Source: Pedobacter fastidiosus
GTDB lineage: Bacteria > Bacteroidota > Bacteroidia > Sphingobacteriales > Sphingobacteriaceae
Direction of reading: 5' to 3'
Assembly (NCBI RefSeq): GCF_014306625.1
Contig: NZ_JACRYL010000023.1
Coordinates: forward strand, 1-64,000
Length of the DNA: 64,000 nucleotides
Shown: positions 1-64,000 of the stretch, piece by piece
Layout: each line of letters starts with the position of its first letter
Position numbering within the stretch: the first letter of the stretch is position 1
Made by a program: the position numbers and the translations under genes
Notes under the pieces: model-generated
What the model saw: only the letters and a program-made list of their open reading frames with translations
The model's database searches: none
What the model was told of the DNA's origin: nothing

Positions 1-417
1 CGGACAAACAGGAAGGGAGCTGGGTTTAATTGAAAGGGAATTAAAAAGAAGGAAGCTTTAAGTACAAACTTATTAGCATTAATTAAAATAATTTCTTGTA
101 AACGAACGTTCGGGAATTCTTCGGATGATGTAGTCCCGCTTTACGCTGTATCGCCAGTGAAGAACTGGCGGATGTCGCTACAATCGGGTTTAAAAAACTT
201 AGTTTAGTGCAATTAATATAATTTGCAGATTGCTAAGGCATCTTTCTTTTTCCGTGTCTTCTGTGTTTCCGTGGCAAAATTTTAGATAGAGGATTACCCC
301 ACAGGAGTTCTATTTGGAAAAAATCCTCATTACAGAAGACGGGATTGCAAATCCCGACTAGCTGAGAGTGCCTCAGCATGACAAGGATATTCGAGGTTTG
401 TGGGTAATGAATAATCC
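1..417. repeat. Intergenic segment with dispersed repeat-like hairpins
   Basis: No convincing gene is seen in this stretch. It contains a hairpin with 7-bp arms at 152-158 and 164-170 (CGCCAGT / ACTGGCG), and a second GC-rich hairpin at 340-356 (CGGGATT, loop GCA, AATCCCG). Between them, about 246-285, is a phrase resembling the degenerate 'ccgtgtcttctgtgtttccg' repeat that I recall from many bacterial intergenic regions. The segment looks like a mosaic of decayed interspersed repeats downstream of the leftward gene at 418-741. Repeat status is inferred from recall and hairpin structure, because no second full copy lies in this window. Confidence 0.4.
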
Positions 418-741
418 TTAATCTTTCTTCACTGCAAAACCTTGCTTACCTGTTAACAAATCGTAAAACAAAATAAAATCACTGGCTAAGCTATAACCAG
501 GATACTTAAAAGTTGCAGGTTTATTTTTCTCGAAAAAGAAATGACCAACCCAAGCAAAACCATAACCCAAAACGGGCATCGCTAAAAAGAAGTGCCAGTT
601 GTGAAATAAGAAGCCTGTAAAAAAGGCAAGCGAAACTAAGCCTGTGCCTATAAAATGAAGGATTCTAGAAGTTGTATTGGTGTGTTCTGTTAAATAATAA
701 GGATAAAATTCCTTAAGGGATTTAAACTCTTTCTCTGGCAT
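418..741 (-). CDS. Mpo1-like (DUF962) membrane protein
   Basis: This 107-residue protein has the DUF962 / YGL010w layout: an N-terminal segment with a conserved EHxN-type motif near residue 19, two hydrophobic helices at about 27-46 and 49-70 with histidines at the membrane boundary (near 29 and 67), and a short polar tail. Yeast Mpo1 in this family is an iron-dependent dioxygenase acting on 2-hydroxy fatty acids; bacterial members are mostly uncharacterised, so a fatty-acid role is inference. The gene begins 8 bp after the HAD phosphatase gene ends, on the same strand, so the two are probably co-transcribed. Confidence 0.8.
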   Translation of the reverse strand: MPEKEFKSLKEFYPYYLTEHTNTTSRILHFIGTGLVSLAFFTGFLFHNWHFFLAMPVLGYGFAWVGHFFFEKNKPATFKYPGYSLASDFILFYDLLTGKQGFAVKKD

Positions 742-749
742 AATCTAAT

Positions 750-1385
750 CTAAAGAATTCCGTTGGCTTTTAAGAAAGCTTCTAATTGAGCCGGCTTTTC
801 AGTCATTAATAACGTATTTAACCCAACTTTTTTAGCGCCTTCAATATGTTGCGGACTATCATCAATAAACAATGTTTCAGCAGGATTAAGGTTGTTATCC
901 TTTAAAACCTGTTCGAAAATATTGGTGTTGGGTTTGCGCAATTTCATGTGTTGAGAAAAGTAAGCTTTCTCGAAATACTCTTCGTAATTATTAATTTGAA
1001 AAGTGGTTTTTAGATAATTGATAATCCAATCGTAATGAATTTCATTGTTGTTGCTCAAAAGAAAGGTGCGGTATTTCTCTTTCACTTTTAATAATACATC
1101 GTGGTTTTCTTGGATGGTTCCAATTAATAAGCTATTCCAAGCCTCATCAATTTGGGCGTCAGTTAAATCTGGCTTGTTGGCAGCTTTTCTAATTCCAGCT
1201 CTAAACTCTGCAGGAGAAATTGCTGCGGTTTCAAAGTCATCAAATAATTGATTATGAGATTTATGCGCAAAGAAACTTTCAATATCTGTAATGCCCAGTT
1301 TTTGAAACGAGGCTTGGGCGATTTTAAAATCTATATCGAATATTACGTTGCCGTAATCAAATATGATGTTTTTAATATGTTGCAT
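750..1385 (-). CDS. HAD-superfamily phosphatase (HAD-IA, YihX-like)
   Basis: This 211-residue protein carries the haloacid dehalogenase motifs. Motif I is FDYGNV with the nucleophile Asp at residue 10, motif II is LLSNNN with Ser at about 111, motif III is the RKP lysine at about 151, and motif IV is FIDDSP with Asp 175-176. An alpha-helical cap lies between motifs I and II, as in subfamily IA enzymes such as YihX. It is probably a cytoplasmic phosphatase for a small sugar or nucleotide phosphate; the substrate cannot be read from sequence. The start ATG is followed at once by motif I, which fixes the N-terminus. Confidence 0.85.
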   Translation of the reverse strand: MQHIKNIIFDYGNVIFDIDFKIAQASFQKLGITDIESFFAHKSHNQLFDDFETAAISPAEFRAGIRKAANKPDLTDAQIDEAWNSLLIGTIQENHDVLLKVKEKYRTFLLSNNNEIHYDWIINYLKTTFQINNYEEYFEKAYFSQHMKLRKPNTNIFEQVLKDNNLNPAETLFIDDSPQHIEGAKKVGLNTLLMTEKPAQLEAFLKANGIL

Positions 1386-1454
1386 GAGGAATTCTGATTA
1401 TGGTACAAAGATATTATTACTGCGTTAAGCCCATGTATGGATTTGTATTTTTTA

Positions 1455-1492
1455 CATAAAAATGCCTCGCATATTGAGTTATACGAGGCATT
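1455..1492 (-). terminator. Intrinsic terminator of the cytochrome c fragment
   Basis: A 9-bp inverted repeat (AATGCCTCG at 1461-1469, CGAGGCATT at 1484-1492) is followed on the minus strand by a U-rich run. It lies just beyond the stop of the leftward gene ending at 1506, where a Rho-independent terminator is expected. Confidence 0.7.
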
Positions 1493-1505
1493 GAATAAGA
1501 TTTAA

Positions 1506-2309
1506 TTAAAGAGATTCTACTGTAACCGATTTTATAATTGGCCTTTCACCAGAGGCTTCCTTAAAAACAAAATATACTCTATGGAATTTTCCACCAGAAA
1601 CTGGGTGAATTGCGACATCGCTTTTCAGTGCAGATTTTCCCAATAGTTCTCCTTCTAAGTTATCTAATCGAATTTCTACCTCATAATTGGTGCTATTGGC
1701 TAAATTAAATTTGAAACCGCTAATGTTTGTTAAATCAATATTGCTTAAGCTAAACGAACCATTATTTTCTGTTAATGCAATTACTTCAGCTCCAGATACT
1801 TCCTTTTTCTCAAATCCTTTTAAATTTTTAATGTCAGAAGCATCAATTTCATTGCTTTTTAAATTAACAGCATTGGTTGTAGTTAAAGGTTTTAATTTTG
1901 CAGTGCCGGCATCTGTATAAGTTGCTTTAAGTGTTAAAACCGATTTCTTTTTATCAACATTATTGGCTGGAGTAATTTTTCCGGAAGCTGGTAACGATTT
2001 AGCAACAGCATCTTTATTGCCTAACGTCATAATCCATTCGGTAATTTTTTTAACCTCAGCTTCCTTCATCGCCGAATGCGCAGGCATCGGGATTTCTCCC
2101 CAAACACCAGAACTTCCGTTAATCACTTTGTTGGCAAGATAATCTACAGCTTTCGGATCACTTTGATATTTTATAGATACTTTTTCAAAAGCAGGTCCGA
2201 TTGAGGTTGTCGAGATTTTATGGCAAGTACTACAATCCGATTTAAGCATTAATGTTTTCCCAATGAGGGTTTGTGCAGCCTGTTGATGCCCCAATTGCGC
2301 ACCAGCCAA
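1506..2309 (-). pseudogene. Frameshifted C-terminal part of the sugar dehydrogenase: cytochrome c and CBM6-like domains
   Basis: This reading frame (267 residues if read from a TTG at 2307-2309) continues the protein encoded at 2249-4195 in a different frame. It opens with the conserved AGAQLGHQQA linker, then a cytochrome c domain with CSTCH at residues 26-30 and a candidate axial Met at about 75 or 81. A C-terminal beta-rich domain (about 120-267) resembles carbohydrate-binding module family 6. In related Bacteroidota proteins these parts follow the dehydrogenase and PKD domains in one chain. It has no signal peptide, so it could not be exported or haem-loaded alone. One extra T at about 2309-2311 (GATTG to GATTTG) would join the frames. 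This is either a genuine frameshift or a homopolymer sequencing error. Confidence 0.75.
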
Positions 2310-4195
2310 TCACTTCCTTCGGTGTAAGTATTTGAAATATAAATTCTTTCTTTATTTACGGTCGCACCTTTATCCGATACCAAAACTTGGTAATCTATCG
2401 CTTTATTTGGAAACCAAAAACTTTTATTCCCTGTTAAAACGATATCAACATTTGGGTGTTCGTTACCCGCAAAAACCGGAATTATCTGGCTTTTTGCAGA
2501 AGCTTTACTTTTATCTAAAACCAAAACACTTACCGGATATTCGCCAGCAATGGTGTAGGTATATTTGAGTTCTGGAACATTTGTCGTTTTTTTAATTCCA
2601 TTACCCAAATTCCATATATAAGTTAAAGCGTCTCCATCAGGATCAGTCGCTTTTACTTTTGCAGTAAGCTTGTAAGGCAATAAACCACTGGTTTTAGTAA
2701 TTTCCAATCTATCTACATTTGGCGGTCTGTTTCCTTTTAAATAATCAATTCTAGTGATTCCTGCATCTGGATTTTTCGTGAACCAACCTTTTCCATATTC
2801 CAAAATGTACAATTTCCCATCGGGGCCAAGTTCCATATCAATAGGGGCAGCCAAAGAAATTTTAGAAAGCATGGGTTCCATGCTCATATAATCGCCTTGT
2901 GGCGACATGGTTACTGCTTTTACCCAGCCACGAACCCATTCGTAAATAATTAATTTTCCGTTATAATAAGCAGGATAAGGTGATGCGCCCGGTTTTGCAT
3001 AATAAACTGGACCTGCCATTGCTGTTCTACCTCCAGAACCAACTTGTGGAAATTCCTTAGATTCGCCATAAGGATACCAAATAAATGCAGGTTGTGCGGG
3101 TGGTACTGTACTTAAACCCGTATTATTTGGCGAATTGTTAATCGCACCGGCGGGATCAAAAGGATTTCCGCTTTGTCCGTTTGTATAATCATATGCTCGA
3201 TAAGGATAATTATTTCCGATGAAATATGGCCAGCCAAAATTCCCTGCTTTTCGGGCTTGGTTAACTTCATCGTAACCACGAGGGCCACGAGAAGCATCAT
3301 CATTACTGGCATCAGGACCAACCTCGCCCCAATATAAGTAGCCGGTTTTTTTATCAACCGAAATTCTGTAAGGGTTTCTATTGCCCATAACATAAATTTC
3401 TGGTTTCGATTTGGGGTCACTTTTTGGAAACAGGTTCCCATCGGGAATGCTATAAGTTCCATCCTCGTTCATTTTAATTCTTAAAATTTTGCCCCTTAAA
3501 TCATTTGTATTTCCGGCAGATCTTCTTGAATCGTATTGTTCCAAACCTTTGCGATTATCTAATGGTGCATAACCATTATTTACATATTGCTGTTTGGGAG
3601 CATCGAAAGGAGTGGAGTTATCGCCAGTAGAAACATATAAAAGGTTATCTGCACCAAAAGCGATCGAACCACCCGTGTGGCAACAGATCTCTCGCTGAGA
3701 ATAAAACTGTAGGATGATTTTTTCTGATGATTTATCGATTTTATCGTTAACCATTTTGAAACGGGATAAACGATTTACTGATTTATCAAATGGACTATAG
3801 AAAAGATAAATGTATTTGTTTACGGCAAATTTTGGGTCTGCAGCCATTCCCAATAAACCTTCTTCGGCATTAACATCAGGTGTGCTGGTTTTAAAGTAGA
3901 CATCTAATTTTCCCGCTTGCGATAATTTTTTAGTCAGGTTTTTATAAAGCATAATCTCCCCACGGCGTTGCGCAACAAGAATATCCAAGTTCGGTAGAAC
4001 GGCCAATTCTGTAGGTTCGGTAAATTCTCCCTGAACAAGATTAACCTTAACAAACCGATCCTGATCTGGAGTATCAATTCTGTTTTCGGCTTTTTGAGCG
4101 GTTTTCTTTTGCGTATACAGGTTTTTGTTTAGCGTGGTTGCGTACAAAAAGGAAAAGGCAATGAACGAAATTGATAGAGTAAAAATAGTTTTCAT
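2249..4195 (-). CDS. PQQ-type sugar dehydrogenase with PKD domain, 3' end frameshifted
   Basis: The 648-residue product starts with a signal peptide (hydrophobic stretch at about 5-20). A six-bladed beta-propeller of the glucose/sorbosone dehydrogenase family follows, at about 45-480, with CCHTGGSIAFG and STGDNS motifs where the PQQ-contacting His lies in this family. A PKD domain sits at about 495-580 (DPDGDALTYIW). It probably oxidises a sugar or sugar derivative in the periplasm and should pass electrons to a fused cytochrome c. The last 20 or so residues are out of frame: the expected cytochrome and carbohydrate-binding domains lie in the overlapping frame at 1506-2309. The electron-accepting part would be missing if the shift is real. 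It lies downstream of a second dehydrogenase-cytochrome gene on the same strand. Confidence 0.85.
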   Translation of the reverse strand: MKTIFTLSISFIAFSFLYATTLNKNLYTQKKTAQKAENRIDTPDQDRFVKVNLVQGEFTEPTELAVLPNLDILVAQRRGEIMLYKNLTKKLSQAGKLDVYFKTSTPDVNAEEGLLGMAADPKFAVNKYIYLFYSPFDKSVNRLSRFKMVNDKIDKSSEKIILQFYSQREICCHTGGSIAFGADNLLYVSTGDNSTPFDAPKQQYVNNGYAPLDNRKGLEQYDSRRSAGNTNDLRGKILRIKMNEDGTYSIPDGNLFPKSDPKSKPEIYVMGNRNPYRISVDKKTGYLYWGEVGPDASNDDASRGPRGYDEVNQARKAGNFGWPYFIGNNYPYRAYDYTNGQSGNPFDPAGAINNSPNNTGLSTVPPAQPAFIWYPYGESKEFPQVGSGGRTAMAGPVYYAKPGASPYPAYYNGKLIIYEWVRGWVKAVTMSPQGDYMSMEPMLSKISLAAPIDMELGPDGKLYILEYGKGWFTKNPDAGITRIDYLKGNRPPNVDRLEITKTSGLLPYKLTAKVKATDPDGDALTYIWNLGNGIKKTTNVPELKYTYTIAGEYPVSVLVLDKSKASAKSQIIPVFAGNEHPNVDIVLTGNKSFWFPNKAIDYQVLVSDKGATVNKERIYISNTYTEGSDWLVRNWGINRLHKPSLGKH

Positions 4196-4306
4196 TTATT
4201 TGGTTTTGTGTGTTTACTCAATAAATATATAGGATTGTTTCTCAGCGTGAATAATTATATCAACATTTATACTCAATCGCTTATTGTAACTCTTATACGA
4301 TGGCGA

Positions 4307-5716
4307 TTATTTGGTTACTGTTAATATGTAATCTGCCAATCCTTCAATATCTTTTTTGCTAATTGCACCATTCCATGCGGGCATTCCTTTGGCCACTACA
4401 CCATTTGTAATGGTTTTTATTATCGATTTTTTATCTGCACCATAATTAAATTTTCCACCTATTAGGCTTCTTACAACTTCTGTTCCTTGTAATTTATCTC
4501 CATGACAGGATGCACAAAGCTGTTTAAACATATTTTGAGGGTTGTTTTTTGCTAAATCACTTTTGTTGTTTGAGGTAATTCGCTCACTTGCAGTGATAAC
4601 TGTTCTATCAGTGGAAGGACGGAGTCTCAAAATCATATCATAGGGGCGTTCCCCTTTACTTTCGGGCATATCGAAGTTAGATGTGGAGATGTATATAAAG
4701 CCATCAGGACCAACAACCACCGAACGGATTCTGCCAAATTGCTTTTTAAGAAATACTTCTTGGTCATTTGGTTTATCCAGAGGGATTCTCAAAATTGATT
4801 CGCCACGCAAACAACCAACCAGTAAATTTCCTTGCAATGATGGGAAAGCCTTGCCGGTGTAAAATAATGCTTCGGATGGGCCGATAGATGGAGTATATTC
4901 AAAAATTGGAGATTTCATTCCTGCTTTTACATCTTGATGATGAATAACTGGCCATCCATAATTTGCGCCTTTTTCAATTATATTCACTTCATCGCCACCA
5001 GTTGGACCATGCTCGGTTTCATATAATTTATTTGTGCCTGGCTGAAAAGCAAGACCTTGAGGATTTCTATGTCCATAAGACCAAATCTCTTTGTGGGCAG
5101 TATCATTTTTGACAAAAGGATTATCCACTGGAATGCTTCCATCATCATTTAAACGAAGAATTTTGCCATTATAGGTTTTCAAATCCTGTGCACGAATAGG
5201 CTGATCGGCATCGCCAGTGGTAATGTATAATTTTTTATCAGGACCGAAAACAATTCTGCAACCCGTATGGTTTCTTGCCGCTGGGATTCCTTGAATTAAA
5301 GTTTGAGGATTTATTAGAGTATCATTCTTGTATTCATAACGAACAACTCGGAGCCACAAGCCATTATTTTCTCCATAATTATGTGCAATGTAAATTAGGT
5401 GATTTTTTGTAAAATCGGGGTGAATAACCATTCCCAATAAACCAGTTTTAGATTCTGCCTTGATATCGTTAACAACAAAAACAGGCTTTTCCTGAAGTTT
5501 TCCGTTTTTGTAGAGTCTCACTTTTCCGGGGCGCTCTGTAAATAGCATAGATCGATCTGGCAAAAACGTAATCTGCCAAGGCACAGTTAAATTGGTTGCC
5601 AGCGTATCAATTTTAAAGGATAGCGTCTCTTTGTTTTTTGTTGATGATATATTTATGAAACCACTTGCAAAAGCAAACAGCATTACAATACTTAAATAAG
5701 TAAATACTCTTCTCAT
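4307..5716 (-). CDS. PQQ-type soluble aldose sugar dehydrogenase fused to cytochrome c
   Basis: The 469-residue protein has a signal peptide (about 5-22), a glucose/sorbosone dehydrogenase beta-propeller at about 35-365 resembling the Yli/Asd soluble aldose dehydrogenases, and a C-terminal class I cytochrome c domain. The haem site is CASCH at residues 401-405 and the likely axial ligand is Met 445 in GMPAW. The ARNHTGCRIVFG stretch holds the expected active-site His. It is presumably a periplasmic quinoprotein passing electrons to its own haem. It is intact, unlike the related gene 111 bp downstream at 2249-4195, so one working copy of this chemistry remains. Sugar substrate and partner oxidase are unknown. 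Confidence 0.87.
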   Translation of the reverse strand: MRRVFTYLSIVMLFAFASGFINISSTKNKETLSFKIDTLATNLTVPWQITFLPDRSMLFTERPGKVRLYKNGKLQEKPVFVVNDIKAESKTGLLGMVIHPDFTKNHLIYIAHNYGENNGLWLRVVRYEYKNDTLINPQTLIQGIPAARNHTGCRIVFGPDKKLYITTGDADQPIRAQDLKTYNGKILRLNDDGSIPVDNPFVKNDTAHKEIWSYGHRNPQGLAFQPGTNKLYETEHGPTGGDEVNIIEKGANYGWPVIHHQDVKAGMKSPIFEYTPSIGPSEALFYTGKAFPSLQGNLLVGCLRGESILRIPLDKPNDQEVFLKKQFGRIRSVVVGPDGFIYISTSNFDMPESKGERPYDMILRLRPSTDRTVITASERITSNNKSDLAKNNPQNMFKQLCASCHGDKLQGTEVVRSLIGGKFNYGADKKSIIKTITNGVVAKGMPAWNGAISKKDIEGLADYILTVTK

Positions 5717-5822
5717 AAGGTAGATTTGGTTGTTAAATCGTTTTACTAGATAATATAAATATAGCTAATGATTTGATTTAATCAGAATAAACCGATAGGC
5801 TAAATTAAGGGTTTTCAAAATT

Positions 5823-6005
5823 TTATTTGATTACCAAAATGGTTCCGTCATCTTTTAGTTTATAATAATATTGGCTTTCATGTTTTCGTTTAAGTATTTC
5901 TACAACTTCAACCTCACCTTGTTTTCCAGTATCATCTTTAATGGCATCGCCTTCCTTAACATTTTCTAGGTCTTTATTTGAGCTGTTTTTGCCTAACTTT
6001 TTCAT
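5823..6005 (-). CDS. Small SH3/KOW-like protein, paralogue of the 26696 gene
   Basis: This 60-residue protein has no recognised family name. It has a VKEGDAIKDDTGKQG core followed by alternating beta-type residues ending QYYYKLKDDGTILVIK, which reads like a small SH3 or KOW-type barrel. A second copy at 26696-26875 is identical at about half of the aligned residues, including GD, DxxGKxG, V-E-E, LK, QYY, LK and GTIL. Both copies lie beside a cold-shock-type gene, here the divergent gene at 6216. The paralogue shows that the short frame is real. A nucleic-acid or ribosome-related role is only a guess. Confidence 0.75.
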   Translation of the reverse strand: MKKLGKNSSNKDLENVKEGDAIKDDTGKQGEVEVVEILKRKHESQYYYKLKDDGTILVIK

Positions 6006-6215
6006 GTTGAATGGATTAGTTAATTATAAGCGAACAACACTCAATAGCTGGATATGTTTCATTTTTCGGAAGCCAGCCTATTATAAATGGAACATCATAT
6101 TGGAAATCTTCTTATCCTAATCGAATATCTATTTATTTGAGTGTGTTATCTACTACAGTGTTTTCTAAGCTATGTTCTGTTTATATTTAAATATCTTATC
6201 CCTAATAAAAACAGT

Positions 6216-6458
6216 ATGGAAGGCGTAATAACAGCTTACAATAAGCAGAGAGGCTTTGGCTTAATTTCTCAGTTCATGGTAGAGCAAAGCATTTACTTTG
6301 ATTTAGTAGATTGCAAAGTAAAGGGCTTGTATATTGGGAGCTCAGTTCAATTTGATTTAACTTTAACTAAAAGAGGTAATGTTGCTAAAAACATTACTGC
6401 AACACCACAACTGAAGGTGAGAAAGACAAAAAAATCGATTGCTCAGGTAGCCTACTAA
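6216..6458 (+). CDS. Divergent cold-shock-domain (CspA-like) protein
   Basis: The frame is open from 6141, but the protein fold begins at the ATG at 6216 (MEGVITAYNK), giving 80 residues. RGFGLIS matches the RNP1 motif KGFGFI of cold-shock domains. The RNP2 position reads IYFDL in place of the usual VFVHF, so the conserved His is missing. VQFDLTLTKRG resembles the VQFDVEQTKLG of the cold-shock gene at 27014. It probably binds single-stranded RNA or DNA, with altered affinity. The tail KVRKTKKS is basic. It lies divergent to the SH3-like gene at 5823, and its stop overlaps the convergent GAF gene by 4 bp. Confidence 0.7.
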   Translation: MEGVITAYNKQRGFGLISQFMVEQSIYFDLVDCKVKGLYIGSSVQFDLTLTKRGNVAKNITATPQLKVRKTKKSIAQVAY

Positions 6459-6985
6459 TTAATTTCTATTTCAAAAGAATTTACTAAGGTTCTTGCTTGC
6501 AGTTTCAACTCCATAAAATCCATCACTATATCTCTCAAGTCCTTTAGGAAGGCAATTTCGAAAAATTCTAGATGTCTGGGTTGTTTATCTAGGATGCAGA
6601 ACGTTCCTAAATTGTAACCTGTTGATGTTTTTAATGGGAATGCTGCATAAAATTCTAAGCCCATTTCGCTGGCAATTAATGGATTTGTCAAGGTTCTAGG
6701 ATCAACAGATGCGTGCTCAACAGTGTAAAATCCATCTACCAGAATTGCTGAGGCGCAAAGACCGGGTGCTCGCTCGATCTCTGTAATGTTTGCACCATAA
6801 ATTGATTTAAACCAGATTCTGTCCTCATCAACTAATGAAATAATAGCGATAGGAACATTTAAGAATTGTGAGGCGATTCTAGTTAAACGATCAAAGGCTC
6901 CATCCTTTGGTGTATCTAAAATATCGTAGCTTTTTAAAGTTTGTAAACGAAGGATTTCTTCATTGTCAATTTTTTCGGAACTCAT
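6455..6985 (-). CDS. Stand-alone GAF domain protein
   Basis: From the ATG at 6983-6985 (MSSEKI) the product is 176 residues. An earlier in-frame ATG at 7024 would add 13 residues with no family-like sequence, so the later start is preferred. RLQTLKSYDILDTPKDGAFDRLTRIA followed by VPIAIISLVDEDRIWFKS is the classic opening of bacterial GAF domains found beside histidine kinases. Nothing follows the domain except a short helical tail, so it has no output domain of its own. It is probably a cytoplasmic small-molecule or redox sensor. No partner gene is adjacent on the same strand. Confidence 0.75.
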   Translation of the reverse strand: MSSEKIDNEEILRLQTLKSYDILDTPKDGAFDRLTRIASQFLNVPIAIISLVDEDRIWFKSIYGANITEIERAPGLCASAILVDGFYTVEHASVDPRTLTNPLIASEMGLEFYAAFPLKTSTGYNLGTFCILDKQPRHLEFFEIAFLKDLRDIVMDFMELKLQARTLVNSFEIEIN

Positions 6986-7024
6986 TAAATAATAAGGATA
7001 GTAAAACGTTTTAAAGATAGCCAT

Positions 7025-7720
7025 CCGAGTTAGTTACGAAAGCGGTAGAATTATAAATCGCACAACCTATAGTGGTCAAAATTACATTAAAATGATCAAA
7101 AATGGCTTCAGTGATTAAATAAATGCATATCCCAAAAATATTGTGTTTTGATGAAAATAAAATAATTAGAATCGGATGACAATTATGGCTACTTTAGGGA
7201 ATGGGCGATACAGTTAATTTTATTTTAGGCGTAGTTTTTATACTAAGCGGGTTTAGTGTTTTTTGTGTGATTTTTGGTGGAAAGAAGGCGAGCTGATATT
7301 ATTCATATCTAAAAAGCATCCCGTATTCTCTTTTAATATTTAGTTAAAAGAGTGCAATCATCCTCTATTGTAAAAAAGAATTAAATCATCTTTTAGGTGT
7401 TCATTCCGATTTTTGCGCAAATTAGCGTGGCTAGGGTGATTGATGTAAACTTACATTTTGCATAATTGGGATTTTTCCAATTACCAAGCGCTACAATCGT
7501 TTGCTTTAGGCTCACAAGAATCTAGAGATTACTAAGGATGGGGTTGTTACCTCTAACTTCTAATATCTTATTTTTTTTAAGGCTGGAGGAAATATTTTTT
7601 TAGCATACGAATTATGCAAGCTCCCTTATGGAAAGCTTATAAAATGATAATCTTTTAAGCAGATGAACTTTACTTAATCTACTAGTTAAACTATTCCATT
7701 TAGATTCTGCAAGCACCCAA
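7025..7720. other. Long AT-rich intergenic region
   Basis: About 700 bp separate the GAF gene from the downstream end of the large histidine kinase gene. Apart from a possible 31-codon membrane peptide at 7201-7296, I see no gene-sized frame, tRNA or clear repeat. It presumably contains the promoter of the leftward GAF gene and the terminator of the kinase gene, but no strong hairpin with a U-run is evident. Confidence 0.5.
7201..7296 (+). CDS. Possible 31-residue single-span membrane peptide
   Basis: ATG at 7201 opens 31 codons ending in TGA. The peptide has a polar start (MGDTVN), a hydrophobic run of about 19 residues (FILGVVFILSGFSVFCVIF) and a basic end (GGKKAS), the layout of small bacterial membrane proteins. 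A GGGA-like purine stretch lies directly before the ATG. It stands alone in a long non-coding stretch. There is no homologue in the window and its length is near what chance allows, so support is weak. Confidence 0.3.
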   Translation: MGDTVNFILGVVFILSGFSVFCVIFGGKKAS

Positions 7721-10180
7721 TTAATTGTTTTTTAAAATGGGCAATGTAAAATAGAAAACAGATCCGTTTCCAGTTTCACTTTCTGCCCAAATTCTTCCAT
7801 TATGGCGATGAATTATTTCTGCACAGAGGTACAATCCAATTCCAAAACCTGCTACGGTTATAGAAAGAGGGTGTTCTACACGATAATATCGTTCAAATAC
7901 TTTTTGTAAATCTTCCTCACTTATCCCAATGCCTTCATCCCTAACACTAACGAGTGCATAATCTTTTTCGGTAACACAAGCAACTCTAATGGTACTATCT
8001 GCAGGCGAATATTTAACCGCATTGCTAATTAAATTGGTTACAACTTGTCCTATTTTATCACGATCTACATCAACAAAAGTTGTTTCTACTGGCGCAAATA
8101 TAATACGGTGCCTAGTAATGGTTGGCACCACTTCTTGCTCTACTTCCTTAATTAATTCTGCCATATCAAAGCGTTGCTTATCTATGTTAATTTTTCCGGA
8201 TTCTAGTCGAGAAACATTTAAAAAGCCATTTATCATCGCCGTCATTTTTTTTACCTGTTTATCGGCCTTTTCCAGTGCAGAGGATGTAAATTTATCTTCG
8301 TTTTTTTTGGCAAAACCCAATAATAATTGAATGTAAGCACCAATAGAAGTTAGAGGTGTTTTAAGTTCGTGACTTGCCATACCTATAAAATCGTTTTTGC
8401 GTTGCTCATCCCTTTTACTTTCGGTAACGTCCATCACAAACCCCGAAAACATACTTCCTTCTCCCTTTATTTCTGGCGTGATTTTACCTAAAGACCTAAG
8501 CCAAATAATTTCGCCATCATTAAATCGATGTTGAGAAAAGGTAATGTCGTAATCGCCACCATCAGCAATTGCTTTTTCTATCTCATTAATTATCTTAGTT
8601 TTAAATTCAGCACTAACCTGTCCAATTGCTTGTTCATAGGTCATTTTTTCTTCGCCCTCATAACCATATAATTTAGCTAGGGTATCATTATAAATCAATT
8701 CTTTAGTAATTGGGTGGATGTACCAAGAGCCTAACTTAGCCGCATCTATAGCCATGCGCATCATTTCCTCCGCCTTTTGAACTTCGAGGCGGGCATTTAC
8801 CTGCTCGGTGATATCTGTAACCACCTGTAAAATACCTGTAATGTTGTTTTTTTCATCTTTAACCGCCTGGCAGATAAAATTAAAGTACCCTTCTACCCGT
8901 ACTCCGTTTTTGATAATGTGTGCTGGAGCTTCATTTCCATAAAATGTTTCTCCGGTTAGCAATACGTTTTGAAGAATAGCAATAAATGGTTGCCCGATTA
9001 ATTCTGGCATTGCAACTGCCAGCGGTTTACCTAAAATATCTATTGATTTTCCCCAAATTTCCAACATACTCTCGTTCACAATATCGATGTTGAGCTCCAT
9101 ATTTTTAAAAAGCGCAATCGGAATTGGAGACTGTTCTACCAAAGATCTAAATCTGGTTTCACTTGCGGAAAGTTCTCTATTTAAATAAATTAGTTCTTCT
9201 TGGGTTTCATTAAGTTCTTCATTAGTAACCGCCATCTCCTCGTTCGTAGCAGCCATTTCTTCATTGGAAGCTTCTAATTCTAGGGTAACTTGTTCAATTG
9301 CCCTACGAGCATTGGTATTTTCTGTTACATCTATGGCAACAATCATAATGGCATCTACTTTTCCATCGATATTTAGAATGGGTTCGTAAACAAAATTAAC
9401 ATACACAGTTTCCTCAATGCCCTTCCTAATCAACATTATTTTATGCTCATCAGCATGATAAGTTTGTCCAGTGGCCAAAACATGGTCGGTTATGGGCTCG
9501 TAGAGTTGGGCAGCTTCTTTATTAACGACCCAGTAAGGAACGGTTTTAAAAATTTCTCTGTCTTTACCAATAATCTCTAAAAAAAGGTCGTTTACCTCTT
9601 CTAACATCAAAGGTTTGCCTTTTACAATACACATTCCAACAGGTGCTTGCCTAACCATGTTGCGAATATTCTGTTCGTTTACAGCAAGTTTTGCCTGAGC
9701 TCTAATTTTTTCTGTAGTTTCTATACAAATTACGAGTACGCCTTCAATTTTGCCATCCTCATTTTTTATCGGACTGTAAGAAAAATCAAAGTAGCAATCT
9801 TCAAGATAACCGTTACGGTTTAGCGGAACCATAAAATTTGGAAAACCTACAGATTTACCATTCATCACTTCTGCAAACATTGGCCCTATGGTATTCCATA
9901 CTTCGGCAAATGTATCGCTTGCACGGTTTCCCAAACTCTTGGGGTGCTTGTTTTGCCCCAAAATTGGTCTATATGCATCATTGTAAAACTGAATGTATTC
10001 AGATCCCCAGCAAATTAGAGTCGGAAATGTTGTACCCAGCATCATGCTAATCGAATGCTTTAACGCAGAACTCCATTGGCTTGGATCTCCCAGAGGGGTT
10101 AAAGACCAGTCCTTTTCTCTAATTAGGTTGCCCATCTCTCCGCCAAGAGCCATGAAAGGATAGTTTTCGTTATTTTGCAT
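7721..10180 (-). CDS. Soluble multi-PAS sensor histidine kinase
   Basis: The 819-residue protein has no signal peptide or membrane segment. Four PAS-type modules occupy about 35-160, 165-290, 340-460 and 465-585. Between the second and third is a coiled coil of EEMAATNEEMAVTNEEL-type repeats at about 293-345. The HisKA domain holds the phospho-acceptor His near residue 604 in ASHELKTPL. The HATPase domain follows, with the N box LISNAVKYS and G boxes DEGIGIS and GFGIGLYL. It is a cytoplasmic kinase sensing light, redox or small molecules through PAS domains; the signal is unknown. No response regulator gene is adjacent, so it is an orphan kinase. Confidence 0.9.
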   Translation of the reverse strand: MQNNENYPFMALGGEMGNLIREKDWSLTPLGDPSQWSSALKHSISMMLGTTFPTLICWGSEYIQFYNDAYRPILGQNKHPKSLGNRASDTFAEVWNTIGPMFAEVMNGKSVGFPNFMVPLNRNGYLEDCYFDFSYSPIKNEDGKIEGVLVICIETTEKIRAQAKLAVNEQNIRNMVRQAPVGMCIVKGKPLMLEEVNDLFLEIIGKDREIFKTVPYWVVNKEAAQLYEPITDHVLATGQTYHADEHKIMLIRKGIEETVYVNFVYEPILNIDGKVDAIMIVAIDVTENTNARRAIEQVTLELEASNEEMAATNEEMAVTNEELNETQEELIYLNRELSASETRFRSLVEQSPIPIALFKNMELNIDIVNESMLEIWGKSIDILGKPLAVAMPELIGQPFIAILQNVLLTGETFYGNEAPAHIIKNGVRVEGYFNFICQAVKDEKNNITGILQVVTDITEQVNARLEVQKAEEMMRMAIDAAKLGSWYIHPITKELIYNDTLAKLYGYEGEEKMTYEQAIGQVSAEFKTKIINEIEKAIADGGDYDITFSQHRFNDGEIIWLRSLGKITPEIKGEGSMFSGFVMDVTESKRDEQRKNDFIGMASHELKTPLTSIGAYIQLLLGFAKKNEDKFTSSALEKADKQVKKMTAMINGFLNVSRLESGKINIDKQRFDMAELIKEVEQEVVPTITRHRIIFAPVETTFVDVDRDKIGQVVTNLISNAVKYSPADSTIRVACVTEKDYALVSVRDEGIGISEEDLQKVFERYYRVEHPLSITVAGFGIGLYLCAEIIHRHNGRIWAESETGNGSVFYFTLPILKNN

Positions 10181-10477
10181 TCTTTAAAGGGATATGTTTT
10201 GGGTAAAATTTGTTGTTCAAAAAATCAATACTGATGTAAGCGTTTTAACTAAATTTAAACACCAGAAGTGTTTATTTGTTGGCTTTAATTTTTAATAATT
10301 TATTTAAAGATGACTGGATGGAATAAAATCTGTATAACTTTTTATGAAAATAAATGCTAGAATAGTAGAATCTATCTGCTCATTTTATCAAAGATTTTCC
10401 CTCGAAAAAACATCAGATTTATGTTAAGCTTTAAGGCTCAAAATCAAAAATTTAAGTTTAATTGATATATTAGCCAT

Positions 10478-11068
10478 ATGGAAAAGGAAATGGCGGATGA
10501 AAAACTGATCCTGGCAAAAATTGCCAACGGAGATCAGCTTGCATTTGCCAATTTGTTCCATTTCTATAGGAATAAAGTTTACGGTTACGCACTAAAAATT
10601 CTCCAATCCGAATCTTCTGCACAGGAAATTGTTCAAGAGGTTTTTATTAAACTTTGGTTGAAGAGAGATCAACTTTCAACAATAGAAAATTTTGGCGGTT
10701 TTTTAAGGATAATTGTTCGAAATGACACTTTAAATGCACTAAAAAAAATTGCTGTAGAACATAAAAACTATAGTCTTGCTCATTTAAATAAAACCGAGGT
10801 AGATACAGGTACAGAAAATTCGATCCAATATCGTGAAACCAAAAAATTATTGGATGATGCTATAGAAAAACTTCCTCCACAACAAAAATTGGTTTACAAA
10901 CTTTGCCATGTGGATGGGATAAAACAGAAAGAAGTCGCTACTCAACTCAATATTTCTCCATTAACGGTCAAAGTGCACTTAAGGGAAGCTGTTAAATCCA
11001 TTCGATTATATCTTGATGCACATAATGAGATTAAAGTATTAGGCATTCTACTGCTGTTTTTAAAATAA
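10478..11068 (+). CDS. ECF sigma-70 factor (FecI-like) of the SusC/D locus
   Basis: This 196-residue protein has sigma region 2 (LFHFYRNKVYGYALKI then AQEIVQEVFIKLW) and region 4 (LPPQQKLVYKLCHVDGIKQKEVATQLNISPLTVKVHLREA), joined by a short linker. These are the hallmarks of Bacteroidota ECF factors. It is followed by a FecR-type anti-sigma gene and a SusC transducer with an STN domain, so it should direct RNA polymerase to the susC promoter when the outer-membrane receptor is loaded. The ATG at 10478 is preferred; a second ATG four codons later (MADEKL) is also possible. Confidence 0.92.
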   Translation: MEKEMADEKLILAKIANGDQLAFANLFHFYRNKVYGYALKILQSESSAQEIVQEVFIKLWLKRDQLSTIENFGGFLRIIVRNDTLNALKKIAVEHKNYSLAHLNKTEVDTGTENSIQYRETKKLLDDAIEKLPPQQKLVYKLCHVDGIKQKEVATQLNISPLTVKVHLREAVKSIRLYLDAHNEIKVLGILLLFLK

Positions 11069-11176
11069 TTTAATTTTCCACTACTCCCTTTTATAGTTTC
11101 AGTTGTCATCATAAAGTAGAACCTGTTAGCGATCCCTTATTATCTGATATTTTCTAGCGCTTAAATAATAAATCCA

Positions 11177-12211
11177 ATGGAAAAAGAAAGATCAGCTTAC
11201 TTATTTCAAAAATATATAAATCAAGAATGTTCAGCAGAAGAAATGGATGAGTTTATGTCTATTCTCAGAAATTCTGACGATGAAGCTACATTGGAAATGA
11301 TTTTGGATAACTATTGGGATAAAACCGATGAGATAGATTTGCAGAAAGACAAAGCTGAAGAAATTTTCAACAACATTGTTGCCTCAGAATCTGCAACGCC
11401 ACAAAAGAAAAAGATCAAATCAATTAAAATGTGGATTGGATGGGCAGCTGCAATTTTAGTGCTTGGCATTGCTTCTTTACTAATTCTAAATAAAGCAGAT
11501 AAATATTCAGCCTCTGTAAAGGAAGATCAAAATAAGCCCAATTTATTGCTCCAACTTTCAGAATCTACTGTTGCAAAAACATTAAACGAGCATCAAAAAG
11601 TAACGCTGCCTGATGGAAGTACAGTGATCTTAAATAATAACAGCTCAGTTACTTATCCAAAGGATTTTAAAGGTGATAAGAGAGAAGTCATATTAAATGG
11701 AGAAGGTTATTTCGATATTAAACATGACGATAAAAAATCTTTTACAGTTTACACGGGGAAACTTAGAACCATAGTTTTAGGAACGGCATTCAATATAAAA
11801 GCTTACGAAAAAGACCGCAATATAGAAGTTACGGTTACCCGTGGTAAAGTGAGTGTGCTCAATGATCAAGCAACTTTGGGAATCCTAATTCCGAACCAGC
11901 AAATTATTTTTAATAAAGATTACAAAAAATCTAATCTTGCCCGCGTTTTAGCAAAAAGCATTGTACAGTGGCAAGAAAGTGATTTGTTTTTCGATGACAT
12001 ATCAATGGAAGAGGCTACTGAAGTTTTATCTAAAAAATTTAATACCCCCATTACATTTACCAATGATAAGGCAAAAAAATGCAGGTTTACAGCCACATTT
12101 TTAAAGGGAGAATCACTAGAGGAGATTTTAAAAGTAATCTGCTCCTTTAACAACGCACAATACCAATTCAACGCCGGTAGAATAACCATCAAAGGCGAAG
12201 GATGTGAATAA
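11177..12211 (+). CDS. FecR-family anti-sigma factor
   Basis: The 344-residue protein has a cytoplasmic N-terminal sigma-binding part (about 1-80), one membrane helix at about 87-105, a periplasmic FecR domain at about 135-235 (VTLPDGSTVILNNNSSVTYP, GEGYFDI), and a C-terminal DUF4974-type domain (ITFTNDKAKKCRFTATF). In the Fec-like cascade it holds its sigma factor until the STN domain of the outer-membrane receptor contacts the periplasmic part. It lies 108 bp after the sigma gene and 189 bp before susC, the standard order in Bacteroidota. Confidence 0.92.
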   Translation: MEKERSAYLFQKYINQECSAEEMDEFMSILRNSDDEATLEMILDNYWDKTDEIDLQKDKAEEIFNNIVASESATPQKKKIKSIKMWIGWAAAILVLGIASLLILNKADKYSASVKEDQNKPNLLLQLSESTVAKTLNEHQKVTLPDGSTVILNNNSSVTYPKDFKGDKREVILNGEGYFDIKHDDKKSFTVYTGKLRTIVLGTAFNIKAYEKDRNIEVTVTRGKVSVLNDQATLGILIPNQQIIFNKDYKKSNLARVLAKSIVQWQESDLFFDDISMEEATEVLSKKFNTPITFTNDKAKKCRFTATFLKGESLEEILKVICSFNNAQYQFNAGRITIKGEGCE

Positions 12212-12290
12212 TAATAACCTACAAACCAATTAATTTTATCAAACTAAACCAAACAACATGAAAAAAACTTACCAGCTGCGAATTTGAATG

Positions 12291-12360
12291 AATAAAAAAA
12301 CTCCCTGTCGCTAAACAAGGAGTTAGGTTGTAGATACAGCGCTAACTGTATCTAACACGT
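12291..12360 (-). ncRNA. Candidate antisense small RNA in the susC leader
   Basis: Read on the minus strand, the 189-bp gap between fecR and susC holds a perfect 9-bp hairpin (TAGATACAG at 12331-12339, loop, CTGTATCTA at 12346-12354). Next come a 6-bp hairpin (12299-12304 with 12319-12324, AACTCC / GGAGTT) and a run of seven U. Two stacked hairpins ending in a U-run make a typical small-RNA 3' end. No minus-strand gene lies immediately upstream, so the terminator would serve an antisense transcript starting in or near the 5' end of susC. Antisense RNAs at this place are known in some Bacteroides polysaccharide loci (DonS type). I found no convincing promoter for it. Function is inferred. Confidence 0.45.
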
Positions 12361-12400
12361 TTTAACAATTTTCTAAGATTCATTTAAAACATTTAAAATT

Positions 12401-15400
12401 ATGTATTTTTCTGCACAATCGGCAGAGAGCAGGAAGAAATATGTTTTCTTCACTGCATCCAACCCACGATATTTAATTCGTCAGCTTATGCGTATCAGCT
12501 TAATCACAGCAATCGTATTATTTACATCCTTTCAATGCTTACTCGCGGTTGATTTAAAAGCTCAATCCGCACAGCAAGCTCAAATTTCTTTAGAACTTAA
12601 GAATGAAACCATTACATCAGCCATAAAAAGAATCGAACAGAGCAGTCAGTTTAGATTTCTTTATCGCAACAATGAGTTAAAAGACTTAAAAACAACCACT
12701 TTGCCTTTCGGACAAAGATCCGTTAAAGAAACATTAGACCTTATTTTATTTGGAACTGGGTTAACTTATACCCAGGTAGATAACAAAATTTTGATTTCTA
12801 AAATTCCGGTGGTTTCTAGTGTGGAGGTTAACAAAGATGTTCGCCTAACAGGAATTGTAACAGACGAAGTTGGAAACCCCCTTCCTGGCGTATCCATTCG
12901 CATAAAAGGCAACAATTCTATTAGCACAGCTACAGACATGAACGGCCACTTTAATATTTCTTACCCAGAGGACAAAAAGGCAATTTTGATTTTAAGTTAT
13001 GTTGGATATGTTATGCGTGAAGTTATTATTGGCGAACAAACTTCTATAAAAGTTTACCTAACACCAGAGGTTGGCAGTTTAAATGAAGTCCAAATTATTG
13101 GCTATGGTACCACAACCAGAAAAACGAGTACCGGTTCTATTGCATCCATCACTTCAAAAGAAATTGAAAAGCAGCCTGTTGGAAATCCTTTAGCTGCATT
13201 ATCTGGTAGAATGTCTGGCGTTTTAATTGCACAGAATAATGGTGTTCCGGGGGGTGCAATACAAGTACAAATTAGAGGACAGAATTCGTTATCATCGGGT
13301 GGAATTCCTTTATATGTAATTGATGGTGTTCCATTTACAAATTTTAATGGCGGATCTCCAGCAACTGATAATTTAAATGCTTTTGGTACATCAGGTGCAA
13401 GTGGTGGTATTAGTCCGTTTGGAATGATCAACCCATCAGATATTGAAAGGATAGATATTTTAAAGGATGCTGATGCAACTTCAATTTATGGATCTAGAGG
13501 TGCAAACGGTGTGGTTTTAATTACAACAAAAAAGGGAAAATCGGGGCGTGTAAAAATTGGACTTAACTTAAATTCTGGTTTTACAGAAGTAAGTCGCTTT
13601 ATCCCTGTGTTAGATCTTCAGCAATATTTAACTTTAAGAAAAGAGGCCTTTCAAAATGATGGTGTTACGCCAAATACAAGCAACGCACCAGATTTAACGG
13701 TTTGGGATCAAAACAATTCCACGGATTTCCAGAAACTACTCATTGGAAATAGGGGGCATGTTAACGAGATTCAAGGATCAATGTCTGGCGGAAATGAGCA
13801 AACTCGTTTTTTCTTTAATTCTGCGTACCGCAGAGAGAGCACGGTATTCTTGGGAGACAATAACGACAAAAGATTTTCTGCAAGATTAAATCTGGATCAT
13901 AATTCTGCGGATAAAAAATTCAATGCTTCGTTTTCGGTAAGCTATACAAACGACAATACAAACATCCCCACATCAGATGTTTCATCCGTTTATAACCTTC
14001 CTCCAAATCTGCCGCTTTATGATCCTTCGGGTAAACTGTTCTGGGCAACGGGATTTACGAATCCATTGGCAAGTTTGCTGAGAAAATATACCGGAGTGAC
14101 CAATAATTTGATCGCCAATGCCAACCTAAAATATACCATCCTGCCCGGGCTTACCGCCAAGACCAATTTTGGATACACCAATACCAGGCTCGAGCAGATT
14201 GCAACTACCCCTGCATCCTCTCAAAATCCCGCAAATAGCCCGACAAGTTCTGCAAATTTTACAAATCTAAATGCCCAGAACTGGATTATCGAACCCACTT
14301 TGGATTATGTAAAGACGATTGGAAGCGGAAAACTGACTGCGCTCATCGGAACCAGCTTTCAGCAGAATACATCGAATGGATTATATCTGTCCGGAACAAA
14401 TTACAGTAACGAAGCTTTGTTGGGAACACTTGGCGCAGCGGGTACCACCACCGTTCTATACAATAACATTATCAAATATAAATATGATGCAATTTTTGCC
14501 AAGCTAAATTACGATTGGCAGGAAAAATATTTACTGAATGCAACCTTTAGAAGAGATGGTTCTTCCAGATTTGGACCTAAAAATCGCTTTGGAAATTTTG
14601 GAGCAATTGGTGCCGGATGGGTATTCTCAAGCGAAGATTTTATTAAGAACAACTTATCATTCTTAAGTTTTGGAAAGTTAAGAGCAAGTTATGGTTCTAC
14701 AGGGAACGATCAGATTTCCAATTTCCTATACCTGCCCTTATATTCTTCGGCCACTGCTTACCTTGGCAACGCGGCAACCAATGTAACGGTTATTCCTAAC
14801 GAATCTATTCAGTGGGAAACCACCAAAAAACTGGAATTCGCCACTGACCTTGGTTTCTTTAAAGACAGAATATCTTTCACGGCAAATTATTACAGGAACC
14901 GTTCTTCTGATCAGATTACCTCAAATGCCCTGGGCAGCCAGAGCGGATACAATAGCTTCACGCTGAACCTTCCGGCTACCATTCAGAATAAAGGACTAGA
15001 GCTTGAACTGAATACTACAAACATCGTGATGAAAGATTTCTCCTGGAAAACTTCCGCAAATTTCACCTTTACGGATAATAAGATTGTTGAATTTCCAAAT
15101 CTTGACAAATCGTTCTATTCTACAAGCTATGTGGTTGGAGAATCTGTCAACTTAATCCGACTTTACCATTATTTGGGCGTTAACCCGACCAATGGCACTG
15201 CAATGTTCGAAGATAAAGATGGCAATGGTGTAATCAATACAAACGATCGTTATGTAGCTGATCTTGGAACACCATTCTTTGGAGGTTTCAATAATACTTT
15301 TACCTACAAGGGCTTTGAACTGGGCATATTCTTCCAGTTCAATCACCGTTTTGGAGTGACTCAGATTTTGAATACAAGACCGGGCGCTCTTGTTAATCAA

Positions 15401-15784
15401 AATGGTTTCTGGCTGGACAGATGGACACCAACCAATACAGCCTCCAACATTCCAGGAGCATCGGCAACTGCCGGAACACCAATTTACACCTCTTACAATA
15501 ACTATACATCTTCTGATGCAGTTTATGGAGATGCTTCTTACTTAAAATTAAGATCGGTCAACTTATCTTATAGTCTTCCGGCCGAATGGCTCAAACACGT
15601 AAAGATGTCCAGTTGCAGCGTATTTGTTCAAGGTCAGAACCTATATACCTGGGCTAAGAACAAATATATTCTGGATACGGAAACGACTGTTCAAGGCGGC
15701 CCATCAGGATTGGGTACTGGCACGATTGGCCAGGTACTGCCTCCTTTAAGAACTATTGTATTTGGTGTTAACTGTTCATTTTAA
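12401..15784 (+). CDS. SusC/RagA-type TonB-dependent receptor with STN signalling domain
   Basis: The 1127-residue protein has a late signal peptide (MRISLITAIVLF, about 30-54). An STN secretin/TonB short N-terminal domain at about 60-130 is the part that contacts FecR. A carboxypeptidase-regulatory-like beta domain (about 148-225) and the TonB plug (TTRKTSTGSIASI to the GSRGANGVVLITTKKG motif) follow, then a beta-barrel to the final Phe. With SusD it imports a ligand too large for porins, probably a glycan or peptide; the substrate cannot be named. The gene is a composition mosaic: AT-rich up to roughly 13.95 kb, then markedly GC-richer. The distal ATG at 12401 is used because the N-terminal extension resembles family members; an internal start at MRISL is possible. 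Confidence 0.93.
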   Translation: MYFSAQSAESRKKYVFFTASNPRYLIRQLMRISLITAIVLFTSFQCLLAVDLKAQSAQQAQISLELKNETITSAIKRIEQSSQFRFLYRNNELKDLKTTTLPFGQRSVKETLDLILFGTGLTYTQVDNKILISKIPVVSSVEVNKDVRLTGIVTDEVGNPLPGVSIRIKGNNSISTATDMNGHFNISYPEDKKAILILSYVGYVMREVIIGEQTSIKVYLTPEVGSLNEVQIIGYGTTTRKTSTGSIASITSKEIEKQPVGNPLAALSGRMSGVLIAQNNGVPGGAIQVQIRGQNSLSSGGIPLYVIDGVPFTNFNGGSPATDNLNAFGTSGASGGISPFGMINPSDIERIDILKDADATSIYGSRGANGVVLITTKKGKSGRVKIGLNLNSGFTEVSRFIPVLDLQQYLTLRKEAFQNDGVTPNTSNAPDLTVWDQNNSTDFQKLLIGNRGHVNEIQGSMSGGNEQTRFFFNSAYRRESTVFLGDNNDKRFSARLNLDHNSADKKFNASFSVSYTNDNTNIPTSDVSSVYNLPPNLPLYDPSGKLFWATGFTNPLASLLRKYTGVTNNLIANANLKYTILPGLTAKTNFGYTNTRLEQIATTPASSQNPANSPTSSANFTNLNAQNWIIEPTLDYVKTIGSGKLTALIGTSFQQNTSNGLYLSGTNYSNEALLGTLGAAGTTTVLYNNIIKYKYDAIFAKLNYDWQEKYLLNATFRRDGSSRFGPKNRFGNFGAIGAGWVFSSEDFIKNNLSFLSFGKLRASYGSTGNDQISNFLYLPLYSSATAYLGNAATNVTVIPNESIQWETTKKLEFATDLGFFKDRISFTANYYRNRSSDQITSNALGSQSGYNSFTLNLPATIQNKGLELELNTTNIVMKDFSWKTSANFTFTDNKIVEFPNLDKSFYSTSYVVGESVNLIRLYHYLGVNPTNGTAMFEDKDGNGVINTNDRYVADLGTPFFGGFNNTFTYKGFELGIFFQFNHRFGVTQILNTRPGALVNQNGFWLDRWTPTNTASNIPGASATAGTPIYTSYNNYTSSDAVYGDASYLKLRSVNLSYSLPAEWLKHVKMSSCSVFVQGQNLYTWAKNKYILDTETTVQGGPSGLGTGTIGQVLPPLRTIVFGVNCSF

Positions 15785-15795
15785 CTTAAAAAATC

Positions 15796-17172
15796 ATGAA
15801 AAAAATATATAAAAATATCTTTTATAAAGCATTGATTATTAGTACGGTACTAACTGTTTCATCCTGTAAAAAATTTGTGGAACTTGGCGCCCCGCCTACA
15901 CAGATCTTGTTTGAAGATGCATTTAAAACAGATGCATCCGCTCAGAGCGTGGTTTTGGGCCTGTATTCATTCTCTTCACAGGCCGCAAATGGCCTGCTCA
16001 CATCATTAAATTTCTATTCCGGGGTATCCAGTGATGATCTTCAGTATAACTCCAGTGATGCGCTGTATCAGGAGTTTGCAAACAACTCTATTTCCAGTAC
16101 CAATGGCGCTGCCAATACCATCTGGGGAACAACTTACCAGTTGATAAAAAATGCTAACAATGCAATTAGTGGGATCACCGCATCTGCAAGCTTGACACCC
16201 TCGGTAAAAAGTCAGCTATTGGGCGAAGCGAAATTTATGCGTGCATTTGCTTATTTCTATTTGGTCAATCTATATGGAGATGTTCCATTGCCATTGAAAG
16301 ATGATTATTCTGCTTTTGAAAATGCTGTTTTACCACGGTCATCAACAGCTGATGTTTATACACAGATTATAAGGGATTTAACCGATGCACAGACTGCATT
16401 ACCTACAGCCTATGTCGGTACTTTTAGGGGAAGAGTAAATAAATATGCAGTTTCGGCACTGTTGGCCCGTGTTTATCTTTATCAAAAGGATTATGCAAAT
16501 GCCGAAGCACAGGCTACCCAGGTCATCGGTTCGGCAGTCTATACGCTTCCGTCTCCAGACGTTGCATTTGTAAACACCAGTAATGAAATTATCTGGCAGA
16601 TTGGTAACACCACTGGATTTTCTGTATTCGGTTCGGCCTACATTACCGCTGCAACCGTAATACCTGCATTTTCTTTGGCAGACGTGACTTATCAAAGTTT
16701 TGAAAGCCCAACAGATTTACGCCGTACAAATTGGACAGTTACCAAAACTATAGGTGGTAAGGCCTATTATGGCATTACTAAATATAAATTAGCAACTGCT
16801 GGTAATGAATACAATATCGCCTTAAGATTTGCTGAGCAATATTTAATCCGAGCAGAAGCAAGAGCACAACAAAATAACCTTTCGGGGGCTAAAACGGATG
16901 TGGATATGGTAAGATCAAGAGCTGGATTAGTTGGCGTTAGTGCTTTATTAACGCAAACACAAATGCTTACAGCAATAGAGCAAGAGAGAAAAGTAGAGTT
17001 TTTTGGAGAATGGGGTCATCGTTGGTTAGATTTAAAAAGAACCAATCGTGCAAATGCAGTACTTGGTGCCTTAAAGCCAGCAACATGGAAAACCACTTCG
17101 GCTTTGTGGCCAATTCCTCAGGCACAGATTATCATAAATTCAGCGTTAACACAAAACCCAGGGTACAACTAA
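15796..17172 (+). CDS. SusD/RagB-family outer-membrane lipoprotein
   Basis: The 458-residue protein has a lipoprotein signal with the lipid-bearing Cys at residue 24 (TVSSCKKF). The TPR-like SusD fold follows, including the FMRAFAYFYLVNLYGDVPLPL motif and the C-terminal RxxE...GEWGHRWLDLKR motif. It caps the SusC barrel and captures ligand at the cell surface. It begins 11 bp after susC and is surely co-transcribed. Composition is GC-rich up to about 16.69 kb and AT-rich afterwards, continuing the mosaic seen in susC. Confidence 0.93.
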   Translation: MKKIYKNIFYKALIISTVLTVSSCKKFVELGAPPTQILFEDAFKTDASAQSVVLGLYSFSSQAANGLLTSLNFYSGVSSDDLQYNSSDALYQEFANNSISSTNGAANTIWGTTYQLIKNANNAISGITASASLTPSVKSQLLGEAKFMRAFAYFYLVNLYGDVPLPLKDDYSAFENAVLPRSSTADVYTQIIRDLTDAQTALPTAYVGTFRGRVNKYAVSALLARVYLYQKDYANAEAQATQVIGSAVYTLPSPDVAFVNTSNEIIWQIGNTTGFSVFGSAYITAATVIPAFSLADVTYQSFESPTDLRRTNWTVTKTIGGKAYYGITKYKLATAGNEYNIALRFAEQYLIRAEARAQQNNLSGAKTDVDMVRSRAGLVGVSALLTQTQMLTAIEQERKVEFFGEWGHRWLDLKRTNRANAVLGALKPATWKTTSALWPIPQAQIIINSALTQNPGYN

Positions 17173-17213
17173 TTATAAAGAGGCCAATAAATAAATTACA
17201 AGAATTTGCTCCT

Positions 17214-17243
17214 ATGAGCTTGTCGATATTTCGGCAAGCTCAT
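17214..17243. repeat. Palindromic hairpin between susD and the tlpA-like gene
   Basis: Arms ATGAGCTTGTCG and CGGCAAGCTCAT (12 bp with one G-U pair) enclose the loop ATATTT. No U-run follows, so it is not a typical terminator. It resembles the short interspersed palindromes of Pedobacter-like genomes. It could also act as an RNA-processing or stability element separating susCD from the thioredoxin genes. Confidence 0.5.
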
Positions 17244-17293
17244 TAGGACGAAAATTGCTCTAAAAAGTATCTTAACAAAATCAATCTACTAAA

Positions 17294-18409
17294 ATGAGAA
17301 CGAAATTATTAGCACTTACAGCTTTGGTTTTTTTAGGTGCAAGTGCATTTAAAATTCAATCGGGATATAAAATTAATGGCACAATCATAGGTGCAAATCA
17401 AGGCACCATTTACATTTCCCATACCATTGGCGGAAAAGAAATTGTAGATTCTGCCAGCATAAAAAACAGTTCCTTTACTTTTAGTGGAACAGTGCCGGAG
17501 GCTATGCTCTATACCTTAAAACTTAAAGGAAGCAAGCAACAAAAAATGTTTTTCTTGGAGAATAAACAGATCAGTATTGTTAGTCATAAGGATTCAATTT
17601 TCGATGCAAAGGTTACAGGTTCACCAGAAACCGATACTTACTATGGTTTCTATAATGGGCCGTGGAAAATAATTACCGCTAAAGCTGGAAATATTTACCG
17701 CAGATTGGATAGCGCAAACCAAAAAGGGAAAATAACCTTATCGCCAGAACAGCGTAAACCTTTCGATGATGAATTTAAAAACTTAGATATTCTTAATCAA
17801 AAGGCCATTAAGGATTATGTTATGGCACATTCTTCTTCGGTTGCCGTTGCCGCTATTGTAGAAGATCGTTTTATAAATTATCCTTACCCAGAACAGGCTA
17901 CTGAGATGTATGCACTGTTTAATCCTGATGTACAGAAATCATTTTATGGTAGAGCGATTAAAGCGAGTCTAGACTTAACAAATAAAACTGCACCCGGAAA
18001 ATTGGCGCCAGATTTCACTATGAACGATGTTAGTGGAAAAGCCGTTAAGCTCTCTAGCTTGAGGGGAAAATATGTTTTGGTTGATTTTTGGGCAAGTTGG
18101 TGTGCGCCTTGCAGAAAAGAAAACCCAAATGTGGTAGCTGCCTACAAAAAATACCACAATAAAGGTTTCGAAATTTTAGGCGTCTCTTTAGATAGTAAAA
18201 AGGAATCGTGGTTAAAAGCAATAAGTGATGATGGTTTAGCCTGGAATCATGTTTCCGATTTAAAAGGCTGGGCAAATACAGCAGCATCCGCTCATGGCGT
18301 AAAATCTGTACCTGCAAGCTTTCTGTTGGATCGAGATGGAAAAGTAATTGCAAAAGATTTGAGAGGCGAAGCATTAAATAAGAAATTGTCGGAAATTTTT
18401 AAAGACTAA
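17294..18409 (+). CDS. TlpA-family thiol-disulfide oxidoreductase with DUF4369-type N-terminus
   Basis: The 371-residue exported protein has a signal peptide (1-18), a beta-rich DUF4369-type domain (about 25-120), a helical linker, and a thioredoxin-fold AhpC/TSA-TlpA domain from about 235. The active site is WCAPC with Cys 270 and 273, and the cis-proline lies in SVPASF. It probably reduces or isomerises disulfides in the periplasm. It follows susCD and precedes another TlpA protein by 4 bp, a combination common in Bacteroidota nutrient loci, perhaps to unfold imported peptides; that role is inferred. It closely resembles the protein at 41934. Confidence 0.88.
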   Translation: MRTKLLALTALVFLGASAFKIQSGYKINGTIIGANQGTIYISHTIGGKEIVDSASIKNSSFTFSGTVPEAMLYTLKLKGSKQQKMFFLENKQISIVSHKDSIFDAKVTGSPETDTYYGFYNGPWKIITAKAGNIYRRLDSANQKGKITLSPEQRKPFDDEFKNLDILNQKAIKDYVMAHSSSVAVAAIVEDRFINYPYPEQATEMYALFNPDVQKSFYGRAIKASLDLTNKTAPGKLAPDFTMNDVSGKAVKLSSLRGKYVLVDFWASWCAPCRKENPNVVAAYKKYHNKGFEILGVSLDSKKESWLKAISDDGLAWNHVSDLKGWANTAASAHGVKSVPASFLLDRDGKVIAKDLRGEALNKKLSEIFKD

Positions 18410-18413
18410 GAAA

Positions 18414-19895
18414 ATGAAAGTATTAAATAAACTTACGGGATTACTTTTTTGTGTAACCGCTTTTACAGTTAGTGGTTTAAAAGCACAGTCTGTTACAAGC
18501 GACAGCACAAAAATTTATCTTGATAAATTAATCGCTTCAACAAATGCTGAAGACAAAACCCTTTTAAATAAAAAACTTAAAACGCTTGGTGCATCAAATA
18601 GTGAAAAAGATGTAGATCTAGCTATTAATTATTTTTATAAGCTGAAGAATCAAAAAGCAACTGATTCTTTATTGGATGTTGAAGTGCAGAAATTTCCTTT
18701 GGGCTCTCGAGCTAGAAGTAAAGTTGCAACAGATGAAATTTATATTCAGAAAACCGCTTTAGCGAAAGAAAATGCTTACAAAGCCTGGCTTAAAAAATTT
18801 CCACCTGCTAACTTTGGGGATGATTTAATAGTTTACGATTACGTTGTAAGCTCTATTGCAACCGATTATGCGAAAGATAAAAATACAGCCAAAGCACTAG
18901 AATACATAGAAAAACTACAGGTTGATTTTTGGAAAGGTAATGGATACGGTGGTGTAGCTCAAGCTTTTTATTCTACAGGTGATTTAAACAATGCTTCTAT
19001 CTATTATAAAAAAGCGATGGAAAGCGCAAAAGAATATTATGATGGAAAATTACCTAATGAAAATTCATCCAAATTTGCTGCATCGGGTTACCCGGGCTTA
19101 ACAATGACATACGCTGGGATTCTTTATGAGCAAAAAAAATATGATGAAGCGCTTAAATATGCAGATTTAGCAAACAAAAATCCCTCAACAGCTTCACCAA
19201 AATCTAATTTTCAATATGCCAAAATCTTAATGGCTTTAAACCGAAATGATGAAGCTTATGTTAGACTTGAGGAAGCAGTAAAATCTGGAAAGGCGAATGA
19301 TGAAATGAGCGAAACATTTAAGAAATTATATGTTAAAGTTAAAGGAAGTAATGCTGGCTTTGATCAATATGCTGCGGAAATTAGAAAAGGTATTATTGCA
19401 AATCTACAGCAAAAGTTAACCAAAGAAATGATTAAAAAAACGGCTTCAGATTTTACCTTGACAGATTTGGATGGGAAGAAAGTATCCTTAAGTAGCTTAA
19501 AAGGTAAAGTTGTAATCTTAGATTTTTGGGCAACTTGGTGTGGACCTTGCAAAGCCTCTTTTCCTGCAATGCAAATGGCTGTTAATAAATATAAACAAGA
19601 TGCCAATGTTAAATTTTTATTTATCCACACTTGGGAGAAAACCGCAACTCCTGTAAAAGATGCAGATGATTATATAAAATCTCAAAAATATACTTTTAAA
19701 GTTTTAATGGATACTAAAGATCCTGTGACGAAAATAAACAAAGTAGTTACCGATTATAAAGTAAATGGCATTCCATCCAAATTTGTAATTGATCCAGCCG
19801 GAAACATTAGATTTAGCTTGATGGGATTTGACGGAAGCAATGAAGCCGCTGTGGATGAAATCTCTATGATGATCGATATGGCGAAGAAAGGCTAG
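18414..19895 (+). CDS. TlpA-family thioredoxin protein with helical TPR-like N-terminal region
   Basis: The 493-residue protein has a signal peptide (1-24, ending LKAQS) and a long helical region (about 30-330). That region contains TPR-like repeats such as GDLNNASIYYKKAMESA and KKYDEALKYADLANKNP. A C-terminal thioredoxin domain carries WCGPC (Cys 376 and 379) and the cis-Pro motif GIPSKF. It is probably periplasmic, with the repeats binding a protein partner and the thioredoxin domain acting on its disulfides. It starts 4 bp after the preceding tlpA-like gene and is the last gene before a strong terminator. Confidence 0.85.
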   Translation: MKVLNKLTGLLFCVTAFTVSGLKAQSVTSDSTKIYLDKLIASTNAEDKTLLNKKLKTLGASNSEKDVDLAINYFYKLKNQKATDSLLDVEVQKFPLGSRARSKVATDEIYIQKTALAKENAYKAWLKKFPPANFGDDLIVYDYVVSSIATDYAKDKNTAKALEYIEKLQVDFWKGNGYGGVAQAFYSTGDLNNASIYYKKAMESAKEYYDGKLPNENSSKFAASGYPGLTMTYAGILYEQKKYDEALKYADLANKNPSTASPKSNFQYAKILMALNRNDEAYVRLEEAVKSGKANDEMSETFKKLYVKVKGSNAGFDQYAAEIRKGIIANLQQKLTKEMIKKTASDFTLTDLDGKKVSLSSLKGKVVILDFWATWCGPCKASFPAMQMAVNKYKQDANVKFLFIHTWEKTATPVKDADDYIKSQKYTFKVLMDTKDPVTKINKVVTDYKVNGIPSKFVIDPAGNIRFSLMGFDGSNEAAVDEISMMIDMAKKG

Positions 19896-19937
19896 CAAAC
19901 AACGTTTAAAGTGCCTTTACATTCTAAATATTATATG

Positions 19938-19968
19938 AAATGCCTCAAATTAATTTTGAGGCATTTTT
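19938..19968 (+). terminator. Rho-independent terminator of the susCD-tlpA operon
   Basis: A perfect 12-bp stem (19938-19949 with 19955-19966, AAATGCCTCAAA / TTTGAGGCATTT), loop of 5, ends in a U-run. It lies 43 bp after the stop of the second tlpA-like gene. An apparent frame at 19940-20131 runs through it and is not a gene. Confidence 0.85.
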
Positions 19969-20067
19969 ATTGTATTCTACAACTAACAAAATCACTTTTT
20001 TCATGTTTAAAGTAGGAATGACTTTACAGATAGTCAGTTTATATAAATCAATATTAAAATATTTATC

Positions 20068-20361
20068 ATGGAAAAATTTGCATTACTTGCTCGTGTTGAA
20101 GCAAAGCCCGGTAAAGAAAATGATGTGCTAAATTTCTTGAAAAGTGCATTGCCTTTGGCTCAAGATGAACCAGATACCATAAGATGGTATGCACTTCAAA
20201 TCGGCGAATCTACCTTTGGGATTTTCGATACATTTGAAACCGAAGCGGGTAGGGAAGCACACCTTGCCGGAAAGATTGCTGAAGCCTTAATGGCTAATGC
20301 TTCAGATTTATTGGCCAAAGATCCTGTTATAGAGAAAGTAAGTTTATTGGCTATTAAATAA
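20068..20361 (+). CDS. ABM-family putative quinol monooxygenase
   Basis: This 97-residue protein is a single antibiotic-biosynthesis-monooxygenase (ABM, dimeric alpha-beta barrel) domain. It opens FALLARVEAKPGKENDVLNFL and continues with the TIRWYALQIGESTFGIFDTFE strand and AHLAGKIAEALM helix. Relatives include YgiN and other small cofactor-free monooxygenases or stress proteins. The catalytic activity is not known here. It is a stand-alone gene between two terminators. Confidence 0.8.
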   Translation: MEKFALLARVEAKPGKENDVLNFLKSALPLAQDEPDTIRWYALQIGESTFGIFDTFETEAGREAHLAGKIAEALMANASDLLAKDPVIEKVSLLAIK

Positions 20362-20368
20362 TATTCTG

Positions 20369-20400
20369 ATGGCTCTTCAATTTACGAATCGAAGAGCCAT
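20369..20400. terminator. Bidirectional terminator hairpin between convergent genes
   Basis: A 10-bp inverted repeat (ATGGCTCTTC at 20369-20378, GAAGAGCCAT at 20391-20400) lies between the rightward ABM gene and the leftward DUF2461 gene. The flanks are AT-rich but the U-runs are weak. Confidence 0.6.
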
Positions 20401-20435
20401 AAGTTAATTTAAAATTCTTTACAACCATTTCGGAT

Positions 20436-21128
20436 TTAAAGATTAAGTCCGTTATGATCGGTGATTAAAACCTCAGTCATATAATCAAAAAATGGGCGCA
20501 TTTCTCTATAAGTTTGTCCAGCTATTTTTACAAAATCTGGTTGCAATACCTCATCATCCGTAAATTTTCTTAAAACCTTAAATTGCTTATATCTTAATAA
20601 ATCTATGGCTTCGTGGTTGATGTCAAATCCTTTTGGTGCAGTCTTTACCTGCTCACCTCTAAGGGAGCCGAATGAAGCAATAAATTTTTCATCCATTAGA
20701 ATGTTTCTTAAAGGTGAATCATCAAAGCCAATATCATCTCTAATCAATTTTAAATCCTTAGGATTTGGATTCTGAAAGCCTCCTCCAAAATAAGTATTTC
20801 CAGGCTCTATGTGAAATACATAACCACCTCTTCTTGATTTAGATGCTCGAGTGAAGTTTCCACTCCAATTGATTTTATAGGGTGTCTTATCTAACGAAAA
20901 CCGAGAATCTTTGTAAATTCGATGTAAGCTTTTCTTTCCCGAAAGCGTTTCTATAACATCGTGAAGATTGAGTTCTGCAAGAAGCGCATCTGCAAATAAA
21001 ACAATGGCACTTTGCTCCTCAATAAACCTGTCTTTATTTGCATTGAACCATTCTCGGTTGTTATTTTTCTTAAGCAGTTTTAAAAAATCTAGATTTGATG
21101 ATGAAATAATAGGTAAAGCTTTTGGCAT
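20436..21128 (-). CDS. DUF2461 family protein
   Basis: The 230-residue cytoplasmic protein matches the DUF2461 / TIGR02453 family: LDFLKLLKKNNNREWFNANKDR at the N-terminus, the RIYKDSRFSLDKTPYKINWSG core, and GGYVFHIEPGNTYFGGGFQNP. The biochemical role of this widespread family is not established. The length is typical, and the gene stands alone. Confidence 0.88.
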   Translation of the reverse strand: MPKALPIISSSNLDFLKLLKKNNNREWFNANKDRFIEEQSAIVLFADALLAELNLHDVIETLSGKKSLHRIYKDSRFSLDKTPYKINWSGNFTRASKSRRGGYVFHIEPGNTYFGGGFQNPNPKDLKLIRDDIGFDDSPLRNILMDEKFIASFGSLRGEQVKTAPKGFDINHEAIDLLRYKQFKVLRKFTDDEVLQPDFVKIAGQTYREMRPFFDYMTEVLITDHNGLNL

Positions 21129-21250
21129 ATTTTTAATAGATTTTCGATATAATAATCACCGCAATTTGAAGAAAAAATATGAGTTGCTCTAACTCAATTT
21201 ATCACCAGAAAGCAAAAATTCGTTATATTTATTTCTAAATCTCCGATAAA

Positions 21251-21649
21251 ATGAAAACGCTCCAATTATTCACAATCTTCATTCTGGTTTCTTGCAAAAA
21301 TACTGGAGAACAGAATTCAGTTTTTTCTTTAAATAAGCCACAATCAGAACCCTATAAAACTGAGTTGAGTAGGCAGATTAATAAAACCTCAAATCAAGAG
21401 TTGACCTATATATTTAATGGATATCAAAAAATTAAGGATAAAGAATATGTGGATATCATCATTAAAGGGGAAGACTTTGAAGCCAAAACATTGGTATTGG
21501 TAAATTATTGGGGCAAACTAGAAAATATTAAGAAAAAAGAGGGGAAAGGTTACAAAGGTTCGGAGCTTAAACATTTGGTGATTTCAAAAATCACTAACAA
21601 TCCTTATAGTGATTTTGAATATAAGGATGTTGAAGAGATACTTGATTAA
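21251..21649 (+). CDS. Small hypothetical lipoprotein
   Basis: The 132-residue protein has a lipoprotein signal peptide with the Cys at residue 15 (FILVSCKNTG). The rest is a small alpha-beta domain with the features ELTYIFNGYQKIKDKEYVDIII and KGYKGSELKHLVI. I do not recognise the family. It probably sits on a membrane facing the periplasm. It ends 10 bp from the convergent response regulator gene. Confidence 0.65.
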   Translation: MKTLQLFTIFILVSCKNTGEQNSVFSLNKPQSEPYKTELSRQINKTSNQELTYIFNGYQKIKDKEYVDIIIKGEDFEAKTLVLVNYWGKLENIKKKEGKGYKGSELKHLVISKITNNPYSDFEYKDVEEILD

Positions 21650-21659
21650 CGTTAATCAG

Positions 21660-22022
21660 TTAAATTAAGGCTTCTACCTTATTTACCAACTCGCTAATTT
21701 CAAATGGCTTTTCTATAAAATCATCGGGCTCGCAATCAAGCTGTTCTAACTTTAATGTGGCTGCCGATAAGAGTATAATTGGAATGTGGGCGGTTTGAGA
21801 AGACTCTTTTAGAGATTTACAAATTAAGCGACCATCTGTCTCGCCAAGATAGATATCCAAAAGGATAAGATTTGGATTATAAGCTAAAACCTTTTCTTGA
21901 AGATCTATCGAATTCGAAATTCCTTGAACGGCGTAGTTATACTCTTCAAAAATTAATGAAATAATATCATGTATACTTTCTTCATCATCAATAACGAGAA
22001 TCTTTTTTGAGCGCTTTTGCAT
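21660..22022 (-). CDS. Single-domain response regulator (CheY-like)
   Basis: The 120-residue protein is a receiver domain only: acidic pair in VIDDEE, phospho-acceptor Asp in ILLDIYLG, Thr/Ser position in LLSAA and conserved Lys in EKPFEI. It has no output domain, so it must act through another protein, such as a kinase in a phosphorelay. No kinase gene is directly adjacent; the nearest is at 23571-24650. Confidence 0.88.
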   Translation of the reverse strand: MQKRSKKILVIDDEESIHDIISLIFEEYNYAVQGISNSIDLQEKVLAYNPNLILLDIYLGETDGRLICKSLKESSQTAHIPIILLSAATLKLEQLDCEPDDFIEKPFEISELVNKVEALI

Positions 22023-22231
22023 GAATTACAAATCTATAAATATGCACAAATCATGATTCAAGTATTTATACCCGAATTAATACTTAAATTAATTATGAAA
22101 CTCGTTAGATTTTGAAGGATATATTGCTTTGCTTATGTGTAAACCAATGTACCATGATTTAATAAATATATTCAAGTACAACAGAAAGTAAAATAAGCGA
22201 GGTATTTTGAATACCATTTTCTAAATCGTAA

Positions 22232-22750
22232 TTAGATATTTACTCCGACGTTATAATTTTTAAGCATCTTTTTCAAAAGATGTCTGGAAACGTGAATTTT
22301 AGTTTTTACAGTACCCAGAGGAATATTCATTTCATCGGCAATTTCGTGGTATTTATAGCCTTCAAAATAACGGGTGAAGCAATATCTGCAATCTTCTGGC
22401 AAGCAAGACAGTGCTTTCTGAATGTCTTCCATCATAAACTTATTTGTACCGCTATTTGATGTAGCACTTTGGAAGAGCTGTACCGAAGTAAGTTCATCAC
22501 CTTGGGTAACCATTTCATTTTTGCGTTTAACTTTATGATAATGGTTTAAAAAGGTGTTTTTAAGAATGGTAAAAAGCCAAGCCCTTACATTGCTTCCCAA
22601 TTCGAATTTTGCTGAAAAACGGAAAGCCTTCATAAAGGTATCTTGCACTAAATCTGCCGCATCATCTTCATCTCTGGTGTAGGCGAAAGCACGATCTAAA
22701 AGCGGCTGTTTGTATTGGTAAATGTCACAGTTAAAGTTTAAGCTTTCCAT
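22232..22750 (-). CDS. ECF sigma factor without adjacent anti-sigma gene
   Basis: From the ATG at 22748-22750 (MESLNF) the product is 172 residues; an ATG ten codons earlier (22780) is less family-like. Sigma region 2 reads DDAADLVQDTFMKAFRF and AWLFTILKNTFLNHY. Region 4 reads LPEDCRYCFTRYFEGYKYHEIADEMNIPLGTVKTKIHVSR. It is closely similar to the sigma factor at 25959-26480. No anti-sigma or receptor gene is beside it, so control may be through the adjacent two-component genes or through its own leader, which holds a large inverted repeat. A stress-response role is inferred. Confidence 0.88.
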   Translation of the reverse strand: MESLNFNCDIYQYKQPLLDRAFAYTRDEDDAADLVQDTFMKAFRFSAKFELGSNVRAWLFTILKNTFLNHYHKVKRKNEMVTQGDELTSVQLFQSATSNSGTNKFMMEDIQKALSCLPEDCRYCFTRYFEGYKYHEIADEMNIPLGTVKTKIHVSRHLLKKMLKNYNVGVNI

Positions 22751-22801
22751 AGGTAGATCGATTGATTGAATACCTAACAAAAGCGAGCAGAATTTGGTTA
22801 G

Positions 22802-22868
22802 CGGGAAAATACCCGTTTTTTTACTGAATATTTTTTAAGGGCTAAAAAAGGGTAAAAAAGCGGGTATT
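22802..22868. promoter_or_regulatory. Large inverted repeat between response regulator and sigma gene
   Basis: Arms at 22808-22824 (AATACCCGTTTTTTTAC) and 22852-22868 match over 17 bp with one T-G pair, separated by 27 bp. On either strand the GC part is followed by a T-run. The left arm can also pair with CGGG at 22802-22805, so two alternative hairpins share the CCCG at 22812-22815. It may be the terminator of the upstream response-regulator gene, or a leader switch for the sigma gene that begins about 50 bp further on. Confidence 0.6.
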
Positions 22869-22880
22869 ATCAATTAATTT

Positions 22881-23531
22881 CTACTGAATGTAACCATTTC
22901 TCATGGCGAATCGGATGAGTGAAACCGAGTTTTTGGTTCCCGTTTTATTAATGAGTGCTTCTCTTTGACTCTCTACCGTGCGCCTACTTAGGTATAACTG
23001 GTCGGCAATTTCTTGGTTGGTTAATCCATCAGCAATTAGCTTTAAAACGTTAATTTCACGTTCAGAAAATTCGATATGGTGACTGGGACTTTCGGATAAT
23101 TTGCCTAAAAATTTGTTGAATCTTTCTAAGATAGAAATACACAAATTAGAGGATAAATAGCGTTTTCCCTTCATTACGTGTTGTAAACAAAACAACAATT
23201 CATCGGCTTCTACGTTTTTAGTTAGGTAACCAAAAGCGCCTGAAACAAAGGCATTTGAAGCATACTTGTCTTCCTCTAAAACAGAGAGCAAAACCACTTT
23301 TGTAGCAATTCCCTTTTCCTTTAATGCCGTAATTAAACTTAGGCCATCCATCTCTGGCATTACTACATCCGATAAAATAATATCCGCTTCAATTCCTTGT
23401 TCAAAAAGTCTTAAAACCTCCAAGCCGTTTTCTACTTCTGCTACTACTTTTATGCCTTCATATTTCTCTAAAAGTGCGTGTAAAGAAGTACGTATAATGT
23501 GGTGGTCATCCACTAGGATAATTTTAATCAT
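22881..23531 (-). CDS. NarL/FixJ-type response regulator (receiver plus LuxR HTH)
   Basis: The 216-residue protein has a receiver domain (VDDHH, phospho-Asp in ILSDVVMPEMDG, Lys in GYLTKNVEA) and a C-terminal LuxR helix-turn-helix (FSEREINVLKLIADGLTNQEIADQLYLSRRTVESQREALINKTG). It is a DNA-binding transcription factor. It lies 39 bp downstream of a histidine kinase gene on the same strand and is its likely partner. Confidence 0.92.
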   Translation of the reverse strand: MIKIILVDDHHIIRTSLHALLEKYEGIKVVAEVENGLEVLRLFEQGIEADIILSDVVMPEMDGLSLITALKEKGIATKVVLLSVLEEDKYASNAFVSGAFGYLTKNVEADELLFCLQHVMKGKRYLSSNLCISILERFNKFLGKLSESPSHHIEFSEREINVLKLIADGLTNQEIADQLYLSRRTVESQREALINKTGTKNSVSLIRFAMRNGYIQ

Positions 23532-23570
23532 AACCCAAATTTAATTACGGATTTGTAAAAATTAAAATCA

Positions 23571-24650
23571 CTACTTCGGTAACTCGATGTAAAAGGTGGT
23601 TCCGATACCAACTTTACTCTTAAACCAAATTTTACCCTTGTGTAAATCTACAATTGCTTTGATAATGCTCATGCCAAAACCTCCACTTTCCTCACCTTTT
23701 AAGCCAGGTCTTAATGTTTCAGGAATTCGATCAAAAAGACCATGCTGCATGGCCTCCGGAATCCCGATTCCGTTATCTTCAACAGAGATAATTACCGAAT
23801 TTGGTTGATCTTCGATATGAACTTTTATAAAACCGTTCTCATCGGTAAATTTTAAAGAATTTGAAATGAGATTATTGATAACCTGAAGAAATTTCATGCT
23901 ATCAACATTTATATAAATTTTATCTGATGATGTTGTAAAGCTAAACCTTTTTGTATCACTTAAGCCAGATCTTTTGTAAAACCGAACAACATCTCTAAGC
24001 TCCCAAACTAAATCGGCCCGCTCTTTCCCAATTTCTACTTCTGCCGATTTTAAAAACTCTTTATTAATCATGCTCCTAACCAAGAGGAGGTTTCTAGCGC
24101 ACATATCTTTAATAAATTCAAGCGAATTTATCATATAACGATTGCCGGTTTGGGCTATTCCATCCTCCATGGAAGATGCAGCCAAGCTCATCATTCCGAG
24201 TGGTTCTTTAAGATCGTGCGCCAATACTTCTAAGGTAATGTTTTTACGGGCATTAATCTGCTCGATGTGTATTTTATTGTGGCGCATTACCGTGGTATCT
24301 TCTACTGTACCAATCAAATACATTATATCTGCCTCTTTAATTGGCGAAACAATTAATCGAACATATTTTTCGCGGTTGATTTCGTGCATCAAACGAAATT
24401 CGTACTTTTTAGATTGGCCATCGATCAAACATTCCTCGTAGCACGCTTGAACGTGCTCAATATCTTCTGGATGGATTTTTTCTAAAAGAATTTCTGGGTT
24501 TTCTTTAATACTTTTTACATCGATTTCCCAAATGCTGGAAATTGATTGATTAAGGTATTCGAACTTATTTGAAGATACTTCGTAAATAAAATATCCATCA
24601 TTAGAAAGTTCTCCCAGTTTACAAAAGAGTTCGTTGTTTAATTCAGACAT
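23571..24650 (-). CDS. PAS-domain sensor histidine kinase
   Basis: The 359-residue soluble kinase has an N-terminal PAS domain (about 10-125). The dimerisation domain carries His 145 in LAHDLKEPLG, which differs slightly from the usual SHELRTPL. The HATPase domain has LISNSLKFT, DNGIGIP and GFGMSII boxes. It is the likely kinase for the LuxR-type regulator encoded 39 bp downstream. Its stimulus is unknown. The gene is transcribed away from the DUF892 gene, with a 369-bp divergent region between. Confidence 0.9.
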   Translation of the reverse strand: MSELNNELFCKLGELSNDGYFIYEVSSNKFEYLNQSISSIWEIDVKSIKENPEILLEKIHPEDIEHVQACYEECLIDGQSKKYEFRLMHEINREKYVRLIVSPIKEADIMYLIGTVEDTTVMRHNKIHIEQINARKNITLEVLAHDLKEPLGMMSLAASSMEDGIAQTGNRYMINSLEFIKDMCARNLLLVRSMINKEFLKSAEVEIGKERADLVWELRDVVRFYKRSGLSDTKRFSFTTSSDKIYINVDSMKFLQVINNLISNSLKFTDENGFIKVHIEDQPNSVIISVEDNGIGIPEAMQHGLFDRIPETLRPGLKGEESGGFGMSIIKAIVDLHKGKIWFKSKVGIGTTFYIELPK

Positions 24651-25019
24651 GTTTATTTGTTTTGGTTAAATTAATTTTATTTTGCAATAAATACTAACCC
24701 AACCACAACAGTAATTTTTTAAAAAGGTTTTAACAATTTAAATGAAAATAAAATTCTTTTTAGGTTTATAAAAAACATGTGGATCGGATGAGATTTGGAT
24801 GGCTGTGGAATAAATAATATGGGGTATAATCGACTATATTAAGCCTATGATCAATTGTTAAAATTAGCAAAACGATAGTGATTTCGCATAATTTGAAATG
24901 CATTTAAATTTTAAATTTAACTATATCGTTTTGACTTTTTGCTTCTACAGTTTCTCAAAAATACTTCAAACTTTTTCAAAAAACGGATGGTTGTTTAAGT
25001 ACATCTTTAAAAAATTACT
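24651..25019. other. Divergent promoter region of the kinase and DUF892 genes
   Basis: This 369-bp AT-rich stretch separates divergently transcribed genes and so must hold both promoters. I see no gene, strong hairpin or clear -33/-7 pair of the Bacteroidota housekeeping type. Confidence 0.4.
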
Positions 25020-25637
25020 ATGGCAACTACAACGAAAAAGGCTGAAGTTAAAACCTCGGCAACTAAAACACCCGCTACTAAAGCGAGCACAAAACCTACT
25101 GCAAAATCGACAGCTAAGCCACAAAACAAAACTGGAAAAATGGAAGATTCAGAATTCCACGAATTTTTTGTTGATGAACTGAAGGATATCTATTGGGCAG
25201 AAAAGCATTTATCTAAGGCTTTGCCAAAAATGAAAAAGGCTGCAACGAGTACCGAATTGGCAGATGCCTTTGAAAAGCACACCGCAGAAACTCAAAGCCA
25301 CATTGATACATTGGAGCAAATTTTTTCATTATTGGAAGAAAAAGCAGTCGCAAAGAAATGTGATGCTATGGCTGGATTACTTGAAGAAGCAGACGGGATA
25401 ATCGAAGAAACAGATAAAGGAACGATGGTTCGCGATGCTGGATTAATATTAGCTGCACAAAAAGTTGAGCACTACGAAATTGCAACTTACGGAACGCTAA
25501 AGGTTTTCGCCGAAAACATGGGCCATACCGAAATAGCAGAATTGTTAGGCCAAACTCTTGAGAATGAAAAAGCTACAGATGTTGCTTTAACAGAAATTGC
25601 AGAGGGTTATGTAAATCAAAGCGCTGCAGCAGAATAA
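25020..25637 (+). CDS. Ferritin-like DUF892 (YciF-type) protein with basic histone-like tail
   Basis: The 205-residue protein has an N-terminal tail of about 42 residues rich in Lys, Ala, Thr and Pro (KKAEVKTSATKTPATK), followed by a four-helix ferritin-like DUF892 domain (about 45-200). Possible metal ligands lie in HEFFVDELKDIYWAEKH, EKHTAETQSH and KVEHYEIATYG. YciF-type proteins are induced by stress and may bind metal. The tail resembles histone H1/AlgP repeats and suggests nucleic-acid binding, as in Dps, which is inference. It has its own terminator and sits near two ECF sigma genes. Confidence 0.88.
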   Translation: MATTTKKAEVKTSATKTPATKASTKPTAKSTAKPQNKTGKMEDSEFHEFFVDELKDIYWAEKHLSKALPKMKKAATSTELADAFEKHTAETQSHIDTLEQIFSLLEEKAVAKKCDAMAGLLEEADGIIEETDKGTMVRDAGLILAAQKVEHYEIATYGTLKVFAENMGHTEIAELLGQTLENEKATDVALTEIAEGYVNQSAAAE

Positions 25638-25650
25638 TAAAACCTTGTAG

Positions 25651-25684
25651 GTACGGAAGAATTAATACTTCTTCCGTACATTTT
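25651..25684 (+). terminator. Terminator of the DUF892 gene
   Basis: An 11-bp stem (25651-25661 with 25669-25679, GTACGGAAGAA / TTCTTCCGTAC) ends in ATTTT, 13 bp after the stop codon. Confidence 0.75.
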
Positions 25685-25958
25685 AAAAATCCGCTCCAAG
25701 TTAAGTCGAAAATTGGCAAGCATAATCGTTCGGTTGGCTGTCCGAAATTTCAAACATTTTTATCGAAATGGTGTTTAAACATTACGTATTTATACCTAAT
25801 ATTTACCTATCTGCTTTTTTACAAAAAAAAATAAATGTCGCTGAGTTTCTTTAAAAATAACTTTATAGTAAAAAAACGCGTATTTCGTACAATGTGGCTT
25901 TTAAGATGATGGTATAACATTTGTTAAAAAATTAATATCTCTCTTAACCTATAGCAAA

Positions 25959-26480
25959 ATGACTCAGATTGAATTCAATAACATGGTTAAAAGCCATTCC
26001 ACCTCATTGAAAATGCATGCATTAAACTTCACAAAAGATGTAGAAGATGCTAATGATTTGGTACAAGATACGATGCTTAAAGCCATTCGTTTTTACAATA
26101 ATTTTGAGGAAGGTACCAACTTTAAAGGTTGGTTATTTGTAATTATGAAAAACACTTTCATAAACAATTATCGCAAAACTGTTAAATCGAAAACCCTAAT
26201 TACGCAGGAGGAAGATATTTCATCCATGAATTTAATGTACAGCTCTGAAAAAAATGGATCAATCAGTAAAATGATTGTTGATGATATTCAGAAAGCATTA
26301 AATCATCTTCCAGAAGTTTACAGTATCCCATTTATAAAATATTTTGAAGGATTTAAGTATCACGAAATTGCAGATGAGCTGCAGATTCCGCTTGGCACAG
26401 TGAAAACCAGAATCCACGTGGCTAGAGAGATGCTTAAAAAATATTTAAAAACATACGCTAAATCTGATCAAGTTGGATAG
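25959..26480 (+). CDS. ECF sigma factor, paralogue of the 22232 gene
   Basis: The 173-residue sigma factor has region 2 (DANDLVQDTMLKAIRF, GWLFVIMKNTFINNY) and region 4 (LPEVYSIPFIKYFEGFKYHEIADELQIPLGTVKTRIHVARE). It shares long identical blocks with the sigma factor at 22232-22750, including DLVQDT, KNTF and the YHEIADE-IPLGTVKT stretch. No anti-sigma gene is adjacent. The 320-bp upstream region is AT-rich and shows no other gene. Confidence 0.9.
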   Translation: MTQIEFNNMVKSHSTSLKMHALNFTKDVEDANDLVQDTMLKAIRFYNNFEEGTNFKGWLFVIMKNTFINNYRKTVKSKTLITQEEDISSMNLMYSSEKNGSISKMIVDDIQKALNHLPEVYSIPFIKYFEGFKYHEIADELQIPLGTVKTRIHVAREMLKKYLKTYAKSDQVG

Positions 26481-26695
26481 GTTTTCCGTTGAGGCCTTAA
26501 ATCTCAACTATGAATTATAACCTGAACACTTCAGTATTTCAAGTCATATCATGTTTTAGTTTAAATATATGTGCCTCTATCACTGCCTTATATCATGTCT
26601 GTTTTAAAACTATTCACTTTTTTTTAAATAAAAATCTGATTTAAAATCTGTTACGTATTTAAGATATCCATTGCAAACTCTTAAATTATTTTCTC

Positions 26696-26875
26696 ATGAT
26701 TATTAAACACAGCAGCTCCATCAAAGAACTGGAATCGATCAGAGTTGGAGATAAAGTACAAGATGAATACGGAAAAACAGGTTTTGTAGAAGAAATTGAG
26801 GTTCTTAAGCACAGAGATAGCCATCAATATTATTTCAGGCTTAAGAATTCTGGAACCATTTTAATTTTAAAATAA
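26696..26875 (+). CDS. Small SH3/KOW-like protein, paralogue of the 5823 gene
   Basis: ATG at 26696 opens 59 codons ending in TAA. The protein matches the 60-residue product at 5823-6005 at about half of the aligned positions (GD at the turn, GKxGxV, QYY, GTIL). The pattern reads as a small SH3 or KOW-like beta-barrel. It lies after an ECF sigma gene and converges on a cold-shock gene at 27014, so it repeats the SH3-like / cold-shock neighbourhood found at 5.8-6.5 kb. Conservation between the two copies is the main support. The function is unknown. Confidence 0.75.
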   Translation: MIIKHSSSIKELESIRVGDKVQDEYGKTGFVEEIEVLKHRDSHQYYFRLKNSGTILILK

Positions 26876-26879
26876 AAAA

Positions 26880-26901
26880 AGGCAGGTTTTTAAGCCTGCC
26901 T
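26880..26901. terminator. Bidirectional terminator between convergent small genes
   Basis: A 7-bp stem (AGGCAGG at 26880-26886, CCTGCCT at 26895-26901) follows the small SH3-like gene by 4 bp. On the minus strand it ends in a run of seven T, serving the leftward cold-shock gene; the plus-strand U-run is weaker. Confidence 0.75.
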
Positions 26902-27013
26902 CTGTCATTTTCTATATCGATTTCAATCCTGAAATAGTAGCAATAAAATTAATTATTACATTTTCAATTATTTAGGTTTGAATAAACTGAACAAAAAATA
27001 GATTGCTGAATTT

Positions 27014-27211
27014 TTATGCGCTAAGCACAGTAACTTTAACAGCTTCTACGCCCAATTTTGTTTGTTCAACATCAAACTGAACAATATTATTTGATTCTAT
27101 AGTATCAATTACGCCGTGCGCATAAACTCTTAATTCATATCCACCATTTGATGATGTTATAAATCCAAAACCTTTCTCTTTATCGTAAAATTTTACGGTG
27201 CCTAGCTTCAT
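27014..27211 (-). CDS. Cold-shock-domain (CspA-like) protein
   Basis: The 65-residue protein is a single cold-shock domain: MKLGTVKFYDKEKGFGFITS carries RNP1 (KGFGFI), and LRVYAHGV occupies the RNP2 position with its His kept. VQFDVEQTKLGVEAVKV completes the OB fold. It is expected to bind single-stranded RNA or DNA and act as an RNA chaperone or antiterminator. The insertion SSNGGYE is slightly longer than in CspA. It converges on the SH3-like gene at 26696. Confidence 0.85.
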   Translation of the reverse strand: MKLGTVKFYDKEKGFGFITSSNGGYELRVYAHGVIDTIESNNIVQFDVEQTKLGVEAVKVTVLSA

Positions 27212-27339
27212 TTCATACTGATTTAGAATCTAAACATAAAAAAAATAGGATTGTTTTAACAAAACAATAGATGTAGCTATCCCATAAATAGATTATTCTA
27301 TATTTCCGGGTGATTAAATTTTTGATTACTTATAGATTT

Positions 27340-27630
27340 CTAATATTCATCGATTTTTTGAATCTCAGAAAAACCACCAATCAGCAATAGATCTTCTGCA
27401 TTTGGCAGCTTAGCTAATCTACGTGGAAGTATTTTTCCCTCAATATTACCAATCCTTTTTATTAAATTAAGGTTTACAAGCAATGTTATATATTCAATTG
27501 TCAATTCCTCACTTCCTCTACATAACTTTAATACTCTTTTGGTACTTATTATTTTCTCTTCTCCAAACGCTCTAAGAATATTATCTAATAAATCAGCCTT
27601 TTCACGAGTGAGACGGAATGTTATATTCAT
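27340..27630 (-). CDS. Small hypothetical protein, winged-helix-like
   Basis: This 96-residue protein is not a family I recognise. It starts MNITFRLTREKADLLDNIL, is helical through KRVLKLCRGSEELTIEYITLLVNLNLIKRI, and has a strand-rich end (GKILPRRLAKL). The helix-helix-strand pattern could be a small winged helix that binds DNA or a partner. It stands alone beside a long intergenic region, and no neighbour suggests its job. Confidence 0.5.
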   Translation of the reverse strand: MNITFRLTREKADLLDNILRAFGEEKIISTKRVLKLCRGSEELTIEYITLLVNLNLIKRIGNIEGKILPRRLAKLPNAEDLLLIGGFSEIQKIDEY

Positions 27631-28242
27631 AGCTCAAACTTTTTCTGCCCCAAAATTACGGAGATGATATAAATTTTATAGCTAAATGGAATATAATGGC
27701 TAAAATGAATACGCAATTGAAGATTATTTGGCAAAAAACTTCAAAATGTTAGTTACTAACAGATTGTTAATAATTATTGTGTAAAACCAAACTAATAAAA
27801 TCCTAAATTGTTGAATATAAAATAGAGATAAAAAAGTCCTGTGAGCGGGAGATCCGCGTTGGGCAGGCACACCATAAAAGCACGAAATCCCTGCCTTTTT
27901 GAGCCGGGATTTCTTTTTTAGGGATAATCTGTTTTTATTGATTTTAAAATTATGAAATCCATCAAGTGTGATTCAATTTCATCTTTCTTTTAATATAGCT
28001 TTATAAGCAATCAAAAATTATATAAGATGCGACGCAGATGTGTTTTTTGAAAAATTATTGGGGTAAAATGCGTATTCAAACCCCAAACTAAAAGCAATTT
28101 CCACAACTCTTTAATCCATATTAATCAATAACGCTTTTTATTTTTTATTCCAAGTTTCTCTATTTAAGTAAGTTAGCATTCTTAAAAGTTGTTTTCAGGT
28201 TTTTGGCTCGTAGTTTGCTATTAATGGCGCATAACTAGCTAA
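27631..28242. other. Intergenic region with palindrome and candidate small RNA
   Basis: This 612-bp stretch has no gene-sized frame. It contains a perfect palindrome at 27748-27760 (GTTAGT, centre T, ACTAAC), which could be an operator, and a structured element at about 27835-27919 listed separately. The rest is AT-rich and should hold the promoter of the response-regulator gene at 28243. Confidence 0.5.
27835..27919 (+). ncRNA. Candidate small structured RNA with intrinsic terminator
   Basis: The GC content rises abruptly here. A short hairpin (GCGG at 27845-27848, CCGC at 27854-27857) is followed by a strong terminator hairpin (GAAATCCC at 27884-27891, GGGATTTC at 27906-27913) and a T-run at 27914-27918. 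GGCAGG at 27862-27867 can alternatively pair with CCTGCC at 27890-27895, which would compete with the terminator stem. No gene lies upstream on this strand, and the next begins 320 bp further on, so a free small RNA is likelier than an attenuator. The 5' end is a guess. Confidence 0.45.
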
Positions 28243-28647
28243 ATGAAAACCTCTACTTTACCAAAATATAGATGCGCAATCATCGATGATGACCGCATGA
28301 CCGTTGATATTCTTAAAAACTATATTTCAAAAATTTCTAAGATCGAAACCATCCATGCTTTTACGGATCCATTACAGGCACTTAGTCAAATATCTGAAAA
28401 TGACTTAATTGATTTCCTTTTTCTTGATATTAGGATGGATATTTCGGGAATCGATGTGGCTAAAGTTCTTCGAAATAAAGTGAAATTTTTAATATTTGTA
28501 ACCAGCTATAAAGAATATGCGCTCGATGCTTTTTCAGTTGATTGCGATAAATACCTTGTTAAGCCTGTTCTTTTTCCTGATTTTTTAAATGCCATCAACG
28601 AGATTATAATTAAGGATAAAAAGCAGTCTAGAAAACCAGTTAAATAA
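28243..28647 (+). CDS. Response regulator, receiver domain only (LytTR-type receiver)
   Basis: The 134-residue protein has a receiver fold with the acidic cluster IDDDR, phospho-Asp in FLFLDIRMDISG, and Lys in DKYLVKPV. The pattern YALDAFSVDCDKYLVKP is typical of receivers that precede LytTR DNA-binding domains, but the protein stops about 20 residues later with no output domain. It must act by protein contact, or it is a shortened LytTR regulator. No kinase gene is adjacent. Confidence 0.85.
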   Translation: MKTSTLPKYRCAIIDDDRMTVDILKNYISKISKIETIHAFTDPLQALSQISENDLIDFLFLDIRMDISGIDVAKVLRNKVKFLIFVTSYKEYALDAFSVDCDKYLVKPVLFPDFLNAINEIIIKDKKQSRKPVK

Positions 28648-28790
28648 TTCTACGAGATTTATTTACCTAATATTAATAGGCAAATCTCAATATAAAAATT
28701 ATTGGCTTCAAACATTGCCATTGTATTCCTGTTATATTTCTGTTCCCGATTTTTCCAAATTAATTTCCGGGTATTTAAATACAACAAAAT

Positions 28791-30176
28791 ATGAAACATT
28801 TTGATGCCATCATTATTGGTTCAGGGCAGGCAGGCGTTCCGCTCGCTAAAAAACTCGCTCTAGCCGGAAAGAAAACAGCAATAATTGAAAAAAAACATAT
28901 CGGCGGAACTTGCATAAATGTTGGTTGTACCCCAACTAAAGCAATGGTTGCTTCTGCAAGAGCTGTTTACCAAGCTAAAAGGGCAAATGAACTGGGGATC
29001 GAAATCCATGATATAAAAGTTAACCTCAAAAAAATAAAAAGCCGAAAGGATGGAATCGTCGAATCTTTTCGATCGTCTGCGCAGAAAGGTTTAGAGTCAA
29101 CAAAAGGGCTTAAAATAATTTTCGGTGAAGCCAGATTTTCAGCACCAAAAGAATTAACTGTTTTGGCTAGCGATGGCATTGAAGAGAAATTAACGGCCGA
29201 TTGGATTTTTATAGATACAGGTGCCAAAACAACTATTCCAGATCTAGACGGACTTTTAGAAGTAGATTATTTAACATCAACAACCATTCTTGATTTGGAA
29301 GAAATACCCAAACATTTGGTGGTTGTTGGTGGTAATTATATTGGGTTAGAATTTGGACAAATGTTTCGCCGTTTCGGAAGTAAGGTTACTATTCTAGAAA
29401 AATCTAAGCGCATTATGGGACGAGAGGATGAAGACATTTCTAACGAGATTAGTGAAATTTTTAAGGGTGAAGAGATAGATATTCTTACAGAAACCCAAAT
29501 TGTAAGGATTATTAAAAAACAGAAAAATCAACTTATTTTAGATGTTAAAGCTGGCAACCAAAATAAAAAAATAGAATGTAGCCACATATTGATCGCTACG
29601 GGAAGAACGCCACAAACTGAAAAATTAGGTTTAGAAATCGCAGGAATAAAAACCGATAAAAAGGGAAATGTTTTGGTAAACGAAAAATTGGAGACCAATG
29701 TTAAAGGGGTTTTCGCTTTGGGGGATGTAAAGGGTGGCCCCGCATTTACGCACATTGCCTATAACGATTACACAATTGTTTATCGTAACTTAATCGAAAA
29801 TACGAATTACACCATTTCTGATCGGCCAGTGCCATATTGTATGTTTACCGACCCACAATTAGGACGGATTGGTTTATCGGAAAATGAAGCAAAAGAAAAA
29901 GGATTAAATTATAAAGTAGCCAAAATTCCAATGTCGCAAGTGGCAAGAGGTATCGAAACAAATGAAACTTTGGGGATGATGAAGGCTATTGTGGATGCCG
30001 ACACTAAAAAAATTCTTGGCGCATCCATTCTTGCATCAGAAGGTGGCGAAATTATGTCGGTGCTCGAAATGGCGATGGAGGGCGGGATTACGTATGATCG
30101 GATTAGATATTGTGTTTTTGCGCACCCAACTTATTCCGAATCATTGAATAATTTATTCATGAAAATCGAAGATTAG
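28791..30176 (+). CDS. Mercuric-reductase-like flavoprotein disulfide reductase
   Basis: The 461-residue protein is a class I pyridine-nucleotide disulfide oxidoreductase. The FAD site is AIIIGSGQAG (8-17), the redox-active disulfide is CINVGC at about 43-48, a second GxGxxG-like site (VVVGGNYIGLEFG) binds NAD(P)H, and the active-site His-Glu pair is in AHPTYSE near the C-terminus. It lacks the N-terminal metal-binding domain and C-terminal Cys pair of true MerA, and no mer genes are near, so mercury is an unlikely substrate. It is the first gene of an operon with an ABC transporter, egtB and egtD. I infer that it may reduce ergothioneine disulfide or a related small disulfide. RclA-like copper reduction is an alternative. 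Confidence 0.88.
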   Translation: MKHFDAIIIGSGQAGVPLAKKLALAGKKTAIIEKKHIGGTCINVGCTPTKAMVASARAVYQAKRANELGIEIHDIKVNLKKIKSRKDGIVESFRSSAQKGLESTKGLKIIFGEARFSAPKELTVLASDGIEEKLTADWIFIDTGAKTTIPDLDGLLEVDYLTSTTILDLEEIPKHLVVVGGNYIGLEFGQMFRRFGSKVTILEKSKRIMGREDEDISNEISEIFKGEEIDILTETQIVRIIKKQKNQLILDVKAGNQNKKIECSHILIATGRTPQTEKLGLEIAGIKTDKKGNVLVNEKLETNVKGVFALGDVKGGPAFTHIAYNDYTIVYRNLIENTNYTISDRPVPYCMFTDPQLGRIGLSENEAKEKGLNYKVAKIPMSQVARGIETNETLGMMKAIVDADTKKILGASILASEGGEIMSVLEMAMEGGITYDRIRYCVFAHPTYSESLNNLFMKIED

Positions 30177-30183
30177 ATCAACA

Positions 30184-31146
30184 ATGATTGAATTAAAAAG
30201 CGTTAGTAAAAGTTTTGGAAATACACAGGCGGTAGATCAAATTTCTTTTAAGGTTAACGAGAAGGAGAATTTGGTTTTGCTTGGCACCAGTGGTTGTGGC
30301 AAAACAACTACGCTTAAAATGATCAACCGATTAATAGAACCAGATGCTGGAGAAATTATCATCAACGGAAAAGATATAACCAATCAAAATCCTGAAATTC
30401 TTCGCCGTGGAATTGGTTACGTAATGCAAAATATTGGTCTTTTTCCGCATTACAATATTGCTGAAAATATAGCAGTTGTACCCAAATTATTGAAATGGGA
30501 TAAAGAGAAAACCCATCAAAGGATTGCCGAATTAATTGAAAAACTTCATTTGCCAAATAATTGTTTAAAAATGTTTCCGCACGAATTAAGTGGCGGACAA
30601 CAACAACGGGTGGGTTTGGCTAGAGCATTGGTTACAGATCCTGCTGTGCTCTTAATGGATGAACCTTTTGGGGCGCTTGATAATGTAACTCGATCGAGCA
30701 TTCAAGCAGAATTTAAAGCTTTAGAAGAATTAAAACGGAAAACAATTGTAATGGTAACGCATGATGTTCAGGAAGCTTTTGAATTGGCAGATCGCATTTG
30801 CCTAATGGATAAAGGCGAAATTATCCAAATCGGAACCCCGAAAGATTTACTTTATAATCCTACAAATGATTTTGCAAGAAAATTTCTTGATGGGCAACGT
30901 TTGGCGCTTGAATTTAAAGTGATTACGCTCCAAGATCTTTGGGGTTTTCTGCCAGCAGATCAAATTTCAAATGGGGAAAAACCTTTAGATGCATCTTCAA
31001 ATATTTGGAATGCGATGGAAAATATTAGATCAACTTCCAATGGCAGAATTCGAGTTTCCAATACAAATAAAGAACAGAAATCGGTTGATTTTCAACAGTT
31101 AACCCAGGCATTTAATCAATACAAATACAATCATCACCATGAATGA
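30184..31146 (+). CDS. ABC transporter ATPase of the OpuC / EgtV type
   Basis: The 320-residue protein has Walker A (GTSGCGKTT, about 34-42), Q-loop (MQNIGLF), signature LSGGQQQR, Walker B (VLLMDEPFGALD) and the H-loop (VTHDVQEA). The sequence is closest to the quaternary-amine family (OpuCA/OsmV). The C-terminal 80 residues occupy the place of the CBS domains but look degenerate. It starts 7 bp after the flavoprotein gene and overlaps the permease gene by 8 bp. Homologues named EgtV power ergothioneine uptake in Helicobacter and Streptococcus. Linkage to egtBD supports ergothioneine or a betaine such as hercynine as cargo, which is inference. Confidence 0.9.
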   Translation: MIELKSVSKSFGNTQAVDQISFKVNEKENLVLLGTSGCGKTTTLKMINRLIEPDAGEIIINGKDITNQNPEILRRGIGYVMQNIGLFPHYNIAENIAVVPKLLKWDKEKTHQRIAELIEKLHLPNNCLKMFPHELSGGQQQRVGLARALVTDPAVLLMDEPFGALDNVTRSSIQAEFKALEELKRKTIVMVTHDVQEAFELADRICLMDKGEIIQIGTPKDLLYNPTNDFARKFLDGQRLALEFKVITLQDLWGFLPADQISNGEKPLDASSNIWNAMENIRSTSNGRIRVSNTNKEQKSVDFQQLTQAFNQYKYNHHHE

Positions 31147-32497
31147 GCAACAGCAAACTTTATGGGGTTTTATGTCTGAGCAATCGGATAAACTGCTGAA
31201 CCAGACCTTACAGCATCTCGGTTTAACATTTATTTCTTTACTTTTTGCCATTGCAATCGGTCTTCCTTTGGGAATTTTAATTGCTCGAAAGCGAAAACTC
31301 TCAACCGGTATTTTGGGCTTAGCAGGCATATTACAAACTGTTCCCAGCATTGCATTATTGGGGTTTATGATTCCCGTTTTGGGGATTGGTGCAAAACCGG
31401 CAATTGTAGCGCTGTTAATTTATGCTTTACTGCCAATTATTAGAAATACCTACACGGGCATTATTGGGATTGATCGGCATATTATTGAATCAGCAAGAGC
31501 GCTAGGAATGAGTAAAATGCAAATCCTTTTAAAAGTAGAATTGCCTTTGGCCATGCCAGTTATTCTTGCAGGGATTCGTACTGCAACTGTAATTAATGTG
31601 GGCGTGGCTACCTTAGCATCATATATTGCTGCAGGTGGATTAGGCGAATTTATTTTCGGAGGCATCTCACTCAATAATACCAATATGATTTTGGCAGGCG
31701 CAATTCCAGCCGCTTTATTGGCCGTCATTTTGGATTTCCTTTTATCAATCATCCAAAAAATGGATTTTAAAAAATTGAGAAAAGTACTGTATGTATTTCC
31801 CGTTCTGATTATTGTTTTGAGTGGATTTTATATTTTGCCATCGGCTTACAGTTCTAGACTCACTGCAGGCTTTACACCCGAATTTATGGGCAGGCAGGAT
31901 GGCGATTTGGGTTTGAAATCTGAATATGGACTTAAAATTCATACGATTGTGATTAGTGATGCCGTAATGTACAAAGCGGCCTATTCCAAAGAACTTGATG
32001 TAATTAGTGGATATTCTACAGATGGAAGGTTGAAGGCTTTTGATCTTAAAATTCTGAAAGATGATAAGGGGATTTTTCCTCCATATTATGCTGCGCCGAT
32101 TGTTAGAGAAACATCTTTAGAGAAATTTCCTGAGTTAGAAAAAGTGCTGAATCTCTTGTCGGGGAAAATTACCGATTCCATTATGACGGATTTAAATTAT
32201 CGAACAGATTATCTTCATCAGGCGCCAGAACGGGTTGCAAAAGATTTTTTAGTTAAGAATAAGTTATATAAGGATTCGAGAAATGGCCAAAATGGTACCG
32301 TAAGAATTGGCTCGAAAATTTTTGGAGAACAATATATTCTCGCCGAAATGTATAGCATGTTGATTAAGGGAAATACGGATTATAATGTTTCGACGAAAAC
32401 CGGTTTAGGTGGAACAAAAATCTGCTTCGATGCGCTGGTAAATGATCAAATAGATTTTTATCCAGAATATACCGGAACAGGACTTTTAGTGCTTTAA
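31139..32497 (+). CDS. ABC permease fused to a circularly permuted binding domain (EgtU/OpuC type), truncated by an in-frame stop
   Basis: The translated part is 452 residues. Residues 1-210 are a permease of the OpuCB type with about five to six membrane helices and an EAA-like loop (ESARALGMSKMQILLKVELP). After another membrane helix (216-234) comes a binding domain in swapped order. Residues 243-372 (AGFTPEFMGRQDG, FPPYYAAPIVR, SGKITD) match the middle and C-terminal part of OpuCC/ProX-type proteins. Residues 387-452 (RIGSKIFGEQYILAEMY, YPEYTGTGLL) match their N-terminal part. The frame is cut by TAA at 32495-32497, and 70 more family-like codons follow at 32498-32710. Family ligands are glycine betaine, carnitine or ergothioneine; the egt neighbours favour ergothioneine. 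Confidence 0.85.
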   Translation: MNEQQQTLWGFMSEQSDKLLNQTLQHLGLTFISLLFAIAIGLPLGILIARKRKLSTGILGLAGILQTVPSIALLGFMIPVLGIGAKPAIVALLIYALLPIIRNTYTGIIGIDRHIIESARALGMSKMQILLKVELPLAMPVILAGIRTATVINVGVATLASYIAAGGLGEFIFGGISLNNTNMILAGAIPAALLAVILDFLLSIIQKMDFKKLRKVLYVFPVLIIVLSGFYILPSAYSSRLTAGFTPEFMGRQDGDLGLKSEYGLKIHTIVISDAVMYKAAYSKELDVISGYSTDGRLKAFDLKILKDDKGIFPPYYAAPIVRETSLEKFPELEKVLNLLSGKITDSIMTDLNYRTDYLHQAPERVAKDFLVKNKLYKDSRNGQNGTVRIGSKIFGEQYILAEMYSMLIKGNTDYNVSTKTGLGGTKICFDALVNDQIDFYPEYTGTGLLVL

Positions 32498-32710
32498 CAG
32501 CCTAATCCAAAGCTTTCGAAAGAGATTGCGCATGATAAGGATCGAACCTATAATTATGTTAGCAAAGAATTCGAAAACAAATTCAAAATAAAGTGGTTAA
32601 AGCCCATAGGATTTAACAATTCTTATGCGCTTATGATGAGGCAAAAACAATCAAAAGCACTAAATGTTAATACCATAACAGACTTAACAAATTATCTAGA
32701 TAAAAATTAA
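32498..32710 (+). pseudogene. In-frame tail of the permease/binding-protein gene after the premature stop
   Basis: Directly after the TAA at 32495-32497 the same frame stays open for 70 codons and ends in TAA at 32708-32710. The encoded text (NYVSKEFENKFKIKWLKPIGF, NNSYALMMR) is the part that follows the YPEYTGTG motif in this binding-protein family, so it is the missing end of the same protein. Its stop overlaps the egtB start as TAATG, the mark of translational coupling, which shows where the gene originally ended. No start codon or ribosome site allows separate translation. One base change would explain the stop, for example TTA or CAA to TAA. Confidence 0.8.
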
Positions 32711-33858
32711 TGAATCTGGCAGAACACTATACTCAGATTAGGAAATATTCCGAAAAAATTTGTGCGCCATTAGCTACCGAAGATTATGTGGTTCAGCCGA
32801 TTGCGGATGTTAGTCCGCCGAAATGGCATTTGGGTCACACCACTTGGTTTTTCGAAACATTTGTTCTAAAACCAAATGTTACAGGTTATCAAGAATTTGA
32901 TGAGAATTACAATTACGTTTTCAATAGCTATTATGAAACTGTTGGCAACCGTGTAATTAGAACGGATAGAGGAAATTTAAGTCGACCGAGCGTGGCTGAT
33001 ATTTACAAATACAGGGCTTATGTTGATGAAGCAATGGTGAAATTTTTAGCTCAGCCAATTGATGGCGAGCTAAAAGAATTGATCACCCTCGGTTTTAACC
33101 ACGAACAGCAACACCAAGAACTTTTAATTACAGATATTAAATACATTTTAGGAAACAATCCTCTTTTTCCTGCTTATGATGATCATTGGAAAGAAGATTC
33201 TTCGATAAGAAATGAAAATGATTTTGTGACTATTGAAGAAGGGGTTTATGAAATTGGTTATCAGGGCGATGACTTTCATTTTGATAACGAACTCAATCGA
33301 CATAAAGTTTACTTAAACGAATTTTCCATCAGCACAGCTTTAGTTAATAACGCCGAATATTTAGAATTTATAAATGCTGGTGGCTATCAAAATTTTAATT
33401 ATTGGCATGCCGAGGGTTGGGATTGGGTAAAAACAAACAGCATTTCTGCACCAATGTATTGGCATTTAATTGATGGTGGGTGGTTTAATTATACGTTTGC
33501 TGGTTTAAAAGTTTTAGATAAAAATCTAGCTTTAAGTCACATTAGTTATTACGAAGCTTATGCTTTTGCGAGCTGGAAAGGCATGAGATTACCAACAGAA
33601 TTTGAATGGGAAATTGCTGCAGAACACTTTAATTGGGGGCAGCGATGGGAGTGGACGGAAAGCGCATATTTACCATATCCAGGTTTTAGTAAGGCACCGG
33701 GAGCAATCGGTGAGTACAATGGAAAATTTATGGTTAATCAGAAGGTATTGCGAGGTGCATCTATCGCCACACCAGAAAATCACAGTCGCGTTACTTACCG
33801 CAATTTTTTTCACCCAAATTTAAGATGGCAGTTTACGGGCATTCGCCTGGTTAAATAA
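32710..33858 (+). CDS. egtB: Ergothioneine biosynthesis sulfoxide synthase EgtB
   Basis: The 382-residue protein has an N-terminal DinB-like helical domain and a C-terminal formylglycine-generating-enzyme (FGE) fold, the EgtB architecture. The iron-binding triad is visible as His 43 in WHLGH and His 131 / His 135 in FNHEQQHQE. The FGE part shows MRLPTEFEWEIAA, WEWTES and the ending FTGIRLVK. EgtB joins a sulfur donor to hercynine with oxygen. No egtA or egtC is linked, so cysteine may be the direct donor, as in some bacterial and fungal enzymes; that is inference. The OvoA-type C-terminal methyltransferase is absent. Its ATG overlaps the stop of the preceding transporter gene, and egtD starts 8 bp later. 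Confidence 0.92.
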   Translation: MNLAEHYTQIRKYSEKICAPLATEDYVVQPIADVSPPKWHLGHTTWFFETFVLKPNVTGYQEFDENYNYVFNSYYETVGNRVIRTDRGNLSRPSVADIYKYRAYVDEAMVKFLAQPIDGELKELITLGFNHEQQHQELLITDIKYILGNNPLFPAYDDHWKEDSSIRNENDFVTIEEGVYEIGYQGDDFHFDNELNRHKVYLNEFSISTALVNNAEYLEFINAGGYQNFNYWHAEGWDWVKTNSISAPMYWHLIDGGWFNYTFAGLKVLDKNLALSHISYYEAYAFASWKGMRLPTEFEWEIAAEHFNWGQRWEWTESAYLPYPGFSKAPGAIGEYNGKFMVNQKVLRGASIATPENHSRVTYRNFFHPNLRWQFTGIRLVK

Positions 33859-33866
33859 TCAAATTT

Positions 33867-34841
33867 ATGAGCACGATTACTACTGAAACAACAACAAACA
33901 AAATACAATTTTTGGAAGAAACGTTAATCGGTTTAAAAGCCGAACCAAAGTTTATGCATTCCAAATATTTCTACGATGAAAAAGGCGATTACATCTTCCA
34001 GCAGATTATGAATATGGAGGAATATTACCTAACCGATGCAGAAATGGATATTCTTTCCAACCAAACCAGCGAACTTGTGCAGGTGATTTCTGCCCAGGGA
34101 GATGCTTTTGATTTGATTGAGCTTGGTGCTGGCGATGCCACAAAATCCATTCATCTATTGAAAGAATTAATCGATCAAAAGCATGATTTTACCTATTTTC
34201 CCATCGATATTTCTGAACACGTAATTTCAGATTTAGAGCAAAATCTTCCCTTGAAACTTCCTGAATTGAGTATGCAAGGATTAAATGGAGACTACTTTGA
34301 AATGCTTAAACGGGCAACAGAACTATCCAAAAGGAGAAAAGTAGTATTATTTATGGGCGCAAATATTGGCAACATGAATGTGGAAGATGCTCGTAATTTT
34401 TGCATTGAATTGAAAAATGTACTTTCAGAAAATGATATGTTAATTGTCGGTTTCGATTTAAAGAAAAATCCACAACAAATTCTCTCCGCATATAATGATC
34501 AGGAAGGCATAACACGTTCCTTTAATTTAAATCTTCTCCAAAGAATAAATAAGGAACTAGATGGAAACTTCAATCTGGAAAATTTTGAACACTATGCATT
34601 CTATGATCCAGAATCTGGTGCCTGCAAAAGTTACCTGATTAGTCTTAAAAATCAACAGGTAAAAATCGGTGAAACTGAAGCCATCAGCTTTGGAGAAAAC
34701 GAGTATATTTTTATGGAAATCTCTCAGAAATATTCGTTGAAAGAAATCGATCATCTTGCAAAATCTTCGGGCTTTAAATTGCTTACCAACTTTTTTGATG
34801 ATAAAAGCTATTTTGTAGACTCCGTTTGGACGATTAATTAA
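33867..34841 (+). CDS. egtD: L-histidine N-alpha-methyltransferase EgtD
   Basis: The 324-residue protein shows EgtD family features: the substrate-pocket opening KYFYDEKGDYIFQQIMNMEEYYLTDAE, SAM-binding ELGAGDATKS, the DISEHVI strand and FMGANIGNMN. It converts histidine to hercynine with three SAM-dependent methylations, the first committed step of ergothioneine synthesis; the product is the EgtB substrate. It follows egtB by 8 bp in the same operon. A desulfurising lyase (EgtE) is not in this window and may be encoded elsewhere. Confidence 0.93.
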   Translation: MSTITTETTTNKIQFLEETLIGLKAEPKFMHSKYFYDEKGDYIFQQIMNMEEYYLTDAEMDILSNQTSELVQVISAQGDAFDLIELGAGDATKSIHLLKELIDQKHDFTYFPIDISEHVISDLEQNLPLKLPELSMQGLNGDYFEMLKRATELSKRRKVVLFMGANIGNMNVEDARNFCIELKNVLSENDMLIVGFDLKKNPQQILSAYNDQEGITRSFNLNLLQRINKELDGNFNLENFEHYAFYDPESGACKSYLISLKNQQVKIGETEAISFGENEYIFMEISQKYSLKEIDHLAKSSGFKLLTNFFDDKSYFVDSVWTIN

Positions 34842-34897
34842 ATCCGGTAAACCGAAAGCAGATCTGTTTGTTACTAAATGTAAATAGGATTTAACTC

Positions 34898-35368
34898 ATG
34901 GAAAAAGAAATATTAATAACCGAACTGAAAAAACTTTTAATTGGTGGTACTGCGCATGTAGGTTTAAAAGATGCCCTTGCAGATTTACCTTTTGAATTGC
35001 TGGGTGAAAAACCACATAACCTGCCTTACAGTATTTGGCAGTTAACAGATCATATTAAAATTGCCCAGTGGGATATGCTTGAGTTTAGTAAGGATGCAAA
35101 CCATAAATCGCCTAAATGGCCCGATGAATATTGGCCGAAAGAAACCGCACCAAAAGATAAAGAAACTTGGGAAGCGACCGTTAAACAGATTGATGATGAC
35201 CTAAAAAAATTCATCAAAATAATAGAATCTGAAGATCTTTTTGAGCCAATTCCGCATGGCGATGGACAAACCATTTTGAGAGAAGCCTTTCAAGTTGCTG
35301 ATCATAACGCTTATCACATTGCCGAAATTATTGTAATTAGGCGATTATTGGGAGCTTGGAAAAGTTAA
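34898..35368 (+). CDS. DinB-superfamily protein
   Basis: The 156-residue cytoplasmic protein is a four-helix DinB-like domain. His residues in WQLTDHIKIAQ and in DHNAYHIAEIIV are the usual metal ligands of the fold. DinB proteins include thiol-dependent S-transferases that use bacillithiol or mycothiol. Its place 56 bp after egtD suggests it may be the last gene of the operon, possibly a thiol-linked enzyme; this is inference. The gap is longer than others in the operon, so an independent promoter is possible. Confidence 0.85.
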   Translation: MEKEILITELKKLLIGGTAHVGLKDALADLPFELLGEKPHNLPYSIWQLTDHIKIAQWDMLEFSKDANHKSPKWPDEYWPKETAPKDKETWEATVKQIDDDLKKFIKIIESEDLFEPIPHGDGQTILREAFQVADHNAYHIAEIIVIRRLLGAWKS

Positions 35369-35504
35369 AGTCTTAATCAACCCCTAAGTTTGGCGCATAG
35401 CCACCCTAATATTTTCTTACATTCTAACTAAATTTATCATAACAATAATTGATTATTTAAAACAAGAATAGTAACTGTCAGCATTGTTGTGGGAAAAGCG
35501 CTAT

Positions 35505-35531
35505 GGATTTTTCACTGCATTCGGAATGACA
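35505..35531. repeat. Short interspersed repeat-like segment
   Basis: The phrase from GGATTTTTCACTGCATTC to GGAATGACA resembles a degenerate intergenic repeat that I recall from many Bacteroidota and other genomes. It lies between the DinB and VOC genes, and no second copy is in the window. Confidence 0.3.
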
Positions 35532-35556
35532 GAGTACTAGAAAACGGTCTAAAATC

Positions 35557-35937
35557 ATGTTAAATAGCAAAGAAGTATTTAGCTCATTTTCTGTAAATGA
35601 TCTATCAAAGGCAAAAGAATTTTATAAAGATGTTTTGGGTTTAGAGGTTGTAGATAATCCGATGGGGATTATTGAGATTCATTTCCCCAACTCGAGTAAA
35701 GTGATGGTTTATCCAAAACCAAATCATACACCTGCAACTTTTACAGTGCTTAATTTCCCTGTAGAAGATATTGATCAAGCGGTTGATGAATTAATTAAAA
35801 AGGGTGTCCAATTTGAAATATATGATGAGGAGTATTTAAAGACAGATGAAAAGGGAATTTCCAGAAATAATGGCGGACCTTCAATTGCTTGGTTTAAAGA
35901 TCCTGCAGGCAACATTTTTTCAGTTTTAAAGTCATAA
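35557..35937 (+). CDS. VOC (glyoxalase/bleomycin-resistance fold) protein
   Basis: The 126-residue protein has two beta-alpha-beta-beta-beta units: [19 protein letters not shown] with the paired strand IIEIHFP, and [17 protein letters not shown] ending [14 protein letters not shown] conserved Glu in IIEIHF and another in the C-terminal half would be metal ligands, although the final strand ends FSVL where Glu is often found. It is a metal-dependent lyase, dioxygenase or binding protein; the substrate is unknown. It converges on the cytochrome peroxidase gene 15 bp away. Confidence 0.85.
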
Positions 35938-35952
35938 ACTTCTTTAATTTTC

Positions 35953-36906
35953 TTATTGCCGTTTAGCTGCAAATCTTTTATCGGTAAGCGTACGGAGGAA
36001 ATTTTCCAGGTCATCTTTTTCAGTTTCCGTAAGGTTTAAGGGTTTTGATAATAGAGAATCTCTCGTAACTGGATTTGGAACTATTTTTTCGGGATCGTTA
36101 TAATAATTAATTACTTCCCTTAAGGTTTTAAACATTCCATTATGCATGTATGGCGCAGTTAATGCGATATTTCTAAGTGGTCCGATTTTAAATTTACCCA
36201 AATCTGCCGGTTTTTTGGTGATGCCTGCTCTACCACTATCCAAGAGTTTTTTTCCATCGTATAAACCAATCGTTCTAAATTCTACATTATTAAAATCAGG
36301 ACCAAAATGGCATTGTACACAATTGCCTTTACCATTAAATAGAATAAAGCCACGCTTTGCCGAAGCACTTACAGCATCTTCGTTATCATTCATCCGCCAA
36401 TCATCAAAAGGCGAATCCGTGGTTTCTAACGTCCGCTGAAATTCTGCTAGGGCAGAAGCAAGGTTGTTTTGATTAGGCATTTCATGAAATACATTTTGAA
36501 AAGCCTTGCGATAGAAAGTGTTTAATTGCAAGCGTTTAACTGCAATGGCAATAGGTAAATCCATTTCTATAGGATTTGCAATTGGGATGAGTGCTTGTTT
36601 TTCTAGCGTAGAAGCTCTGCCATCCCAAAAGAAACTTGCTTGCATACTCAAATTCATGGATGATGGCGTGTTTCTAATCCCTTTTCGATTGTGTACACCA
36701 AGGCTAACAGCCGAAGTATCTGCAAAGGCAAATTCTTCTTTATGGCAAGAGGCGCAACTAATTTTTCTGGTTCCCGACAAAATTGGATCAGAAAAGAGCA
36801 ATTTACCAAGCTCTACGGCATTTTTTGGTTCAGGCTTGGTAAAGGCAAATTGTGCTCCAATAATTACAAATGCACACAGCACAAGTAAGCAATAAAACTT
36901 TCTCAT
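35953..36906 (-). CDS. Di-haem cytochrome c peroxidase (MauG/CcpA family)
   Basis: The 317-residue exported protein has a signal peptide (1-23) and two CxxCH haem sites, CASCH at about 54-58 and CVQCH in the middle. The C-terminal part has the PYMHNGMFKTLREVINYY motif typical of bacterial cytochrome c peroxidases. It reduces hydrogen peroxide in the periplasm with electrons from small cytochromes, or oxidises a protein substrate in MauG fashion. It starts 19 bp after a small exported protein gene on the same strand, so they probably form an operon. Confidence 0.9.
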   Translation of the reverse strand: MRKFYCLLVLCAFVIIGAQFAFTKPEPKNAVELGKLLFSDPILSGTRKISCASCHKEEFAFADTSAVSLGVHNRKGIRNTPSSMNLSMQASFFWDGRASTLEKQALIPIANPIEMDLPIAIAVKRLQLNTFYRKAFQNVFHEMPNQNNLASALAEFQRTLETTDSPFDDWRMNDNEDAVSASAKRGFILFNGKGNCVQCHFGPDFNNVEFRTIGLYDGKKLLDSGRAGITKKPADLGKFKIGPLRNIALTAPYMHNGMFKTLREVINYYNDPEKIVPNPVTRDSLLSKPLNLTETEKDDLENFLRTLTDKRFAAKRQ

Positions 36907-36925
36907 AACCTAGTTCTTAGCTTAA

Positions 36926-37312
36926 TTATTTTACTGCTTTTATTTTTTTATAAACAGTAGCATTAGCGCCCTCAACTCTACCTTTGCAGGTATCGGCTAT
37001 TACATCAAATCGTACCGAATCTTGAGCACCATACATGGTCATTTTATAAGTGCCTTCATATTTGGAATTACAAATAGGATCAGAAATATAAAGAGTATCC
37101 TTTTTTAATCTGTAAGTTCCGGTAACAAACGATTTTTGATTTGCAAAGCCATCATAAGTTCCGTTATTTCTAAAAAGGAGCATTATTGCCATTGGCCCTT
37201 TTTTATACACTTTTTTCCATTCCCATTTTCCCAATAAAGGATTGGGTTCATCATAAAATTTGAAACTGCATAGGGCAACAACAATCAGGCTGAAGAATAC
37301 TAATTTTTTCAT
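36926..37312 (-). CDS. Small exported lipocalin-like protein
   Basis: The 128-residue protein has a signal peptide (1-16) followed by a beta-rich domain starting PLLGKWEWKKVYKKG, with FRNNGTYDGFAN and GTYRLKKDTLYIS. This resembles lipocalin-like META/copper-resistance-type domains of Bacteroidota. The family is not certain. It is probably periplasmic. It lies 19 bp upstream of the di-haem peroxidase gene and may be co-expressed with it. Confidence 0.6.
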   Translation of the reverse strand: MKKLVFFSLIVVALCSFKFYDEPNPLLGKWEWKKVYKKGPMAIMLLFRNNGTYDGFANQKSFVTGTYRLKKDTLYISDPICNSKYEGTYKMTMYGAQDSVRFDVIADTCKGRVEGANATVYKKIKAVK

Positions 37313-37436
37313 GGTGTTTAAATTTTAGGTTAAATTAATTACACCACAAAGTAAGATAATGGAGAAATGAAAAGAGTTTGCTGATGTTGCAACATCATCT
37401 TAAAACGTTGCATAATTCGTTTAATTGAAGGAAAAT

Positions 37437-40376
37437 TTAATGATTTACAGCTTCGGAGGGTGAAAAACCAAAATGTTTGGAGAAGCTGGTTGAAAAATTT
37501 TTAGGGTTTCCATAACCCACCATGTAAGAGATTTCTGATACGGTTCCTGTTCTGTTTTTAAGTAATTCGTAGGCTCGCTGTAAACGGATTAAACGAATTA
37601 AATCTCCAGGACTTTGATTAAGTAGTCCTGTTAATTTACGGTGCAATTGTGTTCGGCTAAGTCCAATTTCGTCACCTAGTTTTTCTACACTAAACTGCTC
37701 ATCATCTAAATGCAGTTCTACAACTTTTCTTACCTTGTTCAGAAAAACTTGTTCCATAGATGGTAAATCGGAAGTATCAGTTAACCAAATATGACCAATA
37801 CTAAATTTTTCTCGAAGCTGAATCCGCAACGTGATCAGATTTTCGATAACAGCCAATAATTCTCTCTGATCGAATGGTTTGCTGAGATAAGCATCGGCTC
37901 GGGTTTCAAAGCCCGTAATCCGGCTCTCGGTATCTGCTTTTGCGGTAAGAATAATCACCGGAATGTGGCTGGTTTTAGCATCTTGTTTTAACGTATTGCA
38001 AACTTGATAACCATCCATAATCGGCATCATTAAATCGGTAACTACCAAATCTGGAATGTTTTCAATAGCCTGATTGATACCTTCTTGGCCGTTGCTAGCC
38101 GTAATGAGGCGATATTTAGTAGAAATCAATTCAGAAATATAATTGCGGAGTTCTACATTATCTTCAATAACTAAAACTAAAGGAAGATCTTTTTCTTCAT
38201 TTGCTGGTACAACAGGCAAGCTAAGTTCCGTTTGATGTGAAATTTCCGGTAGTATTTTGACTTTTTGTATCGTTGCTCCTTTTGAAATTTGAATTGGTAA
38301 TTGAACTTGAATATCTGTTCCTTCGTTTTCTTTACTGTATAGAAAAAGCTTACCACCCATCAGTTCAACAAGTTCTTTTGTAATGGCCAAACCAATCCCT
38401 GTACCTTCATTCGCTCGCGTATCCGAAGAATCAACCTGATAAAAGCGATCAAAGATGTATGGAATTTTTTTATCTGGAATCCCAATGCCGGTATCGGTTA
38501 CATTTATAGAGATGCTCGAAACCTCGTTATTTTTTCCTTGGCTAATTTCGAGCAAAACCAATCCACCAGCTCCGGTAAATTTTATGGCATTTGAAATTAG
38601 ATTATATAAAATCCTTTCTAGCTTATCTATATCGATTAAAATTTCTATTTGATCAAATGCAGATTGAAAATCAAGCTTAATTCCTTTTTGCGAAGCCAGC
38701 GATTCGAACGATAAAAAATTACGCTTAAGCAAACCAATTACTTCAGTTGGACTATTACTGAGTTCCATTTTTCCAGCTTCTAATTTGCTGAGGTCTAAAA
38801 GTTGGTTAATTAAATTCAGTAATCGCTCTGCATTTCTTTGAATTGTATCTCCGTAATTAGTGAGTTGTTTATCTTGTGTGCTATTTAAAAGCTGTTTAAC
38901 CGGGCCTAAAATTAATGTTAATGGCGTTCTAAATTCGTGCGTCAGGTTAATAAAGAATCTAGATTTTACAGCATCCATTTCCCTAAGTTTATCGGCTTGT
39001 CTTCTCACTTCTGCCGTTCTTTCGCTTACCGTAACTTCCAATTTTTCTGCTTGTTGGGTAATCAGTTCCAGTTTGTCTTGTTCCTGAGCAATGGCTTTGG
39101 TAGAAAGTTCTTCTACTTCGATTAGCCTTTTAGATAAATTGAAATTTGTTGTTGCAAAATCTAACGCCAAATAAATTGAATAACAGAAAGGAAAAGATAA
39201 TATGCCCAAGCTCATTACAAAGCACCTTAGTGGGTAATTTCCCCAAAGTTTGAAAACATCTGCGCCCACGAAAAAGTAAAATAAAACAATCAAAACCATG
39301 CCCAATCCAACAATCCATACATGAGATTGTCTTTTCTTAATCGCTCGGAATAATTTCCAAATTCCATCAGCCATTATGATTAAAAAAATAATACTGAAAC
39401 CATCCTGTGAATTGTTCAGTGGGAAGATTGAATATTTTAAACAGTACAAAAGGGTGATGATTCCGATGGTTATTCCTTTCCATTTAGGGATTTTAGCATT
39501 TGCTGTTTTGTACAAAAGAATCCACGCTGTTGTTGTACCTAAAATGCAACTTAAAAAGAATATGGGATTGGATGCGTATTGAATTACAGGATTAGAGGTG
39601 ACATTGTAAATACTTACTGCCCAACTTGTGGCCGCGAAGAAAACGGAAAAAAAGAAATAATATAAATTAAGTTTGTTTTTGGGATAAAATAAGAAAAGAA
39701 AAAGATGGAGCAAGCCCAATGCTAATTGCGCAGCTACACTTAAAAACATATAGTTAAAAAGTGTTTTACTTTCTTCATTAGCTACATGCATTTTTTTATA
39801 ATCGCCAGCCCAGATTTGGAAACCGGAAAAATCTGGAAATATAGGCTGATAATTGCTGTAATGGATAGCTATTAGATGTGGTTTTGTATCCTCAATTTGG
39901 AAAGGAATTACTTCAAATGGCGCTCTTTCCCTTTGCATATTTTTTTCAGAAGTGCCAATTTTGCCAAACCCACCTTTAAATTTTCCATCTATGTAAATTT
40001 CAGATGCGCCATCATGGTTAATTCTTAGGCCAAGTGTGTTTTTTGTTAATGCGCTATCTACCGTAATCCACAATCTAAACCAACCGGTGCCTTTCCAATT
40101 TGGTATAATGTTTAAATCTCCGAATCGTGGATTAACAGATTTCCATAGACTATCCGAAAAAAGAGGATTTTTCCAATTTGAATTGGATCCAGAATTAAAC
40201 TTCCAATTTTTATTCGTCAGCCCAAACTCTGATTTTTTGTTTTTTAAACTGTCTGAAGATAAATGAACAGGTAAGGTTTGCGCACATACCGAACCACAGC
40301 AAAACAAAAGCACGGCGAAAACACCCAAAAAGACATCTTTTATTAAGCCAAGAAAATTTGAAGATTTAAGGCGCAT
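37437..40376 (-). CDS. Hybrid two-component regulator with 7TMR-DISM sensor and AraC output
   Basis: The 979-residue protein has a signal peptide and a periplasmic jelly-roll domain (about 35-195, with WKGTGWFRLWI and GLRINHDGASEIYIDG). A seven-helix 7TMR-DISM region occupies about 205-405. A coiled-coil, a HisKA domain (His in INLTHEFRTPL), an HATPase domain (DTGIGIPDKK, GTGIGLAI), a receiver (phospho-Asp in DLVVTDLMMPIMDG) and an AraC-type HTH (EKLGDEIGLSRTQLHRKL, VGYGNPKNFSTSFSKHFG) follow. One chain thus senses an extracellular signal and regulates DNA. Such regulators usually govern carbohydrate loci. The SGNH esterase gene lies just upstream, but no susCD pair does. Confidence 0.92.
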   Translation of the reverse strand: MRLKSSNFLGLIKDVFLGVFAVLLFCCGSVCAQTLPVHLSSDSLKNKKSEFGLTNKNWKFNSGSNSNWKNPLFSDSLWKSVNPRFGDLNIIPNWKGTGWFRLWITVDSALTKNTLGLRINHDGASEIYIDGKFKGGFGKIGTSEKNMQRERAPFEVIPFQIEDTKPHLIAIHYSNYQPIFPDFSGFQIWAGDYKKMHVANEESKTLFNYMFLSVAAQLALGLLHLFLFLFYPKNKLNLYYFFFSVFFAATSWAVSIYNVTSNPVIQYASNPIFFLSCILGTTTAWILLYKTANAKIPKWKGITIGIITLLYCLKYSIFPLNNSQDGFSIIFLIIMADGIWKLFRAIKKRQSHVWIVGLGMVLIVLFYFFVGADVFKLWGNYPLRCFVMSLGILSFPFCYSIYLALDFATTNFNLSKRLIEVEELSTKAIAQEQDKLELITQQAEKLEVTVSERTAEVRRQADKLREMDAVKSRFFINLTHEFRTPLTLILGPVKQLLNSTQDKQLTNYGDTIQRNAERLLNLINQLLDLSKLEAGKMELSNSPTEVIGLLKRNFLSFESLASQKGIKLDFQSAFDQIEILIDIDKLERILYNLISNAIKFTGAGGLVLLEISQGKNNEVSSISINVTDTGIGIPDKKIPYIFDRFYQVDSSDTRANEGTGIGLAITKELVELMGGKLFLYSKENEGTDIQVQLPIQISKGATIQKVKILPEISHQTELSLPVVPANEEKDLPLVLVIEDNVELRNYISELISTKYRLITASNGQEGINQAIENIPDLVVTDLMMPIMDGYQVCNTLKQDAKTSHIPVIILTAKADTESRITGFETRADAYLSKPFDQRELLAVIENLITLRIQLREKFSIGHIWLTDTSDLPSMEQVFLNKVRKVVELHLDDEQFSVEKLGDEIGLSRTQLHRKLTGLLNQSPGDLIRLIRLQRAYELLKNRTGTVSEISYMVGYGNPKNFSTSFSKHFGFSPSEAVNH

Positions 40377-40467
40377 AACAGAGCGGATGTTATTTCCTCT
40401 AATCTATAAAATATTAAATAAATTTGATGCTTTAGTGTTTAAAATTCTGAATTTAAGTGAGTTAATT

Positions 40468-41568
40468 TTAGTTTTTTAACAACTTTTGATAGAATGGTTT
40501 AAGTTGTTCGGCAAGAATTAAATGATCTGCCACACTTGGATGACCTGTACAACCATGCGCTTGCATTAAAGGAAAGAAAAAAGTTTCAACTGATTTATCA
40601 TTTGGATATAAATTATTAACCTTTGATTTTATAGTCAATAAGCATTTTTGTAAAACTTCTCTTGATGTGCCTGATATCATCGGACTGCTTAACAATGCAA
40701 TTCGAGCCTTTGGATATTTCTGCTTTACGAGTTTAATAAAGTTTACAAAATTATCGGTAAAAATTTTTTCGTCGAAAGGTTTTCTTGGCGATTTTCCATC
40801 TCCATTACTCAAATCATTTGTTCCTAAAGCAATGCTTACAATTTGTGGTGTATAAGTTTTAAAATTCCATTTAACTGGGTTGTTGAGCTGGAAATCTATG
40901 TTTTCATAAACTTGAGGCATTGATAGCCCTTCCATATTCCAAGTGCGATAAATGCCAATACCACTTACACTACTCATAATATAATTTACGCCTAGCGCTC
41001 GTGCAACTCTTGGTCCATAAGCCATGTATGCATTATGTTGATCTTGATATTCTCCTTTTCCACAAGCTACTTCAGAAGTATCTGATGCTGCGCCACAAGT
41101 AATGCTATTGCCAATAAATTCGATTAATGGGGCTTTAATTACCGATTCTGCTTTAACATGACTGGCCACGATTTTTGAAATAATTATGGGTCCTGTATGT
41201 GCTTCGGTAGCTTTATAAATCCAAACCGTGTGTTCGCCTTTTCCTGAAGTTTTAATAACGATTGGCTCCTTTAAATTTCCATTAATACGGATTCTTTTTT
41301 GATAAACCCCATCCAATTCGTACTGGATATAATTATGCGCTCCTTGATCTTTAACAGAAGCGAAAATAGTGCATTGATCACCTTCAAATTTAAAACCAAA
41401 ATGTACAGCAGAGCTGATAAGTTCCAATTCCTGTTGCTTATTTAACAATGTACGGCCAAAAGGTTTTAATTGTGAAGCATAAAGCGTATCAATTATATTT
41501 TGTTTTTCTTGAGCCTGACCAATTTCGCCCAAAAACAAAATGGTTAACAAGAGGATAAAAGATTTCAT
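40468..41568 (-). CDS. Exported SGNH hydrolase, CE2-like acetylesterase
   Basis: From ATG at 41566-41568 the 366-residue product has a signal peptide (MKSFILLLTILFLGEIGQAQ). An N-terminal beta-sandwich (about 25-140) is followed by an SGNH/GDSL esterase domain: block I FIGNSITCG, block III GTNDLSNG and the C-terminal HPSVADH holding the catalytic His. This two-domain layout matches carbohydrate esterase family 2, which removes acetyl groups from plant or microbial polysaccharides. The longer frame from 41589 adds only seven residues before the signal peptide. It lies 91 bp upstream of the hybrid regulator gene on the same strand and may share its transcript. Confidence 0.87.
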   Translation of the reverse strand: MKSFILLLTILFLGEIGQAQEKQNIIDTLYASQLKPFGRTLLNKQQELELISSAVHFGFKFEGDQCTIFASVKDQGAHNYIQYELDGVYQKRIRINGNLKEPIVIKTSGKGEHTVWIYKATEAHTGPIIISKIVASHVKAESVIKAPLIEFIGNSITCGAASDTSEVACGKGEYQDQHNAYMAYGPRVARALGVNYIMSSVSGIGIYRTWNMEGLSMPQVYENIDFQLNNPVKWNFKTYTPQIVSIALGTNDLSNGDGKSPRKPFDEKIFTDNFVNFIKLVKQKYPKARIALLSSPMISGTSREVLQKCLLTIKSKVNNLYPNDKSVETFFFPLMQAHGCTGHPSVADHLILAEQLKPFYQKLLKN

Positions 41569-41933
41569 AATTATTCTTATTTCCATCAATAATAAAGAAA
41601 CAAAAATGCTTACTGCTTTTCTTGCAAATAAATATCATAAAATGCTTGAAAAGTGTAATTTCTAATATTCCCGATTTATCAAATAATATTTTATTTGAGC
41701 ATCAACCTAATTAAAATGCCTTGCTTATTCTCTCTTGGTGGTGCGTGGAGACACGTACCACGGCTTTAGATCTAACTCTGTTTTAGGCTTGATGCCTTGG
41801 TTCTTATGTACAGGAAATAAAAAAACTTAAAATCAAAATTTAAAGAAACTGAAGTTTGTAACAAACCTAATAATTACACTTCTTTAATATCTGCAAAGCT
41901 TAAATTTACAAGTACACCTAAACGTAAATCCCT
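41569..41933. repeat. Intergenic region with GC-rich palindrome
   Basis: This 365-bp divergent region contains a hairpin at 41738-41761 (GTGGTGCGTG, loop GAGA, CACGTACCAC; 10 bp with one G-U pair). It stands out from its AT-rich surroundings and resembles interspersed repeats of Pedobacter-like genomes. No gene is seen. The promoters of both flanking genes should lie here. Confidence 0.45.
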
Positions 41934-43076
41934 ATGATTAAGCACTTCTTTTCCATATCCTTATTTCTTATCCCTTTACTTTCTATAGCTCAAGAAACCT
42001 TTAAAATTAATGGAAATGGTAACGGTTTAATCAACGGGAATAAAATTTACTTGGTTTATGAGTCTAATAATAAGCAGATTACAGATTCTGCCTTTGTTAA
42101 AGATGGTCGCTTTAATTTTAGCGGAAAAGTAGAATTTCCTGTATTTGCTTCTTTGTTTTTAAATAAGAATCCATATGTAAACAAGCTAGCAAAAGGTGAA
42201 AACATGGATTATTTTAAGTTCTATTTAGAAAATAGTCCTATAAATATGGCAACAACTGATTCTTTAAAAAAGATCGTAATTACTGGATCTCCTGGCAATG
42301 CACTTAATAAAGAATTGCGATTAATGTTGAAGGAAAATGACGAGAAATTTGTTTCGCTGCGAAAATCTTACGAGGCTTTGCCGGAGAAGAACCAAAAGGA
42401 TAGTTTGGTTTTAGATAGCTTTATTAAACGGGAGCAAATGATTATGCATGAATCTTTTCAAATTCATTTGGCTTTTGCAAAAAAACATCCTACTTCTTAT
42501 TTAAGCGTAATTAGCTTATCGCAAATTGCAGCCCAACCGGGAATGGCAGAACCTACAAAACTTGCATACGATAAACTTTCTCCAAAACTGAAGGAAAGTC
42601 CAATGGCAAAGGGAATCCCTATACTTGTAGCCTCGCAAGAGCGTGCGAAAGTGGGCAAAATTGCACCTAATTTTGAACAGCAAAATGCAGAAGGGAAAAT
42701 TGTGAAGGTATCAGACTTTAAAAATAACTATCTGTTGTTGGATTTCTGGGCCAGCTGGTGCGGGCCATGTAGAGCTGAAAATCCAAATGTAGTGGCTGCA
42801 TATCAAATGTATAAATCAAAAGGATTTCAAATTTTAGGGGTTTCGTTAGATTCTCCTGGACAAAGAGACGCTTGGTTAAAGGCAATAGAAACTGATAAGC
42901 TTACTTGGCCTCAAGTATCAGATTTGAAGGGGTGGGATAACGCCGCTGCTAAGGTTTATGGTGTAAGATCAATCCCAGCAAGTTTTTTAATTGATCCTTC
43001 AGGTAAAATTATTGCTCGTGACTTAAGAGGAGCGGAGTTGAACAAAAAACTGAAAGAAATTTTTAAAGATAAATAA
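41934..43076 (+). CDS. TlpA-family thiol-disulfide oxidoreductase with DUF4369-type N-terminus
   Basis: The 380-residue exported protein has a signal peptide (1-19, ending SIAQE), a DUF4369-type N-terminal domain (GNGLINGNKIYLVYES), a helical middle and a thioredoxin-fold C-terminal domain with WCGPCRAENPN and the cis-Pro motif SIPASF. It closely resembles the product at 17294, including DFWASWC and LRGAELNKKLKEIFKD, so the two are paralogues. Here it is a single gene outside any susCD unit. A periplasmic disulfide reductase role is expected. Confidence 0.88.
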   Translation: MIKHFFSISLFLIPLLSIAQETFKINGNGNGLINGNKIYLVYESNNKQITDSAFVKDGRFNFSGKVEFPVFASLFLNKNPYVNKLAKGENMDYFKFYLENSPINMATTDSLKKIVITGSPGNALNKELRLMLKENDEKFVSLRKSYEALPEKNQKDSLVLDSFIKREQMIMHESFQIHLAFAKKHPTSYLSVISLSQIAAQPGMAEPTKLAYDKLSPKLKESPMAKGIPILVASQERAKVGKIAPNFEQQNAEGKIVKVSDFKNNYLLLDFWASWCGPCRAENPNVVAAYQMYKSKGFQILGVSLDSPGQRDAWLKAIETDKLTWPQVSDLKGWDNAAAKVYGVRSIPASFLIDPSGKIIARDLRGAELNKKLKEIFKDK

Positions 43077-43193
43077 CTAAAAAGTGCTACACTTTAGTTA
43101 ACAAATTGTGGAATAATTAATAAGATAACATGAATGCACAGATAAGTTTAAATGCTTTGCATTGTTTTGCACAAAGAAATTTAAAATTCTACA

Positions 43194-43424
43194 ATGGAAA
43201 ACATCAAAGCCAATATCAGTTCAGATCTACAACAGTTTATCAATAAATTTGAGCCCATCAAATTTAAAATGATGGCAAAGGGAATTGAAATTAGAGGCAT
43301 AAATGATTTGCACAGAAATATCGTTGAAGCCAATCAAATTATAGAAAGAATGGGATTAAAACTTATCGTTTCTCATAATGCAGAGATGCTCAGTTATCGT
43401 GGTTTTGAAGTCAATAATCTGTAA
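43194..43424 (+). CDS. Small hypothetical protein
   Basis: The 76-residue protein is not a family I recognise. It is mainly helical in its first two thirds (SDLQQFINKFEPIKFKMMAKGIEIRG, LHRNIVEANQIIERMGLKLIV) and ends in a short strand (YRGFEVNNL). No signal peptide or membrane segment is seen. Composition matches its neighbours. It stands alone between a tlpA-like gene and the barrel/phosphoesterase operon. Confidence 0.5.
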   Translation: MENIKANISSDLQQFINKFEPIKFKMMAKGIEIRGINDLHRNIVEANQIIERMGLKLIVSHNAEMLSYRGFEVNNL

Positions 43425-43558
43425 ATTACTATTTAAATTGACCTATCTTTTTGGCTACAATTTCTCTCCAAAAAATCAATAATCATTCTATTGTGTAATA
43501 TTTATGTTCGTTAGGACGCTGTTAATACAAACTTAACATGATTTTAACCGACTAGATT

Positions 43559-43566
43559 TATTTTTG
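43559..43566 (+). promoter_or_regulatory. Possible -7 element upstream of the 43606 operon
   Basis: TATTTTTG matches the Bacteroidota housekeeping -7 consensus TAnnTTTG and lies 40 bp before the start codon. No good -33 TTG element is seen at the right distance, so support is weak. Confidence 0.25.
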
Positions 43567-43605
43567 ATGCAGTTAACAACTTCTAACATTTGGAGATAAT
43601 TCGGC

Positions 43606-44445
43606 ATGAAAAAAATATTATTAAACTTCGCTTTTCTTTCCATTATTTTTTGCTCAAATGCTCAAAATAAAATCATTAGCCCGCCGTCTAGTTTTGCAAG
43701 CTCATTGGCCTCTCAACCATTTTTATTTTCGGTAAACACACTTACTGCTGAAAATCAAAAATGGAACATCCATTATTCTGGAAGCTATGGAGAGCGGGCT
43801 TCAGGACAGTTTGGTTATGATGGTTTGGGTCAACAATTTGGCGTTAAGGGTTATTTAGGGAGTCGGTTTACCCTTTACGCAACGGCATCGGTTGGTTTTG
43901 CCAACGGTGGAGGAATCAGTTCTGCGCAACAAGCCGAAGTTATTAGAGATTTGATTGGAGGGAAGGAAGCATTCGGTTTCCGGCTTGGTGCCGGGCTGGG
44001 GCTTAGTAGAGATTGGTCTAACACAGGCTCGGCAATCAGCCGGATTTCAGCTTCTTTTGATCAGCTTAATTGGCGATTGGTTGGTAATTTGCGCTTTGAA
44101 AAAGCTTTCGATAAAACACGAGATAAACTTGATTTTATTTCTGGTTTAGGTTTTCAACATCAAATCACCAATGGCTTTTATCTAGGCTTTGAGGCATTAG
44201 GACAAGATTTGGAAGGCTTTTGGGAAAAAGACGAAGCAGAGGGAGGAGCCAAAGTTATGGTTGGGCCATCTATCAATCTTTCCCCAAGTCGCTCAAAATT
44301 ATCATTTTCTCTATCTGGCGGACCTGTGTTTTATGTCACACGAAGTTCAGTTGTTCCATCAGAAGCTATCCGCGAAATTGGTTCCATTGCATCGGGTAAT
44401 GGTTACACCATTCGTGCTCTAGTTAATTTCAATCTTCATAAATAA
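43606..44445 (+). CDS. Exported outer-membrane-barrel-like protein
   Basis: The 279-residue protein has a signal peptide (1-19, ending SNAQN) and then alternating hydrophobic strands with Gly and aromatic residues (WNIHYSGSYGERASGQFGYDG, FTLYATASVGFANGGG, FYLGFEALGQDL, LSFSLSGGPVFYVT), as in small beta-barrels. It ends in a strand with a penultimate Lys. The family is not recognised. It starts 13 bp before the YncE/phosphoesterase gene and is surely co-transcribed, so the two probably work together at the envelope. Confidence 0.65.
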   Translation: MKKILLNFAFLSIIFCSNAQNKIISPPSSFASSLASQPFLFSVNTLTAENQKWNIHYSGSYGERASGQFGYDGLGQQFGVKGYLGSRFTLYATASVGFANGGGISSAQQAEVIRDLIGGKEAFGFRLGAGLGLSRDWSNTGSAISRISASFDQLNWRLVGNLRFEKAFDKTRDKLDFISGLGFQHQITNGFYLGFEALGQDLEGFWEKDEAEGGAKVMVGPSINLSPSRSKLSFSLSGGPVFYVTRSSVVPSEAIREIGSIASGNGYTIRALVNFNLHK

Positions 44446-44458
44446 TAAATATTCTACA

Positions 44459-46897
44459 ATGAAAAAATACCTTTTCATATCTATGTTTGTACTTGTTTTT
44501 CAGGGCGTTTATGCGCAATGGCCAGGGAAAATAGAAAGTACACAACAAATTCTTTTGCCAAACGGTTGGAAGTTAAGTCCTGCTGGGCATTCTCTACAAT
44601 TGGGCGATTTACCCTTGAACATGCAGGTTAGCGCTTCGGGAAAATTTATCGCCGTTACCAATAATGGTCAAAGTACGCAATCTCTTCAACTTATTGATGC
44701 TAAAACAGAACAGATTTTAGATGAGAAAATACTCAAAAAATCATGGTATGGGTTGGCTTTTACAAAAGATGAAAAACACATTTACGCATCTGGGGGAAAT
44801 GATAACATCATTATAAATTTCAGTATTCGTAACAATAAGCTGGCAGAAAGCGACACCATAAAGCTTGGAGAAGCTTGGCCAAAAGGAAAAATAGGGCCTG
44901 CTGGCATTGCCGTAAATAAAACCAACACCAAGCTTTTTACGGTAACAAAAGAGGATAGCAGTCTTTACGTTATTAACCCAACTACCAAAACGATAATTAA
45001 AAGAATTCAACTGCATGCAATTGCATACAGCTGTGTACTTTCTGCCGATGAAACTAAATTATATGTTTCTTTATGGGGCGGTAAGGCGATTTCGGTTGTA
45101 GATGTGGTTGAAGAGAAAATCACTGGATCTATTCCAGTGGGGGATCATCCGAATGAATTATTGTTGAATAAAAAGGGGAATTATCTTTTTGTAGCCAACG
45201 CGAATGACAATACGGTTTCTGTGATTAGCACAACCGATAATAAAGTTATAGAAACAATTGCAACTACGTTATATGCAACTCAGCTTACTGGTTCTACTAC
45301 AAATGGTCTTGCGCTAAGTGTTAATGAAAAATCTTTATACATCGCCAATGCGGATAATAACTGTTTGGCTGTTTTTGATGTAAGCAAGCCTGGAGCAAGT
45401 CAGAGTTTAGGTTTTATCCCAGTTGGCTGGTACCCAACAAATGTTAAGGTTATTGGCTCGAAAATCTTAGTAACCAATGGTAAGGGCAATACTTCTATGG
45501 CGAATCCACAAGGACCGCAACCAATTTCTAAGGCCGATAATAGTGGCTATCAAATGGGAAGTACAGCGACTAATAAACTTCAATATATAGCAGGTTTATT
45601 TAAGGGAACACTATCCATTATTGATTCACCAAAGCCCGAACAATTAAAAAGTTATACTACACAGGTTTACGCGAACACGCCATTTAGCGATAAAAGAACG
45701 ATCATGGCCGATGGGGAGGAAGGCAATCCGATCCCTCGTAAACAGGGCGAAAAATCACCCATTAAACATGTGTTCTACATCATTAAAGAAAACCGTACCT
45801 ACGATCAGGTTTTAGGAGATGTAACGAAGGGTAATGGTGATTCTTCGCTAACCCTTTTCGGGAAAAGAATTACGCCAAATCAACACGCTCTTGCAGAGAA
45901 CTATGTGTTATTGGATAATTTTTATGTAGATGCTGAAGTAAGTGCCGATGGGCACAACTGGAGTATGGCTGCCTACGCAACCGATGTGGTTGAAAAAACC
46001 TGGCCTACAAGTTATGGCGCTCGTGGCGGATCGACAACTTTTGAAGGTGGCAGACCCGTAACTTATCCAAAAGGAGGTTTTATTTGGGATTATTGCCAGC
46101 GTGCCGGAGTTAGTTATCGCAGTTATGGTGAGTTTGGAGATTATGCAAAGGCCAATATCAAATCTCTGCAGGGCCATATGTGCCCAAGCTCTCCAGGCTT
46201 TGATATGGATATAACCGATCAGGTTAGGGCAGATGCCTGGATTCATGATTTTGATTCTCTGGTGGTTGCCAATTCGGTTCCGCAATTTAGCACCTTAAGA
46301 ATTTCCAATGATCATACAAGCGGGCAGAAAAAGGGTAAAGTATCTCCACAATCTGCCGTTGCAGATAACGATTTGGCTGTAGGAAGAATTTTAGATAAAC
46401 TTTCACACAGCCCTGTATGGAAAGAATCTGTTGTGTTTATTCTCGAAGATGATGCTCAAAATGGTCCTGATCATGTGGATGCGCATCGGTCTCCTGCGTA
46501 TGTAGTTGGCCCTTATGTAAAAAGAAATACAGCCATACACACCATGTACTCTACTTCGGGTTTTTTAAGAACGATGGAGCTAATTTTAGGATTGCCTCCA
46601 ATGAGCCAGTACGATGCGGCCGCCGTTCCTTTATATGAGTGCTTTACCAGCAAACCAGATTTTACTCCATACACTACAATTCAGCCTACAATAAATTTAG
46701 ACACCAGAAATGTAGCTGTGAATGAAAGTAGTAAACGATCAGAACTTTTTAATTTTGCAAAGGAGGATTCGGCTCCTGATTTGGATTTAAACGAAGTAAT
46801 CTGGAAATCGGTTAAAGGTGAAAAATCGATTATGCCTGCGCCTAAAAGAAGTGCATTTGTTATTTTAGAAAAGAAAAAGAAAGACGACGACGATTAG
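44459..46897 (+). CDS. Bifunctional YncE-like beta-propeller / phosphoesterase
   Basis: The 812-residue exported protein has a signal peptide (1-19). A seven-bladed YncE-like propeller (about 55-360) contains repeats such as LFVANANDNTVSVISTTDNKV. A C-terminal phosphoesterase domain of the acid-phosphatase / phospholipase C type starts with IKENRTYDQVLGD (about 440) and holds DHTSGQ, EDDAQNGPDHVDAHRSP and related metal-binding motifs. Proteins of this type are annotated as bifunctional YncE/alkaline phosphatase proteins; substrates are unknown. The propeller may position the enzyme on a surface or partner, perhaps the barrel protein 13 bp upstream. A strong terminator follows. Confidence 0.88.
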   Translation: MKKYLFISMFVLVFQGVYAQWPGKIESTQQILLPNGWKLSPAGHSLQLGDLPLNMQVSASGKFIAVTNNGQSTQSLQLIDAKTEQILDEKILKKSWYGLAFTKDEKHIYASGGNDNIIINFSIRNNKLAESDTIKLGEAWPKGKIGPAGIAVNKTNTKLFTVTKEDSSLYVINPTTKTIIKRIQLHAIAYSCVLSADETKLYVSLWGGKAISVVDVVEEKITGSIPVGDHPNELLLNKKGNYLFVANANDNTVSVISTTDNKVIETIATTLYATQLTGSTTNGLALSVNEKSLYIANADNNCLAVFDVSKPGASQSLGFIPVGWYPTNVKVIGSKILVTNGKGNTSMANPQGPQPISKADNSGYQMGSTATNKLQYIAGLFKGTLSIIDSPKPEQLKSYTTQVYANTPFSDKRTIMADGEEGNPIPRKQGEKSPIKHVFYIIKENRTYDQVLGDVTKGNGDSSLTLFGKRITPNQHALAENYVLLDNFYVDAEVSADGHNWSMAAYATDVVEKTWPTSYGARGGSTTFEGGRPVTYPKGGFIWDYCQRAGVSYRSYGEFGDYAKANIKSLQGHMCPSSPGFDMDITDQVRADAWIHDFDSLVVANSVPQFSTLRISNDHTSGQKKGKVSPQSAVADNDLAVGRILDKLSHSPVWKESVVFILEDDAQNGPDHVDAHRSPAYVVGPYVKRNTAIHTMYSTSGFLRTMELILGLPPMSQYDAAAVPLYECFTSKPDFTPYTTIQPTINLDTRNVAVNESSKRSELFNFAKEDSAPDLDLNEVIWKSVKGEKSIMPAPKRSAFVILEKKKKDDDD

Positions 46898-46960
46898 TAT
46901 CAACAGTTTTTATTTCGAAAGTTAAATCCTTGTTTGACAAAAACAACGCTATAAAATCAC

Positions 46961-46998
46961 ACAGAAAAACCTTTTATCAAAAGGTTTTTCTGTTTTTG
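46961..46998. terminator. Strong terminator after the phosphoesterase gene
   Basis: A perfect 15-bp stem (46961-46975 with 46979-46993) with the 3-base loop ATC ends in a T-run on the plus strand. Its A- and T-rich arms could also serve the convergent gene ending at 47057. Confidence 0.85.
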
Positions 46999-47056
46999 CA
47001 CCTTGTTACACCTGCCTTGATTTTAAATTGTAGTTAGAAATTTTGCGAAGAATATA

Positions 47057-48316
47057 TTATCCCATCATGATGTAGAGTGCTAATAAAGTAGCAAAAAGTG
47101 CAGGTATCATGACCAAAGCACCAGTTTTAAGGAATGTCCATCCCGAAACTGATAGCCCTTCTCTACGAATCGCAACTAACCAAAGAATTGTAGACAGTGA
47201 ACCTGTTAGTGATAAATTTGGACCTAGATCGATTCCTATAACCACAGATGCCCTGACCAATCCGGAGACATGAGCAGACTGAATTGCATGAGCGGCTATT
47301 AAACCGGCAGGCAGATTGTTAAATAAATTGGAAGCAAAGGCAGCTATTATGCCTCCAAAAAGTGCTGTGATAGATTCAGATTTTTGAGTTTCTAGGCTTA
47401 GAAGATCTGATAAATGATCTAGAATGCCTGTCTTTCCAATCCCGACCACAAGGATAAATAAACCAGCAACCAATGGGATAACTGACCAAGAAATGCCTTT
47501 TAAAATTGCATTTGGTTTTTTTTTGGCAACAATTAAAACAATTAAGGAAGTGGTTAGCCCCATTATTGCCGTCATCATTCCGAGCGATATGCCATTCATT
47601 GATGCAATCATTAGTACAATTGAGGTAATCAAGATCCCATATGCCGCTACTTTTCCGGCTTTTGAAAGGTTTACGCCAAGAATATCCTTTCGGATACTCA
47701 CCTTTAATTCTTTTCGCTGGGAGAAGCGTAATATCAAAAATGTTATTGTGATAGAAGTTATGGAAGGAATCAAAAACATAGGGATCCATTGAGTGAGCGT
47801 GGGCAGATCATTTCCATAAATAACCAGATTTGCGGGGTTTGAAATGGGTAGCAGAAAAGATGCAGCATTAGAAATAAATGCACAGATTAATAGGTAAGGC
47901 AAAGGATTCTTAATTCCTGCAGCCCGAACTCCTACGGCAACAGCCGGTGTAAGCACAACGGCGGTTGCATCATTTGACATTAATGCTGTTACCACGATTC
48001 CAACTAAATATATCATTAAGAAAAGTGCCGATGCAGAACCATTGGCTTTTCTGGTTGCAATATCTGCCAGCCATTCAAAAACACCTTCGTTTCGAGCCGT
48101 TTCAGCAAGCATCATCATGCCCAATAAAAACAGGTAAACATCTAAGCCCTTCAAAATTCCGCTCGTTGCATCGGCAAAAGAAATCAACTTAAAAATAAGA
48201 AGAAGCGCAGCGCCTGCAACTGCCCAAACCATTTCTGGAATTTTGAAAGGTCGAATAATTATTCCTGCAATGGTGAGAATTGCAATTAGAAGGATGTAGA
48301 AATTTCCCGTCTCCAT
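47057..48316 (-). CDS. SLC13 / ArsB-like membrane transporter
   Basis: The 419-residue integral membrane protein has about 10-11 helices. Features typical of the ArsB/NhaD ion-transporter group are MPEMVWAVAGAALLL-type opening helices, the MSNDATAVVLTPAV loop and the FISNAASFLLPISNPANLVIYG re-entrant loop, repeated as NLFNNLPAGL in the second half. It may export arsenite or another anion, but no arsR, arsC or arsA is near, so the substrate is open. Its ATG overlaps the stop of the upstream MFS gene as TAATG (48314-48318), so the two are translationally coupled. Confidence 0.83.
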   Translation of the reverse strand: METGNFYILLIAILTIAGIIIRPFKIPEMVWAVAGAALLLIFKLISFADATSGILKGLDVYLFLLGMMMLAETARNEGVFEWLADIATRKANGSASALFLMIYLVGIVVTALMSNDATAVVLTPAVAVGVRAAGIKNPLPYLLICAFISNAASFLLPISNPANLVIYGNDLPTLTQWIPMFLIPSITSITITFLILRFSQRKELKVSIRKDILGVNLSKAGKVAAYGILITSIVLMIASMNGISLGMMTAIMGLTTSLIVLIVAKKKPNAILKGISWSVIPLVAGLFILVVGIGKTGILDHLSDLLSLETQKSESITALFGGIIAAFASNLFNNLPAGLIAAHAIQSAHVSGLVRASVVIGIDLGPNLSLTGSLSTILWLVAIRREGLSVSGWTFLKTGALVMIPALFATLLALYIMMG

Positions 48317-49548
48317 TAGGTTTTTCTAGTTAAAGACTTCCCTTCATTAGGTATTCCGCAAGCCGATTTAAGGAGTGGGGAAAAATAAATCCATAGGACA
48401 ACCGAGACAAGAGCAAAGCTTCCCAAAATTAAAAAGGAATACTCATATCCAGTGCCTTGAGAGATCCAACCCCCAACAGCCGGGCTAATTGCTGCACCCA
48501 AACCCTGAATGGTCATCACCGCACCCTGACCGATATTTACTCGCCCTGTTCCATTAAGGATATGGGCGACCAAGCCTGGTACAGCAACGCTCTGTAGGCC
48601 GGCGCCAATTCCATCTAAAATCTGTACCGGATAAAGCCCTATGTGACTAATCATTTGGGAGGCAATAATCCCTCTTAGTGGCAAGGAAAGAAAAGAAATT
48701 AGCAAAACCAGCCAATAACCGCTCTGCTCAGCAAGTTTCATTGCGAACAGTGATACCCCTACCATGACCACCTGTGCAATAATGATGGTTAATGCGACAA
48801 ACATAATTGGATTTCCTATATTCTTATTTGCTGCAGCTATGCCGTAAAGTGGCAACATTGCTCCATTTCCCAGATGGAAAAAGGCAAGTGCGGCAGCGAG
48901 GATTAAAAGCGGTTTGCACTGCAACAAAATTTTGATTCCCCCAGCTTGGTCTTCTAAATTAGAATCTGAAAGTCCTCTCGCAGCTCTGTCATCAATTGAT
49001 TTGGATGGAATCATTAGTGCCGATGTGATGGCTAGCACCCCAAATAGAGCAGCAAGTAAGAAAACAGCGGGCATCCCGTACTTCATCCCCAAAAAACCCG
49101 ATAATGCAGAACCAACCACATTACCAGCATGATTATAAGCTTGATTGTAACCGTTCTGTCTGTTAAAGCCTTTCTGTTTTACAATGCCCAAGGTAATGCC
49201 GATTACCGCCGGGCCTAACGCCGAACCTGCAATCGCTGTTGAAACCTGTGAAATGGAGACGATCCAGAAGTTTTGGGAAAGTAGAATGAGCCCCGAAGCC
49301 AGGACTGTAAATATTGCGGGAACTACCACAAATAATTTCTTTCTTTTAGTAGAATCAATTAATGCACCTGCAGGTGCAGTCATAAGCATCCCAGCAACCC
49401 CGCCAATTGTCATTACCGTTCCAATCAAACCACTCTTCCAGCCTTGAGCCAAAAGGAATATTCCAAGAAAGGGTCCTATTCCAGCCTGCATATCGGCCAT
49501 GAAAAAGTTCAGCGCCTGCAGCGGCTTCTTAGGGATGTTATTTCTCAT
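48316..49548 (-). CDS. MFS transporter
   Basis: From ATG at 49546-49548 the product is 410 residues with about 12 membrane helices. The first loop carries the MFS signature variant GALIDSTKRKKL, and the two six-helix halves are joined by a hydrophilic linker (PSKSIDDRAARGLSDSNLEDQ). It starts LNFFMADMQAGIGPFLGIFLL, a form common among Bacteroidota MFS exporters. The frame extends to 49572, but the extra residues are not family-like. It is coupled to the SLC13-like pump. The substrate is unknown; an exporter of toxic ions or drugs is inferred. Confidence 0.87.
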   Translation of the reverse strand: MRNNIPKKPLQALNFFMADMQAGIGPFLGIFLLAQGWKSGLIGTVMTIGGVAGMLMTAPAGALIDSTKRKKLFVVVPAIFTVLASGLILLSQNFWIVSISQVSTAIAGSALGPAVIGITLGIVKQKGFNRQNGYNQAYNHAGNVVGSALSGFLGMKYGMPAVFLLAALFGVLAITSALMIPSKSIDDRAARGLSDSNLEDQAGGIKILLQCKPLLILAAALAFFHLGNGAMLPLYGIAAANKNIGNPIMFVALTIIIAQVVMVGVSLFAMKLAEQSGYWLVLLISFLSLPLRGIIASQMISHIGLYPVQILDGIGAGLQSVAVPGLVAHILNGTGRVNIGQGAVMTIQGLGAAISPAVGGWISQGTGYEYSFLILGSFALVSVVLWIYFSPLLKSACGIPNEGKSLTRKT

Positions 49549-49806
49549 GAAAATTTTGGCAATAATTATCACACTAACAACATTTTAGGTATTTATGTTT
49601 TCTTATCTCGTTAAAATTAAAACGGATTTGATTATAAACTAGTTTTTCACCCCAAATTTTGATTTTAGCTTACAAATGCCATTTACTTTAGATTATTTCT
49701 CATGCATTTTGCAGACAACTCTAAGGAGTAGGTGCCGAATATGTATCATCACGCTTTATCGCAAATTTCCTTATCTTGACTGGGCAAATTATATTTTCAT
49801 ATAAAG

Positions 49807-50598
49807 ATGGATCACACTAAAAAAATTCTCCCCTTTGCCAACGGAATTGCTCTTATTCTGACAATTTTGGTCAACTACCTTTCTAATGCTGGGCTAATGA
49901 ACGGCAATAGTATTAAAATGGTTTCTGACAGGTATTTAAATTACTTTACGCCGGCGGGCTATGCCTTTTCTATATGGGGCATCATTTATCTTGGGCTTCT
50001 GGGTTTTATTTTTTATACCGGAGTAAATGGTAGAAAAGATCCGATCAAATCCGCTATTGTGTCTAAAATCGGCTGGTGGTTTGTTCTGTCCTGTGTGGCG
50101 AATGCCCTCTGGGTAGTTGCATGGTTATATGATTATACCGGAATTTCGGTGGTGATCATGGGAATTCTTCTTTTTTCTCTGCTGAAGATAGTAGTCAATA
50201 CCCGAATGGAACTCGATGCTCATCCATTGAAGGAATATCTTTTTGTATACTGGCCATTTGCAATGTATTCTGGATGGATTACGGTAGCTTTTGTAGCGAA
50301 TATTTCTGCCTATTTGACCAAAATTGGCTGGCAGGGCTGGGGGATTTCCAGCATCAATTGGGCAATCATTATGATCTGCGCAGCTGGATTGGTTAATGTG
50401 GTTATGGTTTATACCAGAAACCTTCGAGAATTTGCAGTTGTGGGAATTTGGGCACTATTGGCTATCTCTGTTTCCAACAATCATGATCCTGCTCGGGAAA
50501 ATATTGTTTATGCCTGTTATGCCATCATTGTTATTATCGCTGCATTTGTTATTAAAAGTGGTTTGAAAAGCGATAAGCATTCGGTTGATAGTATGTGA
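49807..50598 (+). CDS. TspO/MBR-related tryptophan-rich membrane protein
   Basis: The 263-residue protein has about seven membrane helices rich in Trp (YAFSIWGIIYLGLLG, GWWFVLSCVANALWVVAWLYDYTGISVV, YWPFAMYSGWITVAFVANISA). It belongs to the extended tryptophan-rich sensory protein group, larger than the five-helix TspO. The family binds tetrapyrroles or steroids in some organisms; here the ligand is unknown. It is a single gene divergent from the MFS pair. Confidence 0.75.
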   Translation: MDHTKKILPFANGIALILTILVNYLSNAGLMNGNSIKMVSDRYLNYFTPAGYAFSIWGIIYLGLLGFIFYTGVNGRKDPIKSAIVSKIGWWFVLSCVANALWVVAWLYDYTGISVVIMGILLFSLLKIVVNTRMELDAHPLKEYLFVYWPFAMYSGWITVAFVANISAYLTKIGWQGWGISSINWAIIMICAAGLVNVVMVYTRNLREFAVVGIWALLAISVSNNHDPARENIVYACYAIIVIIAAFVIKSGLKSDKHSVDSM

Positions 50599-50840
50599 TA
50601 AGTGGCAGATATGTTGCTGATTTACTTTCTGCTGAAATAGTAGGTGATTTTGCGGTAGCGTAGGAGCGGTAAGAATATATTACTAACCTTCTTTAGCGAT
50701 GCTACTTAAAGCTGATTATGGCACAGCAAGATGTTGTTATTTTATTATTATCTATTTGATATCCAATTTCTGCTTTACTCAAAACGTTCTCAGTTGGTAA
50801 GCTATAATTTGATTAAATAATGGAAACTGTTTATATTGAA

Positions 50841-50870
50841 AAAGCTCCAAAACACTGGTTTTGGAGCTTT
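50841..50870. terminator. Bidirectional terminator at the csbD-like gene end
   Basis: A perfect 12-bp stem (AAAGCTCCAAAA at 50841-50852, TTTTGGAGCTTT at 50859-50870), loop CACTGG, lies 14 bp beyond the stop of the leftward CsbD-like gene. It is followed by TTTTTC on the minus strand. Confidence 0.8.
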
Positions 50871-50884
50871 AAATAGAGTGGCGA

Positions 50885-51070
50885 CTACAAGGATTTTAAC
50901 CAATCTACAACTTGTTCACGGGTTTTTCCCGTTTTTTGCTGTAGTTTTCCGTAAAGTTCATCATCCTTTCCTTCTTCGTACTTTAGATCATCTTCAGTCA
51001 GATCTCCATAGGCCTGTTTAACTTTTCCTTTTAGCTCATTCCAGGCACCTTTTAATTCTAATTTGTCCAT
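50885..51070 (-). CDS. CsbD-family stress protein
   Basis: The 61-residue soluble protein matches the CsbD family: [24 protein letters not shown] followed by [21 protein letters not shown]. CsbD proteins are small and general-stress induced, with unknown molecular function. It lies in a run of leftward envelope and stress genes. The gap from the preceding gene (98 bp) suggests its own promoter. Confidence 0.9.
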
Positions 51071-51167
51071 TGTATTTGATTTAAGTGTAACTATTTTATG
51101 TTAATTTTTCTGCTCTTATCGCTTTCAATTTTCTTAATGAAAGGCCGGTTATAATTTGTTTCCCGCT

Positions 51168-51554
51168 TTAATCTGGAATTTCCCTTGCAGCGTAAATGCT
51201 GTCAACAACATATTTACTAAATCCTCTCCAGGGTAGGCTACTTTTATATTCCCTGTAATGCAGTTCATAAAATTTGCCACTGTTTCCCATCAATTTTGCC
51301 GCAATGTTTTCATCAGAAACAGAAAATTCAAACTCATTGTTTTGCAGTGTTCCGGTTTGTCTGGAGCGGACGCCACTCTGAATGAGTTTTCCCTCATTCG
51401 TTTTAAAAATATAGCCCTTCTTTACAATGTAATTCAACTCTCCAGCCTTAACGCCTTCCCCGAAAACAAAAAAGTAATTATAATAAGCCAAGCCGATAAG
51501 CAGTAAAATGGCAATCACCGCAGCAATGGTTCCTATTCTCTTTCCTTTAGTCAT
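51168..51554 (-). CDS. Membrane-anchored hypothetical protein
   Basis: The 128-residue protein has a short basic N-terminus, one membrane helix (GTIAAVIAILLLIGLAYYNYFFVFG, about 8-32) and an extracytoplasmic beta-rich domain (GELNYIVKKGYIFKTNEGKL, NNEFEFSVSDENIAAKL, KFYELHYREYKSSLPW). Similar Bacteroidota proteins are often mislabelled as 6-phosphogluconate dehydrogenase, but no dehydrogenase motif is present. It starts 25 bp after the larger membrane protein gene at 51580 and is probably in the same operon. Confidence 0.65.
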   Translation of the reverse strand: MTKGKRIGTIAAVIAILLLIGLAYYNYFFVFGEGVKAGELNYIVKKGYIFKTNEGKLIQSGVRSRQTGTLQNNEFEFSVSDENIAAKLMGNSGKFYELHYREYKSSLPWRGFSKYVVDSIYAAREIPD

Positions 51555-51579
51555 ATTTTTATTTTATTAATCAATAAGG

Positions 51580-52593
51580 TTAAATCCTTTCCACAGGTTT
51601 TGTTTCAATGATTGTGAGGCGTTTTTTTGAAGCTAAAACTGCTCCGAAACTCGCACTAACTGCGCCCAGTATCATGCCGATAAAGGAGAAGATGGCAAAT
51701 TTTGAAAGGGCAGATGCCATATCATCGCCAATCTTTCTTGCTTTTTGTTCTGCTTCTACTTTAACTTCCTTAACTTTTTCTTTGGCGGTCTTTAGAGTAC
51801 TCACCCAGTTTTCAACAATCTGCTCCGATTCTGCCTGGCTTTTTCCACTTCTGTTTTTTACAATATTTACTAATGCTTCCTGATCTACCGCATTGAAGGT
51901 AGAATCGTTTTCAGAAAATAATTTGGAGAAAAGGGCATCAATTTTTTGCTGTGCCTCCTGAGGGTTTTCCAGAACTGCTTTTCCTGTTGATTCTCCTTGA
52001 TTGGATGCCTGATCAATTTTCTTGTTTAATGCATTAGGCTGTAATTCTTTTTTCTCTGTCTGTTTTAGCAATAATTCTGCCTCACGTTTCATTTTTCCAA
52101 ATGTGTTATCATCAGCGCCCAACTGGTCTTTGATCATTTTACCAGCTTCAGGAGCTACTGCCTTGATTCCTTCTCCAGCAAGTGAAAATCCCTTAGTAAT
52201 TACCGTGCCAACACCGCCTACAATTTTTCCAACTGATGAGGTAATTAGGTACATGTTCAAAAATGTAAGCAGGCACCAGGTCAACAGCCCATGCAATATT
52301 AGATCTGTTTTTTGTACGTGGTTAGAAAACCAGCCTGCAACCCAGCCACCTGTGAATACGGAGATCAGCATGGTAACGATCCACCAGACTAATGCGCCAG
52401 TGCCAAGGCCACTAAAAGGTTTAGCCTCATCAAGTGGATTGATGCTGCCAAAGCCAATGCCCAACCCCAAGAAACTCAATAAAAGTTGAATTGCAATGGC
52501 GATGAAAACCCCTGCGATTACTGCGCTCCAGGATAAGCGACTGATAAATCCGATGGCAGACTTATCTCTTAATGTATCAATTTTGTGTTCCAT
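51580..52593 (-). CDS. Uncharacterised membrane protein with long helical domain
   Basis: The 337-residue protein has about three membrane helices in the first 130 residues (SAVIAGVFIAIAIQLLLSFLGLG, ALVWWIVTMLISVFTGGWVAGWF, LILHGLLTWCLLTFLNMYLI). A charged helical region follows (about 150-295, KMKREAELLLKQTEKKEL, QAESEQIVENWVSTLKTAKEKV), then a final helix (FAIFSFIGMILGAVSASFGAVLA). The GGWVAG motif recurs in many bacterial YrvJ- or CAP-Gly-labelled proteins of unknown role. A structural or stress-linked envelope role is inferred from its neighbours (CsbD, OmpA). Confidence 0.65.
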   Translation of the reverse strand: MEHKIDTLRDKSAIGFISRLSWSAVIAGVFIAIAIQLLLSFLGLGIGFGSINPLDEAKPFSGLGTGALVWWIVTMLISVFTGGWVAGWFSNHVQKTDLILHGLLTWCLLTFLNMYLITSSVGKIVGGVGTVITKGFSLAGEGIKAVAPEAGKMIKDQLGADDNTFGKMKREAELLLKQTEKKELQPNALNKKIDQASNQGESTGKAVLENPQEAQQKIDALFSKLFSENDSTFNAVDQEALVNIVKNRSGKSQAESEQIVENWVSTLKTAKEKVKEVKVEAEQKARKIGDDMASALSKFAIFSFIGMILGAVSASFGAVLASKKRLTIIETKPVERI

Positions 52594-52680
52594 ATTGTTA
52601 TTTTTATAGGTAGATGGATAGAAATTATTTGAAGAGCGACTAGAAATGGCGAAAGCCTTTAGAAATTTGTGTTTTATATT

Positions 52681-52713
52681 GAAAAAATGCTGCTTTCAAC
52701 AGAAAGCAGCATT
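52681..52713 (-). terminator. Terminator of the ompA-like / beta-barrel operon
   Basis: A 12-bp stem (AATGCTGCTTTC at 52686-52697, GAAAGCAGCATT at 52702-52713), loop of 4, is followed on the minus strand by a run of six T. It sits 13 bp beyond the stop of the gene at 52726. Confidence 0.85.
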
Positions 52714-52725
52714 AAAACTTGGTTA

Positions 52726-53307
52726 CTAATTGTTAATATCTTTTTTTACCTTATTGGCAGTTCTCTGTCCCGGTAAATAGATCTGAAAACCGAAAGATAA
52801 ATTAAGGTTGTTCTGTGTTGTAGCACTTCCAAAACCTACCAGTCCATTGTATTTTAATAAGGTTTCTAATCCGATGTTTGGAGTGATGAAATAGGCAAAA
52901 CCAGGTCCAACACTAAGGTTTAATCCGTTGGTGTTGCCACCGCCTTTGCTTACGTTAACGCCACCTATCCCTACGGTTGCCTCCGCAAAGAAACGTCCGT
53001 GGCGAAGAACCTCAACATCTTGCCCAGTATAATATCGGCCCAATGCGCCAACTCCGTAGCTCGTTGTTGTATTTGAATTTTTGGCTGTTTCCAGTCCAAA
53101 ATTTGCATAACCACCCAGCGCTACATTATCCTGAATAAACCAGGCTGCTTTAGGGGTAATGTCTACACTGAAGATTTTCGGATCATCCAGTCCAAGGTTG
53201 ATATTGGTCAGGTTTCCACCCACTAGTACATTGCCTTTTTGGATCTGTGCATTTGCAGCAAGGATAGTGGTTGCTGAAATAATTACTGTTGCTAAAAACT
53301 TTTTCAT
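52726..53307 (-). CDS. Outer-membrane beta-barrel protein
   Basis: The 193-residue protein has a signal peptide (1-20, ending ANAQI). Eight or so amphipathic strands follow (NVLVGGNLTNINLGLDD, NVALGGYANFGLET, GRFFAEATVGIGGVNV, GLNLSVGPGFAYFI, LNLSFGFQIYLPG), as in OmpW/OmpX-like porin_family barrels. It lies 25 bp after the OmpA-type gene and is co-transcribed with it. It is probably a small structural outer-membrane protein. Confidence 0.82.
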   Translation of the reverse strand: MKKFLATVIISATTILAANAQIQKGNVLVGGNLTNINLGLDDPKIFSVDITPKAAWFIQDNVALGGYANFGLETAKNSNTTTSYGVGALGRYYTGQDVEVLRHGRFFAEATVGIGGVNVSKGGGNTNGLNLSVGPGFAYFITPNIGLETLLKYNGLVGFGSATTQNNLNLSFGFQIYLPGQRTANKVKKDINN

Positions 53308-53332
53308 GATTGATTTTGATAATATTAATGGA

Positions 53333-54613
53333 TTAGTATAAAGTGAACTCTACGCGGCGGTTTTCCTGGCGTCCTGCGGCGGTTTTGTTAGTTGAGATTG
53401 GTTGATCAGGTCCATAGCCGGTGGCTTCAACTCTGGATGCATTAACACCCTGAGATACCAGATAAGCTTTTACAGATTCTGCTCTTTCTTTTGATAAACG
53501 CAGATTTAATTCTCTACCACCAGTATTGTCTGTATGTCCAGCCAATTTTAAACTAAAGTTTTTCTCTATTAAAAGGGCGGCAACTCTGTTCAATGTCGAG
53601 TATGATTTTGAACGGATAGTTGATTTGCCTAAATCAAATTCCAGATTTGAAATCGCATCTCTTACTACCTTGCGGTCTGCTTCGGTAATTACAGTTGTTT
53701 CTTTGATAATGGTAGTTGGAGCAGCTAAAGGACATCCTGAGCCATCAACAACGGTGCCTGAAGGCGTGCCAGGGCATTTGTCAAACTTGTTGGCAACACC
53801 ATCATTATCATCATCCGCTAAATCTTTAGCATATTGTTCTCGATCTCTTGCGGCGTTTTGCTCTGCGGTAGACAACGCTTTTCTTAACTCAGCGCTTTCT
53901 TCTGCGCTTTGTTTGCGTAAATCAGCAACTGCACTGTAGTTTTGTAGCTGAGAATTTTCTCTGTTTCCCAAAGCAAATTCCAAACCTGCATGAGCGTAAG
54001 AGAACCTGCTTTCATTGTAAACATTTTTTACGGTTTGTGATGATTTAATGAAGTTGATGTCGTAGCCCAGATCGATATTGATTCCTTTGGCAACCCCAAA
54101 TTTAAATCCAACTCCAGTCGGGATAAACCAGCCCTCTCTTTCAGAAAATACTTCAGTATTTCCAAGTTGAGCATCTGACGACATATAACCTGCACCTGCT
54201 TTCAGATAAGGAATTAAAACGGCATTTTCAGTATTTAGGCTGAAGTTAGCAATGTTCAAAACTGCAGTTAATGAGCCTGACCAATTGATACTGTTTTTCT
54301 GTTCGATGGTGCTAATACTATTTAAGGTTTTGATTTCGCCGCGTAAAAAGTCGGCCTGCAAGCCCAAAGCTGGCAAGATCTGCTTTTTGATAAAAGCGCC
54401 ATAACCAATACTTTTAAATTCTCTGGCTTTTACGCTTCCGCCACCTATAAAGGTATTTTGGCTTAAGATACCGCCATGCGCTCCAATATTCCATGTTCTT
54501 AAAGATTGTTTGCCAAACCTGCCCGAAGCAGTAGGGGTTTCCTGGGCAAATAATTGAGTTGATAAGCTTAACAAAGCGATCAAAATTGTGGGTTTTGTAA
54601 ATTTGATATTCAT
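53333..54613 (-). CDS. OmpA-family outer-membrane protein with TSP3-type calcium repeat
   Basis: The 426-residue protein has a signal peptide (1-23) and an N-terminal eight-stranded barrel (about 25-215). A coiled coil (about 222-265, LRKQSAEESAELRKALSTAEQ) and a thrombospondin type 3-like repeat (DDDNDGVANKFDKCPGTPSG) follow. The C-terminal OmpA peptidoglycan-binding domain has the LAGHTDNTGG and NLRLSKERAESV motifs. It links the outer membrane to peptidoglycan. It is the first gene of a two-gene operon ending at the terminator near 52.7 kb. Confidence 0.92.
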   Translation of the reverse strand: MNIKFTKPTILIALLSLSTQLFAQETPTASGRFGKQSLRTWNIGAHGGILSQNTFIGGGSVKAREFKSIGYGAFIKKQILPALGLQADFLRGEIKTLNSISTIEQKNSINWSGSLTAVLNIANFSLNTENAVLIPYLKAGAGYMSSDAQLGNTEVFSEREGWFIPTGVGFKFGVAKGINIDLGYDINFIKSSQTVKNVYNESRFSYAHAGLEFALGNRENSQLQNYSAVADLRKQSAEESAELRKALSTAEQNAARDREQYAKDLADDDNDGVANKFDKCPGTPSGTVVDGSGCPLAAPTTIIKETTVITEADRKVVRDAISNLEFDLGKSTIRSKSYSTLNRVAALLIEKNFSLKLAGHTDNTGGRELNLRLSKERAESVKAYLVSQGVNASRVEATGYGPDQPISTNKTAAGRQENRRVEFTLY

Positions 54614-55041
54614 CTTTTGGGTGTTTTTATTTATTTTAAGCTGTAATTCAATGTAAGTGGATAGCTATAAAAGATTTGGCCGATTCGGGAACGCTTAATC
54701 ACCCACCGTACAAAAACTGTCGGCGGGCAGTACATTAAATGCACCTCAGGATCAGGGATTCTCCTTAAAATCTTATGATTTTTAGATCAGATGTATGGAG
54801 CTCAGCCCTTTGATGGGTTGAGGTACTTTACATTTTTAGCAACGTGTGGATAGAAGCTCGGATAATTAAAAATATTTTTTTTCATGGTCGTGTCATATTG
54901 GTAAGAGAGCTTCTCAGCCCTCAGGTAAACACTTCAAAGAAAGTTATTTGTATTTTTAGTAGAAAATGCGTTCGTCAGAAAGCCTTACCCGTCCGATAGA
55001 AGGTTTAGGTTAATCGTCGAGATCAATTGGTGATCTAAAGA
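54614..55041. other. Intergenic region upstream of the ompA-like gene
   Basis: This 428-bp stretch has no gene. It contains a hairpin at 54801-54822 (CTCAGCCC, loop TTTGAT, GGGTTGAG; 8 bp with one G-U pair), and CTCAGCCCT recurs near 54913. The hairpin lies about 190 bp from the ompA start, so it may be the end of the upstream regulator transcript or a leader element. No strong promoter motif is seen. Confidence 0.4.
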
Positions 55042-55761
55042 TTATAACCAGGATTTAAAATGTGATTTGAACTGCTGGCGATATTGATCAGTAACAGGTA
55101 TGACCGCTTTACCGATTTTGACTGTATAATGCTGAATGGCATCTATCTTATCCAATGCGACAATAAAAGATCTATGTATGCGCATAAAACGTTCTGGTGG
55201 CAATAAACGCTCCATTGCTTTCATGGTCGATAGTGCCGTGATCATCTTTCCACCTTTGGTAAAAATATTTACATAGTCTTTCTGGCTCTCTCCGTAAAGG
55301 ATTTCATTAATGGCTACCCGGATCAATTCATGCTCTACCTTGAGGAAGATAAATTCTTCTGCCTCACTTTTTTGGACTGTTGGCACGAGATAATTTTTGG
55401 CTTTAAAAGCAGCTTTGAAAAAATCCTCGTAAGTAAAGGGCTTCAAAAGGTAATCGATAGCATCTACTTTATACCCCTGTGAAGCATAGTCGCCAGAGCC
55501 ACTGATGAAGATTATCCTTGGCATATCCTTTCCATATTGATCATAGAGTGTTTTGGCAAAACTCATTCCATCAATTCCCGGAAGATTGATATCTAGTATG
55601 ATCAAATCAATATCTGAACTGCCCAGAACATCGATGGCTTCAGCTGGACTGCCATGTACGGAAACCAGATGAAGGAAAGAAGTTTCTCGAACAAACTCAC
55701 TGACATAACTGCTTACCTCAGGATCATCATCAATAACAATACAGTTAAGCTTATTCCTCAT
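55042..55761 (-). CDS. LytTR-type response regulator
   Basis: From ATG at 55759-55761 (MRNKLNCIVIDDD) the product is 239 residues. The frame extends to 55830 without family-like sequence. A receiver domain (IDDDPE, phospho-Asp in IILDINLPGIDG, Lys in DYLLKPF) is followed by a LytTR DNA-binding domain (FIFLKVEHELIRVAINEILYGESQKDYVNIF and RFMRIHRSFIVALDKI). It is a transcription factor. It lies 142-211 bp after a histidine kinase gene on the same strand and is probably its partner. Confidence 0.9.
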   Translation of the reverse strand: MRNKLNCIVIDDDPEVSSYVSEFVRETSFLHLVSVHGSPAEAIDVLGSSDIDLIILDINLPGIDGMSFAKTLYDQYGKDMPRIIFISGSGDYASQGYKVDAIDYLLKPFTYEDFFKAAFKAKNYLVPTVQKSEAEEFIFLKVEHELIRVAINEILYGESQKDYVNIFTKGGKMITALSTMKAMERLLPPERFMRIHRSFIVALDKIDAIQHYTVKIGKAVIPVTDQYRQQFKSHFKSWL

Positions 55762-55972
55762 GAAATTGAAGGGTAGGAGTGATGTTGATGGTATAGGACA
55801 TTTATAGTTATGCGCTTTATTTCGCTCCAAAGGTAACTTTATCTTGGAGAAAAGGAAAGGTGAGCCCGGTAAAATTTCACAGGAAGTATCTCATGGCAAC
55901 CTCAGCACACAACATCGGCTACAAGCTTTCACTTATAACAGTTTAAATTTCAGACCTAATAAGAAAAAGGAA

Positions 55973-57628
55973 TTAATAAGGGATTGAAAACTGCACCGTA
56001 CAGCCTTGGCCTTCATCACTTTCAAGTTCAATGTTACCACCCTGGAGCTTTACCAGATGGCGACACAAATATAAACCCAAACCTGTTCCCGGCTTTTGCC
56101 CGCCAGCCTGGTAATAAGGGGAAAATAGTTTAGCCTGCTTAGCTTTGGCAATCCCTGAGCCTGTATCCTTTACGCTTACGTTAAGCAAAAAAGAGTCTCC
56201 GTTTTCCCGGAGCTCAGCCGTTAGATTCACATAGCCTTTGTCTGTGTATTTAATCGCGTTGCTTAATAAGTTAATGAGCACCTGTTTAAGCCGTAAATCA
56301 TCTCCGTTTACGCTTGCATCAATCCTTCCCTCAAATTCAAAATTCAAATCAATTCCCTTTCTTTCAGCCATAAAACGCATGGCCTCTATCGAATCGCTGA
56401 TTGCTTGGTGGGGAGAAAATGGGTTTACTTTTAGTTCAGTTGTGCTTTGCTCCAATTTACTAACATCAAGAACATTGTTCACCGTTTCTAGGAGCAGGGT
56501 GGAGGACAATTTAATGGAGGTGATTTTTTTCTCCTGTTCAGGCAATAAAGTCGTTCTCTTCAACATAAATACCGCACCGTTGATGGCCATTAATTTATTG
56601 CGGATCTCATGGCTCATAATAGCGAGTATCTCTGACTTCTGTCCAGCCAGTCTGACAGCCCTCGAATTTTCCATAATGTACCGCCTTTCCGCACCGGATG
56701 CCTTTCTTATATAGGCTATTAGGATGATGATAAATATCAGAATGAATACAGATGCTATGGCGGTGAATGTGTTTAGATCGCGAGAAGTGGATCGGTACTC
56801 TTGGAGTATCTCTTCCCGGCTTTTCTCAAATGCTACCCGTTCGATACCCTGAACATCGAGTAAAAGCTGGCGCAGTTCGGTGAGCAGGTTTAAATTTGCC
56901 AGAATCATTTCCTGGTTTGACTGGCCCAACAGCGCATACTGTTCACCAAGTGCGCTCAATAAATTGCTCTGGTTAGTCTCAATATTGGCATTCTGTAAAT
57001 TTTTGGGCTGCTTGATCGTCAATACTTTGACTTTAGAAGTATTTTTGACGGCATCTTTTAACCGTTTAATCAGGCTCCTTTTGGTCTGTTCCCGATAAAC
57101 CGAAACTGAGGTATCGGTTCGCATATTACCCCGCCTAGAGGCGTTTGCAGATGATCGGTCATTGATGGAGGCTAAGGTTGTTTCCTCAAGGAGTGATGTA
57201 AATCTTTTTTGAAGATCAAACAGCTGTTGCGATACCGCTATTTTTTGCTGAAGCGCGAGCGCGATCTGCTGTTTGCTTTTCGGTATGTGACCATTTCCGT
57301 CGGCTTTATAGCGATTGATGATGCCTCCCATCTTCGCAAAAATATCCTTAAGATGTTTTTTATAGGCTTCTAAATCACCCGTCTGCCCATTAGCACTTGC
57401 CTGCCGAAAGCTGTTTTCGGTTAAGTTAAGATCAACTAGGAGCCTGTTGATTGCAGGTTGTTGCCATGGCTGGTGCAGCTGGCCGCTTAAACGATCCAGT
57501 TTAGTGGTAATGGTGTGTCGGAGCATAAATGACCCGGCTGTAACTATAAAGGTAAATATCAGAAAAATAATAAATAGTTTTCTGATAATACCGGTAAAAC
57601 GCTCGGACTGGCGGTGATTGATCATCAA
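55973..57628 (-). CDS. Membrane sensor histidine kinase
   Basis: The 551-residue protein has membrane helices at about 16-36 and 288-307 flanking a periplasmic helical sensor of about 250 residues. A HisKA domain follows with His 340 in MSHEIRNKL, then an HATPase domain (LISNAIKYT, DTGSGIAK, GTGLGLYL). The two residues after HEIR are Asn-Lys, where Thr-Pro or Asn-Pro is usual, so the conserved proline is missing. The kinase is not of the LytS type, although the likely partner downstream is a LytTR regulator. The 315 bp upstream (57629-57943) are AT-rich, show no gene and should hold its promoter. Confidence 0.9.
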   Translation of the reverse strand: MMINHRQSERFTGIIRKLFIIFLIFTFIVTAGSFMLRHTITTKLDRLSGQLHQPWQQPAINRLLVDLNLTENSFRQASANGQTGDLEAYKKHLKDIFAKMGGIINRYKADGNGHIPKSKQQIALALQQKIAVSQQLFDLQKRFTSLLEETTLASINDRSSANASRRGNMRTDTSVSVYREQTKRSLIKRLKDAVKNTSKVKVLTIKQPKNLQNANIETNQSNLLSALGEQYALLGQSNQEMILANLNLLTELRQLLLDVQGIERVAFEKSREEILQEYRSTSRDLNTFTAIASVFILIFIIILIAYIRKASGAERRYIMENSRAVRLAGQKSEILAIMSHEIRNKLMAINGAVFMLKRTTLLPEQEKKITSIKLSSTLLLETVNNVLDVSKLEQSTTELKVNPFSPHQAISDSIEAMRFMAERKGIDLNFEFEGRIDASVNGDDLRLKQVLINLLSNAIKYTDKGYVNLTAELRENGDSFLLNVSVKDTGSGIAKAKQAKLFSPYYQAGGQKPGTGLGLYLCRHLVKLQGGNIELESDEGQGCTVQFSIPY

Positions 57629-57943
57629 GGATTTATTTTCTTATTTGATTATGGTAAAACACATGCTTTGCTCAAAACGCTTTTTTAATCCAACGGTTGT
57701 TTTTATTTCGTCCTTCTGCTGGGTTTCAAATTGTTTCTACGCTGGCTTTATCTTAAGTGAAAAAAAGTTTTTTTTGTTTTAAATATGTTCAAAATAATTT
57801 CCTTCCTGAGAAATGGAAACATCAGATTATTTCTATGAAAAATTAATTAAATTAAATTGAAATAAAGATCAGAATCGATTAACCCTAATTTTTAGTGCCC
57901 TCATTCATCGAAATCCAGTTTCCAGATCTTGTTTTACAGCTAG

Positions 57944-58162
57944 TTATTTCATCCTGTTGGATGCAAACCAAAGGAGCAAAACAAATACTGTGATGTAGGA
58001 TAGAGGTAAGAGTACAATTTTTGCATCATAAAAATACGTCACAAACCAAATAGGCATTCCATTAACCTCATCATTAAGGGATTGGAAAACGCCCTTAACA
58101 AGAAAGAAGGTTATGAATATGATCAGTAAGATAACAACAATGTATTTATATGTAGTATTCAT
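57944..58162 (-). CDS. Small two-helix membrane protein
   Basis: The 72-residue protein has two membrane helices (YIVVILLIIFITFFLVKGVF at about 7-26 and IVLLPLSYITVFVLLLWFAS at about 49-68) joined by a polar loop with MPIWFVTYFYDAK. The N-terminus and tail are cytoplasmic by the positive-inside rule. No family is recognised. It lies alone beyond the kinase/LytTR pair. Confidence 0.55.
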   Translation of the reverse strand: MNTTYKYIVVILLIIFITFFLVKGVFQSLNDEVNGMPIWFVTYFYDAKIVLLPLSYITVFVLLLWFASNRMK

Positions 58163-58467
58163 ACTACATATAAACCAGCTGATTTAAAAATTGTTTTATC
58201 TTGGGTGATGAAGATAGTTAACAGCCTTGTACTGGTCCAAATGGAAATTAATAGGAAATAATCTATCCGTTAAAAAATCTTGTGGTGAAATAGGGGCTGG
58301 ATGATGATTTTTAAAGCCTCTTGATGTATGTTTTTTTTTCACATAGCCGTTTCTACATTGATTTCACTTGTTCCTTCTGTCCTCAGCCTGCGTAGGCATG
58401 GATATGGGTCACTAATTGCGGTGGCCCATAACTAGGATTGATTACTTTAATGGTTAGGAATGGTTTG
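58163..58467. other. Intergenic region with hairpin
   Basis: This 305-bp stretch shows no gene. A 9-bp hairpin at 58404-58429 (ATGGGTCAC, loop TAATTGCG, GTGGCCCAT; one G-U pair) lies about 40 bp beyond the stop of the leftward gene at 58468. It may be its terminator, though no U-run follows. Confidence 0.45.
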
Positions 58468-58701
58468 TTATCCCGCTCCAAAAGATTCATCAAGGTGTGC
58501 AACTATCTGTGCCATAAAGGGCTGTAGCTCTGCATCAGTTGAGGAATATCCGTTAGGTGAATGGAGGTCTCGCTCCAGAGCACCGATAAATTTACCTCCG
58601 ATGCTTACAAAATACAAATCATCATCCGCATTAATACTGACTTTAACCTGCTTTCCGGTTTCGCCATGCGGCAACTCAAATTCTCTGGTAATCCCTTTCA
58701 T
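58468..58701 (-). CDS. Small hypothetical cytoplasmic protein
   Basis: The 77-residue protein has a compact beta-type first half (TREFELPHGETGKQVKVSINADDDLYFVSIGGKFIGALERD) and a helical end (TDAELQPFMAQIVAHLDESFGAG). No family is recognised, but the balanced composition and hydrophobic pattern suggest a real folded protein. It is flanked by non-coding DNA on both sides. Confidence 0.55.
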   Translation of the reverse strand: MKGITREFELPHGETGKQVKVSINADDDLYFVSIGGKFIGALERDLHSPNGYSSTDAELQPFMAQIVAHLDESFGAG

Positions 58702-59157
58702 ATATCATGAGTATATTGTTTTTTTACTTTGCCTTTTAGGGTTGCTTCCAGAACAGGGTTTGTCTGGCCAAGAAATCTTGGAACCTGTCAGAAAAGATGG
58801 CAAATATTGCAAAGCTTGTATTTATTTCCAAGCCTGATTATTTAAAAAAGGCCATTTTTGAGTCTTAGAGACGGATTTTTTATTGTGGTTATATAATTTT
58901 GACTTTTTTTTGACAAACCGGTTTTGGCCATCTCTTTTGGCCTATGGAATGATTTGATGCAAATTTTACAATTTAAGAGAGTAATAAGGCTCCAATAATA
59001 ATCAGGAAACACTGAGAGATGTCTGTTCCGATGATCATCCTGATACTTTCTTTTTGAAGTGATTAACTCATCAATTGATATTATTAACTCTTTTACGGAA
59101 TAACTAAAACATTGAGGAATTCTTCGTTGTTGCTTTTAAATACTAAACACTTTAGCA
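58702..59157. other. Intergenic region before the DUF3072 gene
   Basis: This 456-bp stretch contains no convincing gene. There is a short CCAAGA/TCTTGG inverted repeat near 58768-58781 and a repeated TTTTGGCC phrase near 58921-58942, neither with a known role. It must contain the promoters of the divergent genes on either side. Confidence 0.35.
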
Positions 59158-59424
59158 ATGATAAATAACGAAGAAAATAAACGAACCGAAAACGAAATTA
59201 AACCGATCGAGGGAAATAATGGCTTGAGAGGTGATAATACAGTTAAGAATCCTGATGATTGGACAACAGGCGATGAGCCAATGACTGGTGCACAGAGTTC
59301 CTATTTAAAAACACTTTCTGATGAGGCTGGCGAACAATTTGATGAAAGCCTGTCAAAAGCCGATGCATCTAAACGAATTGATGAACTACAGCATAAAACC
59401 GGGCGTGGTTTGGACACCAATTAG
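59158..59424 (+). CDS. DUF3072 family protein
   Basis: The 88-residue hydrophilic protein has the DUF3072 core KNPDDWTTGDEPMTGAQSSYLKTLSDEAGEQFDESLSKADASKRIDEL at about 40-85, preceded by a charged disordered N-terminus. The domain is small and widespread in bacteria and its function is unknown. Stress-linked expression is plausible from the neighbouring CsbD-type genes, but is inference. Confidence 0.85.
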   Translation: MINNEENKRTENEIKPIEGNNGLRGDNTVKNPDDWTTGDEPMTGAQSSYLKTLSDEAGEQFDESLSKADASKRIDELQHKTGRGLDTN

Positions 59425-60050
59425 TTATTGAGATATTGTAGTTAGCACCCGCAGGCTGACTAGAGAAGAAGTCGATTTTAAACGAGAAAATTTTTGAAAC
59501 AGGATTGGTATATGGTGCAGAGAATATGGATTATGATTTAAATGAGCCCGATAAACGAAAATCTGCCATTTGATATTAGCTTAATTCGAATCAGAATCAA
59601 TAACACTGGAAACATATCCTCTGTGAGTTTGCCCATGCGCAAGTTCCTGCTGCCTATAAAATTCTAGAAATGGAAAATGCTCTGTTGAATAGCTTCGGCC
59701 CCTTTAAAAAATTATCTCCAACGGATGTTATTTTATAGGTATTAGGAAACTGAATTATTTTGGCAGATCCTCGGACACCAGAAGATCCGTATTGAAATGA
59801 TTGCAGAGCCCTTGGATTCTTGCAGAGCCTCACGGATCTTTCCGACTTTAATTATAAGCGAGAGTTTCTGATAGCAAACTAAAAGTACTGAAATCTAATG
59901 AGCTTGCATCAGTACCTGCTATGTATTGAGGAAATTTAGTATTTGGGTTTGTGGCAATAGACTTGTAATTAATCATCGTTTTCTTAAATTTGATGAGGCA
60001 AACCCAGCATGCCAGCGAACCTTTATATTGTATGCAAGCAAAAAGAAGCA
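59425..60050. other. Region without intact genes, possible gene remnants
   Basis: About 625 bp separate DUF3072 from the AraC gene. Short open stretches occur, for example 59622-59739 (encoding VPAAYKILEMENALLNSF) and about 59498-59570 (GAENMDYDLNEPDKR), but each lacks a start or is cut by stops and none matches a family I know. They could be decayed gene pieces or chance. Confidence 0.35.
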
Positions 60051-60911
60051 ATGGAACAAACGGATAAAGACGGAACGCTGTTTTTGGTGGAAGAACCTTT
60101 GGAAGAGGTAATCAATAGCTTTTATCATCTGTTTGTTGCGCCAGAAGCAGAATCCATCACAAGGCATGTTTGTCCAAATCTGGAAATGATGCTGGTATTC
60201 AGTTTTGGAGTACCAATCCGCATTTCCTTTCACAATAATCCTCTATATATTGAAGTGACGAGGCGTACTGCTGTAATCGGGCCACTCAGACAAATGCTGA
60301 ACTATGAACTGTTGGCTGGTGCTGATGCGCTGGTGGTTAACTTTAAGTTTAATGGATTTCAGCGCCTATTTGGCATGCCCTTAACTGGGCTGACCGGTGT
60401 GGGCACAACAGGTGCAGAAATCTTGACGGATGACGGTCGTTTTGATCGCCTTTGGGAAGAACTGGCGGCCTTGCCCTCAGCTGAACAAAGAGTTGGCCTG
60501 CTAAAGCGATCAGCCTTAGGTTTATTAAAGGAAAACGACCAGGTAATCCAGGCGGTAATCGGTAACCTCGCCCGATTTTTCAACCCCTGTGTTGATCCCG
60601 TAAAGGCCATCGCGGCCGATACCCGTCTTTCAGAAAGAAGTATTCAGCTGAAGTTCCAAAAGCATACTGGTTATTCTGTTAAAGAGCTGCTCCGCTTTTT
60701 GCGCTTTAAAGAAGTTGTTGCCTACATTCTTGCCCGGAGCAATCAGAAGATAGCTGTCTTTGATTTGATCGCTATACATGATTATCACGATCAGAGCCAC
60801 TTGATTAAGGACTTTCAGTATTTTTTGGGCATGGCGCCCCAGCAGTTTATCAAAAACCTGAACAATGGAAGCTTCTGCGTTGTGAATGATACCTACCCGG
60901 CACAACCATAA
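60051..60911 (+). CDS. AraC-family transcriptional regulator
   Basis: From ATG at 60051 (MEQTDKDG), preceded by the purine-rich AAAAAGAAG, the product is 286 residues; an in-frame ATG at 60009 would add 14. The N-terminal half (LEEVINSFYHLFVAP, MLVFSFGVPIRISF) is a ligand-binding domain of the DUF6597 type. The C-terminal half has the two AraC helix-turn-helix motifs (AIAADTRLSERSIQLKFQKHTGYS and IHDYHDQSHLIKDFQYFLGMAPQQF). It probably controls itself or the oxidoreductase gene 180 bp downstream; that is inferred from position. Confidence 0.88.
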   Translation: MEQTDKDGTLFLVEEPLEEVINSFYHLFVAPEAESITRHVCPNLEMMLVFSFGVPIRISFHNNPLYIEVTRRTAVIGPLRQMLNYELLAGADALVVNFKFNGFQRLFGMPLTGLTGVGTTGAEILTDDGRFDRLWEELAALPSAEQRVGLLKRSALGLLKENDQVIQAVIGNLARFFNPCVDPVKAIAADTRLSERSIQLKFQKHTGYSVKELLRFLRFKEVVAYILARSNQKIAVFDLIAIHDYHDQSHLIKDFQYFLGMAPQQFIKNLNNGSFCVVNDTYPAQP

Positions 60912-61090
60912 CTTATATTATTCCTTCATAGCATTAATGGGTGCGTTACCGGATGATTGGTCTGGCCCAAAGCAGAATAGCTGTGGCTATTCGCTGTTCC
61001 ATTGATAGCAACGACATTTCGTTTTCTTACAATTTTCCCAAGATCTGTACCTATACATTTGTACTGTTCATAAATTAAACAGCAACAAAG

Positions 61091-62191
61091 ATGAAATCAC
61101 TTACAAAAAATGAAATCAGTACCAAGGATCATTCTGTGAATCAAAAGAACATCGAACCTTTGGAACAAACCAGTTTTGATACCACTGAAGTAATCATGCC
61201 GGGTATCGTTGAGCCAGAGGGATTATTGGTAAAAACCCGTGTGTTGGGTAACCCTGCATCCGGGCAGGTGAGTATAAAATTGGAAGCCAGTGGTATATGT
61301 TTTGCCGAGCAGTCCATGCGCCGTGGCAGGTATTACGAGCAACCCAAGTTTCCTTTCGTTCCGGGTTATGACCTGGTAGGTAGGGTGGTTGCGACCGGCC
61401 CCGATGTTGATCCGAGCTTATTCGGGAAACGGGTTGCTGCTCTGACAAAGATTGGAGGCTGGGCAAGCTATGTACTGCTATCGGCGAGCGACCTTTTGCC
61501 TGTTCCCGAAGCTATCGATCCGCTGGAAGCTGAAACACTAATTGTTAACGGCATTACGGCCTGGCAGATGTTGCACGTAAAGGCCAAGATCAAGCGTGGA
61601 CAAACCATCCTTGTTCATGGTGCCAATGGCGGTGTGGGAACAATTCTTTCACAACTGGCAATTTATGCAGGGGTACGGGTAATTGGAACGGCTTCACCTC
61701 GCCACCACGAAACGCTGCGGGCACAGGGCGTACAGCCGATAGACTATAATGATATTGATTTGGCTGGGAGCGTGCTCAAACTTGCGCCCGGTGGCGTAGA
61801 TGCAGTTTTTGACCATCTGGGCGGCGCAAGCTTTGCCAGATCTTTTGGTCTGCTTGCCAAAGGTGGCGTGCTTGTGTGTTATGCCATTGCCTCGGCATTG
61901 AATGATACTGGAAATATTCTGTTCCCGTTCTTGAAAGTACTGTTGCAACTGGCTTGGTGGAACATCCTGCCCAATGGCCGCAAAGCTTATTTCTACAATA
62001 TCTGGGACGGAAAGGGTAGTGAAGCTTTTCAGGCACAGCTGAGGGAAAATTTTGCGCAGCTCACCACTCTGCTAGCAAGCGGGGTGCTTAAGCCACAAAT
62101 TGCTGCCCAGTTTCCTCTGGCTCAGATTACAGCTGCCATGAAATTTGCAGAATCGCGGACAGCTTATGGCAAGGTTGTGCTTGTGCCCTAA
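61091..62191 (+). CDS. Zinc-independent MDR oxidoreductase (quinone-reductase-like)
   Basis: The 366-residue protein is a medium-chain dehydrogenase/reductase of the QOR type. It has the N-terminal GroES-like fold (VSIKLEASGICFAEQSMRRGRYYEQPKFPFVPGYDLVGRV), NADPH motif HGANGGVGTILSQLA, and DHLGGASFARSF. The structural-zinc Cys cluster is absent, as in quinone oxidoreductases. It probably reduces an enone or quinone with NADPH. The N-terminal 40 residues are an extension of low similarity. Codon use is GC-richer than in the left half of the window. Confidence 0.87.
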   Translation: MKSLTKNEISTKDHSVNQKNIEPLEQTSFDTTEVIMPGIVEPEGLLVKTRVLGNPASGQVSIKLEASGICFAEQSMRRGRYYEQPKFPFVPGYDLVGRVVATGPDVDPSLFGKRVAALTKIGGWASYVLLSASDLLPVPEAIDPLEAETLIVNGITAWQMLHVKAKIKRGQTILVHGANGGVGTILSQLAIYAGVRVIGTASPRHHETLRAQGVQPIDYNDIDLAGSVLKLAPGGVDAVFDHLGGASFARSFGLLAKGGVLVCYAIASALNDTGNILFPFLKVLLQLAWWNILPNGRKAYFYNIWDGKGSEAFQAQLRENFAQLTTLLASGVLKPQIAAQFPLAQITAAMKFAESRTAYGKVVLVP

Positions 62192-62407
62192 ATTGTGGAT
62201 CTGTATTGCTTATGTTCGATGTGGTACCGAACAGCTTGTTTACGGGATCAACGTTTGGAAACGAAGCATCTTTTTTATTGTGCTGCTTTGTGAAAATGTG
62301 GGTCAGCGGTTGGCCTTCAATACCGCATTTTGAGTTAAAAATTATTTGAAAACCTGTTATTTATGTTTAGCTTTCGGCAACATCGTGATCAACAAGAAAA
62401 ATTTGAG

Positions 62408-63016
62408 ATGGGGATAGACCAAAAATTTGAATCGGATTTGGACGCTTTTAAAAAAGCCTGCCTTCGGATATTGCCAAGTCTTCAACCGGCCGACTTTGAT
62501 TTGATTATGCCGTACCTGCATCGTAGATATTATGATAAGGGAGATTTGATATTGAGTGCCAACGAGGTGTGCGAGAAAATATTTTTCCTAAATACAGGGT
62601 TTGTACGGATGTACTATCTAGATGATAACGGAAATCAGATCAATTACAGGTTTACAGAAAGCGGTAACTTTTTTGTTGATTTTCAGAGTTTTCTTACCAA
62701 GAAACCTTCCCGTTTCTATTGGGAGGCCATGCAGAAGATAGAAGTGATCACCATTGTTGACCAAGCCGTACAGGAAATTTATCTGGCCTCAAATACCTGG
62801 AACAACTTCGGGAGGCTGATGGCTGAACAGGTCTACCTACAACTTAATGAAAGGGTAGAAATGTTGCTTTTTATGCAGCCCGAAGCGCGTTACCTTCAGA
62901 TGCTATCAAAATATCCAAACATTACCAATCAGCTTCCCCAACTGCACATCGCTTCCTACCTGGGAATTAAGCCTGAAACACTCAGTCGGATTCGGAAAAG
63001 AATAGTTAAGCGCTGA
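62408..63016 (+). CDS. Crp/Fnr-family transcriptional regulator
   Basis: From ATG at 62408 (MGIDQKF) the product is 202 residues; an in-frame ATG at 62363 would add 15. The cyclic-nucleotide-binding-like beta-roll (YYDKGDLILSANEVCEKIFFLNTGFVRMYYLDDNGNQI) and dimer helix are clear. The C-terminal winged helix is short (QLHIASYLGIKPETLSRIRKRIV), as in many Bacteroidota Crp-like proteins. It probably regulates the two genes that follow within 70 bp. The effector is unknown. Confidence 0.87.
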   Translation: MGIDQKFESDLDAFKKACLRILPSLQPADFDLIMPYLHRRYYDKGDLILSANEVCEKIFFLNTGFVRMYYLDDNGNQINYRFTESGNFFVDFQSFLTKKPSRFYWEAMQKIEVITIVDQAVQEIYLASNTWNNFGRLMAEQVYLQLNERVEMLLFMQPEARYLQMLSKYPNITNQLPQLHIASYLGIKPETLSRIRKRIVKR

Positions 63017-63084
63017 TTTCTTGACCGAAGTCAATGGACGACTGGAGCGTAAGGGATAATTTTGCCGTACAAATAAAATAAAAA

Positions 63085-63426
63085 ATGGTAAAATTTTCAA
63101 TTTTCTTGCGCAAACACCCAAAAATGAGTCATGATGAATTTGTACTCTATCACAAAACTATTCATGCCAAACTGTTTACATCCTTAAAAGTAGTCAAGGA
63201 ACATGTAAAAAGGTATGTCCAATGCCACGCCCTAACTGTTTCGATCCCTGGTTTTCCCGAGATGTATTATGATGGAATAACAGAGCTCTGGTTTAGTGAT
63301 GAAGAATCAATTGTCAAGGTTTTTGGCGCAGATGAATACCTGAAATTGGTAAGGCCCGATGAAGAAAAATTCATTGCCATGAATGAATGCAGCTTTTTGA
63401 TCACAAGGGAAAATCCAGTAATCTAA
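63085..63426 (+). CDS. EthD-family small protein
   Basis: The 113-residue protein matches the EthD dimeric alpha-beta barrel: MVKFSIFLRKHPKMSHDEFVLYHKTIHAKL, with the central VKRYVQCHALT strand and YYDGITELWFSDEE. EthD proteins occur with ether- or polyketide-degrading oxidations, often with unknown catalytic role. It lies 68 bp after the Crp/Fnr-type gene and 15 bp before the next gene, so the three may form a unit. Confidence 0.85.
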   Translation: MVKFSIFLRKHPKMSHDEFVLYHKTIHAKLFTSLKVVKEHVKRYVQCHALTVSIPGFPEMYYDGITELWFSDEESIVKVFGADEYLKLVRPDEEKFIAMNECSFLITRENPVI

Positions 63427-63441
63427 AATACAATTTAACTC

Positions 63442-63951
63442 ATGGAGAAATTTACATTTCAAGGGAACATCAACCTTCCGGTAGAGCAGATCGATCTATA
63501 TGACTGGCTCATCAATATTACAGAAAACGACTACAAAAGTTTTTCAAAAGCCCATAGGGCATTAGGCCTAACCAAAATTGATGGTGTGGAAGGCATGATA
63601 AATGTGGAAAGTATTGGCGGGAATTTATTGGTGCAACATTACAAAATACAGGAAAGGCAAAATCATCTGTTAACGCTTTACTCCCAAAAATCAGACGCTT
63701 ACCTTTTTCATTTGGTGAAAGTAGCTGTTGGGGTTGAATGGAAAATGTCGGTTAAGAAGAAGGATGGGGCGAGTAGTGTCTTTAGCTGCGAAATAGGAGT
63801 AGCCTATCCAAATAAGTTGCTTAAAATAGCATCGTTGTTGGTGGCTGGCCGTTATTTTTTGCGAAAGCACATTAATGAAGAGGGACCGCTGTTCGCTAAA
63901 AGTATTGAACAAAAATTTGGGAAATGTGTTGGCCTTGCTGAGCTATTATGA
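63442..63951 (+). CDS. Hypothetical protein, possibly SRPBCC-like
   Basis: The 169-residue protein is soluble. It has features of a small alpha-beta fold (FQGNINLPVEQIDLYDWLINITENDYKSFSKAHRALGLTK, GMINVESIGGNLLVQHYKIQ, WKMSVKKKDGASSVFSCEIGVAYPNKL) and a C-terminal helix. The strand pattern resembles SRPBCC ligand-binding proteins, but I cannot assign a family. It begins 15 bp after the EthD gene, so they are co-transcribed, and it may act on the same compound. Confidence 0.6.
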   Translation: MEKFTFQGNINLPVEQIDLYDWLINITENDYKSFSKAHRALGLTKIDGVEGMINVESIGGNLLVQHYKIQERQNHLLTLYSQKSDAYLFHLVKVAVGVEWKMSVKKKDGASSVFSCEIGVAYPNKLLKIASLLVAGRYFLRKHINEEGPLFAKSIEQKFGKCVGLAELL

Positions 63952-64000
63952 GATTGCCCTCATCGAATGTGAGCTCGATGGGATCATTGGAAAATCCCAT

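Follow-up and report, generated by a model that had tools for sequence, protein, structure and literature searches.

The window analysed in this study is a 64,000-nucleotide stretch of the Pedobacter fastidiosus genome (contig NZ_JACRYL010000023.1, positions 1 to 64,000), and it contains a five-gene operon on the forward strand in the order flavoprotein, ProV-like ATPase, EgtU-like permease with binding domain, egtB and egtD. The first gene occupies 28791-30176 (+), exactly the open reading frame that had been called, and encodes a flavoprotein disulfide reductase of 461 aa. After a gap of 7 bp it is followed by the gene for a ProV/OpuA-type ABC ATPase of 320 aa (30184-31146, +; PF00005, and TIGR01186 with 309.6 bits against a cut-off of 326.6), which overlaps by 8 bp with the gene for an EgtU-like permease fused to an OpuAC-type binding domain (31139-32497, +; PF00528 and PF04069). 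This permease-SBP gene is shortened by an in-frame TAA at 32495-32497 (+), where relatives have a sense codon. Beyond it the frame stays open across 32498-32710 (+), and the final TAA of this ancestral frame overlaps the egtB start by 1 bp. EgtB (32710-33858, +; 382 aa) passes the TIGR03440 cut-off of 360 with 539.7 bits and is separated by 8 bp from an EgtD-family histidine methyltransferase (33867-34841, +; 324 aa), which scores 319 bits with PF10017 (cut-off 23) and 278 bits with TIGR03438, just short of the cut-off of 290.9. A stand-alone response-regulator receiver-domain gene lies at 28243-28647, 143 bp upstream of the flavoprotein gene, and is kept in the two closest relatives, with none seen further out. 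The gaps of 7-8 bp and the overlaps downstream, together with this separate gene upstream, bear out the original prediction that the flavoprotein gene leads an egt operon; the ABC importer of EgtU/OpuA type, which accounts for two of the five genes, and its TAA had gone unmentioned. A Bacteroidota-type promoter (TTTG-N-TANNTTTG) was not found upstream of the operon and this pattern was not above chance across the window, and scans for sigma-70 promoters and terminators gave fewer matches than in shuffled sequence. A DinB_2-domain protein is encoded after egtD (34898-35368 of the window), and homologues of it occur close to the operon in other Pedobacter and in Chitinophaga; EgtB also contains a DinB_2 domain. 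For EgtE the host genome gave generic matches only (56 and 37 bits against an equivalog cut-off of 400), and the same model also matches in 14/14 control genomes.

The 461-aa protein is an intact class I flavoprotein disulfide reductase, with FAD and NAD(P) Rossmann motifs, a CxxxxC motif and a His-Glu dimerisation domain. Its FAD motif is G10-S-G12-Q-A-G15, its redox pair C41-INVG-C46 lies inside GGTCINVGCTPTK (28902-28940, +), the NAD(P) site is found around G180-G-N-Y-I-G185, and the proton-relay pair His445/Glu450 sits in HPTYSE (30123-30140, +). Both PF07992 and PF02852 were matched in a Pfam profile search, the catalytic residues were invariant when 41 relatives were aligned, and AlphaFold2 with those 41 relatives returned a complete GR-type fold with a pLDDT of 93. 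The earlier description of the redox cysteines, the FAD and NAD(P)H sites and the His-Glu pair as intact is thus borne out. It was equally right about two features of mercuric reductases that are missing: there is no NmerA domain at the N-terminus, the FAD domain beginning at residue 2, and there is no C-terminal Cys pair, the protein ending in SESLNNLFMKIED. The predicted structure superposes at Z 44-47 on mercuric reductases, RclA, Har and lipoamide dehydrogenases alike, so that comparison with PDB structures left MerA, RclA and lipoamide dehydrogenase unseparated. The other full-length GR-like matches in the host genome are two lipoamide dehydrogenases, and there is also one short partial match.

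None of the listed NCBIfam equivalog cut-offs was reached by the flavoprotein. PRK06370 ranked first (NF004992; 545 bits, cut-off 629), followed by lipoamide dehydrogenase, RclA, MerA and HOSCN-reductase MerA, and a classical Bacteroidota member of PRK06370 from the sister subfamily scored 758.9 bits with that model. PRK06370, a family whose activity is not established, shares CxNxGCTPTK, Gln13, Tyr183, Gln190, Arg194, His265, Tyr324 and Glu389 with the flavoprotein, but the flavoprotein has NNLF instead of IPTML at its C-terminus and its clade has a strong link to egt genes. A tree built from 135 proteins put the flavoprotein and its relatives together in one group, to which E. coli RclA and a Leuconostoc homologue are sister; MerA, Lpd and Gor branched outside it, and the deepest joins are uncertain given the long branches. 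The nearest characterised group in this tree comprises RclA of E. coli, Har of S. pneumoniae and MerA of S. aureus, which have in common with the flavoprotein the GR-type fold, the CxxxxC motif, the His-Glu pair, the lack of both NmerA and the C-terminal Cys pair, and a likely preference for NADH. The label MerA-like is loose: the likeness is to the flavoprotein disulfide reductase superfamily at large, and MerA is not the closest relative, RclA/Har and PRK06370 being nearer.

This placement brings up an alternative, in which the protein is an RclA/Har-type reductase of HOSCN, HOCl products or Cu(II) that shares an oxidant-defence operon with the egt genes and does not act on ergothioneine. 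RclA is the nearest solved relative (37% identity in the structural alignment, Z 46-47) with Har close, RclA and the Leuconostoc homologue are the sister group, and the segments FT-H/Y-I...D and SESLN-N/D-LF are common to the flavoprotein and RclA/Har. However, two active-site lysines are common to Har, RclA and S. aureus MerA, are proposed to help bind OSCN- and set HOSCN reductases apart from GR and TrxR (PMC11107202), and this pair is missing here. At the site of Har K13/K16, codons 13-17 of the flavoprotein (28827-28841, +) read Q-A-G-V-P. Gln13 and Pro17 are fixed in 119/119 core subfamily members, and position 16 is variable, with Lys in 7/119. Scores with the RclA and HOSCN-MerA models NF040477 and NF041853 were also far below the cut-offs (387.9 of 740 and 377.1 of 650 bits), and oxidant defence leaves unexplained why the gene is lost together with EgtB and the importer inside one genus. 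Membership of the RclA/Har family was rejected on the absent lysine pair and the missed cut-offs. The flavoprotein, RclA-like in build, should thus be classed neither with the HOSCN reductases nor with the mercuric reductases, and this alternative is considered unlikely.

A role as mercuric or other metal-ion reductase is far less probable still. The protein does score 380.8 bits with the MerA model TIGR02053, and it superposes at Z 47 on Lysinibacillus and Tn501 MerA, which is the same level as for lipoamide dehydrogenases; the catalytic core fold and the CxxxxC motif are shared. Against this, the score is below the cut-off of 454.45, the NmerA domain and the C-terminal Cys pair are absent, and the MerA reference lies outside the flavoprotein group in the tree. 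The absence of merR/T/P genes claimed earlier holds for the operon, in which none of the genes is a mer gene; a genome-wide search for MerT, run with no positive control, found none. MerA membership was accordingly rejected on the missing Cys pair, the missed cut-off and the lack of mer context, and annotations as 'mercuric reductase' in this subfamily are probably wrong. Most plasmid-borne matches are ordinary merA. Glutathione or mycothiol reductase was likewise rejected on missed cut-offs: models NF004776, NF005884 and TIGR03452 gave 300, 309 and 275 bits, and where the scores came to about 300-310 bits, 480 and 501 would have been required. Those enzymes share the fold, the redox motif and the His-Glu pair and have a role analogous to the one proposed below, but there is no glutathione or mycothiol context around the flavoprotein.

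Comparison across genomes shows that the flavoprotein is tied to genes for ergothioneine synthesis and probable import in many soil-type Bacteroidota. In a sample of 201 genomes from the same family, with the flavoprotein called at E below 1e-100, it was present in 76/201 genomes, and 74 of these 76 carriers also had EgtB and 71 the importer; two carriers lacked EgtB. The flavoprotein and EgtB genes lay within 10 kb of each other in 60/74, always on the same strand and 2.5-3.2 kb apart, usually 2.5, and in the other 14 genomes EgtB was unlinked yet co-occurring. The sampled genomes are not independent and P values drawn from them are therefore too strong, a problem that is lessened by comparison within a genus. 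In Pedobacter, EgtB was found in 22/23 flavoprotein carriers vs 1/13 non-carriers and the importer in 22/23 vs 0/13, so that within this genus flavoprotein, EgtB and importer come and go together. In the phylum outside the family, where some matches come from the classical PRK06370 group, which is more distant, EgtB was present in 22/29 flavoprotein carriers compared with 104/384 genomes overall, and the flavoprotein was found in 1/272 genomes having neither EgtB nor an importer homologue. When 79 flavoprotein loci from a separate collection were inspected, 49 had flavoprotein, ATPase and permease/SBP in succession and 45 the full five-gene order, which was found in exactly this form in Pedobacter, Mucilaginibacter, Olivibacter, Chitinophaga, Flavihumibacter and Dyadobacter. 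Other arrangements included adjacent flavoprotein, EgtB and EgtD genes in a Spirosoma-type genome, the order EgtD-flavoprotein-ATPase-permease-EgtB in one genome (G099), and, in one Acidobacterium, an EgtB above the TIGR03440 cut-off 88 bp downstream of the flavoprotein. The 'egt-linked' state requires at least 10 changes on the tree of 135 proteins, and gain or loss of linkage to egt genes has therefore happened repeatedly. In the wider subfamily (Ktedonobacteria, Rubrobacter, Zixibacteria, a further family in the Bacteroidota sample, Deinococcus) the gene mostly does not adjoin egt genes, and among 28 genomes with unlinked or non-Bacteroidota copies an EgtB-like match was seen in 18, above the cut-off in only 12. 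The original prediction had proposed an ergothioneine-linked role and had asked whether homologues neighbour the egt genes. For the Bacteroidota clade they mostly do, and it is very probable that the flavoprotein is functionally tied to the ergothioneine system.

The original prediction also proposed, as one possible substrate, a mixed disulfide formed in EgtB chemistry, and on this point the data are less supportive. Among EgtB-positive genomes of the family, the flavoprotein was found in 71/76 with the importer and 3/25 without it, and among EgtB-positive genomes of the phylum outside the family the corresponding figures were 17/36 and 5/68. As the flavoprotein tracks the importer among genomes that all have EgtB, recycling of the ergothioneine pool is favored over a step in EgtB chemistry. 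Additionally, 22 EgtB-positive genomes of the family have neither importer nor flavoprotein, and ergothioneine synthesis therefore does not require the flavoprotein. These counts also bear on another reading, in which the flavoprotein carries out the last biosynthetic step and reduces ergothioneine sulfenic acid after a C-S lyase has cleaved the sulfoxide product of EgtB. The gene is in an operon with egtB and egtD, and the EgtE reaction on the sulfoxide gives the sulfenic acid, from which a reductant is needed to obtain ergothioneine (PMC4493562). HOSCN and ergothioneine sulfenic acid are both HO-S-C(N) species, which makes an RclA-like active site chemically plausible for the sulfenic acid. 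However, EgtB-positive genomes without the importer mostly lack the flavoprotein, importer-positive genomes without EgtB often carry it (6/8, mostly from one genus), and the sulfenic acid step is also possible by cellular thiols. A biosynthetic role is thus rated a little below oxidant defence and is doubtful.

The importer itself is EgtU-like, with ergothioneine as a candidate ligand, judging from its sequence. With an intact relative as query, the best PDB sequence match of the binding domain is S. pneumoniae EgtUC, but the two halves are swapped: residues 240-378 of the relative correspond to EgtUC 138-276 and residues 388-518 to EgtUC 8-134. These swapped halves are conserved across Sphingobacteriales, Chitinophagales and Cytophagales, and SBP-permease fusions in other Bacteroidota keep the ordinary half order. 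A similar domain dislocation is known in OpuA/OpuAC proteins, and the predicted importer model matches OpuA along its length, with low confidence in the membrane part of the model. Like EgtUV of S. pneumoniae and H. pylori, the system combines a permease-SBP fusion with an ATPase and retains carboxylate and most cage residues (K242, T296, R379, N339, Y341, Y443 and Y419, intact relative compared with EgtUC); it differs from EgtUV in its swapped halves and in being operonic with egtB/egtD. The three published determinants of ergothioneine specificity in SpEgtU are missing, G244, F293 and Y337 being replaced by the betaine-type residues Phe, Tyr and Phe, invariant in an alignment of 22 relatives, and for this reason ergothioneine counts as a candidate ligand. 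In the focal strain, the TAA at 32495-32497 ends the permease-SBP protein after 452 of some 523 residues; among complete relatives almost every one has 515-550 aa. This is either a recent loss or a sequence error. One other genome (G013) has a permease-SBP gene with a different in-frame TAA.

The replaced specificity residues lend some weight to a further possibility, that the flavoprotein reduces another low-molecular-weight or mixed disulfide (for example of cysteine, CoA or an imported betaine-thiol) in cells that use ergothioneine. Its fold and motifs would fit any disulfide of the class. However, the operon shows no link to any other thiol pathway and, as noted above, the glutathione and mycothione reductase cut-offs were missed, and this possibility is judged improbable, ranking after the biosynthetic one.

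Since operon structure and shared presence and absence tie the flavoprotein to the egt and importer genes, it is a good candidate for an ergothioneine recycler. There is about an even chance that it reduces oxidised ergothioneine, as disulfide or sulfenic acid, a substrate suggested by the company the gene keeps. The fuller proposal, of a distinct subfamily (GxGQxGxPL ... CxNxGCTPTK ... FTHxxYxD ... HPTxxESLNNLF) dedicated to NADH-dependent recycling of ergothioneine beside a permuted EgtU-like importer, is put forward slightly more tentatively. According to this model, the protein would be a homodimeric GR-type FAD enzyme of the ergothioneine system in which electrons pass from NAD(P)H, probably NADH, through FAD to the C41-C46 disulfide. 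The exposed Cys41 would then attack the sulfur of oxidised ergothioneine, either the disulfide or the preceding sulfenic acid, and ergothioneine would leave as the stable thione, analogous to the release of thiocyanate from HOSCN in Har. Cys46 would resolve the mixed disulfide, with H445' and E450' as the proton relay. This order of chemical steps is inferred by homology with GR and Har. NADH is the probable cofactor because strand 2 of the NAD domain ends in an acidic residue, E203, as it does in RclA, which prefers NADH. No betaine-binding cage was identifiable among the conserved residues beside the flavoprotein disulfide.

For glutathione, mycothiol and bacillithiol alike, a flavoprotein reductase is known or has been proposed. 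The physiological role of ergothioneine is still under debate, and in the literature covered the one enzyme found to recycle it directly is mammalian selenocysteine thioredoxin reductase; the term 'ergothioneine disulfide reductase' was not found, which is weak evidence given that most subscription journals were outside the search. The mammalian enzyme reduces both ergothioneine disulfide, directly, and 5-oxo-ergothioneine, and glutathione reductase acts on ergothioneine disulfide only through GSH (PMC8868364). The reaction on the disulfide is the same as the one proposed for the flavoprotein, but the C-terminal selenocysteine arm is absent from the flavoprotein and its TGR-type score is 177 bits. 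By its genomic ties, the flavoprotein is a good candidate for the bacterial enzyme, missing so far, that would turn oxidised ergothioneine back into its active form. If this is true, it would be the bacterial counterpart, for ergothioneine, of glutathione and mycothione reductase, and a bacterial enzyme genomically tied to egtB/egtD and an importer makes ergothioneine cycling in cells directly testable.

Two further gene associations were seen at these loci. DUF427 (PF04248) has the look of a family associated with ergothioneine. No copy was found in the host genome, and a literature search, in which most subscription journals fell outside and which is therefore weak evidence, found nothing joining DUF427 to ergothioneine. 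A DUF427 gene lies directly upstream of the flavoprotein gene in 21/79 loci (for example L087:6309-6587), and other Bacteroidota also have DUF427 in the stretch from EgtD to the importer ATPase region. A conserved block of five genes (clusters c9 and c14-c17) stands before the operon in Dyadobacter, seen at six loci.
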